The notes below the pieces were generated by a model. That model was not told where the DNA came from. It saw only the letters and a program-made list of their open reading frames with translations, and made no database searches. From assembly GCF_003584685.1 (NCBI RefSeq), contig NZ_AP018549.1, forward strand, positions 620,001 to 684,000: a stretch of 64,000 nt of DNA, read 5' to 3'. Below are positions 1-64,000 of the stretch, in pieces (position 1 is the stretch's first letter; every line of letters begins with the position of its first letter). This stretch comes from Lactobacillus paragasseri. GTDB taxonomy: Bacteria; Bacillota; Bacilli; Lactobacillales; Lactobacillaceae. A program made the translations under genes and the position numbers.

Positions 1-2
1 TT

Positions 3-200
3 GACCGAGCAAGTATTATTGATGCTTATAACTGGGGACAAGGCTTTATCAGCTTGGTAGCTCCAACTGGTTTGATTTTAATGAGCTTAATGATGGTGAA
101 TATCGGCTTTAATAAGTGGTTTAAGTTTTGCTGGAAATTATTAGTAATTGAATTTGGTATTTGTTTAGCCTTTTTAGCAATTGGCTTAGTTGTTTACTGA
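3..200 (+). CDS. C-terminal end of a multi-membrane-spanning permease (YfcC/DcuC-like), partial
   Basis: The reading frame is open from base 3 to the TGA at 198-200, giving the last 65 residues of a protein that starts before the window. It shows an amphipathic stretch (GQGFISLVAPTGLILMSLMM) followed by a basic loop (NKWFKFCWK) and a last hydrophobic helix ending in LVVY. This C-terminus resembles YfcC/AbgT/arginine-ornithine-antiporter-like carriers, but the fragment is too short for a firm substrate call. No clear terminator follows before the dps-like gene. Confidence 0.5.
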   Translation, partial: DRASIIDAYNWGQGFISLVAPTGLILMSLMMVNIGFNKWFKFCWKLLVIEFGICLAFLAIGLVVY

Positions 201-280
201 TAAGGCAGATAAATAGCTTTTATTAATTTTTATAGTTATGATTTAAATATAAATATTGTTTTATTCAAGGAGGCATTTTT

Positions 281-748
281 ATGGCTTATCCAAAAACTAA
301 AAAAATTATGAATGAAATCGTTGCTGATTTAACTCAAGCGCATATGGTTGTTCATCAACATCATTGGTATATGCTCGGAAGAGGATTTTTGAAATTACAC
401 CCATATTTAGATGATGTAATGGATGAATTAGCTGAACAACAAGATGGAGTTGCAGAAAGATTAATTGAGATTAACGGTAGTCCAATTTCAACTTATGAAG
501 AAGTATTAGAAGAAACTAACGTTCCAGATCAAGTTGGCAGCTGGGACTTATCCATGGAAGAAAGATTTCAATTAATTGTTAATGCATATAAGCAATTACG
601 AGATGATTATGAACGTGGTATTAAGATTAGTGAAGATGAAGGCGACAATTCCACTAATGACTTATTAATTGCTTATCATACCGCCGTTGAAAAGAGAATC
701 TGGATGATGTCAGCTGAACTTGGTAAGAGACCTGGCGAAGGTGAATAG
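281..748 (+). CDS. dps: Dps-family ferritin-like DNA-protection protein
   Basis: A 155-residue protein of the Dps family, which oxidises Fe2+ at dimer interfaces of a 12-mer shell and so limits Fenton damage to DNA in the cytoplasm. The intersubunit ferroxidase ligands of the family are visible with the right spacing: H28 (in HHWY), H40, D44, D55 and E59 (motif DGVAER). Length and the four-helix pattern fit. The start ATG follows a strong AAGGAGG-like site at 268-274. It is a single-gene unit ending at the hairpin at 761-793. The family call is firm; whether it binds DNA is not visible. Confidence 0.88.
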   Translation: MAYPKTKKIMNEIVADLTQAHMVVHQHHWYMLGRGFLKLHPYLDDVMDELAEQQDGVAERLIEINGSPISTYEEVLEETNVPDQVGSWDLSMEERFQLIVNAYKQLRDDYERGIKISEDEGDNSTNDLLIAYHTAVEKRIWMMSAELGKRPGEGE

Positions 749-760
749 ATTTTAAAGAAT

Positions 761-793
761 AAAAAAGGAGCGAATGAATTTTTGCTCCTTTTT
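761..793 (+). terminator. Rho-independent terminator after dps
   Basis: Inverted repeat AAAGGAGC / GCTCCTTT with a short loop followed by a T run. Confidence 0.8.
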
Positions 794-870
794 ATCGTTT
801 ATTGTATGATTTAGAAAAATTATAAGTTAAATATATTCTTTTAAGTGAAATGAAAAATTTAGGTATAACA

Positions 871-1212
871 ATGGATCTATTTAACAACCAACAAGCTCGA
901 GATGCTGCAATTAAAGCCATGCATGAATATCATTTAGCCTATAAAGCAGGGCAAAGTATTGATACAACAGAAGTTAAACAATCGCTGAAAAAGCTATCTC
1001 AATCAGATAGAACTTTTATGTTTATTATAGGAAATACAAGCAATCCATTAGTTGCAATTCCGTCGATCAATTATGATATAAAGAAAAACACTTTAAATAA
1101 ATTAATTATGGCCTACTTTTATTTCAAAAAAGAAACCGAAAACAAAATGGACAGGCAAATATTAGTGGTGCAGGCAGATAACTTTTATAAATCAGTTGCC
1201 TTAAATAAATAA
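871..1212 (+). CDS. Hypothetical protein (113 aa)
   Basis: I do not recognise this protein. It is a soluble, mixed alpha/beta-looking sequence beginning MDLFNNQQARDAAIKAMHEY, with a possible beta strand TFMFIIGN near the middle and a Lys/Asn-rich C-terminus. The frame also offers an ATG at 850, but the only Shine-Dalgarno-like bases there (AAGTGA) touch that codon, whereas the ATG at 871 has AGG about ten bases upstream, so I prefer 871. It stands alone between the dps terminator and rbsK. Confidence 0.55.
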   Translation: MDLFNNQQARDAAIKAMHEYHLAYKAGQSIDTTEVKQSLKKLSQSDRTFMFIIGNTSNPLVAIPSINYDIKKNTLNKLIMAYFYFKKETENKMDRQILVVQADNFYKSVALNK

Positions 1213-1270
1213 TAAATGCTCCTTTTTGCTATAATTAAAAGAAAAAGATCGTGCATGAAAGGAAAAATTG

Positions 1271-2194
1271 ATGAATAAAGTTACAATTGTTGGATCAATT
1301 AACGTTGACAACATTATGCATATCAAGAAACTTCCTCAACCAGGAGAAACAATAGCAATGTCCGAATTTTCAAAGGCAGCTGGTGGAAAAGGCGCAAATC
1401 AAGCAGTTGCAAGTAGTCGTGCCAAGAATGAAACAATATTTGTTGGCCGTGTTGGAGATGATGACAATGGCCGCTTTATGCTTGAACAATTTAAGGATAA
1501 TGGAGTTAATGTTGATCATGTAACAGTAACGCCTAATGAACAAACTGGTCAAGCTTATATCTTGCTTCAAGAATCTGGTCAAAATTCGATTATTATTCAA
1601 CATGGTGCCAACTTTGATGTAACTGCTGAAGATGTTAGAAATGCCAAGGATCAAATTGAAGATAGCGATTTTGTGATTGCACAATTTGAAACTCCACTTG
1701 AAGCAACTATTGAAGCCTTCAAGATTGCTAGAGCTGCAGGTAAAACTACTATTTTAAATCCTGCTCCTGCTCGTACTGACATTCCAAAAGAATTATTAGA
1801 GTTGACCGATTTAATTACTCCTAATGAAACTGAAGCTGAAAGTATTACCGGGATTAAGGTTGATAGTGAAGAATCAATGAAGAAAAGCAGTGAAGTCTTT
1901 CATCAGATGGGGATTAAAGGCGTAATTATCACTATTGGTGAACGTGGTTCTTATGTTTCCTATGAAGATATTGAAGAGATTATTCCAGCCTTTAAAGTCA
2001 AGGCCGTAGATACAACCGCTGCAGGTGACACTTTCTTAGGTGCTCTATCTAGTGAGTTAAAACCTGATTTAAGCAACTTAAAAGATAGTGTTGTTTATGC
2101 GTCTAAATCTTCGTCATTTACTGTACAAAAACTAGGTGCATTTCCATCCATTCCGACTAGAGATGTAGTTGAGCAAGCTTTAAAGGAGAATTAA
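1271..2194 (+). CDS. rbsK: Ribokinase
   Basis: PfkB-family sugar kinase of 307 residues that phosphorylates D-ribose with ATP to ribose-5-phosphate. The N-terminal VGSINVDN strand, the sugar-binding GGKGANQA motif at about 38-45, and the C-terminal PfkB signature DTTAAGDTF with the catalytic Asp at about 248-256 are all present. The ATG at 1271 is preferred to the in-frame TTG at 1268 because AAAGGA (1258-1263) then lies about 8 bases upstream. It is three bases upstream of rpiA, forming a ribose-to-R5P-to-Ru5P pair. No ribose transporter is adjacent, so ribose may come from nucleoside hydrolysis (next operon). Confidence 0.92.
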   Translation: MNKVTIVGSINVDNIMHIKKLPQPGETIAMSEFSKAAGGKGANQAVASSRAKNETIFVGRVGDDDNGRFMLEQFKDNGVNVDHVTVTPNEQTGQAYILLQESGQNSIIIQHGANFDVTAEDVRNAKDQIEDSDFVIAQFETPLEATIEAFKIARAAGKTTILNPAPARTDIPKELLELTDLITPNETEAESITGIKVDSEESMKKSSEVFHQMGIKGVIITIGERGSYVSYEDIEEIIPAFKVKAVDTTAAGDTFLGALSSELKPDLSNLKDSVVYASKSSSFTVQKLGAFPSIPTRDVVEQALKEN

Positions 2195-2197
2195 ATA

Positions 2198-2896
2198 ATG
2201 GACAAGAGTGAGCAAGATCAATTAAAAAAGGAAGCAGCCACTAAAGCTGCTATGATGGTAGAATCTGATTCTGTTTTAGGTGTTGGAACTGGGTCAACAG
2301 TTGCTTTCTTTATTGATGCATTAGGTGAACGCAAAGAAAAAGAGGGTTTTAGTCTTAAGCATATTGTTACTACTTCTAATCGTAGTAAAAAGCAACTTGA
2401 AGGTTTAGGCTTTAAAGTTGATGAGTTAGCAGATATTGACCAGGCAGATTTGACTGTAGATGGAGCAGATCGTGTTGATGATAATCTAGATGGAATCAAG
2501 GGTGGCGGTGGCGCTTTAACTTTAGAAAAGAATGTCGCTATTAACTCAAAGAAGATCATTTGGATTGTTGATGAATCTAAACTGGTTCACCACCTAAGTG
2601 GTTTTCCGCTTCCAGTTGAGGTTTTACCAGTTTCAGCTGAACAAAATTTTAAACGTTTTGAAGTAGAAGGCTTAAAGCCGCAATGGCGTCTAGATGATAA
2701 CGGCAAGCGTTATGTAACGCATTATGGAAATTATATTATTGACTTAGCTGCTGATCCAACTCCTGTACCATATGGCTTAGCAGATTACTTAGATCACACA
2801 GTTGGTGTTGTTGAACATGGATTGTTCTTAGATATGTGCGATGAAGTTATTATTGCTCATAGCGATGGTACGATTGAAGATAAGAAAAGAAAATAG
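2198..2896 (+). CDS. rpiA: Ribose-5-phosphate isomerase A
   Basis: RpiA (232 residues) interconverts ribose-5-phosphate and ribulose-5-phosphate. Family landmarks: GVGTGSTV near residues 28-35 (phosphate binding), VDGADRVD (residues about 88-95, catalytic Asp) and the KGGGGALTLEK loop with its catalytic Lys. The start follows rbsK by three bases and has AAAGGAG upstream inside the end of rbsK, so the two are co-translated. The transcript ends at the hairpin at 2926-2954. Confidence 0.95.
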   Translation: MDKSEQDQLKKEAATKAAMMVESDSVLGVGTGSTVAFFIDALGERKEKEGFSLKHIVTTSNRSKKQLEGLGFKVDELADIDQADLTVDGADRVDDNLDGIKGGGGALTLEKNVAINSKKIIWIVDESKLVHHLSGFPLPVEVLPVSAEQNFKRFEVEGLKPQWRLDDNGKRYVTHYGNYIIDLAADPTPVPYGLADYLDHTVGVVEHGLFLDMCDEVIIAHSDGTIEDKKRK

Positions 2897-2925
2897 ATAG
2901 TTTTAAAGAAAATAATCTAACTTTT

Positions 2926-2954
2926 AAAGACTTGACTAGTTCAAGTCTTTTTTT
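2926..2954 (+). terminator. Rho-independent terminator after rbsK-rpiA
   Basis: Ten-base perfect stem AAAGACTTGA / TCAAGTCTTT with a 5-base loop, followed by a T run. Confidence 0.85.
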
Positions 2955-3011
2955 GTAACAAATCTTAGTTCATAATAAATATGATACGTAAATTTAGAAA
3001 GAAGGACCTTT

Positions 3012-3935
3012 ATGTCAAAAAAGCCCTTAATTATTAGTACAGATCCGGGAATTGATGATGTAGCTGCAATGACGATTAGTCTCTTTGCAGCTGATCTTGA
3101 TGTTAAGATGATTGTTCCTACTTGGGGAAATGTATCCTTAGAACACACGCTTCAAAATACTCTTGATTTAGAAAATTTTTTACATACTAAGGTACCAGTA
3201 GTTAAAGGTGCTAATCAACCACTAGTACGTCCAGCAATTAGTGCTGCTTCAGTTCATGGCGAAACAGGAATTGCAGGTTTTGAATTTGAAAAAGCAAATA
3301 ATGATTTATTAATGTCAGGTCTTGCTGCTACTAAAATGTATGAAGCAATTAAAAGTAGTCCTGAAAAGGTAACTCTTTTAGGAATCGGCCCATTAACTGA
3401 TTTTGCACTTTTATTTAAGCAGTATCCTGATGTAGTAGAGAATATCGCTAAAGTTTACATTATGGGTGGAAATATTGGTCATGGAAATCATAGTCCATTT
3501 GCGGAATATAATATTGCTGGAGATCCAGAAGCTGCTCAAATTGTCTTTCATTCTGGATTACCAGTCTATGTTGCTCCACTTGAAATTGGCGACAAGGCGC
3601 ATTTGACACAAGATCAAATGGATAAGATTAAGGAATGCGGCGAAGTTGGAAAGATGCTATATTCGATGTTTTCACATATTCATGAGCCAGATGGTGATCT
3701 TAGAATTAAGATTTATGATCCAACTGCTGTAGGTATAATGCTTCATCCTGAATTCTTCACCTTGAAGCCTGCGAATGTTGAAATTGAATTAGCTGGACGT
3801 TATACTTATGGCGCTAGCGTGATGGACTTTTTAAGCAAAGAACATAACGCACAAATCGCAACCGACGTCGATACAGAGAGGTTTGCAACTTGGTTCGTTC
3901 AAAGTATCCAAGCTGCCAATAACGGGAGAAAATAA
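3012..3935 (+). CDS. Nucleoside hydrolase (inosine/uridine-preferring family)
   Basis: A 307-residue IunH/Rih-type hydrolase that splits nucleosides into free base and ribose. The N-terminal calcium-binding motif DPGIDD (residues 11-16) is intact, and the YIMGGN segment and a C-terminal YDPTAVG motif are as expected. The exact substrate (inosine, uridine, both) cannot be read from the sequence. It overlaps the following GntR gene by one base (TAATG), so that regulator probably controls it. Ribose released here is the natural substrate of the ribokinase upstream. Confidence 0.88.
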   Translation: MSKKPLIISTDPGIDDVAAMTISLFAADLDVKMIVPTWGNVSLEHTLQNTLDLENFLHTKVPVVKGANQPLVRPAISAASVHGETGIAGFEFEKANNDLLMSGLAATKMYEAIKSSPEKVTLLGIGPLTDFALLFKQYPDVVENIAKVYIMGGNIGHGNHSPFAEYNIAGDPEAAQIVFHSGLPVYVAPLEIGDKAHLTQDQMDKIKECGEVGKMLYSMFSHIHEPDGDLRIKIYDPTAVGIMLHPEFFTLKPANVEIELAGRYTYGASVMDFLSKEHNAQIATDVDTERFATWFVQSIQAANNGRK

Positions 3936-4663
3936 TGACTGATTTAGTCTATCGCTCAGTAATGCGCGATATTAAACAAAAAATACTTAATAATGAATAT
4001 GAAGATATGCGCTTACCAGATGAGCGGAGTTTAAGCGACTATTACCATGTAAGTCGTTCATCAATGAAGCGAGCTTTGGGATTACTTGCACAGCAAGGAA
4101 TAGTCTTCAAAAAAAGAGGTAGTGGAACTTTTATTAATCCTCTTTACTTAAAGAATCAAGCTCTCTTTAAATATGAAGGATCAAATTTGGGTATTACTGA
4201 CTCTTTTAGTGTTCCTGGTAAAAAGCAAAGTATTGAGCTATTAGACTATCAAGTAATTAAAGCTGATGAAGATTTAAGACAAGATCTCTTTTTAAAAGAA
4301 TCAGACTTTGTTTATCAAATTAAGCGATTACGTTTATTAGATGATCAACCATTTTTGATTGAAACAGGCTTTATTCCAATTAAGATTACGCCAGAATTAA
4401 ATCCAGATATTTTAAAAGGATCTCTGTTTAATTATTTAGAAGATACGCAAAATAAAACTGTAACGCGGTCATTCTTAACGATTACAGTTGAACCTTCAAC
4501 ATTAGAAGATCAATCTAAGTTAATGCTGGCTCCTAATGAACCAGTTGGCGTGATGGAAGGTATTTTCTTTTTAGATGACGGAACGCCATTTGAAGTTTCA
4601 AATATGCGAATTCACTATAAATATATGAAATACAATACTTTTGTTAACTTAAGTCAAGAATAA
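3935..4663 (+). CDS. GntR-family transcriptional regulator (HutC/UTRA type)
   Basis: A 242-residue regulator: winged helix-turn-helix at about residues 5-68 (LPDERSLSDYYHVSRSSMKRAL...GSGTF) and a C-terminal UTRA ligand-binding domain (YQIKRLRLLDDQPFLIE, then FFLDDGTPFEVSNMRIH). HutC-type members bind small metabolites, often sugars or phosphosugars. Translationally coupled to the nucleoside hydrolase (overlap TAATG), so it most likely senses a product of nucleoside or ribose catabolism; that is inference. Confidence 0.88.
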   Translation: MTDLVYRSVMRDIKQKILNNEYEDMRLPDERSLSDYYHVSRSSMKRALGLLAQQGIVFKKRGSGTFINPLYLKNQALFKYEGSNLGITDSFSVPGKKQSIELLDYQVIKADEDLRQDLFLKESDFVYQIKRLRLLDDQPFLIETGFIPIKITPELNPDILKGSLFNYLEDTQNKTVTRSFLTITVEPSTLEDQSKLMLAPNEPVGVMEGIFFLDDGTPFEVSNMRIHYKYMKYNTFVNLSQE

Positions 4664-4672
4664 AAAAATAAG

Positions 4673-4715
4673 GCATCGTTTTTCTCGGGGGATGAGAGAA
4701 ACGATGTCTTTTTTG
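4673..4715 (+). terminator. Rho-independent terminator after the GntR gene
   Basis: Stem CATCGTTTTTCTC / GAGAGAAACGATG with a G-rich loop and a T run. It could also serve as a barrier for the convergent gene at 4730-5056. Confidence 0.85.
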
Positions 4716-4729
4716 ATTGAGGGGATAGT

Positions 4730-5056
4730 TTAATCAAATTGCAAACTATCATTAATTGGTGCCAGATATACATAGTTTAAGTTAGTATTTTTGCATTGTT
4801 CACTGAGAGAATTAATTAAAGCATCTTGTTCCTTAGTGATTGGAATTTGTTTTAGCGCTATTTGAGATTGTAAAAACATAACTAACTTATTACTCCAAGC
4901 AGCTGCGTCATCATGATTTTCCGCTTTTGCTATAACCTTTAAAATTGCTTTTTCAAGAGGAAGATATGCGTTAATTTGTACTTTATTAAAACTAGCATAT
5001 AAGTCCTTTAACGTTATGACAACTTCATTTTGTTTAGTAATAGTATTTTCTAACAT
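4730..5056 (-). CDS. Bacteriocin immunity protein, enterocin A immunity-like
   Basis: A 108-residue, probably helical cytoplasmic protein. Its C-terminal half (ITKEQDALINSLSEQCKN, then Y-V-Y-L-A-P ... SLQFD) matches the pattern of the EntA immunity family (T..Q..LI..LS...-N..Y....-SQF), which protects class II bacteriocin producers by acting at the mannose PTS receptor. The start ATG at 5056 has GAGGTCATT upstream (GAGG). No bacteriocin structural gene or exporter is nearby, so it would be an orphan immunity gene. Family call is by motif memory and could be wrong. Confidence 0.6.
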   Translation of the reverse strand: MLENTITKQNEVVITLKDLYASFNKVQINAYLPLEKAILKVIAKAENHDDAAAWSNKLVMFLQSQIALKQIPITKEQDALINSLSEQCKNTNLNYVYLAPINDSLQFD

Positions 5057-5222
5057 GATAATGACCTCGCTTCGTAAATAACTAATTTATTTCTGGGCCC
5101 ACTTAAATACTAGCATCTGCAATGTATGAAAAGGTGTTTTTACGCCCATATTGCAGCTTTTGTTAAGTGTTTGTCTTGATTTAAATAACGCTATGCTGAA
5201 TTTTTTCAGTAAATAGTTTTTT

Positions 5223-5267
5223 AAATACAGATAAATCCTTAAAATAAGTATAGAAATACAGACAAAT
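5223..5267 (+). promoter_or_regulatory. Two direct repeats in the leader of the DeoR gene, possible operator
   Basis: AAATACAGATAAAT (5223-5236) and AAATACAGACAAAT (5254-5267) are nearly identical 14-mers whose starts lie 31 bases apart, about three helical turns, 50-100 bases before the DeoR start. Their phasing fits a repressor operator, most simply for autoregulation by DeoR. A third, weaker AAATACAT follows. Binding is inference. Confidence 0.45.
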
Positions 5268-5319
5268 ACATAAAAATGTATGGATTTTTGTTAAGATTGA
5301 CCTTGTGAGGTGAGAAAAA

Positions 5320-6096
5320 ATGCAGTCACAAATAGAAAGATTAGATCTAATTCGGCAAAAATTAGATAAAAGAAAGACGATTAGCACTCGTGAAATTATG
5401 AAATTATGTCACGTTTCTTTTGATACAGCAAGAAGAGACGTGATTAAGTTAACCAGCACTGGTCAAGCAATTAGAATTCACGGCGGATTAATGAAAATTA
5501 AACAGGGAACAGTCCCAGATTATAATTCTCGGGCTCATGTTTTATCTCCGATTAAAAATAAAATAGCTAAAATGACAGCTAAGTATTTAACCGCTGATCA
5601 TTTGATTTACTTAAACGCTTCAACTACGATTTCGCAGCTATGTCATTATTTAACTGGTTTAAATGCTACGATTATGACTAACTCAATTGATAATGCCGGA
5701 GCATTAATGATGGATAATTTACCTAATGTGATTTTGTTAGGCGGATACTTAAATAAAGAAAACCACTATACTTCTTCTTTAAATAGTTTAAAAGAAATTG
5801 ATCAATATGAGTTTGACGTTGCTGTGATTGGAACGTCATCGGTTAATAAGAATGGTGTATTTGTAGTTAATCATCCTGATGCCCAGATTGAAAGAGAAGT
5901 AGTTAATCGGACAAAGACAGTTATTCTACTCGCTGAAGAATATAAATTTAAAGAAGATCGTTCTTCACCATATAAGGTGATGGATTGCGACCAGGCAGAT
6001 ATATTGATTACGGATAATAAGTTAGATCCAAAATATAGAAAGTATTTTAAAAAGAATATTAAAGTCCGAGAAGTATTAGAGGAAGAAAAGGCATGA
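5320..6096 (+). CDS. DeoR-family transcriptional regulator
   Basis: A 258-residue DeoR/GlpR-type repressor. An N-terminal helix-turn-helix (residues about 1-57, with TISTREIMKLCHVSFDTARRD and the RIHGGL hinge) is followed by the sugar-phosphate-binding DeoR C-terminal domain (NSIDNAGALM, VILLGGYLNKEN, VAVIGTSSVNKNGVFVVN). Strong GAGGTGAG ribosome binding site. It overlaps the HAD phosphatase by four bases (ATGA), so both respond to the same signal. The phosphoketolase gene lies just downstream, but a link is only positional. Confidence 0.9.
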   Translation: MQSQIERLDLIRQKLDKRKTISTREIMKLCHVSFDTARRDVIKLTSTGQAIRIHGGLMKIKQGTVPDYNSRAHVLSPIKNKIAKMTAKYLTADHLIYLNASTTISQLCHYLTGLNATIMTNSIDNAGALMMDNLPNVILLGGYLNKENHYTSSLNSLKEIDQYEFDVAVIGTSSVNKNGVFVVNHPDAQIEREVVNRTKTVILLAEEYKFKEDRSSPYKVMDCDQADILITDNKLDPKYRKYFKKNIKVREVLEEEKA

Positions 6097-6887
6097 TAAA
6101 ACAAATTTTTAGTGATATGGATGGCACGATTTTAAACGGCTCGGGTGAAATTAATACAAAAACAGTTGATTTCTTAAAAGACTATCCTATCCCGCTGACT
6201 CTGGTTTCCGCACGAGCACCAATGGAAATGGAATTTGCAATTGATGAACTAGGTTTGACTGGACCGCAAATCGCTTTTAATAGCGGTTTGATATTTGAAA
6301 AAAACGCTCATGGAATAACTAAGTTATTATCTCATCCCATTCCACATGATTTGGCTATAAATATTATTGATTTTATTAAAAAGAAATTTCCTAAAGCTAC
6401 TATCAGTTGGTATACGGCAAACAGCTGGAATGTATTTGAATTTAATGAAGATGTTGACTATCAAGTCAGGCTAACGAAGAGAAAATATCATCTGCAAACT
6501 GAAATCGGCAAAGAGGATATTTATAAAATTATGATTCTAGATGTTAAGGAAAAAATTACGTGTCCTTTAACAGCTGCCTTGAGAAAAAATTTTTCAAATT
6601 TGGTTAATACTAAAACAACAGGTCCTAAATACTGCGAAATTACTAGTTGTAAGGCAATTAAAAGTTCAGGAATTAGATACATTCAAAAGATGAGAAACTT
6701 ACAAAAAGAAGAATTAATAGCCTTTGGAGATGGCGAAAATGATTTAGAAATGCTGAAAGAGGTTGGTGTTAGTGTAGCCATGGGAAATGCAGTCAATGAA
6801 GTAAAGAAAATAGCAACTATGGTCACCGATTCTAATGAAGAAGATGGCCTTGTAACCGAACTTTCTAAAATTGGACCGTCCCAATAA
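6093..6887 (+). CDS. Cof-type HAD-superfamily phosphatase
   Basis: A 264-residue HAD phosphatase. Motif I is DMDGT (nucleophile D8, acid D10) and motif IV is GDGENDLEM; the insert between is a Cof-type C2 cap. Such enzymes dephosphorylate sugar phosphates, nucleotides or flavin phosphates, and the substrate cannot be told here. The start overlaps the DeoR stop (ATGA), which indicates translational coupling. Confidence 0.88.
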   Translation: MIKQIFSDMDGTILNGSGEINTKTVDFLKDYPIPLTLVSARAPMEMEFAIDELGLTGPQIAFNSGLIFEKNAHGITKLLSHPIPHDLAINIIDFIKKKFPKATISWYTANSWNVFEFNEDVDYQVRLTKRKYHLQTEIGKEDIYKIMILDVKEKITCPLTAALRKNFSNLVNTKTTGPKYCEITSCKAIKSSGIRYIQKMRNLQKEELIAFGDGENDLEMLKEVGVSVAMGNAVNEVKKIATMVTDSNEEDGLVTELSKIGPSQ

Positions 6888-6971
6888 TTTTAAAAGTTGA
6901 ATTTTAATGCTTGATGAATTATGATTAATACTGTAATAAGCAATGAAAACTATTTCAAGGAGATACTTGCT

Positions 6972-9377
6972 ATGGTAGTAAATTATGATTCTGAAGAATA
7001 TTTAAAGAGCGTCGATGCATATTGGCGTGCAGCCAACTACTTATCAGTTGGTCAACTATTTTTAATGAATAATCCACTATTAAAAGGCGAATTAAAAGCT
7101 GAAGATGTAAAGCCCAAGCCAATTGGTCACTGGGGGACAATCGTTCCACAAAACTTTATTTATGCTCATTTAAATCGTGCAATTAAAAAGTATGATTTAA
7201 ACATGTTCTATATTGAAGGTTCTGGTCATGGTGGTCAGGTAATGGTATCTAATTCATACTTAGATGGTTCTTATACTGAACGTTATCCAGAAATTACCCA
7301 AGATGAAAAGGGAATGGCTAAATTATTTAAGCAATTTAGTTTTCCAGGTGGTGTTGCTTCTCATGCTGCACCAGAAACACCTGGATCGATCCATGAGGGT
7401 GGCGAATTGGGCTATTCACTTTCTCACGGTGTAGGTGCAATTTTAGATAATCCGGATGTAATTGCAGCGGTTGAAATTGGTGACGGTGAATCAGAAACTG
7501 GACCACTTGCTACTTCTTGGTTTTCAAGCAAGTTTATTAACCCAATTAAAGATGGTGCTGTGATTCCTATCTTACAAATTAATGGTTTTAAGATTTCTAA
7601 CCCAACTATCGTTTCAAGAATGAGTGATGAAGACCTAACTAAGTACTTTGAAGGAATGGGCTGGAAGCCATATTTTGTTTCTGCATATAAAGATGGCGAA
7701 TTTAATGGTTACAAGGACCACATGGAAGTTCACCACGAGATGGCTAAGACAATGGATGAAGTTGTTGAAGAAATTAAGGCTATTCAAAAGCATGCCCGTG
7801 AAAATAACGATGATTCATTAGTTAAATGGCCAATGATTGTCTTTAGAGTGCCTAAGGGATGGACTGGTCCTAAATTTGACTTAGATGGTAATCCAATTGA
7901 AAATAGCTTCCGTGCTCACCAAATTCCGATTCCAGTTTCTCAAGGTGATATGAGTCATAAGGAAATGCTTACTGACTGGATGGAAAGCTATAAACCAGAA
8001 GAGCTATTTGATGAAGATGGGTCACCTAAGGAAATTGTTAAAGAAAACACCTTATTTGGCGACCAAAGAATGGCGATGAATCCAGTAACTAATGGCGGAA
8101 TTAATCCTAAAGTGTTAAATATGCCAGATTACCGTGATTTTGCAGTGAAATTTGATAAACCTGGTTCTGTTGAAAAGCAAGACATGGCTGAATGGGCAAA
8201 ATACTTAGACATGATGGCTGCCTTAAATCCAACTAATTTCCGTGGTTTTGGTCCAGATGAAACTAAATCTAACCGTTTATTCCAACTTTTAGATAATCAA
8301 AAACGTCAATGGATGGAAAATATTCATACTCCAAATGATGAAAACTTGGCTCGCGAAGGTCGCGTGATTGATTCGCAATTATCTGAACACCAAGATGAAG
8401 GATGGCTTGAAGGTTACGTTTTGACAGGCAGACATGGTTTCTTTGCTACATATGAAGCATTTGGCCGTGTAGTTGATTCAATGCTTACCCAACACATGAA
8501 GTGGTTAAGAAAGGCTAAAGAACAAACTTGGCGTCATGATTATCCAGCTTTGAACTTAGTTGATACTTCAACTGTTTTCCAACAAGATCATAACGGTTAT
8601 ACTCACCAAGATCCTGGTATGTTAACCCACCTTTATGAAAAGAACCGTCCAGATTTAATTCATGAATACTTACCAGCAGATACTAACTCACTTCTTGCTG
8701 TATCTGATAAGGCATTTAGAGATCGTGAATGCATTAACGTTTTAGTAACTTCCAAGCAACCTCGTCCGCAATGGTTCTCGATTGAAGAAGCTAAAAAGTT
8801 AGTTGATAAAGGTCTTGGCTACATTGACTGGGCATCAACTGATAAGGGTGCTAAGCCAGATGTTGTCTTTGCTTCCACTGGTACTGAACCAACGATTGAG
8901 TCGTTAGCTGCGATTGATTTATTGCATAAAAAGTTCCCAGACTTAAAGATTCGTTACATTAATGTTATTGATGTCATGAAATTAATGTCTCCAGAAAAGA
9001 ATCCGAATGCAATCAGCAATGAAGAATTCGATCGTCTTTTCCCTAAAGACACACCAGTCATCTTTGCATGGCACGGCTTTAAACCAATGATGGAGTCAAT
9101 TTGGTTTGATCGTGGACGCGGAAAGAATGATGTTCATATTCATGGCTATGAAGAAAATGGTGATATTACTACGCCATTTGATATGCGAGTATTGAACCAT
9201 ATGGATCGCTATGATTTAGCAAAAGATGTTGTCGAAAGTGTTCCTGAACTAAGTGAAAAGAATGCTGACTTTATTGATGAAATGGATAGCTTGCTTGCTA
9301 AACACCATCAATATATTCGCGACAATGGTAAAGATATGCCTGAAGTTACAGAATGGCAATGGAATGGCTTAAAATAG
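6972..9377 (+). CDS. xfp: Phosphoketolase (xylulose-5-P / fructose-6-P)
   Basis: Thiamine-diphosphate-dependent enzyme of 801 residues, the usual length. It splits xylulose-5-P (and possibly fructose-6-P) with phosphate into acetyl-phosphate plus glyceraldehyde-3-P (or erythrose-4-P). Signatures: [11 protein letters not shown] near the N-terminus, [17 protein letters not shown], the ThDP/Mg motif GDGESETGP starting near residue 170, and a C-terminal QPRPQWF...FAWHGFKP region. The in-frame ATG at 6921 has no ribosome binding site; the ATG at 6972 has AAGGAGA nine bases upstream. Single-gene unit with a terminator at 9401-9430. Confidence 0.95.
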
Positions 9378-9400
9378 AGTTTAATAAATGATTTTTATAG

Positions 9401-9430
9401 AAAGACCTAATAAATGTTAGGTCTTTTTTT
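9401..9430 (+). terminator. Rho-independent terminator after xfp
   Basis: AAAGACCTAA / TTAGGTCTTT stem with a short loop and a T run. Confidence 0.85.
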
Positions 9431-9542
9431 ATGGTTAATTAGTTATTAAAATTAGCTCTATCCTAAGTGCAGCATAGCTGTTATAATGAACTTATAGAAT
9501 GTAAGTGTAATTTTATTAGTAAAATATTGAAGGGATGATTGG

Positions 9543-10199
9543 ATGGAATTTAAAGATGTCTTAGCACGTGAACATGCAACAAGAAAATTCACGGATCAAA
9601 GAGTAAGTGAAAAAACTGTACGTAAGGTTATCGAAGAAGCACAAAGAACACCATCTTTACTTAATTCGCAGCCTTGGCGCATTTATGTTGCTGAAGGTGA
9701 AGTAGCAAAAGCAATTAGAAAAGAACACGAAGAAAAGACTTTGGCTAATGAAGAACCTCACGAAGAATTTGATTCATTATTAAAAGTTGAATGGGATACG
9801 TTTCCAAGTAAGAACATGGCAACAATGAGTGAAACTTTAGATTATTTCTTACGAGGAGAAACAGATGATTTTGATCAAGCTCAACTAAAATTATTCAATG
9901 CTCCTGTAATTGTTTTTCTTACTATTCCTAAACAATCTCCAGCTTGGTCAATCTTTGACTTAGGTGGCTTTTCACAGACTTTAATGCTGGCTGCAAATAA
10001 TCGTGGCTTAAGTACAATGCCAGCACATGCTTTTGTTAAGTATCCAGAAGTAATTAGAAAATATTTGAATATTCCAGAAGATGAAACAATTGGAATTGGG
10101 ATTGGCTTAGGATATCCTAATAAAAAGGCAACGATTAATGATTATAAGTCTAAGCGTGTACCACTGGATGAAATTTTAAAAATTAAGAAAAATCTTTAA
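9543..10199 (+). CDS. Nitroreductase-family NAD(P)H:FMN oxidoreductase
   Basis: A 218-residue nitroreductase-like flavoprotein. The N-terminal REHATRKF and the FMN-binding TPSLLNSQPWRI are typical, as are the C-terminal GIGLGYP and the KRVPLDEIL tail. Members reduce nitroaromatics or quinones with NAD(P)H; the physiological substrate is unknown. A near-perfect TATAAT lies at about 9481-9486. It ends in its own hairpin at 10208-10252. Confidence 0.88.
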   Translation: MEFKDVLAREHATRKFTDQRVSEKTVRKVIEEAQRTPSLLNSQPWRIYVAEGEVAKAIRKEHEEKTLANEEPHEEFDSLLKVEWDTFPSKNMATMSETLDYFLRGETDDFDQAQLKLFNAPVIVFLTIPKQSPAWSIFDLGGFSQTLMLAANNRGLSTMPAHAFVKYPEVIRKYLNIPEDETIGIGIGLGYPNKKATINDYKSKRVPLDEILKIKKNL

Positions 10200-10207
10200 C
10201 CATGATT

Positions 10208-10252
10208 TCCTGAAGAATTGAATATAGGTATTCTAGTTCCTCAGGATTTTTT
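10208..10252 (+). terminator. Rho-independent terminator after the nitroreductase gene
   Basis: Imperfect stem TTCCTGAAGAATTG / TAGTTCCTCAGGA followed by a T run. Confidence 0.75.
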
Positions 10253-10321
10253 ATGTCCAATTATTTAAAATAAAATTAAAATATGGCATAATTATAAAAA
10301 ATGGTAAAAGGGATGAAAATA

Positions 10322-11017
10322 ATGACTTTATTAGTTTCTCCGCAGCAGTGGGCTAATTGGGATCAATGGTATAACTACACTTTGCCTGGCTATGTTTTAA
10401 TTTTAGGAACTATCTTTTTATTTGTGGGCTTAATCCCATTTTTATGTGTAAAAAATAAATTAACGGCGATTTTATTTGGACTAACGACTACAACTCTATG
10501 CGTTTTTTTAGGCCTATCGTATTTTAAAAATAAGGAATCAACAGAATATAGGAAGGAAAATCATTACTTAACTGCAATGGTAAGAGTATATGATGCTCAA
10601 ATTTTTGCCAAAAAGTATTATGATCCAAATGAAATTGAAGCATTTAAATATGTGGCAGATATTAATACACCTTCTCATTTGCCTTCGATTTATCAAAAAA
10701 TTCCTGTTAAACAAGAAGTTACTTATCTTGGTAAAAATGATTATTATGCCTTTGTTAAACTAGATAATACAGTGATGAAATTTAGTTTAGCAGATTGTAA
10801 GAAGATTCCTGGTAATAAAGCCTATTTTACTGGTTATCATTTTAAGATACGAAATAAGAAATTCTTGAAATTAGGTTTTATTGATTTAAAACATGATTTA
10901 CGCGATAAGATTGAGTTACCAGCAGATTCTTATAATAAGCAAGTATCAGAGAATATTGAAGAAAATTACAATCATCCAGGATTAGTTGCAAACTGGATCC
11001 CTGATTCGGAGAAATAA
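10322..11017 (+). CDS. Membrane-anchored protein of unknown function
   Basis: 231 residues. Two hydrophobic helices near the N-terminus (YVLILGTIFLFVGLIPFL and AILFGLTTTTLCVFLGLSYF, about residues 22-63) are followed by a Lys/Tyr-rich soluble domain of about 165 residues, probably outside the membrane. I do not recognise the family. The in-frame ATGs at 10301 and 10313 are too far from or too close to AAAGGG (10306-10311); the ATG at 10322 has proper spacing. Confidence 0.65.
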   Translation: MTLLVSPQQWANWDQWYNYTLPGYVLILGTIFLFVGLIPFLCVKNKLTAILFGLTTTTLCVFLGLSYFKNKESTEYRKENHYLTAMVRVYDAQIFAKKYYDPNEIEAFKYVADINTPSHLPSIYQKIPVKQEVTYLGKNDYYAFVKLDNTVMKFSLADCKKIPGNKAYFTGYHFKIRNKKFLKLGFIDLKHDLRDKIELPADSYNKQVSENIEENYNHPGLVANWIPDSEK

Positions 11018-11067
11018 TGCTAAAATAGAGATGTAATTATTTAATATATAAAAAAGGTGAAGATCAC

Positions 11068-12447
11068 TTGTCTACAAGTACTATAACTACTAATTTAATT
11101 GTAATTTTCATAACGTTTTTAATTGCGATATTCTTTGTTGTTGCCGAATTTGCTTTAGTGCAAACTAGATCTAGTCAGCTAGAAGATATGCTAGCAAACG
11201 GTCAAGGTAGCCCTAAGAAATTAAAGCGAGCATTATACATGGTTCATAACTTAAATGAATCATTATCTACTACTCAAGTAGGTACGACCTTGGTCGGTGT
11301 TATTTTAGGTTGGATTGGTCAAGGAACGATCGAAGAGTTATTGACTGATGTATTTAAGATGACGCCCTGGTTTGGAGTAAAGACTAGCGGAGTATTAGGA
11401 GCAACTTTAGGTGTTGTACTATTAACATACTTAGAAGTTGTTGTAACTGAAATTGTCCCTAAAAATATTGCCATTGATATGCCTGTTAAGTGTTTGATGG
11501 CTGTTGTTACTCCTTTGACTGTATTTCATACGGTAGTATACCCATTTGTTTGGCTACTTAACCATAGCGCCAATGGCTTACTTCATTTGTTGGGAATGCA
11601 ATCAGCTGATGAAGAAAGTGAAGTTTATTCACAATCTGAAATTCTCCGTTTATCGCGTAATGCTGTGACTGGCGGTTCACTTGATAAAGACGATTTGTTA
11701 TATATGGAGCGTGCCTTTGAATTAAATGATAAGGTTGCTAAAGATATTATGACTGACCGTACTCAGCTTCAAGTTTTGAATGCCACTGATAATGTTAAGA
11801 CGGCTTTAAAGAAATATATTGAGGATGGTTTCAGCCGTTTTCCAGTTGTTCGTGATAACGATAAAGATGATATTGTGGGGTATGTTTATGCATATGATAT
11901 TGTAAGTCAAGATCAGGAGAATCCTGATGTTCCCATTACTAGAATTATTAGAGCGATTATTACTGTGCCTGAATCAATGTTGATTCAAGATATTTTGAAG
12001 TTAATGATCAAAAAACACACTCCAATTGTTCTAGTAGTAGATGAATATGGTGGTACCAGTGGTATCGTAACGGATAAAGATATTTATGAAGAACTCTTTG
12101 GTTCGATCAAAGATGAAATCGATGATGTTTCCGATGAATATATTGTTCGTGACGATCACGGCGACATTCATGTTTCAGGAAAGACTACTTTATACGATTT
12201 TGAACGTTACTTCCATACTAAGCTTAAGAGTTTTGAAGACAGCGATATAATTACTATCGGTGGCTATATGATGGAACATTACCCTAACCTAAAGAAGGGT
12301 GAATCTGTTGACTTAGAAGGCTTTAAGTTTAAGTTAGTAAATATTGAACAAGGTTTCATGCGTTGGTTCCTTGTTTCTAAGATAGCTAAGGATACTGGCA
12401 AAAAAGCAGCAGATAGCGATCAAAATAGTGAAGAAAAAGCCAAATAA
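11068..12447 (+). CDS. CNNM/CorC-family membrane protein (hemolysin C-like) with CBS pair
   Basis: 459 residues starting at TTG, seven bases after AAAGGTGA. Domain order: CNNM/DUF21 transmembrane domain (about 1-200, with EFALVQTRSSQLE, LVGVILGWIGQG and EIVPKNIAI), a tandem CBS pair (about 220-340, with MTDR and the VVDEYGGTSGIVT motif), and a C-terminal CorC/HlyC transporter-associated domain. Members are linked to magnesium or cobalt export. The name hemolysin is historical. Ends in its own terminator. Confidence 0.9.
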   Translation: MSTSTITTNLIVIFITFLIAIFFVVAEFALVQTRSSQLEDMLANGQGSPKKLKRALYMVHNLNESLSTTQVGTTLVGVILGWIGQGTIEELLTDVFKMTPWFGVKTSGVLGATLGVVLLTYLEVVVTEIVPKNIAIDMPVKCLMAVVTPLTVFHTVVYPFVWLLNHSANGLLHLLGMQSADEESEVYSQSEILRLSRNAVTGGSLDKDDLLYMERAFELNDKVAKDIMTDRTQLQVLNATDNVKTALKKYIEDGFSRFPVVRDNDKDDIVGYVYAYDIVSQDQENPDVPITRIIRAIITVPESMLIQDILKLMIKKHTPIVLVVDEYGGTSGIVTDKDIYEELFGSIKDEIDDVSDEYIVRDDHGDIHVSGKTTLYDFERYFHTKLKSFEDSDIITIGGYMMEHYPNLKKGESVDLEGFKFKLVNIEQGFMRWFLVSKIAKDTGKKAADSDQNSEEKAK

Positions 12448-12453
12448 TCGGCA

Positions 12454-12482
12454 AAAGCACCTTAAGATGGGTGCTTTTTTTG
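12454..12482 (+). terminator. Rho-independent terminator
   Basis: AAAGCACC / GGGTGCTTT stem with a 7-base loop and a T run. Confidence 0.8.
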
Positions 12483-12544
12483 ATAATTAAATGTTATAAT
12501 TCTACTAATAACAAAGCATTTATAAAAAGATATAGAGGGTTAAG

Positions 12545-13114
12545 ATGCAAAATAGTGATAATATTGACAACATTATTGATCGTGTTTTATTCAGCCAGGA
12601 TGATATTGAAGAAATTTGCCAAAGACTGGGCAAACAATTGACTGAAGACTACGCTGGAAAATTTCCTTTAGTCATTGGTGTATTAAAGGGTGCAGTTTAT
12701 TTCATGACGGATTTAACTCGTCACATGAATGTAAAGATGCAAAATGATTTCATGGATGTTTCAAGTTATGGCGACGGTTTTGAGTCAAGCGGCAAAGTTA
12801 GACTAGATATTGACGTTCAAGCTGATGTCAAAAATAGAGACGTTTTACTCGTTGAAGATATTGTTGATACTGGTCATACTTTGAAGTTTATGAAGGATTT
12901 ATTAACTAAGCGCGGTGCCAAGAGCGTAAAATGCTGTGCTTTGCTTAATAAAACTGAACGTCGTGAAGATGATGTAGTTGTAGATTACTTTGGATCAAAA
13001 GTTGAAAATGAATTTGTTGTTGGCTATGGTCTAGATTACTTAAATGCATATCGTAATTTACCTTATGTCGGTGTTTTAAAACCAGAAGTTATTCAGGCAA
13101 ACTTAAATCGTTAA
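12545..13114 (+). CDS. hpt: Hypoxanthine (guanine) phosphoribosyltransferase
   Basis: A 189-residue type I phosphoribosyltransferase that makes IMP or GMP from hypoxanthine or guanine and PRPP. The PRPP loop VLLVEDIVDTGHTL begins near residue 100; the DFMDVSSYG segment and the C-terminal VVGYGLDYLNAYRNLPYVGVL purine-binding region are typical of Hpt. It complements the nucleoside hydrolase upstream by salvaging released bases. Strong GAGGG upstream. Not next to tilS/ftsH here. Confidence 0.92.
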   Translation: MQNSDNIDNIIDRVLFSQDDIEEICQRLGKQLTEDYAGKFPLVIGVLKGAVYFMTDLTRHMNVKMQNDFMDVSSYGDGFESSGKVRLDIDVQADVKNRDVLLVEDIVDTGHTLKFMKDLLTKRGAKSVKCCALLNKTERREDDVVVDYFGSKVENEFVVGYGLDYLNAYRNLPYVGVLKPEVIQANLNR

Positions 13115-13146
13115 TAATTAAAATATTACTTTAAAAGACAATCATA

Positions 13147-13190
13147 AAAGGGTTGAAAGCTACTCGTTAGAGATAGTTTCAACCCTTTAT
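13147..13190. terminator. Bidirectional terminator between hpt and the permease gene
   Basis: AAAGGGTTGAAA / TTTCAACCCTTT inverted repeat with A-rich left and T-rich right flanks, placed between two convergent genes. Confidence 0.8.
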
Positions 13191-13197
13191 TTGTAAA

Positions 13198-14508
13198 TTA
13201 ATTCTGCTGATTGTGCTTCTTCATATAGTAGTAAACTGGTAATCCCAAAGCCGTTAATCCAATTCCAGTTATTGAAAGCCAAAATTCATTAATTACGGTA
13301 CTAATTACAATAAACAAACCGCCGCCGATTGAAATGATGGGGATAATTGGGTACCAAGGAACAACATATGGACGATCTAGCTTAGGTTCACGATAGCGTA
13401 GAACTACCACTGCGATTGAAATTAATGTTGTAAAGGTCCACATGACAAATACCAACATATTAGTTAAGAGATCAAAAGTTCCTAAAAAAATCATTATTAA
13501 GGAAACAGTCAAGATAATTAAAGCACTAATTGTCGGCACACCTGTATTAATGTTAGTACGGCCGATTTTATTTGAAAATGGCAACATTTTATCTTTTGCT
13601 AGAGTATATGGAATTCTCATTCCGGTAAGCATGAAGCCATTAATTGCTCCATAAACAGAGATTAAAATTCCAATTGTAATTAATTTGCCGCCCAGACTGC
13701 CAAAGAGCTTTAATGAGGCAAGATAAGCTGTATTTTGGTTGCCAATTATTTCTTTAAAGGGAATTGCAGTTAAGAAAGCATAATTTACTAACACATAAAT
13801 CAGGGTAATTGCGGATAGTCCGATAATAATCGCTCTTGAAAGGTTCTTTTCTGGTTCCTTTACTTCACCAGCTAAATTGGTAACATTAATCCAGCCATCA
13901 TATGCAAATAAAGCAGCTAATAAACCACCACTTAAACCAGCCCAAAAAGAAACATTATGGCCAGAACTTAAGGGAAGTAAGTTGACACTAATTTTAGCTG
14001 GATTAAAAAGACCAAAAATCACAATTAAAGCAATTGGAATTGCCTTCAGAATTGTCATCGCTGACTGCATTCTGGTTGAGAACTTGGTAGAAATAAAATT
14101 TAAACTCATTAAAAAAAGAGCGAGCAATAAAGCAATCAGGGTTGCATATTTAGTAGGGAAACCAAATAAGACAGCAAACTGTTGCCCAAATACCACGCTT
14201 AAAGCGGCGATATTGGCAGGAAAGTAGACCAGCATTTGTGCCCAGCCAAATAAAAAGCCCCAAACTTTCCCATAAGTATATTCAATATATTTAATTGATC
14301 CGCCAGTAACTGGGAGTGCAGCAGCAATTTCAGAAACTGTTAGACCAGAAGCAATAGAAACGATACCGGCTAGAATCCAAACAAAAAGAGTTAAAGATGG
14401 TGTACCTGTTTCATGACTAATGCTACCAATTTTAAAGAAGACACCCCCGCCAATTACAGTTCCCACCACGGTTGCCAGAGCTTGTCCAAAGCTAATTTGT
14501 CTTTTCAA
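13198..14508 (-). CDS. Amino acid permease (APC superfamily)
   Basis: About 436 residues with twelve predicted membrane helices. The conserved first helix (SFGQALATVVGTVIGGGVFF) with the substrate-backbone-binding GTVIGGG motif is present. The family imports or exchanges amino acids with protons; the specificity is not visible. An in-frame ATG at 14556 has no ribosome binding site; a TTG at 14508 lies nine bases after AAAGGA, so I choose it. Faces hpt; divergent from the GH25-like gene. Confidence 0.85.
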   Translation of the reverse strand: MKRQISFGQALATVVGTVIGGGVFFKIGSISHETGTPSLTLFVWILAGIVSIASGLTVSEIAAALPVTGGSIKYIEYTYGKVWGFLFGWAQMLVYFPANIAALSVVFGQQFAVLFGFPTKYATLIALLLALFLMSLNFISTKFSTRMQSAMTILKAIPIALIVIFGLFNPAKISVNLLPLSSGHNVSFWAGLSGGLLAALFAYDGWINVTNLAGEVKEPEKNLSRAIIIGLSAITLIYVLVNYAFLTAIPFKEIIGNQNTAYLASLKLFGSLGGKLITIGILISVYGAINGFMLTGMRIPYTLAKDKMLPFSNKIGRTNINTGVPTISALIILTVSLIMIFLGTFDLLTNMLVFVMWTFTTLISIAVVVLRYREPKLDRPYVVPWYPIIPIISIGGGLFIVISTVINEFWLSITGIGLTALGLPVYYYMKKHNQQN

Positions 14509-14627
14509 TATGTGCTTTCCTTTCAATTCATTTATAACTTTTAGTATTGATATCATTTTATACTAAATTTTAGTGAAAGTGGTATAGAAAGGAGAAGTTC
14601 GTTAAAATAACTAATGGAGGGATGATT

Positions 14628-15338
14628 GTGCATCGTTATCGACATAAATATACTTTTCCAAGTATTATTATTTTGCTCATTCTAGCCTTTTCTGGACTGG
14701 TGTGGGGATATTTCAACATGAAGCAAAATACAACTGTGCCACGTGGTTCAAATATGAGCGTGCTTGGAATTGAATTAGATCAAACTAAAGATTATATTGA
14801 CCTTCATAAATTAGAAAAGAACGGTATTTCATTTGTTTATTTGCGTTCAACGCAGGGGAAGTCGTATTTTGACGACAATTATTTGCTTTACCGTGATCAA
14901 CTTCAGGGGACTAATCTTAATTTTGGTACAATTATTGCCTATAGTGATGAAACCAGCAATCAGGATCAGTATCAATATTTTGTAAATAAAGTAGGAACTA
15001 ATACTGGCAGTTTACCAGTTATGATTGTACCGGCTACAAATCACTTAACGAAATCATATTGGAAAAAAATGGGTGAATTTGCTCAGATGATAAATAATCT
15101 TGGCAAGAGAACGATGATAGCAGGTGACTATCATTATCATAATTACTTTCCAGAAGGAACAAGATTTTTATATACGGGAGCAAGTTTAAAAGATAGGCGA
15201 CATTATGCCTTTTGGTGTTACACTCAAAATGGAAGAGTTAAAAATATTGATAATTTAGATCGAGATGTAACAATGTTTGCTTACATTGGTACCAATACGC
15301 AATATGCGCAATTATATAGTCAAGAAAAAACACAATAG
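14628..15338 (+). CDS. GH25-like secreted/membrane-anchored protein lacking expected catalytic residues
   Basis: 236 residues: a basic start, one hydrophobic helix (SIIILLILAFSGLVWGYF) acting as signal anchor, then a domain with the glycoside hydrolase 25 order (GIELDQ... ISFVYLRSTQGKSYFDDNY ... FGTIIAYSDE). In active GH25 muramidases the first strand ends in GIDVS and a later strand in DxE; here these are GIELD and MIVPAT, so both acidic sites look lost. It may bind wall glycan without cutting it. GGAGGG touches the ATG at 14622 and suits the GTG at 14628, so I use the latter. Confidence 0.7.
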   Translation: MHRYRHKYTFPSIIILLILAFSGLVWGYFNMKQNTTVPRGSNMSVLGIELDQTKDYIDLHKLEKNGISFVYLRSTQGKSYFDDNYLLYRDQLQGTNLNFGTIIAYSDETSNQDQYQYFVNKVGTNTGSLPVMIVPATNHLTKSYWKKMGEFAQMINNLGKRTMIAGDYHYHNYFPEGTRFLYTGASLKDRRHYAFWCYTQNGRVKNIDNLDRDVTMFAYIGTNTQYAQLYSQEKTQ

Positions 15339-15348
15339 AGGAAGTAAA

Positions 15349-16584
15349 ATGTATTCACAAGCAGTTTCACAAGTTCTAGAAAGAGAGCACAAGACTAAAC
15401 CAACTTTAATTCAAGAGCGGACGTATGATGCAATACGCAATGGTGCAAGTCTGGTTGGACTAGCTAAGACTGGTACGGGAAAGACTTTGGCATATGGATT
15501 GCCAGTAATGGAGCGCGTTGCAGACATTGGCGGTCGAGGGATAATTTTAGAGCCAACAACTGAACTAGCAATTCAAACGAGAAATAATCTTTTGCATTAT
15601 GCCAAAGCTTTAGGACTTAAAACAATTGCACTAGTTGGGGCTGGTAATAGAAAAAGACAATTAGAGCGTTTAAAAAAAGAAAAGCCAGAGATAATTATTG
15701 CTACTCCAGGAAGATTTTTTGACTTTCTATCAGAGAATCGAATTAAGTATCAAGATATTAATGCCTTAGTAATTGATGAGGCAGATGATATTCTAGAATT
15801 TGCAAAATTAGATTTATTGAGTTCCTTAGGACAAAATTTATCTTCAACAGCTCAAATTTTACTTTTTGGTGCCTCAGAATCTGAAGTTACAAAAAATGCA
15901 GAAAATCTTTTTAATCATACTTTTTTATTAGTTGATGTACGCCCAGAGCAAAAGTCTGAAGTTAAACATTATTTCTTGCAAGTTTCAAATGAATATAAAA
16001 TGCAGTTTCTACAACGCTTAGCAAAGTTAGATAAATTCAAAGGTATCCTGTTCTTTGACAGTAGCGAAACTGAAATGAGATTTGCGCGAATTTTTAATCA
16101 CAGCAAGACTAAATTTGCTGTTTTAAGTAATGAAACGAGCAAGCAAAACCGTGAAAAGTTGCTTAGTGATTTCAGAGCAGGTCGAATTAAGTTTTTATTT
16201 GCGACTGATTTAGCTGCGCGTGGCTTAGATTTACCTGATGTTAGTTATGTCATTAATTTTGAAATACCAAGTGAAGTTAATACATACTTGCATCGTAGTG
16301 GTAGAACTGGACGGATGAATAAGTCAGGAACAGTCGTTACTCTTGGGGACGATCATGATTTTAGAAACCTAAAGAAATTGCTGGCTGGTACGTATCAAAT
16401 TGAAAGAGCATATTTTGCTGGCTATAGTTTAACCACTGAAAAACCTAAGCTTAAAAAGGAAGAGAATGCAGAAAAGAAAGAGAATAAAAAGGTGGAAAAA
16501 AATAAGCCAAAGCATAAAAAGAAACGTTGGCGTAATAAGAAAAATAAAGGATATCATCCTCGAAAGAGCAGAGGAGAGAAATAA
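15349..16584 (+). CDS. DEAD-box ATP-dependent RNA helicase
   Basis: 411 residues. Q motif (TLIQERTYDAI), Walker A AKTGTGKT (39-46), PTTELA, TPGR, DEAD at 143-146, a motif III variant (FGAS for SAT) and motif VI HRSGRTGR (315-322) are present, followed by a Lys-rich tail of about 50 residues that probably binds RNA. Shorter than CshA; closer to the small CshB/YfmL type. The start at 15349 follows AGAGGAAG just after the GH25-like stop; the in-frame ATG at 15277 lies inside that gene. Overlaps the PTS gene by one base. Confidence 0.9.
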   Translation: MYSQAVSQVLEREHKTKPTLIQERTYDAIRNGASLVGLAKTGTGKTLAYGLPVMERVADIGGRGIILEPTTELAIQTRNNLLHYAKALGLKTIALVGAGNRKRQLERLKKEKPEIIIATPGRFFDFLSENRIKYQDINALVIDEADDILEFAKLDLLSSLGQNLSSTAQILLFGASESEVTKNAENLFNHTFLLVDVRPEQKSEVKHYFLQVSNEYKMQFLQRLAKLDKFKGILFFDSSETEMRFARIFNHSKTKFAVLSNETSKQNREKLLSDFRAGRIKFLFATDLAARGLDLPDVSYVINFEIPSEVNTYLHRSGRTGRMNKSGTVVTLGDDHDFRNLKKLLAGTYQIERAYFAGYSLTTEKPKLKKEENAEKKENKKVEKNKPKHKKKRWRNKKNKGYHPRKSRGEK

Positions 16585-17915
16585 TGTCATCTTTAGTTAA
16601 ATGGCTTGAAACTTACGTTTTACCTCCTGCATCTCGCTTAGCTCAAGTCCGCTGGCTAGTTGCAATGCGGGATACTTTTATTTCTTTACTACCAATTACA
16701 ATGGCTGGTTCAATTGCAATGCTATTTAATAGCATCATTAGAGCCGCTAAAGTGCAAATGCATTGGGATACCTTTTATTCTTTAATGCAGCCGATTGTCG
16801 CAATTGATAATATTATTTGGGAAGGTACATTTGCACTTTTTGCAGTTTATTTTGCGATTTCTTGGGGCTATCACTTAGCTAAGACCTATGAAGTAAATCG
16901 TTTTGCTGGTTCAGTTGCTTCCTTAGTTGCTTTTGCAATGAGTATTAGCGATTCAGTGAAATTACGTATTGATGGAGATGTGGTTGATATTAAAAATGCT
17001 TTTGATATTAAGCAGTTTTCAACAATGGGATTATTTACAGCTATTATTTTTGGCTGTATTGGGACTGCCTTGTTTATTGTATTTTATAAGGCAAGAATTC
17101 GGCTTAAAGTTGATACCAGTATGCCCCATGCGGAATGGGTAGCATTTAGTACTTTAATTCCAATTCTACTTTCAGTATTTATTGTTGGCTTTGTTAATTA
17201 CGCCTTTCAACGGCTTACTGGAACTTATTTTGGTAATTGGCTTCTTGCTACTATTCAGCGTCCCTTGGTTAATTTGGGGCAGGGTTTTGGAGTCGTCTTA
17301 TTGGTTACCTTTCTAGTTCAAATCTTTTGGTTCTTTGGGATTAACGGCATTAGCGTTTTAACTCCAGTAATGGACTCTTTGTGGTTAACTCCAGAAAATA
17401 TTAACGTTACAGCTGTTCGAAATAGTGAGCATGTACCATATATTTGGGTTCGTGATTCATTTAATGTATTTGCTTGGTTTGGTGGAGCAGGAGGTACATT
17501 AGTATTAATTATTGCGATCTTAATGTTTTCTAAACGTAAAGATTATCGAACAATAGCGAAGATGGCTGTAGCACCTGGGGTATTTAATATTAATGAGCCT
17601 ATTATTTTTGGCTTACCTGTAGTTTTTAATCCAGTTTATTTAATTCCATTTGTTGTTGCTCCGCTTGTAAATGTATCACTAGCATATTGGGCTACAACGG
17701 CCGGCCTAGTTAATCCGGTTCAAATTTTTGTTCCAACAGTAATGCCGCCACTTATTGGACCATTTCTAGCATGTAATTATGACTGGCGTGCTATTGTTTT
17801 AGCGCTTATTAATATGGTAATTGCACTTCTTATCTGGATGCCGTTTGTTTTTGCAGCTGACAAGATTGCTAAACAAGATAATAATCAACGCAATTTCTAT
17901 TTACCACAGTATTAA
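16584..17915 (+). CDS. PTS system IIC component, lactose/cellobiose family
   Basis: 443 residues with about ten membrane helices, the EIIC fold of the cellobiose/lactose PTS group (MRDTFISLLPITMAGSIAML near the N-terminus; NINEPIIFGLPVVFNP, the sugar-site motif, near residue 340). It imports and presents a sugar for phosphorylation by IIB, but no IIA or IIB gene is adjacent, so it must use partners encoded elsewhere. Start overlaps the helicase stop (TAATG), an unusual coupling of an RNA helicase and a sugar carrier. Confidence 0.9.
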   Translation: MSSLVKWLETYVLPPASRLAQVRWLVAMRDTFISLLPITMAGSIAMLFNSIIRAAKVQMHWDTFYSLMQPIVAIDNIIWEGTFALFAVYFAISWGYHLAKTYEVNRFAGSVASLVAFAMSISDSVKLRIDGDVVDIKNAFDIKQFSTMGLFTAIIFGCIGTALFIVFYKARIRLKVDTSMPHAEWVAFSTLIPILLSVFIVGFVNYAFQRLTGTYFGNWLLATIQRPLVNLGQGFGVVLLVTFLVQIFWFFGINGISVLTPVMDSLWLTPENINVTAVRNSEHVPYIWVRDSFNVFAWFGGAGGTLVLIIAILMFSKRKDYRTIAKMAVAPGVFNINEPIIFGLPVVFNPVYLIPFVVAPLVNVSLAYWATTAGLVNPVQIFVPTVMPPLIGPFLACNYDWRAIVLALINMVIALLIWMPFVFAADKIAKQDNNQRNFYLPQY

Positions 17916-17965
17916 ATTTTTAATAGTTAAAAGTCAGTTTTTATGTTAAAGTAGAAACTGATTCT

Positions 17966-18038
17966 GACCCCGTAGTTCATCTGGATAGAACAATGGTCTC
18001 CTAAACCGTAGAGGTGAGTTCGAATCTCACCGGGGTCA
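17966..18038 (+). tRNA. tRNA-Arg (anticodon CCT)
   Basis: Complete cloverleaf: acceptor GACCCCG / CGGGGTC with discriminator A, D-arm GTTC/GAAC, anticodon loop CTCCTAA (CCT, reads AGG), T-arm GTGAG-TTCGAAT-CTCAC. The 3' CCA is not encoded. Confidence 0.95.
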
Positions 18039-18043
18039 TAATT

Positions 18044-18085
18044 AAAAAGGTATGTACTTCAATTATAAGGAGTACATACCTTTTT
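18044..18085. terminator. Bidirectional terminator after tRNA-Arg(CCT)
   Basis: Long stem AAAAAGGTATGTACT / AGTACATACCTTTTT between the tRNA and a convergent small gene. Confidence 0.85.
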
Positions 18086-18090
18086 GAATA

Positions 18091-18288
18091 TCAGACGTAT
18101 TTTAATGGATTGATAAAAATTTTCAAAACAACCCAGAGAAAAATAATTAATAAGATGGCAATAATTCCAATTAAAAAATATTTAGTCCTTCGGGGATAGG
18201 AATTTCCTAAAAGAAAAACCAGACAGAACACTATAATGGTAATCAGAATTGCAGCCAGAGATAAAAAACTAAACATAATATATTTCAC
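18091..18288 (-). CDS. Small two-helix membrane protein
   Basis: Up to 65 residues: two hydrophobic helices (FSFLSLAAILITIIVFCLVFLL and FLIGIIAILLIIFLWVVLKI) joined by a basic loop (GNSYPRRTKY). The frame begins at a GTG (18288) with AAGGA two bases upstream; an ATG four codons in (18276) has longer spacing. Either start is possible. No family recognised. Confidence 0.55.
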   Translation of the reverse strand: MKYIMFSFLSLAAILITIIVFCLVFLLGNSYPRRTKYFLIGIIAILLIIFLWVVLKIFINPLKYV

Positions 18289-18391
18289 TTTCCTTATAAT
18301 ATATAAGTATAAATTAGTTCGGCTAATAGTACCAAAGAAAATTGAATTAGGCTATAGTATAAGAGATAAGCTATAAGGCGAGGAAATATTT

Positions 18392-19534
18392 ATGAAGAAA
18401 ATCAAAGTTATGACTGTTTTTGGAACTAGGCCAGAAGCTATTAAGATGGCCCCCTTAGTGTTAAAGCTAAAACAAGATGAGCGGTTTAAGGAAATAACGG
18501 TAGTAAGTGCGCAGCACCGTGAGATGCTTGATCAGGTGTTAGATATTTTTAAAATCAAACCTGATTATGATTTTAATATTATGCACAAAAATCAAACTTT
18601 GGAAGATATTACTTCAAAGGTATTGATTGATATGGCAAAAGTAATCAAAACAGAACGTCCAGATATCGTTTTGGTTCATGGTGATACAACCACTAGCTTT
18701 GCGGCTGGTCTTGCAACGTTTTATGAACAAACTACTTTAGGTCATGTTGAAGCAGGTCTTAGAACCTGGAATAAATATTCACCGTTTCCTGAAGAAATGA
18801 ATCGGCAAATGACAGATGATTTAGCAGATTTGTATTTTGCACCAACTGAATTAAGTAAAAAGAATTTAATTAAAGAAAATCATCTAAGCGATAATATTTA
18901 TGTTACTGGAAATACGGCAATTGATGCATTAGAGCAAACAGTAAAAAAAGATTATCACCATGACGTTCTTGATGAGATTAAACCTGGCAATAGAGCTATT
19001 TTAGTTACTATGCACCGTAGGGAAAATCAAGGTGAACCGATGAGACGCGTTTTTAAAGTAATGAAGCAGGTAGTTGATAGTTATGATGATGTAGAAATTA
19101 TTTACCCGGTTCATCTTTCACCAAGAGTTCAAGAAGTTGCAAAGGAAGTATTGGGCGGGGACCCTCGAATTCACTTGATTAAACCACTTGATGTAGTTGA
19201 TTTTCATAATTTGGCTAAAAGAAGTTACTTTATTATGACTGATTCAGGTGGGGTACAAGAAGAAGCACCTTCTCTTGGTAAACCGGTATTAGTTTTACGC
19301 GATACGACTGAACGCCCAGAGGGTGTTGAAGCAGGAACTTTGAAGCTTGTAGGCACTGAAGTAAATAAGGTTCATGATGAAATGATTCGCTTACTTGAAG
19401 ACAAGAATGCCTATGATGAAATGGCTAATGCTAAGAATCCATATGGAGATGGCAAGGCTTCAGATCGAATTATGGATGCAATTGCTTATTATTTTGATAA
19501 AGAACATAATCAAAAACCAGCAGATTTTAGATAA
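18392..19534 (+). CDS. wecB: UDP-N-acetylglucosamine 2-epimerase (non-hydrolysing)
   Basis: 380 residues, the usual length. Interconverts UDP-GlcNAc and UDP-ManNAc, a precursor for wall teichoic acid linkage units and surface glycans. Motifs: FGTRPEAIKMAPL at the N-terminus, VHGDTTTSFA, GHVEAGLRT, FPEEMNRQ, and the C-terminal DSGGVQEEAPSLGKPVLVLRDTTERPEG. Stand-alone unit; the name mnaA is used in Gram-positives. Confidence 0.95.
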   Translation: MKKIKVMTVFGTRPEAIKMAPLVLKLKQDERFKEITVVSAQHREMLDQVLDIFKIKPDYDFNIMHKNQTLEDITSKVLIDMAKVIKTERPDIVLVHGDTTTSFAAGLATFYEQTTLGHVEAGLRTWNKYSPFPEEMNRQMTDDLADLYFAPTELSKKNLIKENHLSDNIYVTGNTAIDALEQTVKKDYHHDVLDEIKPGNRAILVTMHRRENQGEPMRRVFKVMKQVVDSYDDVEIIYPVHLSPRVQEVAKEVLGGDPRIHLIKPLDVVDFHNLAKRSYFIMTDSGGVQEEAPSLGKPVLVLRDTTERPEGVEAGTLKLVGTEVNKVHDEMIRLLEDKNAYDEMANAKNPYGDGKASDRIMDAIAYYFDKEHNQKPADFR

Positions 19535-19540
19535 AAATAA

Positions 19541-19570
19541 AGCTCCAGAAATTAATCTGGAGCTTTTTTC
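19541..19570. terminator. Terminator between wecB and the convergent GtrA gene
   Basis: AGCTCCAGA / TCTGGAGCT stem followed by a T run on the plus strand, A-rich on the other side. Confidence 0.85.
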
Positions 19571-19571
19571 A

Positions 19572-20081
19572 TTATTTCTTATTAAAATGATCTTTAAATT
19601 TTTTAGCAAACTTGTTACTAGTATTAAGGAAAATTGATTTAGTAGTTAAATAGTTAAAAATACCTACTAAAATTTGATCGACAATTTTTACAAAAAGAGC
19701 ATTCCAGTGAAGCCAGGAAATACCAACTAACATAATTAAGTTATCAGGAATCAAACTGATAATTCGGTAAATAAAGAATAAACATAATTGGTAAACAACG
19801 CCATGCTGCTTATCAACATTTTGAATGAAGACGCCATGTTTATTAAAAGAAAAAGAGGCTAAGTTAGAAATAATGAAAGCGACTGTGTTGGCATAAATTA
19901 CTGGAATTTTCCAAACATTATGAAATAAAAGAAAGCAGACAATATTGATAACTGCTGCTAAAAAGCCAAAGATAACGTAAACATAAAAGTTTCGGTGCCT
20001 GGCAACAAGCTTACTTCCAAGCTCTCGTAACTGGGCTTGGGTAATCTTTTGCCCCTTTCTTTTATGATGATTTTTAGTCAT
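19572..20081 (-). CDS. GtrA-family membrane protein
   Basis: 169 residues with four membrane helices and a basic N-terminus; the FGFLAAVINIVCFLLFHNVW and NTVAFIISNLASFSFNKHGVF segments match the GtrA/flippase-like family, proposed to move polyprenol-linked sugars across the membrane for wall or teichoic acid glycosylation. Its start overlaps the flavodoxin stop by eight bases, so both are on one transcript. Confidence 0.85.
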   Translation of the reverse strand: MTKNHHKRKGQKITQAQLRELGSKLVARHRNFYVYVIFGFLAAVINIVCFLLFHNVWKIPVIYANTVAFIISNLASFSFNKHGVFIQNVDKQHGVVYQLCLFFIYRIISLIPDNLIMLVGISWLHWNALFVKIVDQILVGIFNYLTTKSIFLNTSNKFAKKFKDHFNKK

Positions 20082-20520
20082 TAAATGCCTCGACTATTTC
20101 TTCGGTAGCTTGATCAATTAAATCAATATCTTCGTCATCAACAGCGTTTTCGATTTTTACTGGTTTTGCTACTTCAACTGCGCCGCACTTAATAAATGCC
20201 TTTTCAAAGTCATCTACGTTTTCACAATAATGATCTTTGTATGTTTTATCTCCAGACCCCATAACGGCGAATTTTTTACCCGATAAGTCAAGAGTAACTA
20301 ATTGGTCATAAAAGTCTTTTAATTCATCAGTCATCACACCTTCGCCGTAAGTATAAGTAACCATTACGCAAAGATCAGCATCAAGATAAGAAGAAGCATC
20401 TGCAAAACTGACATCAATATTTTCTACGTCAAAACCTGCATCTTGTAAATTTTCTTCTAAAATTTCTGCCATATCTTCATCATTACCAGTCATACTGGCA
20501 AAGACAATCTGTGCTTTCAT
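20074..20520 (-). CDS. Flavodoxin
   Basis: 148-residue FMN-binding electron carrier. The phosphate loop FASMTGNDEDMAE (residues about 7-19) and the second FMN loop VTYTYGEGVMTDEL (about 54-67) are clear. AAAGAAG upstream. It is followed on the same strand by GtrA with an eight-base overlap. The electron acceptor is not evident. Confidence 0.9.
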   Translation of the reverse strand: MKAQIVFASMTGNDEDMAEILEENLQDAGFDVENIDVSFADASSYLDADLCVMVTYTYGEGVMTDELKDFYDQLVTLDLSGKKFAVMGSGDKTYKDHYCENVDDFEKAFIKCGAVEVAKPVKIENAVDDEDIDLIDQATEEIVEAFND

Positions 20521-20706
20521 GTAAAAAACTTCTTTCTATAACGTTTTCTCCTATTATACTAAAGAAAGTTGGTGGTTTGTAATCTTAAGAGAAATTATTT
20601 AAGAAAAGCTTTATAATGAATGGTTGAGACTGTCTTAATGACTACTAAATTATGTTTATTTAAGGTATGCTAATAGTATATAAATATTAAAAAAGGAGAT
20701 TTTTTA

Positions 20707-21531
20707 ATGATAACAATTAAGTCAAAACGTGAACTTCAGGGTATGCAAAAATCAGGTCGCGTTTTAGCAGCAATGTTTGAAGGCTTACGTGATGTTATTA
20801 AGCCTGGAATTTCTACTTGGGAAATCGAAGAATTTGCTCAAGATTTTATGAAAAAACATGGTGGTCGTCTTTCAGAACAAGGTTTTGAAGGCTATAAATA
20901 CGGCACTTGTATTAGTGTCAATGACGAAATTGCACATGCCATTCCTCGAAAAGATAAGATCTTAAAAGAAGGCGACTTAGTTAGTGTTGACGTAACTTGT
21001 AACGTCGATGGCTATGAAACTGATTCATGCACTACTTACGGCGTTGGTGAAATTTCTGCTGAAGATCAAAAATTAATGGATGTTACCAAAAAGGCAATGT
21101 ACATGGGAATTGATCAAGCTGTAGTTGGTAATCGTATTGGTGATATTGGTAGCGTTATTCAGAACTACGTTGAAAATGAAAATGGCTACGGAGACGTTCG
21201 TGAATTAGTTGGTCACGGAATTCAACCATCTATTCATGAAGATCCTGAAGTTCCTCACTGGGGTAAGGCTGGTCACGGCTTACGTTTACGTGAAGGTATG
21301 ACAATTACTGTTGAACCAATGGTCGAAGCTGGTGGTGATTGGAGAATTGAACAAAAGACTGTTTCTGATCCAAACGATGACTGGGTTTACTACGCAACTC
21401 CAGATGGCTCAAAGTCAGCACAATTTGAGCATACTTTTGCTATCACTCCAGATGGTCCAAAGATTTTGACTTTGCAAAAGCCATATGATGGCTATGAAAA
21501 GTATCTTCCTCATTTTTTAGATGAAGATTAA
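20707..21531 (+). CDS. map: Methionine aminopeptidase, type I
   Basis: 274 residues. Removes the initiator Met from nascent proteins. The two-metal site is seen as VDVTCNVDGYETDSC (two Asp), GHGIQPSIHEDP (His) and TVEPM plus QFEHT (two Glu). Longer than E. coli Map by a C-terminal extension typical of lactobacilli. AAAAGGAG upstream. Followed after 15 bases by the YihY-like gene. Confidence 0.95.
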   Translation: MITIKSKRELQGMQKSGRVLAAMFEGLRDVIKPGISTWEIEEFAQDFMKKHGGRLSEQGFEGYKYGTCISVNDEIAHAIPRKDKILKEGDLVSVDVTCNVDGYETDSCTTYGVGEISAEDQKLMDVTKKAMYMGIDQAVVGNRIGDIGSVIQNYVENENGYGDVRELVGHGIQPSIHEDPEVPHWGKAGHGLRLREGMTITVEPMVEAGGDWRIEQKTVSDPNDDWVYYATPDGSKSAQFEHTFAITPDGPKILTLQKPYDGYEKYLPHFLDED

Positions 21532-21546
21532 TAAGTAAAATATTTT

Positions 21547-22470
21547 ATGAAATCTTTTCTCAATCAGACTAGGAACCGTACAGCAAATTTTATTCAATTA
21601 CTATCAAAACATATTAGCCAGGGTGAAATAAACCAAAATTCCATTATTATTGCTTATTATGTATTGTTAAGTATTTTTCCAATCATAATTATTATTGGAA
21701 ATGTTTTACCTTTATTTAGTATTGATACCAAGCCAATTGCTCGTTATTTAGAATTGATTTTTCCAAGTCAAGTTTCAAGCTTAATTATGCCGATTGTTAA
21801 TGCTTTATTGAAAAAACATTCAAGTGGATTTATTTCCTTAGGTATTGTAGTTGCAATTTGGTCATTGAGTTGTTTGGTTAATTCGATTCGCTTGGGCGCA
21901 AATAAAATTTATGGCGTTGATAAGCAAGAAAAGGGAAAATCTTGGTGGAATTATTTACTAGCCAGAACTTTCACTTTTGCTTTATCAGTAATTTTAGTAG
22001 TTGGATTTTCAATAATAATTTTCATTTTCACTTTTGGTAGACAAATTATGGAATTTTTGGCTCCAATTTTTAACCTATCCTTATGGTGGGTTTATAAATT
22101 AGAAAATTATCGCTGGCCGATCATAATTTTAATGACAGTGATAGTGAATTTGTACATTAACTATGTAATTCCAAATATTCGAGTTCAAAAACGTGTGGTT
22201 TGGCCAGGAGTATGGTTTACTGTAATAAGCTGGAGTGCCTTATCATATTTCTTTGGGTTATACCTAAGACAATTTGGGACACGCTGGCAAAATTACGGGA
22301 TTGTAGGCTCATTTATTATCTTTATGCTTTGGCTTAATGTAGGTTCATTCTTATTATTGCTGGGTATTTGTATTAATGCAGCAGGAGACGAACTAAAAGG
22401 TAGAAAGATTGAATACAGTCAAAGCCCGATTTTGAGAATTTTTAGAAAAAACAAAGAATTACCTAAATAA
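21547..22470 (+). CDS. YihY/BrkB-family membrane protein
   Basis: 307 residues with about six membrane helices. The N-terminal NSIIIAYYVLLSIFPIIIII and the conserved WPGVWFTVISWSALSYFFGLY plus NYGIVGSFIIFMLWLNV segments mark the YihY/virulence-factor BrkB family (once misnamed ribonuclease BN). Transport function is suspected but not proven. Same transcript as map. Confidence 0.9.
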   Translation: MKSFLNQTRNRTANFIQLLSKHISQGEINQNSIIIAYYVLLSIFPIIIIIGNVLPLFSIDTKPIARYLELIFPSQVSSLIMPIVNALLKKHSSGFISLGIVVAIWSLSCLVNSIRLGANKIYGVDKQEKGKSWWNYLLARTFTFALSVILVVGFSIIIFIFTFGRQIMEFLAPIFNLSLWWVYKLENYRWPIIILMTVIVNLYINYVIPNIRVQKRVVWPGVWFTVISWSALSYFFGLYLRQFGTRWQNYGIVGSFIIFMLWLNVGSFLLLLGICINAAGDELKGRKIEYSQSPILRIFRKNKELPK

Positions 22471-22471
22471 G

Positions 22472-22499
22472 TTGACGTAAGTTTGGTAAAATACATTAT
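22472..22499 (+). promoter_or_regulatory. Possible galU promoter
   Basis: TTGACG (22472-22477) and CATTAT (22494-22499) with 16-base spacing, about 30 bases before the galU start. Confidence 0.4.
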
Positions 22500-22528
22500 G
22501 GAAAGCTTATTTTTGTGAGGAGAATAAA

Positions 22529-23437
22529 ATGAAAGTAAGAAAAGCAGTTATTCCAGCAGCTGGATTAGGAACTAGATTTTTACCTGCAACTAAGGCTATG
22601 CCTAAGGAAATGGTACCAATTGTTGATAAACCAACAATTCAATTTATCGTAGAGGAAGCAAAAAAATCAGGAATTGAAGATATCTTGATTGTTACTGGTA
22701 AGAACAAGCGCTCAATTGAAGATCACTTCGATGCTAACCCAGAACTAGAACAAGATTTGGAAGAAAAGGGTAAGACTGAACTTTTACACTTGACTCAATC
22801 AATTACTAATTTAGGTGTTAACCTTTACTACACTCGTCAACCACACCCAGCTGGTTTAGGAGATGCGATTTTAAGAGCTCGCAGCTTCGTTGGGGATGAA
22901 CCATTTGCTGTTATGCTTGGTGACGATTTGATGGACGATAAAGTTCCATTAACTAAGCAATTGATTGATCGCTATGACAAAACACATGCTTCAACTATTG
23001 CTGTTATGCCTGTACCACACGAAGAAGTTTCTAAGTATGGTGTTATCGATCCAGATAACGAAATTGAACCAGGTTTGATTAACGTTAAAGCCTTTGTTGA
23101 AAAGCCAGATGTTGATAAGGCACCTAGTGATTACGCAATCATTGGTCGTTACTTATTGACTCCAGAAATTTTTGATATTTTAGCACATCAAAAACCTGGT
23201 CGTGGTGGTGAAATTCAATTAACTGATGCTATTGATACTATGAACAAGACTCAACGAGTATTTGCTCACGTATTTAACGGCGAACGTCATGATGTTGGTA
23301 ACAAGGAAGGCTACCTTGAAACATCAATTGAATATGGTTTATCTCACCCACAAATTAAAGATGATTTACGTAAGTACATCATTGCAATGGGCCAAAAATT
23401 ACAAAATGAAGATAAAAAGACTAATAAGAAAAAATAA
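22529..23437 (+). CDS. galU: UTP-glucose-1-phosphate uridylyltransferase
   Basis: 302 residues. Makes UDP-glucose from UTP and glucose-1-P for glycolipid, teichoic acid and exopolysaccharide synthesis. Nucleotide-binding [18 protein letters not shown] (about 10-27), PAGLGDAI and VEKP segments, and the [12 protein letters not shown] motif are intact. GAGGAGA upstream. Ends at a strong palindromic terminator. Confidence 0.95.
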
Positions 23438-23461
23438 TAATTTTTATTAACATTTTAGAAA

Positions 23462-23490
23462 GAAACTATCGATCGATAGTTTCTTTTTTT
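23462..23490 (+). terminator. Rho-independent terminator after galU
   Basis: Fully palindromic GAAACTATC-GATC-GATAGTTTC followed by seven T. Confidence 0.85.
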
Positions 23491-23556
23491 GATAAAAAAT
23501 TTTTTTCGTTTTTGCGTAATAGTAATTAGAAACTTTTCATAAAAAAGGAGATGCCT

Positions 23557-24390
23557 ATGCGCAAAAATGAAAACGAGTTAGTAGCTAAGATCACTGATGA
23601 TCCAGTATTCAGCTGGGTAATGGAACAGGATGATAATTGCTGCAAACTGTTGCAGGCAATTTTGCCTGAATTGAATATTACTCGAGTTGAGTTTGAAACA
23701 CAGAAGAGATTGAAGTTTCATCCTGAAAAGCGAGGGACAATTCCGGATATTTTAGCTTATGATCAAGAAGGAAGAGTATATGACATTGAACTACAGGTAT
23801 TACAGAATAAGTTTCTTGCTCAACGAATTCGATATTATTTTTCAATGATTGATCAGAATTTGTTGATGAGTGGTGGTAAGTATCGAGATTTACCAGAAAC
23901 TTATGTGATTTTTATTTTGCCAAATGATCCATATGATCAAGATGAAAAATACTACGAATTTGCCTTTCAGCAGTTGAAGCGAAAAAATCCATTGGTGCTT
24001 GATACTAAGCAACACGCAATTATCTTAAATGCGAGTGGGAGTATTGGTGAGGTTACACCGCGTCTACAAGGCTTTTTTGACTTGATTCATGATAAAATAA
24101 GTACAAAAGATGAGTTTATTGAAAAATTGAATCGAGAAGTTAAAAAGTTTGGTACTGATCCGGGAAGGAGAAAGGAACTTATGGATTATCAGATGCGACT
24201 AGATGATGAGAGAGAATTTGGAAAAGAACAGGGAAAATAAAAAGAGCAAATTTCTTCAATCAAGAGACTAATAAAAATGGCTCGGCAATTTAAAGCAAGC
24301 GATGATTTTATCTTAAAACAGCTTATGGAAGATTATGGCGATAATTTTTCAAAATCAGAATTGCAAGAGTTTATTAAAAAGAATAAATAA
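23557..24390 (+). pseudogene. Rpn-type PD-(D/E)XK nuclease gene interrupted by an in-frame stop
   Basis: The open part (23557-24240, 227 residues) is a member of the Rpn/PD-(D/E)XK 'transposase-like' nuclease family, with the DEKRG-like start of the domain and the core IPDILAYDQEGRVYDIELQ. After the TAA at 24238-24240 the same frame stays open for 49 more codons (KEQISSIKRLIKMARQFK..., ending at 24390) and gives the usual Rpn C-terminal tail, directly followed by a terminator. So the gene lost about 50 residues to one stop codon. The ATG at 23557 is used since AAGGAG touches the ATG at 23551. Confidence 0.75.
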
Positions 24391-24399
24391 AATTAAAAC

Positions 24400-24438
24400 A
24401 AGAATTATGTAAAAAAGAACATAATTCTTATTTTTTTA
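24400..24438 (+). terminator. Rho-independent terminator after the Rpn-like gene
   Basis: AAGAATTATGT / ACATAATTCTT stem, 8-base loop, then a T run; placed right after the end of the original, longer reading frame. Confidence 0.8.
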
Positions 24439-24514
24439 GTTAAAAAGTGTAATCTTTTTGCCAACTTCTTGTAAGTAGTGAGAAAATATAAGTAACACTT
24501 TTTATAAGGATTAA

Positions 24515-25477
24515 ATGATGATTGAATATAAAAATATTTCGAAGAAATATCAGGATCAAGAAATCCTAAAAGATGTTTCTTTTACAGTGAAAAAAGGAGA
24601 TATCTTCGTCTTAGTTGGACCTAGTGGTAGCGGCAAGACTACGCTACTAAAAATGTTTAATAGACTGATTGAACCAACAAAAGGTGAGATATTGTTAGAT
24701 GATAAATCAATAAAAGACTACGATTTACGTAAATTAAGAGAAAAAACAGGCTACGTTTTGCAGACGGCCAGCTTGTTTCCAAATTTGACTGTTGGTGAGA
24801 ACATTACCATTGTCTTAGAGCAAGAAGGCGTTAGTCGAAAAGAGCGACGCAAGAAACAAGAAGAATTACTAAAGTCAGTTGGTTTAGACCCAAAATTGTA
24901 TTGCGATCGGATGCCAAATGAGCTTTCTGGTGGTGAGCAACAAAGAGTAGGTATTATTCGTGCGCTAGCTGCAAATCCTGAGGTAGTTCTTATGGATGAG
25001 CCTTTTTCTGCACTTGATCCAGTAGTGAGAAAGCAATTACAAGATTTATTGCTTAATCTCCATGATCAGCTCAATAAGACGGTGATATTTGTAACCCACG
25101 ACATGCAGGAAGCAATTCGGCTAGGCAATACAATTGGTGTTTTACATAAAGGCGTCTTAGAACAAGTGGGTAAGCCCAGAGAAATTTTACGTCATCCTGC
25201 AACAAAGTTTGTTCGAGAGTTTTTTGCCGGAAATCGAATTAATCAAAAACTTGATCTAGAAACCTTGCTCAAGAGCGAGTTGGGAGTAGATCCAAGATTT
25301 TATCCAAAGGTAGAGACTTTAGTTCGCTATCATGTCTACAGTGTGCAAGATTTGATTAAGGATTGTTCTAATCATCCTGATAGTTTATTTATTGCGGAAA
25401 CGGAGTTTGGCGAATTTCTAATTGAGCCAAAACGCGTTTGGAATTTCTTTTTAAAGTGGGTGGCTGGAAATGATTAA
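24515..25477 (+). CDS. opuCA: Osmoprotectant ABC transporter ATP-binding protein
   Basis: 320 residues. Walker A GPSGSGKT (35-42), signature LSGGEQQRV, Walker B VVLMDEPFSALDP and a switch His in VTHD. It belongs to the OpuCA/ProV-like group that powers glycine betaine, carnitine or choline uptake; the C-terminal region after residue 240 has only a degenerate regulatory part rather than a clear tandem CBS pair. Overlaps the permease gene by eight bases. Confidence 0.88.
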   Translation: MMIEYKNISKKYQDQEILKDVSFTVKKGDIFVLVGPSGSGKTTLLKMFNRLIEPTKGEILLDDKSIKDYDLRKLREKTGYVLQTASLFPNLTVGENITIVLEQEGVSRKERRKKQEELLKSVGLDPKLYCDRMPNELSGGEQQRVGIIRALAANPEVVLMDEPFSALDPVVRKQLQDLLLNLHDQLNKTVIFVTHDMQEAIRLGNTIGVLHKGVLEQVGKPREILRHPATKFVREFFAGNRINQKLDLETLLKSELGVDPRFYPKVETLVRYHVYSVQDLIKDCSNHPDSLFIAETEFGEFLIEPKRVWNFFLKWVAGND

Positions 25478-27017
25478 ATCTTTGTGGCAAATGCTGATAA
25501 CAGAACATGATCAAATTTGGGCTACAACGCTTGTTCATATTAAAATTTCATTGATTGCGCTTCTTATCGCAATGGTCATTGCAATTCCGCTAGCTTTTAT
25601 CTTAAAAGGACATAAAAAGGCAGCTGAATTCACACTGCAAATTGCTGGTATTATCCAAACTATTCCAAGTTTAGCAATTCTAGGTTTGCTTCTACCATTT
25701 GTCGGAATTGGTACGACGCCTGCAATCATTGCTTTAGTTTTATATGCAATAATGCCAATTTTTCAGAATACTTATTCAGGTTTAACAGATATTCCTGATA
25801 ACTTAGAAGAAGCAGCAACTGCTTTTGGTCTGACTAAATGGAAAAAGCTGCAGCGATTAGAAATTCCAATGGCAATGCCAATGATTTTTGCCGGAGTTAG
25901 AATTGCTTTAGTAATGATTATTGGTACCGCAACTCTTGCAGCCTTGATTGGTGGTGGCGGACTAGGTACTTACATTTATGTCGGTATTAACTCAAATAAC
26001 AATACTGAGGTTTTAATGGGTGCGATTTTATCTGCACTACTTGCCTTAGTATTTAGTGGTGTTTTAAAATTTATTGCTAAAAATAACAAACGACTCAAGT
26101 GGGGAAGTATTATTATCGCTGGAATTTTGCTTATTTGGGGCGGAAGCAGTTTATATAGTCACTTTACCAGCACTTCAAAGAATGTCGCTGAACCTAAGCA
26201 AACAATTACAATTGCCGGGAAAATGGGCTCTGAGCCTGCTATTTTAATTAATATGTATAAGGATTTGATTGAGAAGAATGATCCAAATACAAAGGTAGTC
26301 TTAAAACCTAATTTTGGAGGAACAACTTTTTTGTTCAAGGCACTTCAAACAGATAAGGTTGATATTTATCCTGAATTTACAGGAACAGTCTTACAAACTT
26401 TAGTGAAAACGGGCAAAAAGACTGGTAATGATCCAAATCAAGTTTATGTTGAGGCTAGAAGCGATTTAAAGAAACAATTTGACATGGAATACTTAAAGCC
26501 AATGGCTTATCAAAACGGCTATGCCTTAGCAACAACGCAAAAATTTGCGAAAGATAACCATCTAACAAAGATGAGTGATTTAAATCGAGTTAATAAAAAA
26601 GTTCATGCGGCTTTTGATCCAGACTTTACTTCTTTAAAAGATGGATATCCTGGTTTAAAGAAAATTTACAAGTTAGATTTTGCTTCAATTAAAAGTACTG
26701 AATCAAGCATTCGATATCACGCTATTGCGAATAATCAAGCTAATATTGTTGATGGATACACTACTGATGCTGAGATTAAAAAGTATAACTTAGTGATGCT
26801 TGATGATGATAAAAAATTCTTTCCGCCTTATCAAGGTGCTCCGTTAATGAAGGCAAAGTTTGCAGAGAGAAATCCTCGAATTGTAAAGGCATTAAATAAA
26901 TTAGCTGGTAAAATTACAACTCAAGAAATGCAGGAAATGAATTATCAGGTTAATGTTAAGCATGAAAAACCAGCTGAAGTAGCCCATGATTATTTGGTAA
27001 AACATGGATTAATTTAG
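25470..27017 (+). CDS. opuCB: Fused permease and substrate-binding protein of an osmoprotectant ABC transporter
   Basis: 515 residues in two parts: an OpuCB-like permease (about 1-225, with EAATAFGLTKWKKLQRLEIPMAMPMI as the EAA loop and a last helix at 210-225) and an OpuCC/ProX-like binding domain outside the cell (about 240-515, ITIAGKMGSEPAILINMY at its start). Fusion removes the need for a lipid-anchored binding protein. It is translated with opuCA. Quaternary amine specificity is inferred from family only. Confidence 0.9.
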   Translation: MIKSLWQMLITEHDQIWATTLVHIKISLIALLIAMVIAIPLAFILKGHKKAAEFTLQIAGIIQTIPSLAILGLLLPFVGIGTTPAIIALVLYAIMPIFQNTYSGLTDIPDNLEEAATAFGLTKWKKLQRLEIPMAMPMIFAGVRIALVMIIGTATLAALIGGGGLGTYIYVGINSNNNTEVLMGAILSALLALVFSGVLKFIAKNNKRLKWGSIIIAGILLIWGGSSLYSHFTSTSKNVAEPKQTITIAGKMGSEPAILINMYKDLIEKNDPNTKVVLKPNFGGTTFLFKALQTDKVDIYPEFTGTVLQTLVKTGKKTGNDPNQVYVEARSDLKKQFDMEYLKPMAYQNGYALATTQKFAKDNHLTKMSDLNRVNKKVHAAFDPDFTSLKDGYPGLKKIYKLDFASIKSTESSIRYHAIANNQANIVDGYTTDAEIKKYNLVMLDDDKKFFPPYQGAPLMKAKFAERNPRIVKALNKLAGKITTQEMQEMNYQVNVKHEKPAEVAHDYLVKHGLI

Positions 27018-27030
27018 AAAAGAGATAAGA

Positions 27031-27441
27031 ATGACAAAGTATACAGTAAAAAGTGAGTTAACTGGGACTCCCTGGCAAATTGAAAATAGAACCAAAAAAC
27101 ATAAATTTATCGTAGATGAATCAGCAAGCGGTAAAAATGTTGCTCCTAATCCAGTAGAATATTTAGCTGGTGCAGTAAATTCCTGTATCTCAATTTCTGC
27201 GGGGATGATTGCTAACGTCCACCATCTAGACGTAAAGAACTTCAAGGTGACAAATCAAGCGATTACTACTAAGTTAGGCCATGGAAAATCAGTTGTCAGT
27301 GAAATGTTAATTACAGTTTCCTTTGATAGCTCCATGTCTAAAGAAGAAAAGCAGGACTTTTTAGCACATACCTTGCATGTTTCAACGGTTTATCAAACAG
27401 TCTCTCAAAGCATTAAAACTTATGTAGAATTGGAAGATTAA
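27031..27441 (+). CDS. OsmC/Ohr-fold protein
   Basis: 136 residues of the OsmC fold. The first Cys of the family is visible in AVNSCISISAGM (C52). The second, normally in a CP-V motif after residue 110, is not there: the region reads HVSTVYQTV and the protein has no other Cys. It may therefore lack the thiol peroxidase chemistry of Ohr/OsmC. It follows the osmolyte transporter by 13 bases, which suggests a shared osmotic-stress transcript. Confidence 0.8.
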   Translation: MTKYTVKSELTGTPWQIENRTKKHKFIVDESASGKNVAPNPVEYLAGAVNSCISISAGMIANVHHLDVKNFKVTNQAITTKLGHGKSVVSEMLITVSFDSSMSKEEKQDFLAHTLHVSTVYQTVSQSIKTYVELED

Positions 27442-27447
27442 TTTATA

Positions 27448-27484
27448 AAATACTCTTAGTTACTCGGACTAAGAGTATTTTTGC
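27448..27484 (+). terminator. Rho-independent terminator after the osmolyte operon
   Basis: AAATACTCTTAG / CTAAGAGTATTT stem with a T run. Confidence 0.85.
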
Positions 27485-27535
27485 TTTTTTAGGAAAGATA
27501 GGGCAAGATATAAATTAATTGATATAGTCCTACTT

Positions 27536-27967
27536 TTGTTTTTGTCTTTAGTTTTGATGTTTGCGAGCTATGCAATTTTATCAGATAAGTTAATCAACCA
27601 TCATCAAATTAGTAAGGGCTTCGTGCTGATGTATAGTCATATCGCAATTGTAGTTTCGATTTTATTATCGACAGTATCTTTGCTTTATTTACAAATAAAA
27701 AATGTAAATAAATCATTTCTATTTTTCTTACTTATTGGCTCACTAGGTTTGTACTATTTTTCCTTAACTATTAATCAAATATATAACAAAAATACGTGCA
27801 AATTTGCCATTCGTGATTTTCTCACATTAATAACTATTTTCTCGTTGGGAGCAGTTTACTTATGGTTGGTAATAAGTTCTGAATTAGGTATTGCAATCTG
27901 CTTATTAATTTGGAACCTGGTATTTTTCTTAGATTTTCTAATGAAAAGCAAGAATTCTTTAAAATAG
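27536..27967 (+). CDS. Four-helix membrane protein of unknown function, start uncertain
   Basis: At least 143 residues, four hydrophobic helices, basic loops, C-terminus KSKNSLK. The first available start is a TTG at 27536 with no ribosome binding site. The frame is open upstream and reads like coding sequence (FRKDRARYKLIDIVLLL) with AGGAAAG-type bases before it, but no ATG, GTG or TTG is present there. Either an unusual start codon is used or the true start was lost. Confidence 0.5.
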   Translation: MFLSLVLMFASYAILSDKLINHHQISKGFVLMYSHIAIVVSILLSTVSLLYLQIKNVNKSFLFFLLIGSLGLYYFSLTINQIYNKNTCKFAIRDFLTLITIFSLGAVYLWLVISSELGIAICLLIWNLVFFLDFLMKSKNSLK

Positions 27968-28034
27968 TGTAAGTGTGATTATTAAAAAATCTTTGACTGC
28001 TATAATATTAGTAAATCAATAAAGAAGGTTTAAT

Positions 28035-28646
28035 ATGGACATTTATGGTGGCTACGCCCCAGTTTTAGATAAACTACTTAATCAAATGCTGGAATATTTT
28101 AGAAAAGAAAATAGAATTCACCAAGAGCAAACCGGGGACAGTCTTTATGAACACTTAATTGGTCGAGTAAAAAGACCCGAAAGCATGATTGAAAAATGTC
28201 AGCGAAAAGAGCTCCCAGTAACTCCAGAATCAGCAATGAAAAAAATTCGAGACAGCGTTGGAATTCGGGTTGTCTGTAATTTCATTGACGATATTTATAC
28301 TTGTATTGACTTGATTCAGGACTGGGATGATGTAGCAATTGTTAAACAAAAAGACTACATTACCAATGCCAAGCCCAACGGTTACCGTTCTTACCACATG
28401 ATTTTAGATGTTGAAAGACCTGAAAAAGACATTGAGGGCAATACTCCAGGACACTACTACGTTGAAGTACAACTTCGAACAATTGCAATGGATACTTGGG
28501 CAAGTTTAGAGCATGAAATGAAGTATAAGCATAAGATAAAGAATCCTGAAATGATCGGTAAAGAGTTGAAGAGAGTTGCGGATGAATTGGCGTCTTGCGA
28601 TGTAAGTATGCAGACCTTGCGTCATTTGATTAGAGAGGAAGACTAA
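28035..28646 (+). CDS. relQ: Small alarmone synthetase (GTP pyrophosphokinase, RelQ-like)
   Basis: 203 residues, synthetase domain only (no HD hydrolase, TGS or ACT domains). RVKRPESMIEKCQRK, DSVGIRVVCNFIDDIY, KPNGYRSYHMIL and EVQLRTIAMDTWASLEHEMKYK are the RelA/SpoT synthetase motifs. Makes (p)ppGpp from ATP and GDP/GTP. Sits four bases before the response regulator gene, so alarmone synthesis may be co-expressed with the two-component system. Confidence 0.92.
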   Translation: MDIYGGYAPVLDKLLNQMLEYFRKENRIHQEQTGDSLYEHLIGRVKRPESMIEKCQRKELPVTPESAMKKIRDSVGIRVVCNFIDDIYTCIDLIQDWDDVAIVKQKDYITNAKPNGYRSYHMILDVERPEKDIEGNTPGHYYVEVQLRTIAMDTWASLEHEMKYKHKIKNPEMIGKELKRVADELASCDVSMQTLRHLIREED

Positions 28647-28650
28647 CTTA

Positions 28651-29316
28651 ATGAAAATTTTACTGGCAGAGGACGAAGAACAGTTATCTCGTGTTTTGGT
28701 AGCAGCAATGAAAAGAGTTAATTATGATGTCGATGCTGTTTTTAATGGCAGAGATGCGGTAGAACTTGCTAAAAAGAATTCATATGATGTAATTATCTTA
28801 GATATCATGATGCCAATTATGGATGGCATTACTGCGCTGAAGCAAATTCGTAAAAGTGGCGACAAGACCTATGTATTAATGCTTACTGCAAAAGCAGAAA
28901 TTGATGATCGCGTAACTGGTTTAGATAGCGGGGCAGATGATTATCTGACTAAACCATTTTCATTAAAAGAGTTGCTCGCTCGTTTACGTTCAAAAGAAAG
29001 ACGAGATGATCAATATACTCCTAATGAGGTTGAGGTTGGCGATCTAGCCTTGAATGTATCTGAGCAAGAGCTAGTAAGTCATAATTCAATTCGCTTAGGA
29101 AGTAAAGAGACGCAACTTTTGAATTATTTGATGCTCAATGAAGGTAAAGAATTTTCAACTTCAGACCTATTAGCGCATGTTTGGAAAGATGAAGACGATG
29201 CTAATGAAGAGGTAGTCTGGATTTATATTTCTTATTTAAGACAAAAACTACAATCGATTCGAAGTTCAGTTCAGATTGTAGGCGAAAAAGGCGGTAGTTT
29301 TTCATTAATTAGGTAG
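28651..29316 (+). CDS. OmpR/PhoB-type response regulator
   Basis: 221 residues: receiver domain (acidic pocket in LAEDEE, phosphoacceptor D51 in ILDIMMP, conserved Lys in LTKPFS) and a C-terminal winged helix (from about residue 125, VWIYISYLRQKLQ). Partner kinase follows directly. Confidence 0.92.
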   Translation: MKILLAEDEEQLSRVLVAAMKRVNYDVDAVFNGRDAVELAKKNSYDVIILDIMMPIMDGITALKQIRKSGDKTYVLMLTAKAEIDDRVTGLDSGADDYLTKPFSLKELLARLRSKERRDDQYTPNEVEVGDLALNVSEQELVSHNSIRLGSKETQLLNYLMLNEGKEFSTSDLLAHVWKDEDDANEEVVWIYISYLRQKLQSIRSSVQIVGEKGGSFSLIR

Positions 29317-29325
29317 GTGAGATTA

Positions 29326-30600
29326 ATGATTCAAAAATTTCGCTGGAAATTTATTGGAATGTCGATTACGGCGCTGTTCGTAGTTTTAGTTATTACATTA
29401 GGTACATTACTTGGAATTAGCTACACTCAGAGCCATAATGAAGTCGATCGAGTATTGACAACCTTAGTCAATAACCAAGGTCAATTAACACCGCGTAACG
29501 CTAAACCAGTTTTTGGTAATCAAAAAGATCCAATTAATAAAAATTTCTTAGCTGGTGAGTATAATCCAGAAGCTATTTTTCAGTATCGCTATTTTACGGT
29601 TGCAAGTACTAAGAATAATACACCTAAAATAATAAACGACGCTAACGTGTACGATGTAGCGCAAAAGAAAATTATTAATACGAGTAAGCAGGTTTTTAAG
29701 GATAAAGTAACTAGTGGATCAGTCAGTATTGGCAATAATCAATATGCTTATCGAGTAGGTAAGGACCAAAAAGGTAATCAGTTTATTGTCTATTTGAACG
29801 AATCGCTGATCTATCATCGATTTTCTCTCTTATTTAGAGTTTCAGTGGTGCTGGGATTAATTGCTTTAATTGTTTTTGCACTGATTCTAATCTTAGTATC
29901 AAAAAAGGCAATTGGACCAATAATTACTACTTATCATAAGCAGCGCGAATTTATTACTAATGCAGGACATGAATTAAAGACGCCTTTAGCAATTATTTCG
30001 GCTAATACTGAAATGGAAGAAATGCTGGGGAATAATTCAGAATGGAATAAAAGTACAAAAGAGCAGGTTGATCGCTTAACTCGGTTAATTAATCGTTTAA
30101 TTGCTTTAGCTAGAACCGGTGAAACTGGAGAAGTAGTTTTAAATAAGGTTAACTTTTCTGAAATTGTTAAAAAGAATGTTACTAGCTTTAAGTCGGTCAT
30201 GCAGAAGAATGATTTGAAATATAATGCGATAATTATGCCAGATTTGTATGTAAAGGCCGAAAGAAATATTTTAAGTGAATTGACTAATATTTTATTAGAT
30301 AATGCACGAAAATATTGTGATAAAGATGGTGAAGTTAAGGTAAGTTTGACTAAGGGCAGACTTGGTACAAATGCAATTTTAAAGGTTGCAAATACTTATA
30401 AAGAAGGAAAGGGGAAAGATTATTCTCACTTCTTTGAAAGATTTTATCGTGAAGATGAATCTCACAATTCAAAAAAATCTGGTTTTGGTATTGGACTAGC
30501 AATGGCGCAAGAAATTGTGCAAACTTTCCATGGTAAGATTCATGTTAATCATAAAGACGAGATGATTGTTTTTACAGTGATTTTAAGATTAGCAAAATAA
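29326..30600 (+). CDS. Sensor histidine kinase
   Basis: 424 residues. Two membrane helices (about 12-34 and 165-190) enclose an extracellular domain of about 130 residues; then a dimerisation domain with the phosphoacceptor His (H215 in NAGHELKTPL), an N box (DNARKYC), and a G-box region FGIGLAMAQEI. The ATG at 29326 follows AGGTGA with 5-base spacing, so the GTG at 29317 is not used. The signal is unknown; the extracellular domain looks folded, not a short loop. Confidence 0.9.
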   Translation: MIQKFRWKFIGMSITALFVVLVITLGTLLGISYTQSHNEVDRVLTTLVNNQGQLTPRNAKPVFGNQKDPINKNFLAGEYNPEAIFQYRYFTVASTKNNTPKIINDANVYDVAQKKIINTSKQVFKDKVTSGSVSIGNNQYAYRVGKDQKGNQFIVYLNESLIYHRFSLLFRVSVVLGLIALIVFALILILVSKKAIGPIITTYHKQREFITNAGHELKTPLAIISANTEMEEMLGNNSEWNKSTKEQVDRLTRLINRLIALARTGETGEVVLNKVNFSEIVKKNVTSFKSVMQKNDLKYNAIIMPDLYVKAERNILSELTNILLDNARKYCDKDGEVKVSLTKGRLGTNAILKVANTYKEGKGKDYSHFFERFYREDESHNSKKSGFGIGLAMAQEIVQTFHGKIHVNHKDEMIVFTVILRLAK

Positions 30601-30601
30601 A

Positions 30602-30640
30602 AGCAGTTAGTTTTCAGTTTTGAAGACTAACTGCTTTTTT
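30602..30640 (+). terminator. Rho-independent terminator after the two-component genes
   Basis: AGCAGTTAGTTTTC / GAAGACTAACTGCT stem with a T run. Confidence 0.85.
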
Positions 30641-30729
30641 GCATATATTATATTTTTTTTATTATCATCTTAAAAATGAATCCAATACATAGTCGAACTT
30701 GAAGTTTCCATCTAAAACATCTCCGTTTC

Positions 30730-33114
30730 TTACATTTCATGAAAGATCAATTGAGTCTTATCTAAGTCAATTGTATAAGTCTCATCTTCAAGTGGGCGCT
30801 TAGTCATCCCCTGATCGGTTGAATAGATAATCAAACCTAACCTTGCACCAGCTGGTAAGCGATAGAAAGTAGGTTGCAATTCAAACTCCAAGTCATAGAA
30901 TTTACCTGCTTCAATCTTTTCAGCGTGTTTCATATCAGCGTAGTTTTGGACGTTCATATGCCCCTTAGTAATCAACTTAGCCTTTGTTTCTTTATCAGGA
31001 ACAAATTCTTTCATTACTTCAGTTCCGAAACGGTAACCTAATTCCTGAATTTGATCGTTAAAAGACTTAGGAATTGGAGTAAGACGTTTTCTTGATCCTA
31101 AATCAACCAAAGCTACTGAAATTTGTCCTTTTGGAAGAGAAGTAGCAAGGCTCATCTTAATCTTAGGACGACCGACTAAAGTTACAGGATGAATGAACTC
31201 GTCAGTTACAAAGCGTAATTGTTGATCAAGCCACTTTTCTTTACCAGAGATAAAGTCATATTGCCATTTACCTTCGGAAATTTTAGCTTCTTTGAAGACT
31301 TTACCGCCTTGGTCGGTAAATGAAAGTTTATCATTGTCTTCGCCGCCATCTTTTAAGAGCTTACCTTTTTTATCAGGGAAGTAAATTTCTTTTTTACCTA
31401 GTTCGTTGTTCCAAGTTGGTTCTTCATGCCAGATATCTGGTTGCAAATTATCTTGGATCATAACATCTTCCCATTGCTTGTAAGCATTATTCTTAATGCC
31501 TAATAATTCATGACAGAACCACAAATTCATTAAGTCTGAGAAGTCGATTGAAAGTAAGTTGTTCATGTTGTAGTGCGGACCTTGGTGCAAGAAAAGTTTG
31601 TGAGCAATTGGCAATTTAGAAACTTTTTGCCAAATCTTGTAAACATTCTTTGGCTTTACATTCCAGTCGTTTAAACCATGAACAGAGATCCAAGAACACT
31701 TGATGTTATCAGTGTGATGACGATAATTTCTAGCTTCCCAGAAATCAGAATATTGACCAGTTTCACGGTCTGACTTTTCTAAAAGACGTTTTTGCATAGC
31801 ATCAAATTTAGGCTTGATCTTTAAATAGTCGCCTGCATCCCAAAGGTTAGACTGACAAGTTTCAGCAAGCATGTCTAAATCTTCGCCTTGGCAAGCTTCT
31901 GGAGCAATTACTAATCCATGTTCACGATAGTAATCATACCAAGAAGAAATGGCAGCTTCTGAAACTACAGTTTTAAGCCCAGCTACCCCAGTAGTGGCAA
32001 TGGCAATTTGAAGTGTTCCTAAGTATGAACGACCAGTCATTCCGATATTGCCATTACACCAAGAAGCTTTAGTTTCATGCTTTCTCGTACGGTCAGTATA
32101 AGCAATTCTATCGCCATGAAGCCATTCAATAATTTCTTTAGCAGATTCAGTTTCTTCTGGAGCTCCCGTAATTCTTAAACCATCTGAACCACGAGTTCCA
32201 ATTGCACCTGCGTAGACATTAGCAAATCCACGTGCAAGCAAGTATTCATTTAAAGAGTAGGCAGCTTTATGAACTGCCTCTTCTGTTGCTGCTTGATCTT
32301 CACTAGCTGGCTTTTTAGCTTGAGCAGTTGGCATTGCTTCATATTTAGGATAAGTACTCTTAGTTGCATCTTCTAAGTTGACGTCAACATTGTGGTTACG
32401 CTTTTCATTAGCAATGATGCCACCAAAGTAAGGATCAGCAGTGTAGAGTGCAGGAAACTTAAAGTTGTTTGATTGATATGGGCGAAAAACTGTTACTTGA
32501 AGTAAATCAGGTTTACCATCTTCATCAGTATCAAGATCACTTTCAACATAAACAACTTCACGAATTACCTTACTCATATCAAAAACAGGTAAAGATTTTC
32601 CATTAAAGTACATAAACTTATTATTACCGTAAAATTGAGTGAAATAGCCCTTACCAGCCATATTATCAATGAAGGTTTGACCGTTTCTGGCACGAGTATT
32701 AAGTAAACGATAGAAGACCTTAATTAATTCATCACGATCAATCTCTTCTTTTTCGGTATATGGAAGGGCATTAGCCTTCATGCGAGCTAGGGGATCTTTT
32801 AAATCATAGTCATATCCCACGTGATATCCTAGCAATTGCAAAGCAATATTATAGAAACTATTACGTGAAATTGTAGCAGGCTCTTTAGCTAAAAAGTCTT
32901 TTAAATTTTCATTTTCACTAACTGCGAATTCTGCCAGCTTAGCTTCTTTTGCGCCATAAGTTTTTGCTTCCGCAACTGAATTCTCAACTAAAGTAGCTAA
33001 AAGATCAGAAAAGCTGTTTTCTTTCCAATTATCAGGCAAGAAATTGATGGATTCTAATTCTTTGATCATTTGGTCAAAATCAGTTTGAAGATAACCATAT
33101 TGATTGTATTTCAT
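30730..33114 (-). CDS. pepX: Xaa-Pro dipeptidyl-peptidase
   Basis: 794 residues, the normal length for lactobacillar PepX. Serine peptidase that cuts X-Pro dipeptides from casein-type peptides in the cytoplasm. The catalytic Ser lies in [12 protein letters not shown]; the N-terminal dimerisation domain (FADQ-like start [13 protein letters not shown]) and the C-terminal jelly-roll region are present. Ribosome binding site AAAGGGAGC upstream of the ATG at 33114. Confidence 0.95.
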
Positions 33115-33186
33115 TAAATATACGCTCCCTTTTATATAATCTCTTACTCATAATTTTACTAGTTTTACCTCAATAAAAGAAGAAAT

Positions 33187-33215
33187 AAAAATGCCGCAAA
33201 TTTTGCGACATTTTT
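33187..33215 (-). terminator. Terminator after the 33237-34145 gene (minus strand)
   Basis: AAATGTCGCAAAA / TTTTGCGGCATTT type inverted repeat with a T run on the minus strand. Confidence 0.75.
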
Positions 33216-33236
33216 GTTGAAATTAAGAGGTTAGTT

Positions 33237-34145
33237 TTAATTAATTTTGTTCTCAGTGTATTCATTACCAGATTGATAATCATTGAAATCTTCACCATTA
33301 AGATGGAAGTGTTCACCGTAAACTAAGTTAATGATTTTTGGATTTCGATTATCTTCTAGACCGAAGAGGACATAATCCGTCCATTTATTTCTACTAAAAC
33401 TAGCATCAAAGTCTTGATTAAATTGAATTTCTTTATCTTTGCCCAATACAGTTAATTTAGCAAGGAGCAAACTTTTATCTAGATGAGCTACTTCTTCAAA
33501 AATTACAGAATCGATGACTGTTTCATCAACTGTTCCGGCGTTTCTCTTAAGTTCAATTTCTTTAACCATTGCCTTGTAGTAATTTCGATCAAGATACTGC
33601 TTTAGACTTTTAACTTGGTACTTTGAGTTAACATACTTCTCTCTTAACAACTGACTATATAGGAACTGTGCTTGAATATAGACTTCTTTATAAGCCGTGA
33701 AGTCATCTTTAGAATCTGGCTTAGTGAATTTGATATGGAGACGATGCAATAGTTTTTGGTATTTATCGAATCTTTGGTTAGGATAGAAAAGTTTATAATT
33801 ATTATCGCCAGAGTTCTTAATGAGGTGATTAGAATCATATTCAAAACGTAGCCGTACTTTAAATATGAAATCAAAAAGAGCAGCAATAATATAAGAACTG
33901 AAAAAGATAAGTACTAAAATGGCGAAGCCACCTACTATACCGCCAATAGAAGAATTGTTACTATCGCTACTATCAGATGAAGTGTAACTAGTTCCTCCGC
34001 CTGAAGAGCCACCAGTACTGTGACCACCACCGGTTGATCCCATGGAAGCAAAGGCTGGTTGAGAAAAATTGGTATTAGTCGTAGTGACGCTTACACCAAA
34101 GAATAGAAGACAAACTAAGATAAATATTTTTACTTTCTTTTTCAT
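33237..34145 (-). CDS. Tim44-like secreted/membrane protein of unknown role
   Basis: 302 residues: signal peptide (KKKVKIFILVCLLFFGVSV), a Gly/Ser-rich linker (about 38-65), one membrane helix (IVGGFAILVLIFFSSYIIAAL), then a soluble domain of about 205 residues with the look of Tim44-like folds. The in-frame TTG at 34157 is less likely than the ATG at 34145. Function unknown. Confidence 0.6.
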   Translation of the reverse strand: MKKKVKIFILVCLLFFGVSVTTTNTNFSQPAFASMGSTGGGHSTGGSSGGGTSYTSSDSSDSNNSSIGGIVGGFAILVLIFFSSYIIAALFDFIFKVRLRFEYDSNHLIKNSGDNNYKLFYPNQRFDKYQKLLHRLHIKFTKPDSKDDFTAYKEVYIQAQFLYSQLLREKYVNSKYQVKSLKQYLDRNYYKAMVKEIELKRNAGTVDETVIDSVIFEEVAHLDKSLLLAKLTVLGKDKEIQFNQDFDASFSRNKWTDYVLFGLEDNRNPKIINLVYGEHFHLNGEDFNDYQSGNEYTENKIN

Positions 34146-34339
34146 AAAATTACCCAATAAATAAAATGCGTTATTTATATTTTAACTAAATAAGAAGAAA
34201 AAAAACAAATTAAGATTTAAAGATATTTTTTAGATTTTAATGAATATAACTAAATTATTTTTAATTCAAAAACTGGTAAGTAAGATTTTTATTTCTTATA
34301 ATAAATATTTGAGAAGCTATAAATATTGGAGGTCAAAAT

Positions 34340-36874
34340 ATGGCAGAAGTTAAACGTTTTTATGAAACTTTTCACCCAGATCATTATGATATCTATTTAG
34401 ATATTAGCCGTGAAAAAAAGAGCTTCCACGGTAAAACTATTGTAGTTGGGGATGCTCAAGAAGAATTAGTTAAATTAAATCAAAAGTACTTAAAGATTAC
34501 CTCAGTTAGAGTAGATCAAAAGAAAGCTGATTTTGATTATAACGATAAAGAAGAAGTCGTTAATATTAAGGCTGGCAAAGTTGGTAAGATGAAAATTGAG
34601 GTTGACTTTGAAGGCAAGTTAACTGATTCAATGATGGGTATTTATCCTTCTTACTATGAAGTGGATGGCGAAAAGAAGCAATTAGTTGGTACTCAATTTG
34701 AAACTACTTTTGCTCGTCAAGCCTTCCCATGTGTTGACGAACCAGAAGCTAAAGCTACTTTTGCACTTGCAATTAAGTTTGATGAGAAGCCTGGTGAAAC
34801 AATTATTTCTAACCAACCAGAAGAGAAATTTAAAGATGGGGTTCACTACTTTAAGCCAACTGTACGTATGTCTAGCTATTTAGTTGCCTTTGTCTTTGGC
34901 GATATGCAAAAGAAATTGACTAAGACTAAGTCTGGTGTTGAAATTGGTGTATTTGCAACAAAGGCACATAAAGCAAAAGAATTAGATTTCGCTTTGGATA
35001 TTGCTAAGCGTTCAATTGAATTTTATGAAGATTTCTATGAAACTCCATATCCATTAGAGCATTCATACCAAGTAGCACTTCCTGACTTTTCAGCAGGTGC
35101 AATGGAAAATTGGGGCTGTGTAACTTACCGTGAAGCATATTTATTGCTTGACCCTGATAATACTTCATTAGATATGAAGCAATTAGTTGCAACTGTTATT
35201 GCTCACGAATTAGCTCACCAATGGTTCGGTGATTTAGTAACTATGAAGTGGTGGGACAACTTATGGCTTAACGAAAGCTTTGCTAACATGATGGAATATG
35301 TAGCAATTGATGCCTTAGAGCCAAATTGGAAGATTTGGGAAATGTTCCAAACTTCTGAAGTTCCTGCCGCTCTTCAAAGGGATGCTACTGATGGTGTGCA
35401 ATCAGTTCACGTTATGGTAAATGACCCAGCTGAAATTGATGCTTTGTTTGATTCAGCTATTGTCTATGCTAAGGGTTCAAGAATGTTAGTCATGGTACGT
35501 GCTTTATTAGGTGATAAAGCACTTCGTGAAGGATTGAAGAATTACTTTGCAGTTCATAAATATAGTAATGCCACAGGTGACGATTTATGGAATGCACTTG
35601 GTAAAGCAAGTGGCTTAGATATTGGTGCAATTATGCATTCTTGGTTAGAGCAACCAGGTTATCCAGTCGTTAATGCCAAAGTTGAAGATGGCAAGTTAGT
35701 CTTAACTCAAAAACAATTCTTTATTGGTGAAGGTAAAGAAGTTGGCCGTAAGTGGCAAATTCCTTTGAATTCTAACTATACTGCTGTTCCTAAGATTATG
35801 AAAGATGAAGAACTAGTTGTTGGAGACTACAATGATTTGCTTGCTAATAATGGTGTGCCATTCCGCTTAAATGTAGGCAATAATTCAGACTTTATTGTTA
35901 AATATGATCAAACATTGCTTGATGATATCCTAAGTCATATCGATGAATTAGATGCAGTTGATAAATTGCAATTATTGCAAGACTTTAGATTATTAGCAGA
36001 AGGTGGTCAAATGTCTTATGCAGATATTGTTCCACTTCTTCCTAAATTTGCTGATTCTACTTCACCAATTGTTAATAATGCTTTATACAGAATTATGTCT
36101 ACGTTACGTAATTTTGTAACCCCAGGTTCAGATGAAGAAAAACAATTAAAGAAGCTTTATAATTTACTTTCTGAAAAACAAGTTAAGCGTTTAGGTTTGC
36201 TTCCAAAAGCTGGTGAATCTAATGATGATAACTTAACCAGACCATATGTTGTGGCAGCTTCTCTATACGCAGATAATGATGATACAATTAATGGTCTTCA
36301 CGCTATTTATTCAGAAAACTCCGATAACTTAGAGGGTATTTCAGCTGATATCAGAAGTGCTGTTTTAGTTAACGAAGTTAAAAACTTTGGTAATATGACC
36401 TTGTTTGATAAGTTGCTTAAGAAGTACCAAGAAACTTCTGACGCTAGTCTCAAACAAGACTTATGTGCTGGTATTACTTCGACTAAAATGCCTGAAATTA
36501 TTGACGCAATTGTTGATGATTTTGAAAATGCACAAGTTGTTAAACCACAAGACCTACGTGCTTGGTACCGCAATGTTTTAGCTAACCCATTTGGTCAAGA
36601 ACAAGCTTGGAATTGGATTAGATTAGAGTGGCCATGGCTTGAAGCAACTGTTGGTGGTGATATGGAATTTGCTACTTTCATTACTGTGACAGCAAATATT
36701 TTCCATACTGAAGAAAGATTGAAACAATTCAAAGACTTCTTTGAACCAAAGATCAATACTCCAGGATTAACTCGTGAGATTAAGATGGATACTAAAGTAA
36801 TCGAAACTAAGGTCAACTTAGTTAAGAAAGAACAAGCTGCTGTTAATGCTGCAATTGCTAAAGCAGTTGCTTAA
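34340..36874 (+). CDS. pepN: Aminopeptidase N (lysyl aminopeptidase)
   Basis: 844 residues, M1 family zinc peptidase. GAMENWG (exopeptidase signature) and HELAHQWFGD with downstream WLNESFA (the HEXXH-X18-E zinc site) are intact. Trims N-terminal residues from peptides in the cytoplasm; together with pepX it forms the proteolytic set of a milk or gut lactobacillus. GGAGG ribosome binding site. Own terminator. Confidence 0.96.
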   Translation: MAEVKRFYETFHPDHYDIYLDISREKKSFHGKTIVVGDAQEELVKLNQKYLKITSVRVDQKKADFDYNDKEEVVNIKAGKVGKMKIEVDFEGKLTDSMMGIYPSYYEVDGEKKQLVGTQFETTFARQAFPCVDEPEAKATFALAIKFDEKPGETIISNQPEEKFKDGVHYFKPTVRMSSYLVAFVFGDMQKKLTKTKSGVEIGVFATKAHKAKELDFALDIAKRSIEFYEDFYETPYPLEHSYQVALPDFSAGAMENWGCVTYREAYLLLDPDNTSLDMKQLVATVIAHELAHQWFGDLVTMKWWDNLWLNESFANMMEYVAIDALEPNWKIWEMFQTSEVPAALQRDATDGVQSVHVMVNDPAEIDALFDSAIVYAKGSRMLVMVRALLGDKALREGLKNYFAVHKYSNATGDDLWNALGKASGLDIGAIMHSWLEQPGYPVVNAKVEDGKLVLTQKQFFIGEGKEVGRKWQIPLNSNYTAVPKIMKDEELVVGDYNDLLANNGVPFRLNVGNNSDFIVKYDQTLLDDILSHIDELDAVDKLQLLQDFRLLAEGGQMSYADIVPLLPKFADSTSPIVNNALYRIMSTLRNFVTPGSDEEKQLKKLYNLLSEKQVKRLGLLPKAGESNDDNLTRPYVVAASLYADNDDTINGLHAIYSENSDNLEGISADIRSAVLVNEVKNFGNMTLFDKLLKKYQETSDASLKQDLCAGITSTKMPEIIDAIVDDFENAQVVKPQDLRAWYRNVLANPFGQEQAWNWIRLEWPWLEATVGGDMEFATFITVTANIFHTEERLKQFKDFFEPKINTPGLTREIKMDTKVIETKVNLVKKEQAAVNAAIAKAVA

Positions 36875-36900
36875 AAATAAAGATTAAATAAATAAAAAAG

Positions 36901-36930
36901 ATGCGCTTTCAGTTTTGAAAGCGCATTTTT
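36901..36930 (+). terminator. Rho-independent terminator after pepN
   Basis: TGCGCTTTC / GAAAGCGCA stem followed by a T run. Confidence 0.85.
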
Positions 36931-36961
36931 GATATAATTTATAAAATAGGAGTGACTTAAT

Positions 36962-37732
36962 TTGATAAAAACAATCTTTTTTGATGTTGACGGAACATTA
37001 GTTTCGCATAAAACGGATAGTGTGCCTAAAAGTACTAGAAAGGCACTTAAGCTTTTACGTGAAAATGGAATCAAACTTGTGTTAGCTACTGGGCGTGATA
37101 TGAGCCAATTAAAAAAATTACCGGTTAAAGATATAAAGTTTGACGGTTATTTGACGATGAATGGGCAACTCTGTCTAGATGAAAATGGTAATGAACTTTT
37201 TGGTAATCCAATTGATGAAAAAGATACTGAAAAGATGATTGAATTAATTAAAGAGGAGGCTGTCCCGATTACTACGATTGGTAAAGAAGGACCATACATT
37301 AATTTTGTGACAGATCAAGTAGTTGCTGCTCAAAAAGCTGTTTCTAGTAAAGTTGCACCAGTTGGTAAATATCACGGTGAAAAGGTCTATCAATTTATTG
37401 CATATGGAAAGCGCGATGACTTAAAGAAATTAGTCGATAATCTTCCAAATTGCAAGTTAAGTTGGTGGAATGAGTATGCAGTCGACATTATTTCAAAAGA
37501 TGGTGGTAAACTAGCTGGCGTTGAGAAGTATCTTAAATTGCAGGGACAAACTTTAACAGATGCCATGGCTTTTGGCGATGGCGAGAATGATTTAGACATG
37601 CTAAAGGCTGTTCAACTTGGTATTGCTATGGGCAATGGAGAAGAGCAGGTGAAACAGATTGCTGATTATGTGACTAGCGATATTAATGAAGATGGAATCT
37701 ATAATGCCTGTAAGCACTATAAGCTGATTTAA
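36962..37732 (+). CDS. Cof-type HAD-superfamily phosphatase
   Basis: 256 residues, TTG start six bases after AGGAGTGA. Motif I FDVDGT and motif IV GDGENDLDM are complete, with a C2 cap between. A second Cof-type enzyme in this window; substrate unknown. It is the last bacterial gene before the prophage. Confidence 0.88.
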   Translation: MIKTIFFDVDGTLVSHKTDSVPKSTRKALKLLRENGIKLVLATGRDMSQLKKLPVKDIKFDGYLTMNGQLCLDENGNELFGNPIDEKDTEKMIELIKEEAVPITTIGKEGPYINFVTDQVVAAQKAVSSKVAPVGKYHGEKVYQFIAYGKRDDLKKLVDNLPNCKLSWWNEYAVDIISKDGGKLAGVEKYLKLQGQTLTDAMAFGDGENDLDMLKAVQLGIAMGNGEEQVKQIADYVTSDINEDGIYNACKHYKLI

Positions 37733-37850
37733 AATGGCACTATAACAGCCGACATTTTATCGTATGGCTAACTTTTAACCACTAATAATCTGCTGTGTAC
37801 AAGTCTGGAACTAAAGGGGTAATTTAAATGAAAATTTCTTCAAAAAATAA

Positions 37851-37879
37851 TTGACATCCAACTTCCTTTTCCCTATACT
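37851..37879 (+). promoter_or_regulatory. Consensus promoter of tRNA-Arg(TCT)
   Basis: TTGACA (37851-37856), 17-base spacer, TATACT (37874-37879); about 24 bases before the tRNA. Confidence 0.8.
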
Positions 37880-37902
37880 AGAATATGTTCTGTTAAGGAA
37901 CT

Positions 37903-37976
37903 GGTTTGGTAGCTCAGCTGGATAGAGCAACGGTCTTCTAAACCGTGGGTCGTGAGTTCGAATCTCACCCAAATCA
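37903..37976 (+). tRNA. tRNA-Arg (anticodon TCT)
   Basis: Complete cloverleaf: acceptor GGTTTGG / CCAAATC, discriminator A, D-arm GCTC/GAGC, anticodon loop CTTCTAA (TCT, reads AGA), T-arm GTGAG-TTCGAAT-CTCAC. Likely attachment gene of the prophage. Confidence 0.95.
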
Positions 37977-37983
37977 CTGATAT

Positions 37984-38009
37984 GACGCTCCGTATGGGGC
38001 GTCTTTTTT
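37984..38009 (+). terminator. Terminator of tRNA-Arg(TCT)
   Basis: GACGCTCC / GGGGCGTC stem with a 4-base loop and six T. Could belong to the chromosome or be supplied by the phage. Confidence 0.8.
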
Positions 38010-38054
38010 GTGCAATTTTTTATTTGACCCCCAAATGACCCCCAAGTATATTTT

Positions 38055-39158
38055 TTAAGCATTTTTCTTAAGATTGTTAAAGACAGAATTAACTTTAGAG
38101 TCAATTTTTTTGCGATGTTTTTCAAATGTTTCTGCATATATTTCCTCTGTAGTTTTAGTGGTTGCGTGTCCTAATCTTTGAGCAATATCATAGGTGCTTA
38201 CATCAGCACTTAGTAAAATTGCAACTTGAGAATGTCGAAGCGAGTGGATATGATATCCTTCTCGTTTAATTTTTAATTCAGCCAAGTTATCTCGTAAAGT
38301 TCGATTTAAACTCTTTGAATTAGGAAAGCCATTTCGTGCTTTTGACCAAAAAACTTTTTCTGGATCATTTATCTTTAGTTCTTTGATTTTTTTCATTATA
38401 AAATTTGGAACTCCAATTGGACGAACAGAAGACTCATTTTTAGTTGGACCGTACTCTTTTTGAGAATAAACCCAAGAACGTCGAACTTTAATAGTATTAT
38501 CCTCAAAGTTCAAATCGTCCCATTTAAGCCCAGCCATTTCGCTTTCCCTAAGTCCAGTGGTCAATCCTAATAAGATCATATAGCTACCGGGAAAATTAGG
38601 ATTAGCAGCGTTATAGAGATGATTAAGTAGTAACTTTATTTCATCATATTCAAGATAGTCCACTTTTAAATCATGATCTTTATTAAATGCCAACTGGATA
38701 TTCTCAGTAAAGTCTCTTGTAATAATTCCATCTTGAATTGCTGACTTAACACAAGTGCGGATAGCTCTATGCAATTTTTTTACTGAATTTTTTGCGTGAT
38801 TTTCCCCAAATTCATTAATAATTTTTTGATATTTGGAGCGATTTATATTTTTAATTTTGGCAGCTCCTAATAGCTTCCTTATTCTTTTTCCTTCAAGATT
38901 GTATTCAATAAGGGTATTAGGGGCGACATTTCCTTTCTTATAGGTCTTAACCCAATCATCATAACAATTTGCAAAAATGGGGTTTTCTGTAACATCTATG
39001 CCATCATCTATTTCTACTGCAAGCTTATTATCCGCTTTTTCAGCTTCACGTTTTGTTTTAAAGCCCCGTCTGGTTAGATAATGCCGTTTACCATCAATAT
39101 CATACCAAGAGCGTTTTACATACCACTTTTTGGATTTTTTATCTTGATAAACTCCCAT
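38055..39158 (-). CDS. int: Prophage tyrosine-family integrase
   Basis: 367 residues. N-terminal arm-binding domain (KKSKKWYVKRSWYDIDGKRH), core-binding domain (about 60-160), and catalytic domain with R204 (TGLRESE), K240, H305 and R308 (HSLRH), H331 (LGHA) and nucleophile Y341 (EIYAETF). Catalyses integration and, with a directionality factor, excision. Its start overlaps the end region of the small gene at 39160-39297 (one base apart), so both are on the leftward lysogeny transcript. Confidence 0.95.
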   Translation of the reverse strand: MGVYQDKKSKKWYVKRSWYDIDGKRHYLTRRGFKTKREAEKADNKLAVEIDDGIDVTENPIFANCYDDWVKTYKKGNVAPNTLIEYNLEGKRIRKLLGAAKIKNINRSKYQKIINEFGENHAKNSVKKLHRAIRTCVKSAIQDGIITRDFTENIQLAFNKDHDLKVDYLEYDEIKLLLNHLYNAANPNFPGSYMILLGLTTGLRESEMAGLKWDDLNFEDNTIKVRRSWVYSQKEYGPTKNESSVRPIGVPNFIMKKIKELKINDPEKVFWSKARNGFPNSKSLNRTLRDNLAELKIKREGYHIHSLRHSQVAILLSADVSTYDIAQRLGHATTKTTEEIYAETFEKHRKKIDSKVNSVFNNLKKNA

Positions 39159-39159
39159 A

Positions 39160-39297
39160 CTATTCCTTTTCCTTATCTTTTTTTCCTAGCATCTCGACTA
39201 TTTTTTCAAAGTCTTCATCACAAATATCTTTCTCTTCTCCATAGGGATCGCAAGCGAAAATTCCTAATCTTCTAAGTTTTTCTCGATTGGTCAACAT
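39160..39297 (-). CDS. Small phage protein (45 aa) upstream of integrase
   Basis: Begins MLTNREKLRRLGIFACDPYG and ends in a Lys/Glu-rich tail. It has a very strong ribosome binding site (GGAGGTGAC, six to seven bases upstream) and ends one base before the integrase ATG, which argues for real translation. Could be a small partner of integrase or a recombination directionality factor; nothing in the sequence proves that. Confidence 0.65.
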   Translation of the reverse strand: MLTNREKLRRLGIFACDPYGEEKDICDEDFEKIVEMLGKKDKEKE

Positions 39298-39338
39298 TTT
39301 TGTCACCTCCTTTCAGAACACCAGTTCTATTGAGCTGT

Positions 39339-39363
39339 AAAAATAAAACCAGTGTTAACTGGT
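39339..39363 (-). terminator. Terminator after the lipoprotein gene (minus strand)
   Basis: ACCAGT-TAAC-ACTGGT stem followed on the minus strand by TTTATTTTT. It would separate the lipoprotein from int transcription. Confidence 0.7.
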
Positions 39364-39371
39364 CATATTTA

Positions 39372-39998
39372 CTATTTAAGTTTAGTTTGAGATTTAGTGG
39401 TTAATTTATCGTTTTCGAATGATAAGGTAGCACTAGCTCCATCGTCTCCCTTAATACCTGTTAGCCACACAGCATTAGTGATTTTTGTTCCTGCAACATT
39501 GGCTTCATGTAATCCGTCAGGTTCGCCATACTTGTTAACGATATCTTGGTAAGTAGAACCGTCAGCAATATTGTTAAATTCGCCTAAAGTGATTTTTTCA
39601 TCACGCTTGCCCCATTTGAAGCCAGTAATTTCTTTTGAGACAACCTTGTTTGAGTCTAAAGTTTGAATTGCTACTGTCACAGCGCCTTTAGTCCAAGTGA
39701 GTTGCTTAACCTTAACTCCATTAGATGAGGTAGTGGTAGAAGAAGCAGGATTACCAAGCAATTGTTTTACTTCATCAGTGGTTGATCCACCTTCTCCTTG
39801 AGATAAGAAGTTACCAACTTTAATTTGATCGAACTTTCCCCTTAGTTCCTTGTTTTGAGAGATAACTTCGTTCTTTTTCTTTGATTGTTCAGTAGTCTTT
39901 TCAGAGTTTCCCTTACTACTGCTATTTGAAGAACAAGCTGATAAAGACAAGCCGAGTAGGGCAAGTCCAGTAGCAGCAACTAAATATTTCTTTTTCAT
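39372..39998 (-). CDS. Prophage surface lipoprotein with tandem BLIP/OmlA-like repeats
   Basis: 208 residues with a clear lipoprotein signal peptide and lipobox LSAC (Cys22), a Ser/Lys-rich spacer (about 23-55), then two related repeats: GNFLSQGEGGSTTDEVKQLLGNP and GEFNNIADGSTYQDIVNKYGEP, each about 70-75 residues, the DUF3862/BLIP-like (SmpA/OmlA) pattern. Exported lipoproteins between integrase and repressor in Gram-positive prophages are often lysogenic conversion genes such as superinfection exclusion. The role here is inferred. Confidence 0.75.
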   Translation of the reverse strand: MKKKYLVAATGLALLGLSLSACSSNSSSKGNSEKTTEQSKKKNEVISQNKELRGKFDQIKVGNFLSQGEGGSTTDEVKQLLGNPASSTTTSSNGVKVKQLTWTKGAVTVAIQTLDSNKVVSKEITGFKWGKRDEKITLGEFNNIADGSTYQDIVNKYGEPDGLHEANVAGTKITNAVWLTGIKGDDGASATLSFENDKLTTKSQTKLK

Positions 39999-40058
39999 AA
40001 TATCCTCCTATGAGCTATACCTTAACAATCAGCTTTTAAAGTCGTCAGTATTGGACTA

Positions 40059-40511
40059 TTAAAATAGTAGATCGTTGTTGCTTTTGAATTTTTTAGCAAC
40101 AACTTTTTTTAATCTTTCTGGAATGCCAAAGTGTAGCATAAACTCTCCAGGATCTTCACAAGTGTAGCCTTGGGAAGAGGCATAGTCCCAAATAAGATTT
40201 AAGCCAAACAGATCAGCTTGATCTTCCTTGAAAGCATCATCATTACGATTAAAGGCATCGTGTTCTTGCCAGTCATAATCATGGGCATAGTACATAACTC
40301 CCTTATCGCCATTTATATAATGTCCTAATTCGTGAGCAGCCATAAATGGCACTTCTGGTGGATTCCACCAGTTTGTATTAATAATGATGGTTTTTTGTTT
40401 AGGAAGATACCTAGAACGAAAATGTCTGTCTTCTAATCGAGATAGTATGTAACTAAGATGATGATCTTCAATTAGGTTACATATATAAATGAGTAAATCA
40501 TTGTTATACAT
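40059..40511 (-). CDS. ImmA/IrrE-family metallopeptidase
   Basis: 150 residues with the zinc motif HELGH (H60, E61, H64). ImmA-type proteases cleave or inactivate the neighbouring CI-like repressor and trigger induction. It lies five bases downstream of that repressor gene, on the same strand, the expected arrangement. Confidence 0.88.
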   Translation of the reverse strand: MYNNDLLIYICNLIEDHHLSYILSRLEDRHFRSRYLPKQKTIIINTNWWNPPEVPFMAAHELGHYINGDKGVMYYAHDYDWQEHDAFNRNDDAFKEDQADLFGLNLIWDYASSQGYTCEDPGEFMLHFGIPERLKKVVAKKFKSNNDLLF

Positions 40512-40516
40512 AGGCG

Positions 40517-40855
40517 TTACTCGTAATGAGGCTCTCCGTCATTCTTATGTCTTTCAAGGATAGCTTTGATAACGTCCATATCTTCATCTGATACAGGGCG
40601 ACCGCCGTAGCTAAGAACAACAGGGTCTTTTTCTAGGTCAACGGATTTAGGCTCACTAGTTTTATCTGAACCTAATAAATAATCAGCTGACACATCAAAG
40701 TATTCAGCTAGTTTAGCTAAAGCACCGCTTGAAGGCTCAGCTTTCCCATTTTCCCATTTAGTAATAGTTTGTTGAGATACATGTAATAATTTGCTTAGTT
40801 CTGTTTGTGAGAGTCTATGAGATGTCCTCAACTCACGTATTCTATCGCCAATCAT
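40517..40855 (-). CDS. CI-like prophage repressor (XRE helix-turn-helix)
   Basis: 112 residues: an N-terminal XRE helix-turn-helix (RIRELRTSHRLSQTELSKLLHVSQQTITKWENG) and a short C-terminal part with no LexA/CI autoprotease domain, so its inactivation must come from the ImmA-type neighbour. CGGAGG lies nine bases before the ATG at 40855; the in-frame TTG at 40864 is not used. Keeps the lytic genes off through the operators at 40871-41008. Confidence 0.88.
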   Translation of the reverse strand: MIGDRIRELRTSHRLSQTELSKLLHVSQQTITKWENGKAEPSSGALAKLAEYFDVSADYLLGSDKTSEPKSVDLEKDPVVLSYGGRPVSDEDMDVIKAILERHKNDGEPHYE

Positions 40856-40870
40856 GCTCTTCAACCTCCG

Positions 40871-41008
40871 TTTATCAACTATTGTACTTAAATTATAATA
40901 CTTTATACATATTTTTAACTTGAAAAGTAAAAAAAGTAGTAAAAAGTGTTTACATTATAAACTATAATGTATATAATATATATGTAAGTTGATAAAGGAG
41001 TTGATAAA
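40871..41008. promoter_or_regulatory. Divergent cI-cro control region with three AGTTGATAAA operator-like sites
   Basis: The 10-mer AGTTGATAAA is present at 40871-40880 (minus orientation), 40987-40996 and 40999-41008 (plus). Each lies right next to a Shine-Dalgarno sequence of cI or cro. The two plus copies start 12 bases apart. Confidence 0.55.
40949..40977 (+). promoter_or_regulatory. Rightward (cro) promoter
   Basis: TTTACA (40949-40954) and TATAAT (40972-40977) with 17-base spacing, 32 bases before the cro start. Confidence 0.7.
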
Positions 41009-41233
41009 ATGAAGCGGGAACTTAAAAGCTTACGAGTTGGAGCTGGGCTTACGCAAGCTGAATTAGCAAAGCGATTAGGCGTTACTAATGTTACAGTTTC
41101 AAGGTGGGAGAGAGGAGAAGTAGTTCCAAAGCCCAAGTATATTAAAGCTATGGCAAAATTATTTAATATCAAGGGGCAGGATATTTTTTTAAATTTAATT
41201 ACTACTAAAGTTTATAAAATTGTTACAAAATAG
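41009..41233 (+). CDS. Cro-like helix-turn-helix protein
   Basis: 74 residues, mostly an XRE helix-turn-helix (LRVGAGLTQAELAKRLGVTNVTVSRWERG). First rightward gene opposite the repressor, as for Cro. AAAGGAG upstream. Confidence 0.85.
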   Translation: MKRELKSLRVGAGLTQAELAKRLGVTNVTVSRWERGEVVPKPKYIKAMAKLFNIKGQDIFLNLITTKVYKIVTK

Positions 41234-41265
41234 AAACAAATAGTGATAATAAAGTAGGTGATTAA

Positions 41266-41601
41266 ATGCCTGAGTTAATTAATAAAGATGCTCTCATAGT
41301 TATCTTTAAGCCGATTATCAAAGCTTTATTTGATAAGGAAAAGGAAGAAGCAGAGGGCGCAACAATTAACATTGATGAGTTCCGAAAAAAGTATTGCGGA
41401 GGTAAAGGTCAAGAGTGGGTAAGGTTGTATGTTTTCGATAAGTTTAAAAAGGAAATTGATTTCGAAAATGGTGGTTTTGTAGTTAACCCACACAACGGCA
41501 AGAAAACAATCATTTTTAGAAAAGACGCTAAAAAGTGGATTGAAGAAAACTATCACCGCATTGATTGGAATGCAAGTATTAAGAAAGATTTTGGGAGGTA
41601 G
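41266..41601 (+). CDS. DUF771-family phage protein
   Basis: 111 residues. The block FRKKYCGGKGQEWVRLYVFD, then GGFVVNPHNGKKTIIFRKDA and WIEENYHRIDW matches the DUF771 family of Gram-positive phages, usually encoded soon after cro. Likely a small DNA-binding regulator; function untested as far as I know. Confidence 0.75.
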   Translation: MPELINKDALIVIFKPIIKALFDKEKEEAEGATINIDEFRKKYCGGKGQEWVRLYVFDKFKKEIDFENGGFVVNPHNGKKTIIFRKDAKKWIEENYHRIDWNASIKKDFGR

Positions 41602-41605
41602 AAAA

Positions 41606-41884
41606 ATGATAAAGGTTACAACGGGCGACGTAATTAGACAATTGGTATCAAGAGGCGTATTCGAGTGGAAGAAAGATGCTGAATATCAGATTGGCATCAA
41701 AGATGAACAGATTGTTGTTAACAAAGATGGATCGGCTGAAATTGCCTATCTAGGTAACACCTTAGAAAGTGTTATTCAGTTAGCCGATATGTTTAAAAAG
41801 GTAGGTACTAAGGAACAGCAAGAGCAAATTAACGCAGCACTTACAGATTTAGTAACGATTGGAGATCGCTGGAATGAAGCGTAA
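41606..41884 (+). CDS. Hypothetical phage early protein (92 aa)
   Basis: Acidic soluble protein starting MIKVTTGDVIRQLVSRG. The ATG at 41606 has GGGAGGTAG upstream; an in-frame ATG at 41540 lies inside the previous gene. No family recognised. Confidence 0.65.
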   Translation: MIKVTTGDVIRQLVSRGVFEWKKDAEYQIGIKDEQIVVNKDGSAEIAYLGNTLESVIQLADMFKKVGTKEQQEQINAALTDLVTIGDRWNEA

Positions 41885-41987
41885 GAAGACAGATTGGCTA
41901 GTTGCAATTGTGTGTTCAGAAGTAATTGCAGCAGGGGTTATATGTATCACTATGTTGGGCTATTACTTTTGGAGAATGTTCCTTTAG
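41874..41987 (+). CDS. Small membrane peptide (37 aa)
   Basis: Starts at the ATG at 41874, overlapping the previous stop by 11 bases. Basic start MKRKKTDW then one hydrophobic helix (about 8-34). GGAGATCG upstream inside the preceding gene. Unknown role. Confidence 0.5.
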   Translation: MKRKKTDWLVAIVCSEVIAAGVICITMLGYYFWRMFL

Positions 41988-41999
41988 GAGGTGGAAACA

Positions 42000-42134
42000 A
42001 TGGAAAAAGAAACAAAAAAATACAGAGATCCATTTAAAGGTATGAGCTTTAATGGAAACCCTGTATCAAAAGAAGAATATATTGCAGCTTATGAAAGCTA
42101 CGTTAAGCGTTGTTCTGGTGAAGCCAAAGGTTAG
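42000..42134 (+). CDS. Small phage protein (44 aa)
   Basis: Starts MEKETKKYRDPFKGMSFNG, with AGGAGGTGG eight bases upstream. Its last 32 bases overlap the end of the reverse-strand gene at 42103. No family recognised. Confidence 0.55.
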   Translation: MEKETKKYRDPFKGMSFNGNPVSKEEYIAAYESYVKRCSGEAKG

Positions 42135-42378
42135 TTCTAGACGAATTAGTCATAAAATCAGAAAATTCACAAACTGAAACTCGAATTGTTTCTTCAAGAC
42201 ATTGTATTTCGTCAAAAATTTTATCAATGCTCAAAGGACTAATCAAAATGATTTCTGTGGGCAAGTGTTGAAACCATTTTGTATCAGGTAAAGTTTCAAG
42301 TTTTGTTCGAATAGCTACAGCTAATGGCTCATTATTAGGAGCAATTTCGTAATCAAATGTTACAAGATATTTATGCAT
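42103..42378 (-). CDS. Reverse-strand small protein with Cas2/VapD/SinR-like fold pattern
   Basis: 91 residues. The sequence starts KYLVTFDYEI (first strand with an Asp at position 9), then a helix, WFQHLPTEIILISPLS (two strands), helix IDKIFDEIQ, and IRVSVCEF (last strand). This is the ferredoxin-like order of small phage and mobile-element proteins related to SinR-like, VapD and Cas2 ribonucleases. It has its own strong AGGAGGT site and reads against the whole early operon, which hints at separate control. The fold call is pattern recognition, not proof; nuclease activity is not shown. Confidence 0.6.
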   Translation of the reverse strand: MHKYLVTFDYEIAPNNEPLAVAIRTKLETLPDTKWFQHLPTEIILISPLSIDKIFDEIQCLEETIRVSVCEFSDFMTNSSRTNLWLHQNNA

Positions 42379-42443
42379 AATTAGACCTCCTTTCTTGAGA
42401 CTAATTATAGCAATAAATTACGTATTTTAAGGAGGTGGAGTAA

Positions 42444-42590
42444 ATGACATTAGAAGCAAGATTAATTAGTAACAGCAACGCATTTTTTGCTAGACAAGAT
42501 AAGTCACCACTAGCTATTGATGAGTACCAGAAACAATTCGAAATTGCTTTAATGCAACAAAAAAAAGCCGTTACCGACTGCAATCAGTAA
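42444..42590 (+). CDS. Small phage protein (48 aa)
   Basis: Starts MTLEARLISNSNAFFARQDK with GGAGGTGG eight bases upstream; helical, soluble. No family recognised. Confidence 0.55.
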   Translation: MTLEARLISNSNAFFARQDKSPLAIDEYQKQFEIALMQQKKAVTDCNQ

Positions 42591-42641
42591 CGACTAATCA
42601 AAGGTTTTATAAATTAAATTACTAAGGAGTATTTTACCACA

Positions 42642-42968
42642 ATGATCGAAATAATGACACCCGCACAGGCTGTTACTTTTAGGGAGCAGCGTTTAAAAGA
42701 AGAACAAAGAAGACTAGCAGATCAAGGTATTAGTTCAGCATTTGAAGGCTGGAACTTAGTTACTATCGGCGACAGTGATTGCGATTATTTAAATTTTAAA
42801 CATTTTGTCACTACTCAAATTTTCAGCCTAGGAATTGATAACTATATCAGTCGTACAGGCTGGGACAAGAAAGAATTGATCGAATACTTAGCCACTGTTG
42901 ACCAATACGATGATATTTGGAAAGACGATGTCTTAGATTTCTTCGATGGACTGGAGGGTAACTACTGA
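42642..42968 (+). CDS. Hypothetical phage protein (108 aa)
   Basis: Starts MIEIMTPAQAVTFREQRLKE; acidic C-terminus (VDQYDDIWKDDVLDFFDG). AAGGAG about 12 bases upstream. Its last base overlaps the start of the next gene (TGATG). Confidence 0.6.
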   Translation: MIEIMTPAQAVTFREQRLKEEQRRLADQGISSAFEGWNLVTIGDSDCDYLNFKHFVTTQIFSLGIDNYISRTGWDKKELIEYLATVDQYDDIWKDDVLDFFDGLEGNY

Positions 42969-43246
42969 TGACCTCTAAACATGCCGAATTTGAAAAAGAG
43001 TACATGACTTGGCAATACAAGTTGGAAAAAGAAGCGAGCGATTGGAGAAAGAAGATAGCTGCCGAAGCCTTAACTCAAGGATCATATCAACAAGGTATTA
43101 ACTGGATCAATAAGTTGAAACCAAAAATTGACGATAGTTTTCCCGGAGGAACGTTAGGAGCAGAGATCAATTACTTACGAGAAATTGCAGAAGACGCACG
43201 TCAAGACGTGATGAAACAAGCATTATCACAGAAACCTAAGGAGTAA
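42968..43246 (+). CDS. Hypothetical phage protein (92 aa)
   Basis: Helical, charged protein starting MTSKHAEFEKEYMTWQYKLE, coupled to the gene before it and followed at 5 bases by the ERF gene. Position suggests a recombination or replication accessory role, no more. Confidence 0.6.
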   Translation: MTSKHAEFEKEYMTWQYKLEKEASDWRKKIAAEALTQGSYQQGINWINKLKPKIDDSFPGGTLGAEINYLREIAEDARQDVMKQALSQKPKE

Positions 43247-43251
43247 CCACT

Positions 43252-44037
43252 ATGACAGAAAAAGTAAAAGTTCCAATTTTAACTCAAATTCAAAATGAAT
43301 TAAAAGCACCGAAGAGCCAGTATAACAGCTTTGGTAAATATAAGTATCGAAATGCAGAAGATATTGAGCAAGCGTTGAAACCATTGCTTGCTAAGTATGG
43401 AGCAACCCTGACTATTGATGAAGATGTTCGAATGGTTGGAGAACGGATTTACTTTGTTGAAGCTGCAAGGTATAAGGACGCAGAACAAGAAGTTAGTGTT
43501 CAAGGTTGGGCTAGAGAAGCTTTAAACAAAAAAGGAATGGACGACAGTCAAATTTCAGGAGCTACTAGCTCTTACGCAGTTAAGTATGCTTTAGCGAAAT
43601 TGTTCCTAATTGATGATACGCAAGATACCGATAGTAATGGTTATCAGAGAAACCAACAACAAGAACCAGCACAGAAGCAAAAGCCAGTAAGGCGACAAGC
43701 AACGCCGAGTAAACCAAAGAAGATGACTAAAGATCAACTTTACGAATATCAAGCTGACTACAACGGGGAAAAGAAGTTCTTAGTTACCATCTACACCGAG
43801 TGCGACAAACAAAAGAAGATGGGACTTGATGCTAAGACAAGTGTTCCGATTGAGTGGTGGCACAAAAAGCTAAAGGAAAATTCAGCTGACGGAGAAGCAG
43901 TAAGACAGTTCACAGAAATGGCTATAGCTGCTAACAAAAAGAAACAAGCTAAAGCCAAAATAGAACAATCTAATAGTATTCCTGACTATGCTCAAGATCC
44001 CGAAGTTGAAAAAGCAATTGAAGAAGCAATTTCTTAA
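43252..44037 (+). CDS. erf: ERF-family single-strand annealing protein
   Basis: 261 residues. The ERF domain (about 8-125) has KYKYRNAEDIEQALKPLL and ISGATSSYAVKYALAKLFLI with DDTQDTD; the C-terminal half is Gln/Lys-rich and low-complexity. Promotes annealing of homologous single strands during phage replication and recombination. Lies directly before the replisome organizer, the usual order in lactic acid bacteria phages. Confidence 0.9.
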   Translation: MTEKVKVPILTQIQNELKAPKSQYNSFGKYKYRNAEDIEQALKPLLAKYGATLTIDEDVRMVGERIYFVEAARYKDAEQEVSVQGWAREALNKKGMDDSQISGATSSYAVKYALAKLFLIDDTQDTDSNGYQRNQQQEPAQKQKPVRRQATPSKPKKMTKDQLYEYQADYNGEKKFLVTIYTECDKQKKMGLDAKTSVPIEWWHKKLKENSADGEAVRQFTEMAIAANKKKQAKAKIEQSNSIPDYAQDPEVEKAIEEAIS

Positions 44038-44051
44038 GAGAGGAGATAAAA

Positions 44052-45014
44052 ATGGGCAGAAGAATGATAAGTAGCAAAGTAGTTGATACAGATAACTTCT
44101 TAGATATGCCTGCCACTTCGCAAAACTTATACTTCCACTTATTAATGCACGCAGATGATGATGGCTTTCTTGGAAATCCTAAAACTATCACTAGATCAAT
44201 TGGAGCACATCAAGATGATTTAAAACTTCTAATTGAAAAAGGTTATCTGTTTGTGTTTGAAGACGGAGCAATTGCAATTAAAGATTGGTTCATTCACAAC
44301 TATATTCCTAAAGATCGTTATCATGAAACAGTTTATAAGGAAGACAAGAAGAAATTAGAAGTCACTGAAACTCAGCAATACCGCCTTGTTACAAGAAAAC
44401 CGATTGTTCAGGATACGGAAAGTAAACAAGATGATAGCAACATGGATACTAAAAAAGAACAAGATGTAAACAGTTTGGATACAACTTGTATACAAGATGA
44501 TGACAACGTGTATACCGAAGATAAGTTAAGTAAAGATAAGTTAAGTAAAGATAATAATATAAATAAATTGTCGAGTTCAGAGAACGTCGACTCCGAACCA
44601 AAACAAAAATCTCAAAAAATACCTTACGAAAAAATTATTGACTACCTAAACAGAAAGACTAATTCACATTATCGACCAACTTCTAAAGCTACAAGGCGAC
44701 TAATTAAAGCTAGATACAACGAGGGCTTTACTGATGTTGATTTTAAAACAGTTATAGACAAGAAATGTGCTGAATGGCTACAAGATGGCAACATGGTTCA
44801 GTACTTAAGACCAGAAACACTTTTTGGAACTAAGTTTGAAGCATATCTAAATCAACCAGACACAGGACCTATTCCACGAAGGAATTTTGGAAGCAAGCCA
44901 GTTCGAAGGGCTACTGATTGGGGACAGGTTCAACAACAAATTCAGAAACAAAATCCAGTATCGCATATATCACGAGAAGAACGTGACGCAATTTTTAAAA
45001 ATTTTGGAAGGTAA
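44052..45014 (+). CDS. Phage replisome organizer / DnaD-like replication protein
   Basis: 320 residues. N-terminal domain (MGRRMISSKVVDTDNFL ... HADDDGFLGNPKTI, about 1-95) is the phage replisome organizer winged-helix domain; the C-terminal domain from about residue 195 (YEKIIDYLNRKTNSHYRPTS ... MVQYLRPETLFGTKFEAYLN) is the conserved domain of the phage replication O/DnaD-type group. The link (about 130-190) is low-complexity and encoded by repeats that may be the phage origin. Probably loads the host helicase. Confidence 0.88.
   Translation: MGRRMISSKVVDTDNFLDMPATSQNLYFHLLMHADDDGFLGNPKTITRSIGAHQDDLKLLIEKGYLFVFEDGAIAIKDWFIHNYIPKDRYHETVYKEDKKKLEVTETQQYRLVTRKPIVQDTESKQDDSNMDTKKEQDVNSLDTTCIQDDDNVYTEDKLSKDKLSKDNNINKLSSSENVDSEPKQKSQKIPYEKIIDYLNRKTNSHYRPTSKATRRLIKARYNEGFTDVDFKTVIDKKCAEWLQDGNMVQYLRPETLFGTKFEAYLNQPDTGPIPRRNFGSKPVRRATDWGQVQQQIQKQNPVSHISREERDAIFKNFGR
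44520..44549 (+). repeat. Tandem 15-bp repeats, candidate phage origin iterons
   Basis: GATAAGTTAAGTAAA is present twice in direct tandem (44520-44534, 44535-44549), followed by an AT-only run to about 44570. In frame, it encodes DKLSK repeats in the linker of the replication protein, a usual place for phage origins. Confidence 0.5.
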
Positions 45015-45019
45015 CCACT

Positions 45020-45355
45020 ATGCAAAACAGAATAAAGGAATTACGAGAAAAAAGAGGAATTAGTCAAGAAGAATTAGCTAATGAGGTAAATCTTAGTAAT
45101 CAAGTAATTAGCTTTTATGAAAATGGTAAGCGTGAACCCAAAATAGAAAAGTGGCAGAAGTTAGCTGATTATTTCAACGTATCAGTGCCTTATTTGCAAG
45201 GAACTGTTGACGAGTATATCGACATCCACGATTTAAACGAAGAGGAGCAAGACGCATATAACCGTATCACGGACATGCTATGCGAAGAGTACCCAGAAGA
45301 CAGCATTTCTTGGTCAAAGATTGGTCAGCTATTAATTAATTCAGCGGAGGAATAG
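45020..45355 (+). CDS. XRE-family helix-turn-helix protein
   Basis: 111 residues. Helix-turn-helix in the first 60 residues (RIKELREKRGISQEELANEV ... YENGKREPKIEKW); acidic C-terminal tail. A second phage regulator inside the early operon, seven bases after the replisome gene with AAGGTAACC upstream. Confidence 0.75.
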   Translation: MQNRIKELREKRGISQEELANEVNLSNQVISFYENGKREPKIEKWQKLADYFNVSVPYLQGTVDEYIDIHDLNEEEQDAYNRITDMLCEEYPEDSISWSKIGQLLINSAEE

Positions 45356-45358
45356 AAA

Positions 45359-45970
45359 ATGGAAAAAGTTGTTTATAGAGAAGAATTATGCGGAAGAATT
45401 GCTGTAGTAAAAGAGATGGATATGCCTTTTGGTCGCTATTACACAGGGTATATTGAGATCTTGCATAAAGATCCATTTAGCTGGAGAAATCACGTAGAAA
45501 TGGGCAAAGAATTATTTTTCGACTCGTGGGATGAATTTGAAGAATTTCCGGGTGGAGTAACATTTGCTGGTACTTTTTCAGATATTGAAAGTGAGGAAGG
45601 TTTTGTCGGGTTCGATACAGAACCATTTACGCCGGGCGAATACACTCAAGAAGATTGCATCGACATTTTGAAAAAAACAGCTAATATTTTGGCAATTAGA
45701 ACTAGAGCAGCCGAAGAAGCAATTGCTAGTAGAAAAAACTCAGAGCCAAAAAACAAATCTAATAAAAAATCAAAGAATGTGGGGTTGCTACTAGAAGCAG
45801 TTAATGATCTAGCTAACGCTAGTGCATTTAATGAACGTGATAAGAAAGATAAGGTAAGTGAACGGCTGGATAGCGCAGGAAAGAATATAACACTATTTCT
45901 TGTAAATGAACTGCATGTTAAACCAAGTGATATCGCTATGTTCACAATTTTAAAAAACTGTGTTGAGTGA
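45359..45970 (+). CDS. Hypothetical phage protein (203 aa)
   Basis: N-terminal half (about 1-105) looks like a beta-rich domain (FGRYYTGYIEI, GGVTFAGTFSD, GFVGFDTEPF); the C-terminal half is helical and basic. No family recognised. Confidence 0.6.
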   Translation: MEKVVYREELCGRIAVVKEMDMPFGRYYTGYIEILHKDPFSWRNHVEMGKELFFDSWDEFEEFPGGVTFAGTFSDIESEEGFVGFDTEPFTPGEYTQEDCIDILKKTANILAIRTRAAEEAIASRKNSEPKNKSNKKSKNVGLLLEAVNDLANASAFNERDKKDKVSERLDSAGKNITLFLVNELHVKPSDIAMFTILKNCVE

Positions 45971-45981
45971 GGATAACAACG

Positions 45982-46728
45982 ATGAATAACGAATTAATCA
46001 AAGTAACAGTACAGAATGACCAGCAACTTGTTAGTGCTAGAGATTTGTATAAGGGACTTGAACTAAAGGGAAGATTTAGTCGATGGGTTGATAATAATTT
46101 TAACTTTTTCACTAAAAATGAAGATTTTTACAAGTGTACAGCAAGTACGGTTGTCGGAAATGGTGCTAAACGTGAGTTAGAGGATTATGTTTTGACAATT
46201 CCAATGGCTAAGCAATTGGCTATGATGGCAAGAACAGAAAAATCAAAACTGTATCGTGAGTATTTCTTAGACTTAGAGCGAAAGTGGAATGATCCACAAA
46301 ACGTTGTTCAACGTGCTATGGATATTCTTCACAGCGAAAACTTGCAACTTAAGCTGGAAAATAAGAGCTTGAACCGCCAACTTGAAGAAAGCAACAAGAA
46401 AGCTAGCTACTTGGATGTTATTCTTGGTACTACTGACGCAATGGTTACTACTCAAATTGCTATGGATTACGGTTATACGGCTGTTAAGTTTAACAAACTG
46501 CTACATGCACTAGGTATTCAGCATAAAGTCAACGGACAATGGATCTTATATAAAGCTTACATGGGCAAGAAGTACACTACAACGAAACTTCACACCTACA
46601 CCGACAAGCATGGTAAGGATCATGCTAAGCCACTTACTGCTTGGACTCAAAAGGGTAGACGCTTAATTTACGATATTTTGAAAGAAAATGACGTACTACC
46701 GTTGATTGAAAGAGAGGACATTGCGTAA
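45982..46728 (+). CDS. ant: Phage antirepressor (AntA/AntB N-domain plus KilA-C domain)
   Basis: 248 residues: N-terminal AntA/AntB-type domain (QQLVSARDLYKGLELKGRFSRW ... DYVLTIPMAKQLAMMARTEK) followed by a coiled coil (about 115-150) and a KilA-C/ANT DNA-binding domain (TQIAMDYGYTAVKFNKLLHALGIQ ... WTQKGRRLIYDIL). Antirepressors block CI-like repressors or other regulators. The ATG at 45982 has GAGGATAA upstream; the ATG at 45967 overlaps the previous gene. Confidence 0.88.
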   Translation: MNNELIKVTVQNDQQLVSARDLYKGLELKGRFSRWVDNNFNFFTKNEDFYKCTASTVVGNGAKRELEDYVLTIPMAKQLAMMARTEKSKLYREYFLDLERKWNDPQNVVQRAMDILHSENLQLKLENKSLNRQLEESNKKASYLDVILGTTDAMVTTQIAMDYGYTAVKFNKLLHALGIQHKVNGQWILYKAYMGKKYTTTKLHTYTDKHGKDHAKPLTAWTQKGRRLIYDILKENDVLPLIEREDIA

Positions 46729-46814
46729 TGCTTGAAGAGAGTCACGATTTAGAGAAGATCATCGAAGACGCTAAGGTGCTTCATGGCGTGGTCAGAGAAG
46801 TAGTTGGAGGTTAA
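46728..46814 (+). CDS. Very small phage protein (28 aa)
   Basis: MLEESHDLEKIIEDAKVLHG followed by VVREVVGG; starts in the stop of ant (TAATG). Helical. May be a real translated peptide by coupling. Confidence 0.4.
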   Translation: MLEESHDLEKIIEDAKVLHGVVREVVGG

Positions 46815-46817
46815 GCA

Positions 46818-47081
46818 ATGAAGAGATTTAAAATGCCAAAACTTGGTAACAATGTAGTTTTAAGAAATAAAAAGTCAGCTGATTTTAAAGAAGTAAAACT
46901 AGTTGAAGTCGAAGACGAATACTTCTATGCTATCGAACTTGCTACAGGTAAATCTTTAAAAGATAAATCAGACACTGTTGTTGGAGAATCAATTCCGGAT
47001 TTGCTAGGTTGCTTGCAAAATACATATGAAATTTACTTAGAAGATGATTCTGTAGCAGAGGATAAATTAACAAATGACTAG
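46818..47081 (+). CDS. Hypothetical phage protein (87 aa)
   Basis: Starts MKRFKMPKLGNNVVLRNKK; beta-rich with an acidic end. GGAGGTTAAG upstream. Overlaps the next gene by eight bases. Confidence 0.6.
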   Translation: MKRFKMPKLGNNVVLRNKKSADFKEVKLVEVEDEYFYAIELATGKSLKDKSDTVVGESIPDLLGCLQNTYEIYLEDDSVAEDKLTND

Positions 47082-47361
47082 AAAAAATCAAGTAGACGAG
47101 TTGCTTACTAGGTTTGAGAGAAAAGATATAAAAAGAGAAAAATGTCTTTGTTGTGATTTTGATGCATACGGTTTTGGTAAAAACATAATTGACAAAGGTT
47201 ACGGTAGTTGCGAAATTAGATTATATAGAGCAACTAAATATGACTTCTACATTTATTCATATTCAGTTGGAGCTGAAGCACTTTTAAAAGATGGGTTTGA
47301 AATATATTCTCAAAAAGTTAAATTTTGCCCAGTATGTGGAAGGAGATTATCAATTGGCTAG
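47074..47361 (+). CDS. Hypothetical phage protein with a putative zinc site (95 aa)
   Basis: Cys residues at 24, 26 and 27 (CLCC) and at 85 and 88 (CPVC) are placed like a split zinc ribbon. The middle is Tyr-rich. Family not recognised. Confidence 0.6.
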   Translation: MTRKNQVDELLTRFERKDIKREKCLCCDFDAYGFGKNIIDKGYGSCEIRLYRATKYDFYIYSYSVGAEALLKDGFEIYSQKVKFCPVCGRRLSIG

Positions 47362-47674
47362 GAAAAAGCAAAAACAAAAACCACATATTAGGTACAATAC
47401 AGAAATTCAATACTACAGGGGAATTCCTTTTAGGTTGATTGAATATACACAGAAGCATTTCGATAGATTGCGAGCTAAGAGATTTTTACTTAATCCAGAC
47501 TTTGAAACAGAATACAGAACTCAAAACTTCTGGATACCTAATTGCTATCTTGAAGAAGATGGAACGCTTAAGCCTAACGTCTTCGTGGATTGGATTTTTG
47601 TGAAGTGCGTGAAAGCAAATAAGTTTAAGTATGCAGGTTTAGAGATACCTGACTGGATGAGAGGAAAACTATGA
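47354..47674 (+). CDS. Hypothetical phage protein (106 aa)
   Basis: A TTG at 47354, nine bases after AGGAGA, gives MARKKQKQKPHIRYNTEIQY, a basic start with aromatic-rich remainder. An earlier in-frame start at 47291 lies deep in the previous gene and has no ribosome binding site. Family not recognised. Confidence 0.55.
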   Translation: MARKKQKQKPHIRYNTEIQYYRGIPFRLIEYTQKHFDRLRAKRFLLNPDFETEYRTQNFWIPNCYLEEDGTLKPNVFVDWIFVKCVKANKFKYAGLEIPDWMRGKL

Positions 47675-47916
47675 AAGTAAGAGTTTCGTGGGATTCGCCA
47701 GATTATTATCAACCTCCAGAAGATACTTATGAAGATATTGAAGTAGATGATAATGCTACCGAAGAAGAGATTGAAAAAGCTGTAAAAGAAACCGCATTTG
47801 AGCATTTTGAATATAGCTATGAAATTTTATCAAAAAAGAAAACGCCGAAGTCTAATCATGAAGTGATAGAAGGCTGGCGTAGAGTAATTAGAGGAGAAAA
47901 TGATGAAAGAATTTAA
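47671..47916 (+). CDS. Hypothetical acidic phage protein (81 aa)
   Basis: MKVRVSWDSPDYYQPPEDTY followed by an acidic helical middle; overlaps the genes on both sides by four to fourteen bases. Confidence 0.6.
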   Translation: MKVRVSWDSPDYYQPPEDTYEDIEVDDNATEEEIEKAVKETAFEHFEYSYEILSKKKTPKSNHEVIEGWRRVIRGENDERI

Positions 47917-48262
47917 AGTAGAGAAAGATAGTGTCGAAGAAAGTTATCGTTGGGCTTATGGCTGGCGAGTTGTAGATGGTAAGTGTTCACCACCTGCAAT
48001 GAACTTTCCGTTACCGGATTTTGTTCAAGCAAGAATTGATTGGGCATCTCACGAAATGCAGGCAGGAATGGGGTTAACTTTTCAAGGAGCTTTTAGAGCA
48101 TTGCTAGATATTGATGATGAAAAGTCAATAAGAGAGGACTGGGAATGTTGGGGTTTAAGTGAATATATGCCAGTTAGCGATAAGTATCGAGAATGGTTGC
48201 AAGATCCAATTCTTCATGATATTAGACGAGTTGCAGTTATGGTGGGGTTTATTTATGCCTGA
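47903..48262 (+). CDS. Hypothetical phage protein (119 aa)
   Basis: Two consecutive ATGs at 47900 and 47903 follow GAGGAG; the second has better spacing. Contains LPDFVQARIDWASHEMQAGM. Some likeness to the DUF1642 group but weak. Confidence 0.6.
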   Translation: MKEFKVEKDSVEESYRWAYGWRVVDGKCSPPAMNFPLPDFVQARIDWASHEMQAGMGLTFQGAFRALLDIDDEKSIREDWECWGLSEYMPVSDKYREWLQDPILHDIRRVAVMVGFIYA

Positions 48263-48329
48263 TTGGATTTTTGCAGCAGCATTCTTAATTCTGCTAGCTA
48301 TAGTGATTTTGGTGGTAGGAGCGATGTAA
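48255..48329 (+). CDS. Tiny membrane peptide (24 aa)
   Basis: MPDWIFAAAFLILLAIVILV followed by VGAM: a single membrane helix. Its ATG overlaps the end of the preceding gene. Third-codon spacing and overlap suggest translation, but this is a very short frame. Confidence 0.4.
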   Translation: MPDWIFAAAFLILLAIVILVVGAM

Positions 48330-48331
48330 AC

Positions 48332-48493
48332 ATGGAACAAATTTCAGAGAATACCTATTTTTTAAATCCAGAAAAATGGCAAAACATAGCTAACATAATT
48401 GGTGGTTTAGAAATTTGCGATAGTGAAACAGGTTGGCCTATTGGTGTGCTAAAACCTGTTGGAATTGAATATTATGAGGATAGTGACGATTGA
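48332..48493 (+). CDS. Small phage protein (53 aa)
   Basis: MEQISENTYFLNPEKWQNIA, soluble; ends DSDD and overlaps the RusA start by four bases. GGAGCGATG upstream. Confidence 0.55.
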   Translation: MEQISENTYFLNPEKWQNIANIIGGLEICDSETGWPIGVLKPVGIEYYEDSDD

Positions 48494-48951
48494 GAGTTAA
48501 CTTTACGATTGAAGGAGCGCCAGTAGGTAAGGCTAGACCGAGAGTTACTAGGACGGTAACTTACACGCCAGCTAAAACGGCACGATATGAAGATTTAGTC
48601 AGGTATACAGCGATCAACAGTTTCAAAGGTATATTTGATAAAGATGAGCCTTTAGACGTTAAGATTATGGCATATTTTGAAGTACCGAAGAGTTTAAGCA
48701 AGAAGCGTAAGGCTTTATGTTTAGCTAACCAAGAACTGCCAACTAAGAAACCAGATGCTGATAACGTGGGTAAAATCATCATGGACGGCATGAACCCAAA
48801 AATGAAGCGTGATAAACGACTTCACAAAATGGTTGAAGTTTTGAGAGGCGTTTACCACGATGACAAGCAAGTAACAACCTTGTTAGTCAAAAAGAGGTAT
48901 GCCGAACGTGCAAGAGTTGACGTGAGAATTAAGAGAGATATGGGTGATTAG
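48490..48951 (+). CDS. rusA: RusA-family Holliday junction resolvase
   Basis: 153 residues from a TTG start. PVGKARPRVTR near the N-terminus and the acidic metal motif KKPDADNVGKIIMDGMN plus the late YHDDKQV Asp pair are RusA signatures. Resolves four-way junctions, working with the ERF recombinase. Starts in the stop of the previous gene (ATTGAG). Confidence 0.9.
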   Translation: MRVNFTIEGAPVGKARPRVTRTVTYTPAKTARYEDLVRYTAINSFKGIFDKDEPLDVKIMAYFEVPKSLSKKRKALCLANQELPTKKPDADNVGKIIMDGMNPKMKRDKRLHKMVEVLRGVYHDDKQVTTLLVKKRYAERARVDVRIKRDMGD

Positions 48952-49158
48952 ATGAACGATTTTAGTTTTATTGAAATTACTATGAATAATGGTTTGACGT
49001 ATACAATTCAGAGTCAATTCGAACCAAGAACAGTAATTCAACGTATAAAAGACAATATGGAAGATGAACTAATAATTATTAGGGAAATAGGTGGCTATGT
49101 TGTGCTAAATAAAAACAAAATAGTCGGTATAAATGTGAAAGCTATTAAAGGGTGTTGA
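48952..49158 (+). CDS. Hypothetical phage protein (68 aa)
   Basis: MNDFSFIEITMNNGLTYTIQ; beta-rich. Starts directly after the rusA stop with GAGAGATATGGG upstream. Confidence 0.5.
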   Translation: MNDFSFIEITMNNGLTYTIQSQFEPRTVIQRIKDNMEDELIIIREIGGYVVLNKNKIVGINVKAIKGC

Positions 49159-49167
49159 GAAGTCGGT

Positions 49168-49272
49168 ATGCAAAAAATTGATTTGAGTTTGGTAAGTAAA
49201 TTTGTAGATGCAAGCATCGCTAACGATAAGAAATTAGCTTTAAAGTTAGCAAAAAGACAATATGAAGCATAG
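49168..49272 (+). CDS. Small phage protein (34 aa)
   Basis: MQKIDLSLVSKFVDASIAND, amphipathic helix, basic C-terminus. Overlaps the next tiny gene by 11 bases. Confidence 0.4.
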   Translation: MQKIDLSLVSKFVDASIANDKKLALKLAKRQYEA

Positions 49273-49345
49273 TGCTGAGTTAATCACTGTAGCAGGGATG
49301 TTAATCTGTCTGGGTGCTGTCGGATTTGTGGTGTTCTGCCTATGA
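49262..49345 (+). CDS. Tiny membrane peptide (27 aa)
   Basis: MKHSAELITVAGMLICLGAV followed by GFVVFCL: one hydrophobic helix. Overlaps its neighbours on both sides. Confidence 0.4.
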   Translation: MKHSAELITVAGMLICLGAVGFVVFCL

Positions 49346-49473
49346 GTAGTGATTTGAAGTATCAAAAAGGTGGATGGTATCACGTACAAGAAGACGGTTC
49401 ACTTAAGCCGGTAGATTACGACAAAGAAGTTGAAGAATATTACAAGAAATGGAGAGATAACTATGGCAATTGA
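49342..49473 (+). CDS. Small phage protein (43 aa)
   Basis: MSSDLKYQKGGWYHVQEDGS, Lys/Tyr-rich C-terminus. Overlaps the previous stop (ATGA) and the next start by 11 bases. Confidence 0.5.
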   Translation: MSSDLKYQKGGWYHVQEDGSLKPVDYDKEVEEYYKKWRDNYGN

Positions 49474-49750
49474 GTTAAAGATTGGAACTAGAGGAACAAG
49501 AGAAGAGTTTGAGGACACGTACACTAGAAGTTTTTTAGAAGATCATGGTCTGTTGAAGTTTGATCCAAGAGAGTTAGCTAATTGCACTTGGGGAGTTCAT
49601 ACTAAATTGGGTTATATGTGTTCTTTCAGTTATGATGACATTTTGACATACATGGGCGATGGTGTCTGGGACTTAAGAGTAGCTGAAGAAACAAAAATAA
49701 CTGATGAAGAGTTGAAGAGAGCATTATCAGAACCTGACAAGGAGTTCTAG
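49463..49750 (+). CDS. Hypothetical phage protein (95 aa)
   Basis: The ATG at 49463 follows GGAGAGATA; an earlier in-frame start at 49430 lacks a site. Starts MAIELKIGTRGTREEFEDTY. No family. Confidence 0.55.
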   Translation: MAIELKIGTRGTREEFEDTYTRSFLEDHGLLKFDPRELANCTWGVHTKLGYMCSFSYDDILTYMGDGVWDLRVAEETKITDEELKRALSEPDKEF

Positions 49751-49752
49751 CA

Positions 49753-49971
49753 ATGCAACTATACGGGCATGAAGTAAATCCTTATACGTATAAGGATTTT
49801 AAGACAGAACAACTTAAGAATTTTAGATCAATGCTTAAATCAAACATCAAGAATTTTGAAAACATTATAGAGCCAACAATTGAAGAAATGATTTATGAAG
49901 ATAAAGCTGAGGAGCTGCTACCTTTGATTGAGCATGAAATCAAAGTGAGGTCGAATGATGGACGAAACTAG
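49753..49971 (+). CDS. Hypothetical phage protein (72 aa)
   Basis: MQLYGHEVNPYTYKDFKTEQ, helical and acidic at the end. AAGGAG upstream. Overlaps the next gene by 17 bases. Confidence 0.55.
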   Translation: MQLYGHEVNPYTYKDFKTEQLKNFRSMLKSNIKNFENIIEPTIEEMIYEDKAEELLPLIEHEIKVRSNDGRN

Positions 49972-50125
49972 GAACGATTTAGAAGTAGGCAATGAAACAG
50001 CAGTCATGATGTACTTGAACATCTTGAAGTATGCTAAGCATCATTGCCCCGAAGATGAAGATCCTTATGAGATCACGGATCGAATATTTACTGATATGTT
50101 CGCAGCGAATAAAGCAAGTAACTAA
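49955..50125 (+). CDS. Small phage protein (56 aa)
   Basis: Begins at consecutive ATGs (49955, 49958) after GTGAGG; helical with HHCPEDEDPYEI in the middle. No family recognised. Confidence 0.5.
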   Translation: MMDETRNDLEVGNETAVMMYLNILKYAKHHCPEDEDPYEITDRIFTDMFAANKASN

Positions 50126-50154
50126 GCAACTAGAAGACGAGAGGGAGTGTAAGT

Positions 50155-50685
50155 GTGTATCAGATTGACTTAGGATTACAGCCAAATTTAAGAGCTACAG
50201 CTAAAAGGGTGGATAAGTTCCTGACTATTAATTTTCAGAGCTATCTTAATTTAGCTGGCTTACACCGTAATCAACTTACAAGCCCTCAATTATCATTTGC
50301 ACCGGGATCAACAAATAAGAATGGTGTTGAGAAGAATTTCATTGACGAAGCACAAGACGACATTGATGTTGCTGATCCTGTGAGAAAGGTCTGTGCAGCG
50401 ATTTATCGGACGATGGATAATTGCACTGATACAGCTTTAAAGCCTTACAGACGTATCTTAATTGGAACATACATTGACCAGCTACGTATCGTTGATGTAG
50501 CAGCTACAGTTAATCTGTCGACTAGGTCAATTGATACTAAGAAGATTAACGCACAATGCGAGTTCGCTGATCGTTGGCTTTACTGGAAAAGATATTTCGG
50601 CGTTGATGATTTACCCGACCTACGAGTGTTCAGCCAAAAAGTAAAAACAGTATGGCCGGATAAAATTAAGATTCGGAAAAATTAG
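50155..50685 (+). CDS. arpU: ArpU-family phage late-gene transcription activator
   Basis: 176 residues from a GTG after GAGGGAGTG. The C-terminal part (ILIGTYIDQLRIVDVAATVNLSTRSIDTKKINAQ) has a sigma-like helix-turn-helix; ArpU/RinA-like proteins end the early module and switch on late genes at the terminase promoter. The 11-bp-phased repeats start four bases after its stop. Confidence 0.85.
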   Translation: MYQIDLGLQPNLRATAKRVDKFLTINFQSYLNLAGLHRNQLTSPQLSFAPGSTNKNGVEKNFIDEAQDDIDVADPVRKVCAAIYRTMDNCTDTALKPYRRILIGTYIDQLRIVDVAATVNLSTRSIDTKKINAQCEFADRWLYWKRYFGVDDLPDLRVFSQKVKTVWPDKIKIRKN

Positions 50686-50688
50686 TCG

Positions 50689-50732
50689 TGCGTAAAGCTT
50701 GCGTAAACCTTGCGCACTAGTTGCGTACGTTT
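50689..50732 (+). repeat. Four tandem TGCG(T/C)A units with an 11-bp period
   Basis: TGCGTAAAGCT, TGCGTAAACCT, TGCGCACTAGT and TGCGTACGTTT lie head to tail at 50689, 50700, 50711 and 50722. The exact 11-bp period puts the same face of DNA forward each time, as for an activator or packaging protein array. Lies directly after arpU. Confidence 0.75.
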
Positions 50733-50749
50733 CATGCTAAATTAGTATT

Positions 50750-50786
50750 GTCGAAAGATTAGACGTGGTGGTTACGATCTTTCGAC
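50750..50786. repeat. Ten-base inverted repeat GTCGAAAGAT / ATCTTTCGAC
   Basis: Perfect ten-base arms with a 17-base spacer, followed by further TCGAA-containing palindromes at 50816 and 50833. No T run, so not a terminator. It may be part of a packaging (cos) site or a late-gene leader. Confidence 0.5.
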
Positions 50787-50885
50787 TGCACCTCGACAGT
50801 ACTACGTGCGGTACGTTCGAAAAAAATCTCCTTTCGAAATTAATACAGAAGATCTTAATTTGTTTCGGTAAGTAACGAATTAAAG

Positions 50886-50934
50886 TAACCGTTCTTGGTA
50901 GACGCTAGCAGTCGTTCAATTCGACTGGCGGTTA
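50886..50934 (+). other. Truncated tRNA-like element without an anticodon arm
   Basis: Outer stem TAACCG / CGGTTA and an inner perfect stem CAGTCG / CGACTG with the T-loop sequence TTCAATT; between them is the D-loop-like TTGGTAGAC. It has the acceptor, D-like and T parts of a tRNA but no room for an anticodon arm. Confidence 0.5.
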
Positions 50935-51049
50935 TAGCCTGATTAAATTCAGGCGATACAAATTCCTCTAAATGACTTTTATTTTTGGTTTTTGGCTTAC
51001 AATTCTTTTATTTTTACTTTTTCTTATTTACTTTTTTTATCTGATACAG

Positions 51050-51074
51050 GCAATCGGGTTCGAATCCTGATTGC
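51050..51074 (+). other. Isolated T-arm-like hairpin
   Basis: GCAATCGGG-TTCGAAT-CCTGATTGC has a consensus T-loop. No matching 5' acceptor or D-arm is found upstream. Confidence 0.45.
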
Positions 51075-51213
51075 TTGATAACCTAGGCGGTAGTTCATTG
51101 TTGATTATTGTATATAATAGTTTGCCTAGGGAGATCCTATGCCATGACCCTCAACGGTTTCGAGGAGAGCGTGGGAAGAGCTGGGTAGTTGTTGGCTGGA
51201 CCGCAGCAGCAAC

Positions 51214-51307
51214 TGCCGTGGGTAGAGTGGCACAATTTGAAATTTAGAAAGAAAAGAGGAATTTTCTTTCACAACTATGTAGCGGGGTTCAATTCCTCGC
51301 CTGCCCA
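51214..51307 (+). other. Degenerate tRNA-like element (D-arm and T-arm/acceptor)
   Basis: A D-arm-like TGCC-loop(GTGGGTAGAGT)-GGCA at 51214-51232, a 9-bp hairpin at 51247-51270, and a T-arm CGGGG-TTCAATT-CCTCG (51283-51299) followed by CCTGCCC and A. The 5' acceptor does not pair well, so it is not scored as a working tRNA. Confidence 0.4.
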
Positions 51308-51426
51308 TTGCCTGTCGGAAAGCAGGCGTAAAAATAATATTATTCAGATCACGAATATATTTTGTTTGTCTGATTTTAATTTACAGAATTGCATCTGGTT
51401 TAGCTCTGTACCTAACAGAGCATTCT

Positions 51427-51498
51427 AGGACTATAGCCAAATGGTAAGGCATCAGGTTTTGATCCTGTGTATTGTTGGTTCGAGCCCAGCTAGTCCTA
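51427..51498 (+). tRNA. Prophage tRNA-Gln (anticodon TTG)
   Basis: Complete cloverleaf inside the phage: acceptor AGGACTA / TAGTCCT (perfect), discriminator A, D-arm GCC/GGC with TGG in the loop, anticodon loop TTTTGAT (TTG, reads CAA), T-arm GTTGG-TTCGAGC-CCAGC. The first anticodon-stem pair is mismatched (T-T). CCA is not encoded. Confidence 0.88.
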
Positions 51499-51694
51499 TA
51501 GATCAGCTCTATATTTTTTGAAACATTTTTGGATAGAGCTAATCTAAATATTTTACCTTCTAAAATGGTTGATTGTTTTTAGCGGTTAGCGGTAAGGCGA
51601 GCATCATGGCAAACGTGACTCCGTATTAAATCTAAAAGTGAGAAGCCACGGCAATCGTAAAAGCGTAGCATAATAGACGCGGCTTTCCTATTTT
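51499..51694. other. Non-coding stretch between tRNA-Gln and the queT remnant
   Basis: Contains an interrupted inverted repeat AGCTCTAT / ATAGAGCT (51505-51546) and a hairpin-like AGCCACG / CGCGGCT (51652-51685) followed by a T-rich tail that could end the tRNA transcript. No protein-like frame of note. Confidence 0.4.
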
Positions 51695-51716
51695 GGTAAC
51701 TTAGCTCAGTGGGTAG
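51695..51716 (+). other. tRNA 5'-half-like sequence abutting queT
   Basis: GGTAACT-TA-GCTC-AGTGGGTAG reads exactly like positions 1-22 of a bacterial tRNA (7-base acceptor strand, TA at 8-9, D-stem GCTC, D-loop with GGG), but the rest is missing and coding sequence of queT follows. Confidence 0.6.
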
Positions 51717-52005
51717 TCCATTAGGTCCAATTGATATGTTAGTTGGAACGTCAGCAACTTTTATTACTGCTGTCATGATTTATTTGATTAATAAACACAT
51801 TTCCAATTTAAAAATGAAGTTAGTGGTAAGTACCCTAATTCCTACTTTTATCGGAATGTTACCGATAGCCTTGGAACTTCACTATATTCAACATGTACCA
51901 TTCTGGTTAACCTATGGAACATCCATGCTAGGTGAATTTGGTTCATGCTTAATTTGTGCTATTTTGGTTTACTTTTTATCTAAAAGAATTGATTTATCAA
52001 AATAA
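51709..52005 (+). pseudogene. queT: 5'-truncated queT (queuosine-precursor ECF transporter S-component)
   Basis: The frame reads SPLGPIDMLVGTSATFITAV near its start, then IALELHYIQHVPFWLTYGTSML and GEFGSCLICAILVYFLSKRID: the C-terminal part of QueT, which is usually about 160-175 residues. Roughly the first 70-85 residues are absent; a stop codon lies just upstream in frame (TAA at 51698-51700). A GTG (51709) or ATG (51736) could start a 98- or 89-residue, three-helix product, but ribosome binding sites are poor. The 5' break is joined to a tRNA-like 5' half at 51695-51716. Confidence 0.7.
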
Positions 52006-52011
52006 TTATTT

Positions 52012-52041
52012 AGGTTACTCAAGGAAGTAGCCTTTTATTTT
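52012..52041 (+). terminator. Terminator after the queT remnant
   Basis: AGGTTACT / AGTAGCCT stem, 6-base loop, then TTTTATTTTT. It may be the original queT terminator, carried along. Confidence 0.7.
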
Positions 52042-52070
52042 TGCTTTTAGAAAGGACGGTGATTTAGGTT

Positions 52071-52586
52071 GTGAGCAATGAAAAAGGCGCTGGTAGACCG
52101 TGCAAAATTGATCAAAAGATGATTGACGAAATGAAGCAATATATGATTGCTGGACTAACGCTTAAAGACGCCTGTTCTTTGCTTGAAATTGATACGTCTA
52201 CATGGCGTAGGTTCGAAAAGAAAAATCCTAAATATGCCGTCAAAAGGAAGAAATGGCAAAGCATGTTAAAAACACAGGCTTTGATAAACATTGCTGGTCA
52301 AATTATGAAAGAGAATGATGCCGGTTGGTCAGCATATTTACTTAAACGAGAAATGACTTTAGAAGAGAAAAGAGCTACTAATGCCTTGGCTAGAGCACAA
52401 GCCAAAGAGTCCAGAGCGAGAGTTAAAAATATTGAAGCTGATACACGTATTAAAGAAGCTAAGGCAATTGTTGCTGAAAGATTAGGCATGGAAGACAATG
52501 AGCAACTTGAAGAAGTGCTTAATAAATTGACTAAGGAGGCAGGAAAAGTTGGCACTGATAAATCTACTAACGAAGAAACAGATTAA
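52071..52586 (+). CDS. terS: Terminase small subunit
   Basis: 171 residues from a GTG. N-terminal helix-turn-helix (KIDQKMIDEMKQYMIAGLTLKDACSLLEID, TSTWRRFEKKNP) for DNA-site recognition and a long helical, Ala/Arg/Glu-rich C-terminal part for oligomerisation. Recognises phage DNA for packaging. Overlaps the large subunit by 38 bases. Confidence 0.85.
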   Translation: MSNEKGAGRPCKIDQKMIDEMKQYMIAGLTLKDACSLLEIDTSTWRRFEKKNPKYAVKRKKWQSMLKTQALINIAGQIMKENDAGWSAYLLKREMTLEEKRATNALARAQAKESRARVKNIEADTRIKEAKAIVAERLGMEDNEQLEEVLNKLTKEAGKVGTDKSTNEETD

Positions 52587-53778
52587 GGTGCTGCAATCCT
52601 ACCTTAACGATGATTGGAAGTACTTGATCTTAAATGGTGCTGTCCGTGCTGGTAAGACAGTGATAGATAACTATCTTTTCTTACTAGAGCTTAAACGAAT
52701 TAAAAAGCTTGCTGAGATCGAAAAAGAACCACATCCTCAATATATTCTTGCAGGGTATAGTTCAAATTCAATCTATACAAATGTCATCTCATCAATTGAA
52801 AATCAATTCGGAATAGTGATGAAGACCGACAGACACGGGCATTATCATCTTTTTGGCATTGATATAGTGCCAGCTTATACAGGATCAGTTCGAGGAATTG
52901 GTGCTATTCGTGGTATGACTTCTTACGGGGCTTATATAAACGAAGCAAGTTTAGCCACGCATGAAGTTTTCCAAGAAATAGTGCAACGTTGTTCTATTGG
53001 ATCAGCAAGGATTATCTGCGACACAAACCCTGATATTCCTACACACTGGCTTAAGACAGATTACATTGATAATCATGATCCTAAGGCAAGGATTAAGGCG
53101 TTTAGTTTTACAATTGACGACAACACTTTTCTTTCAAAAGATTATGTTGAAGCTTTAAAGGCTGCTACTCCAAGAGGAATGTTTTATGACCGTGGTATTT
53201 TAGGTCAGTGGGTTACAGGTGACGGAATTGTCTACCAAGATTTCAATAAAGATACAATGGTAATTCCTAAAAATCGTGTTCCAGATGGTTTAGATTACTA
53301 TGTTGGCGTTGACTGGGGTTATGAACACCCTAATCCGATCATCTTATTAGGCGATGATAAGGACGGTAACACTTACGTCTTGGAAGACTACACACAGAAG
53401 CACAAGTTCATTAATTACTGGGTTAAGGTTGCACAGAACTTACAGACAAGGTTCGGGCGCAATCTTATTTTTTATGCTGATTCGGCAAGACCTGATAACG
53501 TGAACGAGTTTCAATCCAACGGGCTGAACTGTATCAACGCAAATAAGAATGTGTTGCCCGGAATTGAATGCGTAGCAAGGAAAATGCGTGAGGGAAAGTT
53601 CTATGTGGTTGATACAGCGTCAAGTGGCTTACTTGATGAGATATATCAATATGCTTGGGACGAAAGTACAGGGCTCCCACTCAAAGAAAATGATGTAAGA
53701 CACAACGACAGGCTAGACGCTATTAGATATGCAATTTATAGCAGAAACAAGAAGGGAGGTTTCATACCTTGGAATTAG
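52549..53778 (+). CDS. terL: Terminase large subunit (PBSX family)
   Basis: 409 residues from a TTG, nine bases after AGGAGG. Walker A GAVRAGKT (30-37), ATPase coupling region, and a C-terminal RNase H-like nuclease beginning YYVGVDWGYEHPNPI. Translocates and cuts DNA. Translationally coupled to terS and the portal gene (overlap 10 bases). Confidence 0.93.
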   Translation: MALINLLTKKQIKVLQSYLNDDWKYLILNGAVRAGKTVIDNYLFLLELKRIKKLAEIEKEPHPQYILAGYSSNSIYTNVISSIENQFGIVMKTDRHGHYHLFGIDIVPAYTGSVRGIGAIRGMTSYGAYINEASLATHEVFQEIVQRCSIGSARIICDTNPDIPTHWLKTDYIDNHDPKARIKAFSFTIDDNTFLSKDYVEALKAATPRGMFYDRGILGQWVTGDGIVYQDFNKDTMVIPKNRVPDGLDYYVGVDWGYEHPNPIILLGDDKDGNTYVLEDYTQKHKFINYWVKVAQNLQTRFGRNLIFYADSARPDNVNEFQSNGLNCINANKNVLPGIECVARKMREGKFYVVDTASSGLLDEIYQYAWDESTGLPLKENDVRHNDRLDAIRYAIYSRNKKGGFIPWN

Positions 53779-55181
53779 ACGCATTAAAGAAGTTAATACA
53801 AAACACTTCTACTAGTAGAAATGATCTAATCAATAATTACAAACAAGCAGTAAATTATTATGAGAATAAGACTGATATTACTACTAGAAACAACGGTAAA
53901 GCTAAGCTTAATAAGGAGGGCAAGAAAGATCCTTTAAGAAGTGCTGATAATCGTATTCCATCTAATTTTTACCAACTACTGGTAGACCAAGAAGCTGGTT
54001 ATGTTGCTTCTGTCTTCCCTGATATTGATGTAGGAAAAGATGCCGATAACAAGAAAATTATTGATGTCTTAGGTGATGATCGTGCTTTGACGCTTAACGG
54101 CTTGTTAGTAGATAGTTCAAATGCCGGTCGAGCTTGGTTGCACTACTGGATTGATGAAGATGGCAATTTCAGATATGGAATTATCCAACCTGACCAGATC
54201 ACTCCTATTTATGCAACAACGTTGGATAATAAGTTGCTGGGTATTCTAAGAAGTTACAAGCAGTTAGATCCTGATAGTGGTAAGTATTTCACGGTTCACG
54301 AATATTGGACGGATAAAGAAGCACAATTCTTCAGGACAAATGCAACCGATAGCACAGTGATTGAGCCTTACAATATCATTACTTCTTATGATTTAAGTGC
54401 AGGATATGAAACAGGACAGTCAAACACCTTAAAACACAACTTTGGACGTGTTCCTTTTATTGAATTTTCTAAAAATAAGTACAGATTGCCTGAGCTTAAC
54501 AAGTATAAGGGCTTAATTGACGCTTACGATGATATCTACAACGGATTTATTAATGACTTAGACGATGTTCAAACTGTAATTCTTGTCTTAACCAACTATG
54601 GCGGTGCTGACTTACATCAATTTATGAACGATTTAAGAAAATATAAGTCTATTAAGATTAATAATACAGGTAACGGGGATAATAGTGGCGTTGACAAGCT
54701 ACAAATTGATATTCCTGTTGAAGCTCGTGATGATGCACTTAAGATAACCCGTAAAAATATCTTTTTGTTTGGTCAAGGAATTGATCCAGCTAACTTTGAG
54801 AGTTCAAATGCTTCTGGTGTAGCAATCAAGATGCTGTATTCTCACTTAGAATTAAAGGCTGCTAAAACACAAACTTACTTTGAACATGCTATTAATGAAT
54901 TAGTTCGGGCAATCATGCGTTACCTTAACTTTTCAGATGCTGACAAGCGCCATATATCGCAACATTGGACGAGAACTAAGGTAGAGGATAGCTTGACTAA
55001 GGCTCAAATAGTTTCTACTGTAGCAAATTACAGTTCTAAAGAAGCAGTTGCTAAAGCTAATCCTATTGTTGATGATTGGCAACAGGAACTGAAAGACTTA
55101 GCCAAGGATAAAGAAGAAAATGATCCATATTCTAACCAAGCTGACGAGCTAAACGGTAAAGGCGTGAACGATGAACAGTAG
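53769..55181 (+). CDS. Portal protein (SPP1 gp6-like)
   Basis: 470 residues from a TTG after GGGAGG. The N-terminal part (NYKQAVNYYENKTDI, RIPSNFYQLLVDQEAGYVAS) and the central long helix region (ASGVAIKMLYSHLELKAAKT) match SPP1-type portals. Forms the dodecameric DNA channel at one capsid vertex. Confidence 0.9.
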   Translation: MELDALKKLIQNTSTSRNDLINNYKQAVNYYENKTDITTRNNGKAKLNKEGKKDPLRSADNRIPSNFYQLLVDQEAGYVASVFPDIDVGKDADNKKIIDVLGDDRALTLNGLLVDSSNAGRAWLHYWIDEDGNFRYGIIQPDQITPIYATTLDNKLLGILRSYKQLDPDSGKYFTVHEYWTDKEAQFFRTNATDSTVIEPYNIITSYDLSAGYETGQSNTLKHNFGRVPFIEFSKNKYRLPELNKYKGLIDAYDDIYNGFINDLDDVQTVILVLTNYGGADLHQFMNDLRKYKSIKINNTGNGDNSGVDKLQIDIPVEARDDALKITRKNIFLFGQGIDPANFESSNASGVAIKMLYSHLELKAAKTQTYFEHAINELVRAIMRYLNFSDADKRHISQHWTRTKVEDSLTKAQIVSTVANYSSKEAVAKANPIVDDWQQELKDLAKDKEENDPYSNQADELNGKGVNDEQ

Positions 55182-56313
55182 TAAATACTGGCGCAAACGT
55201 GCTATCGCTGAAAAGAAAAAGCAACTTGAATCGTCAGCAGATTATGAAGCTGCTATGCAAGTTCGACTGAGACGTTTAGAGCATGAATTTGAAAAGGAAG
55301 CTTTAGTTTACTTACAAAGATATGCTAATGAGAACCATGTTGGCTTGAAACAAGCTGCTAGTGTTTTGGGTAATATTAACTCAACTAAGTGGTCTATGAC
55401 CCTAGAAGAATTTGAAAGAAAAGCTAAGGCTGGTGGCTATGAAAAAGAGTTAAATGCTGAATACTACAAAAGCCGTATTTTCAGACTTCAACAGTTGCAT
55501 GAACAAATGGTTGAGTTTTCTAAGAAGTACGGCATGGCCGAACAGTTAAGAATGCAAAAAGGCTTAGCTAAACAGTACCAGAATAGCTATTACTTACATG
55601 CTTACGACAAGTATCGAGCTACTGGTCAACTAGATATCAAGCTAAATCATTTCAATGAACAGCAATTAGAAAATATTGTTTACAGTCCTTGGAAAGGTAG
55701 CGACTTTAGCAAACGAATTTGGAAAGAATACACTGAAATTCTTCCTGATGAGTTAACTGACACAATGCTGAGAGCCACTTTATTTGGTTATTCTCCAAGC
55801 AAGGTTGTTACGATGATGAGAGATCGGTTTAAAAAGGTTTCTGATCGAGATTTGCATAGGCTAGTTATCACTGAAATGGGACACGCTGCCGAAGAAGCAA
55901 CAGCACAGTTTTATAAAGATAGTGATATTGAACAATACCAATATTTAGCTACATTAGAAAGCAACACTTGTGACCAATGCGCCCACTTAGATGAGCGAAT
56001 TTTTAATGTCAAAGATAAAAAAGAGGGTATTAACTATCCTTTGATTCACCCTTATTGTAGATGTACGACTGTTCCTTATGATAAAGACTTACCAGATGTT
56101 GAAACTCGCTGGAGTAGAGATCCTAAAACAGGTAAAAGCGTTTATGTTAAGGATATGAATTACAGTGAGTGGAATAAGTCCGTTAATCAAAAGCGTTTAG
56201 GATATCAGGACTGGAAGAAAGTATCTGGCATTAAAATTATTGGTTTAAATATGCTGAAAAGTTTAAGTTCTCCCAAAAAAGACTATCAACAAGTTCCTAA
56301 AACTTTGGAATGA
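55171..56313 (+). CDS. Minor head protein (SPP1 gp7 / Mu F-like)
   Basis: 380 residues. The C-terminal domain contains the Cys/His cluster of Mu F-type proteins: LESNTCDQCAHLDERIFNV and HPYCRCTTVPYD. N-terminus basic and helical. Overlaps the portal stop by eleven bases. Acts in head maturation or DNA ejection. Confidence 0.88.
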   Translation: MNSSKYWRKRAIAEKKKQLESSADYEAAMQVRLRRLEHEFEKEALVYLQRYANENHVGLKQAASVLGNINSTKWSMTLEEFERKAKAGGYEKELNAEYYKSRIFRLQQLHEQMVEFSKKYGMAEQLRMQKGLAKQYQNSYYLHAYDKYRATGQLDIKLNHFNEQQLENIVYSPWKGSDFSKRIWKEYTEILPDELTDTMLRATLFGYSPSKVVTMMRDRFKKVSDRDLHRLVITEMGHAAEEATAQFYKDSDIEQYQYLATLESNTCDQCAHLDERIFNVKDKKEGINYPLIHPYCRCTTVPYDKDLPDVETRWSRDPKTGKSVYVKDMNYSEWNKSVNQKRLGYQDWKKVSGIKIIGLNMLKSLSSPKKDYQQVPKTLE

Positions 56314-56432
56314 TTATTATGAGGCTGTTTTGAGAGAAACTTAATATTTGACCTGAGTAAGTCGTTAAACTGCTCTTTTTGTATGACCTTATGAGAGGCG
56401 AACTCGTATAAAACGTGTGAAAGGATAGAACA

Positions 56433-56990
56433 ATGAAAAGAAAACAATTAGAAGAGCTTGGATTACAAGAAGAGCAGATTAAGAAGATCATGGATTTAAA
56501 CGGCGAAGACATTCAAAATGCTAAGGATAAAGCAAGTGCTAGCAATGCTGAAATCTTAGAAGAGAATGAAGCTCTTAAGTCCCAGATGAGTGAAAGAGAT
56601 AAGGATTTAAAGAAGTTGCGCTCTCAAGTTAAAGATAATGAAGACTTGACTAAGCAATTTAATGATTTAAAGAGCAAGTATGACAAGGATACGGCTGACC
56701 TTACTCAAAAACTTGCTACTAATCTTTTAAATAGTGCAATTGACCAATCATTAAGCAAAGCTAATGCTCGTAATAATAAGGCTGTTAAAGGTCTTTTGAA
56801 CATGGACGAAATTAAGCTTGATGATGATGGTAATTTAACTGGCTTAGACGATCAAATTAAATCTTTGCAGAAATCTGATGGTTATTTATTTGATGAAGGT
56901 AGTAAGCAAGATTACCAACCAAATAATGGAAAACCTGCTAACGCTGATCCAGTCCAAGCAATGGTTGATATATTTAAAGGAGACAAATAA
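56433..56990 (+). CDS. Capsid scaffolding protein (DUF4355-like)
   Basis: 185 residues, mostly coiled coil (about 30-110, EENEALKSQMSERDKDLKKL) with a conserved ARNNKAVKGLLNMDEI segment. Typical of scaffolds preceding the major capsid gene. A 119-base gap before it holds no gene; it has AAAGGA upstream. Overlaps the capsid start by one base. Confidence 0.85.
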   Translation: MKRKQLEELGLQEEQIKKIMDLNGEDIQNAKDKASASNAEILEENEALKSQMSERDKDLKKLRSQVKDNEDLTKQFNDLKSKYDKDTADLTQKLATNLLNSAIDQSLSKANARNNKAVKGLLNMDEIKLDDDGNLTGLDDQIKSLQKSDGYLFDEGSKQDYQPNNGKPANADPVQAMVDIFKGDK

Positions 56991-58066
56991 TGGCAATTAA
57001 TTACGCTGACAAATATCAAAAAGCAGTTATTGATGGTTTTTATCCAGACGTTTTATATTCAAGCGCTTTGTGGCAATCACCATCTAACAAGACAATTAAT
57101 TTTTTAGATGCAAAACATATTAAAGTTCCACGGTTATCAATTTTATCTGGACGTCAAAACCGTGATAGACGTACTATTACACAACCAGCAGCAAACTATT
57201 CATTAGATTACGATGTTTATGAATTGACTAACGAACGTTACTGGAGTACTTTGGTTGATCCATCAGATATTGATGAAAGTAATCAATTATTATCAATCGC
57301 TAATATCACTAGACAATACAACTTAGATAGCAAGATGCCTGAAAAAGACCGAGAAATGTTTTCTAAGTTATTCAGTCAACGTCAAGCTGCCAATACTGCC
57401 GAAGGATTAGATCAAAATACTGGTATCCATTCAGAAAGTTTGGACGCAGCAAACATCTTAAAAGCTTACGATCAAATGATGCGTAACTTTGACCGTGCCA
57501 GAATTCCAGTTCAAGGACGTATTCTATATGTTGATACTGGTACGTATTACATGCTTAAAGAAGCGGAAGCAGTTAATAGAACAATCATCGTGGGCGATCA
57601 ACAAAACATTAATCGTGCTGTTCGTTCACTTGATGAAGTCACTGTTGTTGCAGTACCAGAAGATTTATTCCAAACTAAGTTTGACTTTACCAATGGTTCT
57701 AAGACTGTTGCTGATGCTAAACAAATTAAGATGATGCTTATTTACAACGGTGTTCAAATTGCACCTGAAAAATATGACTTTGTTGGGTTGGATGCACCGG
57801 CAGCCGCAAACTCTGGTAACTGGTTATACTACGAACAAAGTTACGATGACGTTCTTTTACTTAAACCTAAGTTCAGAGGTGTTGAGTTCTTTATTGCTGA
57901 AAAAGACGGTAGCGCTGATCCAGTTGGACGTGATAAAACAGCCGAAACAGATGCTAAACCAAACGCAAATAACACTGTCGAAGAAATTAAGGCTTACTTA
58001 GATAAGAAGCACATTGATTACAATGGTAAGACCAAGAAAGACGAATTATTAGCTTTAGTGAAGTAG
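56990..58066 (+). CDS. Major capsid protein with a C-terminal HeH/LEM-like domain
   Basis: 358 residues. The capsid fold body (about 1-310, starting MAINYADKYQKAVIDGFYPD, with PRLSILSGRQNRDRRTI) is followed by a linker and a short final domain (EEIKAYLDKKHIDYNGKTKK then DELLALV), which fits an HeH/LEM helix-extended-helix motif. Stop and next start are 8 bases apart. Confidence 0.9.
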   Translation: MAINYADKYQKAVIDGFYPDVLYSSALWQSPSNKTINFLDAKHIKVPRLSILSGRQNRDRRTITQPAANYSLDYDVYELTNERYWSTLVDPSDIDESNQLLSIANITRQYNLDSKMPEKDREMFSKLFSQRQAANTAEGLDQNTGIHSESLDAANILKAYDQMMRNFDRARIPVQGRILYVDTGTYYMLKEAEAVNRTIIVGDQQNINRAVRSLDEVTVVAVPEDLFQTKFDFTNGSKTVADAKQIKMMLIYNGVQIAPEKYDFVGLDAPAAANSGNWLYYEQSYDDVLLLKPKFRGVEFFIAEKDGSADPVGRDKTAETDAKPNANNTVEEIKAYLDKKHIDYNGKTKKDELLALVK

Positions 58067-58074
58067 GTGGTTAG

Positions 58075-58464
58075 ATGGATAAATACCCACGATTTGAAGA
58101 GGTCAAAAAACATTTAGCTGATTTTCTGCCTAATAATGATAATGCACCTAACTATGACAGCGTATTGGAATTTACACTAGAAAAAGTTATTTCTGATGTT
58201 TCAATTTACACAAATATTCCAATTTTAGAGCTACCAGAAGAGCTTGAACCAACTATTTTAGGCTTAGCAGTACAAACTATTGACACTCATCAATGGCTAG
58301 TACCAAAAGATCAACAAGTAGAGAATATTCAATCCCTATCAGAGGGCGATACATCTGTTTCTTTTAGATCTCCAAGTGATATTTATTCAGCATTGCAAGC
58401 TATTGATACGATTACGGATAACTATGTATTGTTACTCAATAATTTTAGAAGGTTAGCCCAATGA
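58075..58464 (+). CDS. Head-tail connector (gp6/gp15-like)
   Basis: 129 residues. Helical with acidic start, DVSIYTNIPILELPEELEPT; in the place of the PBSX XkdH-region connector genes. Probably the ring that docks on the portal. Overlaps the next gene by four bases. Confidence 0.75.
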   Translation: MDKYPRFEEVKKHLADFLPNNDNAPNYDSVLEFTLEKVISDVSIYTNIPILELPEELEPTILGLAVQTIDTHQWLVPKDQQVENIQSLSEGDTSVSFRSPSDIYSALQAIDTITDNYVLLLNNFRRLAQ

Positions 58465-58823
58465 GTTACTTTAATGGTTTAAAAAATGCACTTCCTAAGC
58501 TATGGAATGATCGAGTTAAGATTGTGGGTACTCAGCCAACCAAACATGGTTACATCACTAATAACGAAGATGTGACTATTGTTGAAGATGAACCAGCTAA
58601 GGTTGTCTTAAAAGGGCAATCAGCTAGTGAACAATCATTCTTCGGCACTGACGAATATGATGCAAAATTGATTATTCGAAATGGCATTAAAATCCCTGCT
58701 GGTGCAGATATTTATGTGACTGATGTAAATGGTCAAATTACTAAATATAAACGTGCTAGCAAGGGCTATAGTGGTTATTTCAGTCATCAGGAAGTAGCAA
58801 TGGTGAGGAGTGAGAAAGCATGA
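58461..58823 (+). CDS. Head closure/stopper-type minor structural protein
   Basis: 120 residues, beta-rich (VKIVGTQPTKHGYITNNED, IKIPAGADIYVTDVNG), as in head-tail stoppers. Call rests on position and shape. Confidence 0.7.
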   Translation: MSYFNGLKNALPKLWNDRVKIVGTQPTKHGYITNNEDVTIVEDEPAKVVLKGQSASEQSFFGTDEYDAKLIIRNGIKIPAGADIYVTDVNGQITKYKRASKGYSGYFSHQEVAMVRSEKA

Positions 58824-59254
58824 GTCTAGGACATGTTGACGATGCTCAATTTCAGCAATTTGCTAGTAGAGTGAGACAGAAAATTGATAGTGGCTATGTA
58901 AAACAAGAGCTTGGAAAGAGTTCTAAGCGTATTGGTACACAATCATTACGAATTTTGAAAGCAAATACTCCTGTAAAGCAAGGTAACCTCCGTAGATCAT
59001 GGACGGCAGAAGGACCGAGCTATGGTGGCGGTGGTTGGACGATCAAATTAATTAACAATGCTGAATATGCTTCTTACGTTGAAAGTGGTCACAGACAGAC
59101 ACCTGGAAGATATGTACCAGTACTGAAAAAGCGCCTGGTTAGAGATTGGGTGCCTGGTCAGTTTTACATGAAGAAATCTATTCCACAAATTCAAAGACAG
59201 TTGCCACAGTTGGTAACAGAGAATCTGTGGGGGTTAAAGGACTTGTTTGAATGA
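58820..59254 (+). CDS. HK97 gp10-like tail completion protein
   Basis: 144 residues. RILKANTPVKQGNLRRSWTA followed by YASYVESGHRQTPGRYVPVL is the HK97-gp10 family pattern. Overlaps both neighbours by four bases. Confidence 0.85.
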   Translation: MSLGHVDDAQFQQFASRVRQKIDSGYVKQELGKSSKRIGTQSLRILKANTPVKQGNLRRSWTAEGPSYGGGGWTIKLINNAEYASYVESGHRQTPGRYVPVLKKRLVRDWVPGQFYMKKSIPQIQRQLPQLVTENLWGLKDLFE

Positions 59255-59658
59255 CAATAGTTGAAAGAATAGCTAAGCGAATATCAGAGATATTTCCTGA
59301 TGTGACAATTTATTCAGAAAAACAGAAAAGCGGTTTTCAAGTGCCGTCATTTTATATCAGTAAGATAATGACAGTCACTAAGAGTCGCTTTTTTGATATT
59401 CAAGATAGAAGCTTGTCTTACTCAATAACATATTTTGCTAATCCAGATCGACCTAATGCTGATATGGAAGAAGTAGAGCAAAAATTACTGAATAATTTTA
59501 CAATATTAGATGATTATGCAACTGTTAGAAACCGAGAAACGACTATCAACCAAGATGATGAAACTTTAGTAATGAGTTTTGATTTGAGGTTAGAGATGTA
59601 TCCGGTTCAAGACGGTGAAAAGCTAGAAAGGATTGAAGTTAATGGCGGACTCAAATAA
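59251..59658 (+). CDS. Tail terminator/minor capsid-type protein
   Basis: 135 residues. IAKRISEIFPDVTIYSEKQK and FYISKIMTVTKSRFFDIQDR; the place of XkdI-like tail terminators that cap the tail tube. Overlaps the next gene by seventeen bases. Confidence 0.75.
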   Translation: MTIVERIAKRISEIFPDVTIYSEKQKSGFQVPSFYISKIMTVTKSRFFDIQDRSLSYSITYFANPDRPNADMEEVEQKLLNNFTILDDYATVRNRETTINQDDETLVMSFDLRLEMYPVQDGEKLERIEVNGGLK

Positions 59659-59851
59659 GACGGAAGCCCAAGCAACGATCAAGGCAACCGTTAAAATTGA
59701 CAATCCGAAATTTACTAAAAGGGCGCTAGTTGCAAATAAAGGATTTTCTCCGATTGAGAGAGACGTTTTAAAACTGGCTTTAAATGATGATAAGGAATAT
59801 ACAATCGCAGAAGTTAAAGAAGCGGTTGAAAAATTTAAGGAGGGATATTAA
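59642..59851 (+). CDS. Small tail-region protein (XkdJ-position)
   Basis: 69 residues starting MADSNKTEAQATIKATVKID. The ATG at 59642 follows GAAAGGATTGA; the ATG at 59633 is too close. Immediately before the sheath gene (overlap TAATG). Confidence 0.7.
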   Translation: MADSNKTEAQATIKATVKIDNPKFTKRALVANKGFSPIERDVLKLALNDDKEYTIAEVKEAVEKFKEGY

Positions 59852-61206
59852 TGTCAGGCGGAACTTGGAAAGCTCAAGATAAGCGCAGACCTGGCGCTTA
59901 TATCAATGTCGTAGGTAATGGTCAAAGAGAAGCAGCTTCTTCTCTAGGTAGAGTGTTGTTAATTCGTGATAAAGGCTTAGGCTGGGGCAAGAATGGTGTC
60001 ATTGAAGTAGAAGCTAACAGTGATTTCACTAAGACATTAGGTACTACTTTAGATGATCCATCTCTTACAGCTTTAAAGGAAACACTAAAAGGTGCTTCTA
60101 AAGTTCTTGTTCTTAACCCCAATGAGGGTACAGCAGCGACTTTGACTAAAGAAGGGCTGCCTTGGACTGTTACTGCAAATTATCCAGGTGAAAAGGGTAA
60201 TCAAATTACAGTGAGTGTTGAAGTTAGTCCAGCTGATAAGAATGCGGCTACTGTATCAACTATCTTTGGTACTAAGTTGGTTGATGAACAATCAATCAAG
60301 TTCAATGAATTAGATAAGTTCAAGGGCAATGATTACATCACTGCAAAAGTAGTCGAAGAGGGGAGTTCAAAGCCTACTGCATTCACTAATGTTTCAGGCA
60401 CTTTGACTGGTGGAGCTACCACAGAGCCTAAGAAAGTTGAAAGCTTATTGAATGACGCTTTAGAAAATGAAGAGTACGCAGTTGTTACTACTGCTGGCTT
60501 TGAACCATCAAGCAACATGAACAAGTTGGTTGTGGAAGCAGTTAAGCGTCTCCGTGAAAATGAAGGTCGCAAGGTTAGAGGTGCAATTCCTACTGATGCA
60601 GATACTACTTATAACTATGAGGGTATTTCAACCGTTGTGAACGGTTACACTTTAAGCGATGGTACTAATGTAGATGTTAAAGATGCTACAGGTTTCTTTG
60701 CTGGTATTTCAGCATCAGCAGATGCAGCAACTTCTTTAACTTACTTTGATGTTGAAGACGCTACTGCTGCATATCCTAAGCTTGATAATGAAAAGACAAT
60801 TAAGGCTCTTGATGCTGGGCAAATTGTGTTCACTACACGTCCTGGCCAAAGAGTAGTAATTGAACAAGATATCAATTCATTACACAAGTTTACAGCTGAA
60901 AAGCCACAATCATTCTCTAAAAATAGAGTAATGAGAACTTTAGACGAGATTGCTACTGACACTGAAAATACTTTTGAAAGAACTTATTTAGGCAAAGCCG
61001 GTAACAATGCAGCTGGTCGTGATCTCTTTAAGGCAGACAGAATCGCTTACTTAATGGGTTTACAAAATAGAAATATCATTCAAAGCTTCAAGAACACTGA
61101 TGTCACAATAGAAGCAGGGAATGATACTGACTCTATCGTTGTTAACTTGGCAGTTACTCCAGTTGATGCAATGGAAAAACTTTACATGACAATGGTAGTT
61201 AGATAG
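59851..61206 (+). CDS. Contractile tail sheath protein (XkdK-like)
   Basis: 451 residues. GGTWKAQDKRRPGAYINV at the start, and the conserved end region (FTTRPGQRVVIEQDINSLHK then RVMRTLDEIATDTENTFERT, YLGKAGNNAAGRDLFKADRI) identify a phage tail sheath. Shows that this prophage has a contractile (myovirus-type) tail. Followed by the tube gene. Confidence 0.93.
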   Translation: MSGGTWKAQDKRRPGAYINVVGNGQREAASSLGRVLLIRDKGLGWGKNGVIEVEANSDFTKTLGTTLDDPSLTALKETLKGASKVLVLNPNEGTAATLTKEGLPWTVTANYPGEKGNQITVSVEVSPADKNAATVSTIFGTKLVDEQSIKFNELDKFKGNDYITAKVVEEGSSKPTAFTNVSGTLTGGATTEPKKVESLLNDALENEEYAVVTTAGFEPSSNMNKLVVEAVKRLRENEGRKVRGAIPTDADTTYNYEGISTVVNGYTLSDGTNVDVKDATGFFAGISASADAATSLTYFDVEDATAAYPKLDNEKTIKALDAGQIVFTTRPGQRVVIEQDINSLHKFTAEKPQSFSKNRVMRTLDEIATDTENTFERTYLGKAGNNAAGRDLFKADRIAYLMGLQNRNIIQSFKNTDVTIEAGNDTDSIVVNLAVTPVDAMEKLYMTMVVR

Positions 61207-61217
61207 GAGGAACGTAA

Positions 61218-61688
61218 ATGGCAGCAATTGATGAGTTTTTAAATGGTCGAGATACTATTTCAACCAAAGATGCTACTTTATCAATCAAAATTAATGGCAA
61301 CATTATTAAGATGATTGAATGTGATAAGTTCACAGCTAAGCTTGAAAAGAACAAGGAAGACGTCCAAACCTTAGGTTCTCACTGGAAGAGAAAGAAAACT
61401 ACTTCTGTTGAAGGTACGGGAACTTTAGGTGGTTACTTGGTTAACTCAAACTGGATTAAGTACGGTATTCCTTATACTCAAGATGGTGGGGATTTGTATT
61501 TTGATGCAACTTTGACTATCCATGATCCAACTTCAAGAACTGGTAAGCAAGTGGTGCAATTAACAGATGTCAACTTGGACGATATTCCAATTGCCGATTT
61601 TGAAGCTGATGACGGCGTAATGGAATGGGAAAGTGATTTTACTTTTGAAGGCGTCAACTTAGTCCAAGCATTTAATGGAATTAATTAA
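61218..61688 (+). CDS. Tail tube protein (XkdM-like)
   Basis: 156 residues. KINGNIIKMIECDKFTAKLE and QTLGSHWKRKKTTSVEGTGT are XkdM-type tail-tube features; it ends VMEWESDFTFEGV. Inner tube of the tail. AGGAGGAACG upstream. Confidence 0.9.
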   Translation: MAAIDEFLNGRDTISTKDATLSIKINGNIIKMIECDKFTAKLEKNKEDVQTLGSHWKRKKTTSVEGTGTLGGYLVNSNWIKYGIPYTQDGGDLYFDATLTIHDPTSRTGKQVVQLTDVNLDDIPIADFEADDGVMEWESDFTFEGVNLVQAFNGIN

Positions 61689-61699
61689 GGAGAAAATAA

Positions 61700-62119
61700 A
61701 TGGCTGAAAGTGTTGAAGATTTTTTGTTTAAAAATGTTGGTAGTCCAGTAGAAGAAAAAGAAGTTAAGCTTGAAAGATTTAAGTCTCCTTTTAAGATTAA
61801 GTCTTTAACTGCTGATGAAGTGTCAAATATTCGAAAGCAAGCAACTAAGAGAGTTCTCAACCGTAAGACACATAGATACGAACAAGAAACTGATGAAAAT
61901 CAGTTCCAAGGTTTAGTTGTAGCAGAAGCTGTTGTTTCTCCTAACTTAAACAATGAAAAGTTGCAAACTTCATGGGGCTGTATTGCTAAGCCGGAAGAAG
62001 TTTTAAAGAAAATGCTTAAAGTTGGTGAATACACTGAGCTATCACAGGCAATTATGGACTTATCAGGTCTTAACGATGATGACAGTTCAGAAGACTTGGT
62101 TGAAGAAGCAAAAAACTAA
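61700..62119 (+). CDS. Tail assembly chaperone (XkdN-like), short product
   Basis: 139 residues starting MAESVEDFLFKNVGSPVEEK; resembles gpG-type chaperones by position and by the slippery heptamer at its end. Most ribosomes stop at TAA 62117-62119; a fraction should slip at 62110-62116 into the longer form. Confidence 0.85.
   Translation: MAESVEDFLFKNVGSPVEEKEVKLERFKSPFKIKSLTADEVSNIRKQATKRVLNRKTHRYEQETDENQFQGLVVAEAVVSPNLNNEKLQTSWGCIAKPEEVLKKMLKVGEYTELSQAIMDLSGLNDDDSSEDLVEEAKN
62110..62116 (+). promoter_or_regulatory. Programmed minus-1 frameshift site AAAAAAC
   Basis: Frame is GCA-AAA-AAC-TAA, a canonical X-XXY-YYZ heptamer directly before the stop. After a one-base backward slip, the new frame is open for 64 codons. 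Confidence 0.85.
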
Positions 62120-62310
62120 TAAATGAGTCTGTTGGCGACTTTAACATTTATCACTATGTTCTTAATGAATATCACTGGACGCCTAAACAATGGGCGGAGA
62201 TGTCAAGGCGTGAGCAGGCTTTAGTCGTCGCTTCGATTGAAGTACGACAAAAATACGAAAAAGAAGAAGAGAGAAAAGCAAAAAGAAAGGCTAGGTCTAA
62301 GCATATTTAA
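62116..62310 (+). CDS. Minus-1 frame extension of the tail chaperone (gpGT-like)
   Basis: 64 residues reading LINESVGDFNIYHYVLNEYH then WTPKQWAEMSRREQALVVAS, ending in a basic helix. No start codon of its own; the expected product is the fusion of the 61700 frame up to the slip and this piece, which bridges the tape measure to the tail tube in related phages. Confidence 0.8.
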   Translation, partial: LINESVGDFNIYHYVLNEYHWTPKQWAEMSRREQALVVASIEVRQKYEKEEERKAKRKARSKHI

Positions 62311-62328
62311 TGCTTAGCCTATTTTTTT
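62293..62328 (+). terminator. Intrinsic terminator inside the late operon
   Basis: AGGTCTAAGCAT / ATGCTTAGCCT stem (one bulged base), 5-base loop, then seven T. It overlaps the last codons of the frameshift extension and lies before the tape measure gene, so it may lower downstream transcription. Confidence 0.7.
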
Positions 62329-62355
62329 GCATTCAGCAAAGAAAGGAGGTAGTAA

Positions 62356-64000
62356 ATGAGTACAATTAGCACCACTGTTAAGATTAATGACGCTTTTAGT
62401 AACCCATTAGATCGCCTGTCTAGTGGTTTGCAAAAAGCGCAAAGTGGTATGAGCAAATTGAAAGAAGCTATTTCTGGCGGTTCTAGTGGCGGTAGTATGT
62501 TCAAGTCAATTGTTGGCGGTACTGTTGTTGGCGGAGCAATCAACAAAGGTATGGAACTTGCTAGTACTGGAATTCGTTCCATGTATGGCGAATTAGATGA
62601 AGCAAGTAAAGCATGGCAGACTTTCGATGGGAACATGCACCAATTGGGCAAAAGTCCGGCTGAAATTGCTACTGCTAAAAAGTCAATGCAACAGTTCGCC
62701 CAGCAAACTATTTACAGTGCTTCTGATATGGCAAGTACTTACTCACAATTGGCTGCTGTTGGCACGAAAAACGTGGACCAATTAGTTAGAGGTTTTGGTG
62801 GTTTAGCTGCTGCTTCTTCTAATCCGCAACAAGCTATGAAGACTTTGTCAGAGCAGGCAACTCAAATGGCTGCCAAGCCAATGGTGCAATGGCAAGACTT
62901 TAAACTTATGCTAGAACAAACTCCAGCAGGTATTTCTGCCGTTGCTAAGACAATGGGTGTAAGTACCCAACAATTAATTAAGAACGTTCAAGATGGAAAG
63001 GTTAAAACTGAGGACTTCTTGAACGCAATAGCTAAAACAGGAACAAACGCCAACTTTACCAAGATGGCTACTCAATTTAAAACAGTTGGGCAAGCTATTG
63101 ACGGTTTAAAAGAAACAATGGCTAACAAATTGCAAGGTGCATTTGATAGAGTGGGTAAAGTTGGCATTAAATTTGTTTCTGATTTAACGGATCAGCTATC
63201 AAATGTTAATTTTGATGGTTTCGTTGACGGATTATTTAAAGCTGTTGCTGATATGGAACCAATTTTTGACGATTTAAAGACTGGTTTTGATGATTTTAAA
63301 AAAGGCTTTGCTGATTCTGGCGCTTTTAATTCTCTAAAAGATACATTTGATAGTATTACTGACTCTGTCGGTAAGTTAGTCAATACGATGGACCAAACTA
63401 ACGGAGGAGATAGCTTATTTAAGCAACTAGGAAAGCTAGCTGGTGGAGCATTGGGGGGTGCTGCTAAATCTATTTCTGGAATTGCAGAAGCGCTTGGTGA
63501 ACTAGATCCAGGCACACTTCAGATGTTAGCCCAAGCTTTTATCATCTTAAAAGGTGGGCTAAAAGGCTTAGTGTTTGAAGCTGTTATTTGGGGGCTAAAA
63601 GAACTGAATAAACTAGATCCTGGCACAATTAATAATATTGCGCAAGCTCTTACCGCATTAGCAATAGCTTTTACAATGTTGAAGGCTATGGGAAAAATTG
63701 CTGGCTATATGAAAGAAGTTTCTAAGTTCTTGAAAGGCTTCAAGAATGCTAAGAAGATCAAAGCTCCTGAAATTGATTCGCCAAAAATGACTAAGCCGGG
63801 TAAGATTTTAAGTAATGCTGGAGCATATATGAAACTAGGTGCAGCATTTGCCCTAGTTGGTGCTGGGGCTTTAGCGCTCGGTGCAGGATTTAAATTGTTA
63901 GCTGATGCAGCTACTCAGATATCTAGTGCAGGTGGCGGTGCTATAGCAACATTCTTTGGGATGATTGCCGCTATCGCTGCCTTAGTGGTCTTAGTAAGAT
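62356..64000 (+). CDS. Tail tape measure protein (partial, runs off the window)
   Basis: At least 548 residues from the ATG at 62356 (AAAGGAGG upstream) and open to the last base. Gly/Ala/Ser-rich, with TMP-type region PAEIATAKKSMQQFAQQTIY ... QWQDFKLMLEQTPAGISAVA, and hydrophobic stretches near the end. Sets the tail length. Confidence 0.9.
   Translation, partial: MSTISTTVKINDAFSNPLDRLSSGLQKAQSGMSKLKEAISGGSSGGSMFKSIVGGTVVGGAINKGMELASTGIRSMYGELDEASKAWQTFDGNMHQLGKSPAEIATAKKSMQQFAQQTIYSASDMASTYSQLAAVGTKNVDQLVRGFGGLAAASSNPQQAMKTLSEQATQMAAKPMVQWQDFKLMLEQTPAGISAVAKTMGVSTQQLIKNVQDGKVKTEDFLNAIAKTGTNANFTKMATQFKTVGQAIDGLKETMANKLQGAFDRVGKVGIKFVSDLTDQLSNVNFDGFVDGLFKAVADMEPIFDDLKTGFDDFKKGFADSGAFNSLKDTFDSITDSVGKLVNTMDQTNGGDSLFKQLGKLAGGALGGAAKSISGIAEALGELDPGTLQMLAQAFIILKGGLKGLVFEAVIWGLKELNKLDPGTINNIAQALTALAIAFTMLKAMGKIAGYMKEVSKFLKGFKNAKKIKAPEIDSPKMTKPGKILSNAGAYMKLGAAFALVGAGALALGAGFKLLADAATQISSAGGGAIATFFGMIAAIAALVVLVR

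Follow-up and report, generated by a model that had tools for sequence, protein, structure and literature searches.

How did the 5' part of a tRNA come to run directly into the 3' part of a queuosine-precursor transporter gene, queT, inside a prophage of Lactobacillus paragasseri, and was any of this DNA taken from the host? The window, that is, the whole 64,000-nucleotide stretch that was analysed, contains a prophage of about 37.5 kb integrated at a tRNA-Arg(TCT) gene. The left attachment site is this gene itself (37903..37977, forward strand), which is adjoined by the integrase gene (38055-39158, reverse strand), and the right attachment repeat, 90 bases comprising the 3' part of tRNA-Arg(TCT) and its flank, lies at G000:C1:695433-695522. 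The upstream border of the region of interest is the gene for an ArpU-type late transcription activator (50155..50685, forward strand; 98% to KC5a orf27), the same-position homologue of which is annotated as 'transcriptional activator' in Lj771 and Lj965. On the downstream side are the open reading frame of the terminase small subunit, terS (52071..52586, forward strand), and the gene of the large subunit, terL (52549..53778, forward strand; 97% to that of phage jlb1), so that the placement of the junction between ArpU and terminase within a prophage, as originally predicted, is confirmed. TerS is itself a mosaic, with an N-terminal part of 115 amino acids that is 39% identical to TerS of the QueT-bearing phage locus L019 and a C-terminal part of 56 amino acids that resembles those of Lj771, jlb1 and G018 (75-77% to the latter two).

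The interval between ArpU and terS comprises, in this order, a conserved noncoding stretch, an intact phage tRNA-Gln(TTG) gene (51426..51499, forward strand; ARAGORN and Rfam), the leader and the junction. This tRNA-Gln takes the upstream position in the phage tRNA cluster, and the order tRNA-Gln followed by tRNA-Phe is the same in prophage Lj771. Two further structures were observed upstream of tRNA-Gln. The predicted fold of positions 51219-51306 (z -2.45) has stems resembling those of the acceptor and the anticodon, together with a T-arm. ARAGORN and Rfam call no tRNA there; the segment, part of a stretch conserved in KC5a and others, may be a phage tRNA that has degenerated or that lacks the D-arm. 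The second structure, at 51047-51078 (GGCAATCGGGTTCGAATCCTGATTGCTT; z -5.5), is a strong hairpin of 12 bp that carries a T-loop and resembles the T-arm and acceptor half of a tRNA standing alone; it is present as a single copy in the genome.

The 22 bases at 51695..51716 (forward strand; GGTAACTTAGCTCAGTGGGTAG) correspond to the acceptor strand and the start of the D-arm of a phage tRNA-Phe(GAA), the remainder of which is missing. They are identical to the phage tRNA-Phe(GAA) at 21 of 22 positions in Lj771, 20 in Lj965 and 19 in JNU_P11, and at no more than 15 of 22 positions to the other tRNAs compared, which bears out the view that they represent positions 1-22 of a tRNA. Directly before them is a leader of approximately 43 nucleotides (51652..51694, forward strand) that is found directly 5' of intact tRNA genes in four related prophages; in blastn it matches G018, G069 and Lj928 at 83-93%, in each case immediately upstream of intact tRNAs, and is included in a 72% match to G059. 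The identity with tRNA-Phe and the phage leader, taken together, identify the left fragment as phage DNA. No complete tRNA is called at the junction by ARAGORN or by Rfam, even at a permissive E-value, and a complete cloverleaf with the GAA anticodon is absent, the 22 remaining bases having no fold better than those of shuffled sequences; nor does the leader region, 51645-51694, form a stable structure by itself (z +0.7).

From position 51712, the window is in frame with QueT from approximately codon 66 onward, and alignment to the L019 and L029 relatives delimits a queT 3' part at 51712..52005 (forward strand), comprising 97 codons plus the stop codon, i.e., the last two thirds of the gene, with some 65 N-terminal codons missing. 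The presence of a C-terminal QueT part directly behind the tRNA piece is thus borne out: the fragment matches the Pfam family PF06177 with E=2e-14 and 54.4 bits, against a family cut-off of 33.7. The match covers columns 57-141 of 141, whereas full-length relatives of 162-164 amino acids span columns 1-141, so that the fragment is not a complete S-component of approximately 160 amino acids. In a tree built from the 96 shared columns, the window copy groups with L019 (support 96/85), then with L029 (91/76) and L092 (92/77), the support for the latter two groupings being moderate; all three are phage-type loci, and the window copy falls outside the chromosomal QueTs. Consistently, it is 66% and 63% identical to phage QueTs located beside DpdA and terS, versus at most 51% to the chromosomal QueTs compared.

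The join itself is at 51715..51716 (forward strand). Across it, tRNA-Phe reads ..GGTAGAGC.. and queT reads ..AGYCCNYTNGG.., and the corresponding codons are CAA AGC CCA in L029, ACA AGT CCG in L019 and GGT AGT CCA in the window. With these relatives aligned, the previously suggested GGTAGT homology at the join is not supported; the two sides have in common at least, and in this comparison only, 'AG', which indicates illegitimate joining with about two bases of homology. The exact junction sequence has no match in viral contigs and is known from one genome only. Beyond the fragment, a block conserved before terS (51999..52041, forward strand; blastn and terminator scan) includes a terminator hairpin at 52012-52033 (-8.9 kcal/mol, z -2.7). 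The terminator is therefore real, as proposed, but it is not the original terminator of queT: the same block is present just 5' of terS in G018 (86%) and Lj771 (82%), both of which have no queT at this position, and it belongs to the phage pre-terS DNA. The sequences on either side of the junction are thus normal phage DNA in normal order, and only the middle is missing.

What the middle might have contained is apparent from phages that carry a complete queT before terS. The gene order in the prophage of G068 (loci L019 and L064, L019 being a Lactobacillus MAG) is ParB, DpdA, QueT, two small open reading frames, terS and terL, with a tRNA-Trp gene approximately 1.2 kb upstream of ParB. The same order, with ParB split into two open reading frames and QueT followed directly by terS and terL, is found in L029, a 39-kb circular 'plasmid' of Limosilactobacillus mucosae (NZ_CP058957.1), and, with other genes between QueT and terS, in L059 from Lentilactobacillus. 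With its genes for terminase, portal and minor capsid proteins, the L. mucosae element resembles a phage in circular form or a phage-plasmid. The DpdA proteins of these relatives match PHROG 887, 'queuine tRNA-ribosyltransferase' (E down to 1e-34), and, distantly, the annotated DpdA of mycobacteriophages, while Pfam and NCBIfam offer no name for them. Neither the window nor the whole genome contains a DpdA gene; of the cassette, the phage-clade transporter before terS and terL is present as a fragment.

A search with a DpdA alignment yielded 104 distinct loci, 90 of which have a ParB-like gene directly upstream of DpdA. A precursor transporter is found downstream of DpdA in 86, belonging to the YhhQ/QPTR type in 75 and to QueT in 11; the remaining 18 have neither, some being cut by contig ends or having QueC instead. 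Pfam confirms Vut_1 (YhhQ) and QueC in example loci. QPTR and QueT are the two known families of queuosine-precursor transporters (PMC11130926); that both are found at this position behind DpdA is the strongest indirect argument for a transporter that feeds DpdA. Two loci show other arrangements: in a Lactobacillaceae prophage (L060, 4122-6903), ParB, DpdA, YhhQ and QueC precede terS, a cassette that combines transport with the last preQ0-making enzyme, and in L057 (4755-5606) the N-terminal part of ParB is fused in frame to a DpdA without its N-terminus, followed by QueT, a structure that either arose by deletion or is a fusion of natural origin.

The position between the last tRNA and terS is variable among phages of L. 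gasseri and L. johnsonii. In Lj771 and JNU_P11, the tRNA closest to ParB on its upstream side is tRNA-Phe, at a distance of 383 and 415 bp, respectively. A ParB of the same family as that of the cassette occupies this position in jlb1, JNU_P11 and Lj771, but in place of DpdA-QueT it is followed by a TAGT-type glycosyltransferase in jlb1 and JNU_P11 and by a DNA methyltransferase in Lj771, ParB with a methyltransferase being found in G018 as well. The slot thus exchanges whole DNA-modification kits, namely a glycosyltransferase, a methyltransferase, or DpdA plus a precursor transporter, each headed by a ParB-like gene. The junction scar in itself reflects gene decay of an ordinary kind at a variable position; of greater interest is the ParB-DpdA-QueT cassette.

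Taken together, these observations make it very probable that the junction was left behind when an illegitimate recombination within a phage genome removed ParB and DpdA between tRNA-Phe and queT. Between the tRNA cluster and terS, the ancestral prophage would have had a full-length queT as well as genes for a ParB-like protein and a DpdA-type transglycosylase. Most likely, QueT and the ECF transporter core of the host would have imported a 7-deazaguanine precursor, which DpdA would have swapped for guanine in phage DNA, protecting it from restriction; such a gene set probably serves many phages in taking up an unusual base for their DNA. A break at about base 22 of tRNA-Phe, the last tRNA gene, would then have been joined to about codon 66 of queT through the microhomology of about two bases, eliminating the 3' part of tRNA-Phe, ParB, DpdA and the 5' end of queT. 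We infer a loss of about 2.0 kb, made up of 52 bases of the tRNA, a spacer of about 400 and the 1551 bp from ParB, inclusive, to the join codon of queT in L019. tRNA-Phe and ParB-DpdA-QueT do not occur together in any sequenced relative found here, and the ancestor had to be pieced together from several phages. Alternatively, non-homologous recombination between two phages, one with tRNA-Phe and one with QueT and terS, could have produced the junction in a lineage that never had the complete cassette. The mosaicism of these genomes is compatible with such an event, the two halves of TerS described above pointing to a QueT phage and to jlb1/G018, respectively. However, the fragments follow one another as they would in a single ancestral locus (tRNA-Phe as the last tRNA, then the cassette, then terS), which makes a single deletion the simpler explanation, and no observation positively requires two parents; accordingly, we consider a two-phage origin rather unlikely. 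It would in any case be a sub-case of the same loss of ParB and DpdA, differing in the number of parents.

The remaining alternatives are far less probable. The original prediction envisaged that, through aberrant excision or illegitimate recombination, the phage had taken up part of a chromosomal queT of the host together with a piece of a host tRNA. The existence of an illegitimate junction, with a tRNA on one side and a 5'-truncated queT on the other, is indeed supported, and QueT in Lactobacillaceae is mostly chromosomal (249 of 398 genomes matched). The capture from the host, however, fails on the comparison with the host's own genes: neither a DNA search nor a protein search of this genome revealed a second QueT, and among 75 Lactobacillus genomes QueT is found only here and in G068, where it lies beside phage terminase genes in that genome's own prophage, so that none of the 75 showed a chromosomal QueT. 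The searches of the host genome and of the genus thus reject the host gene as the source, and the fragment is closer to phage QueTs adjoining DpdA and terS. The tRNA piece, for its part, is phage tRNA-Phe with a phage leader, and a host tRNA was rejected as its origin by a genome pattern search that found no further copy with up to three mismatches. Host capture is therefore largely refuted, and we give it very little credence. Given that the tRNA-like piece is only 22 bases long and is not called by ARAGORN or Rfam, one could also regard it as a chance match within the region upstream of a phage queT. The near-complete identity with the Lj771 tRNA-Phe, the single occurrence of its 15-nucleotide core in the window against 0.07 expected even when two mismatches are allowed, and above all the leader and the synteny refute this notion, the probability of which is negligible.

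There is, finally, the question of whether the remnant could encode a functional, shortened membrane protein under selection. A mechanical open reading frame of 98 codons starts with GTG at 51709 and is open throughout, and the window QueT has a short terminal branch in the tree (0.096 changes per column). Yet no ribosome-binding site is visible before this GTG, an in-frame TAA is located 5' of it at 51697, and the N-terminal third of QueT is absent. The short form was seen in no other phage found here: the relatives have 162-164 amino acids and none is short, so that the 98-residue protein does not represent a full-length, conserved phage family, and scans with the QueT fragment, the QueT alignment and TerS returned no relatives. 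Recent loss would also explain the open frame, and a selected short protein appears quite unlikely. In the absence of both a start signal and the N-terminal third, the queT remnant that resulted from the proposed deletion is most likely a pseudogene, now ending at the phage's own pre-terS terminator; the short branch and the open frame suggest that its function was lost recently.

Use of the imported base in tRNA depends on the enzyme TGT. A search for TGT (PF01702) was negative in all 75 Lactobacillus genomes and positive in 14 of 14 control genomes, and the genus appears to be devoid of queuosine in tRNA. The genome studied here encodes neither TGT nor DpdA but has EcfT-type proteins that could, in principle, be used by an S-component. 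On balance, we lean toward a scenario in which Lactobacillus phages bring their own QueT, employ the host ECF core to import a 7-deazaguanine made by other gut microbes and use DpdA to insert it into phage DNA, an ability that the prophage in the window would have lost recently. A QueT cassette in a genus without detectable TGT offers a way to test whether phages can scavenge, from their surroundings, a DNA base precursor that is not used in host tRNA.

Modification of phage DNA with 7-deazaguanines by DpdA is known, and some of the respective phages carry a YhhQ transporter (Hutinet et al. 2019, PMC6884629). The complete relatives described here are similar in that a DpdA-type transglycosylase adjoins a transporter of queuosine precursors; the QueT of these relatives, an ECF S-component, and the ParB-like gene in front are not mentioned in the text of that paper. 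Among the papers covered by a literature search, none was found that pairs DpdA with a phage QueT. An annotated phage-borne QueT exists in Streptococcus phage Dp-1 (HQ268735) and is 31% identical, over 97% of the length, to the L. mucosae phage QueT. At the time of its description, Dp-1 had the most complete queuosine pathway reported in a phage (PMC4342423); by comparison, the cassette considered here is salvage-only, and its copy in the window is truncated. Unlike the known DpdA systems, the window retains only the 3' part of the transporter gene, DpdA being gone, and the locus is a decayed form of an already known type of phage 7-deazaguanine system.
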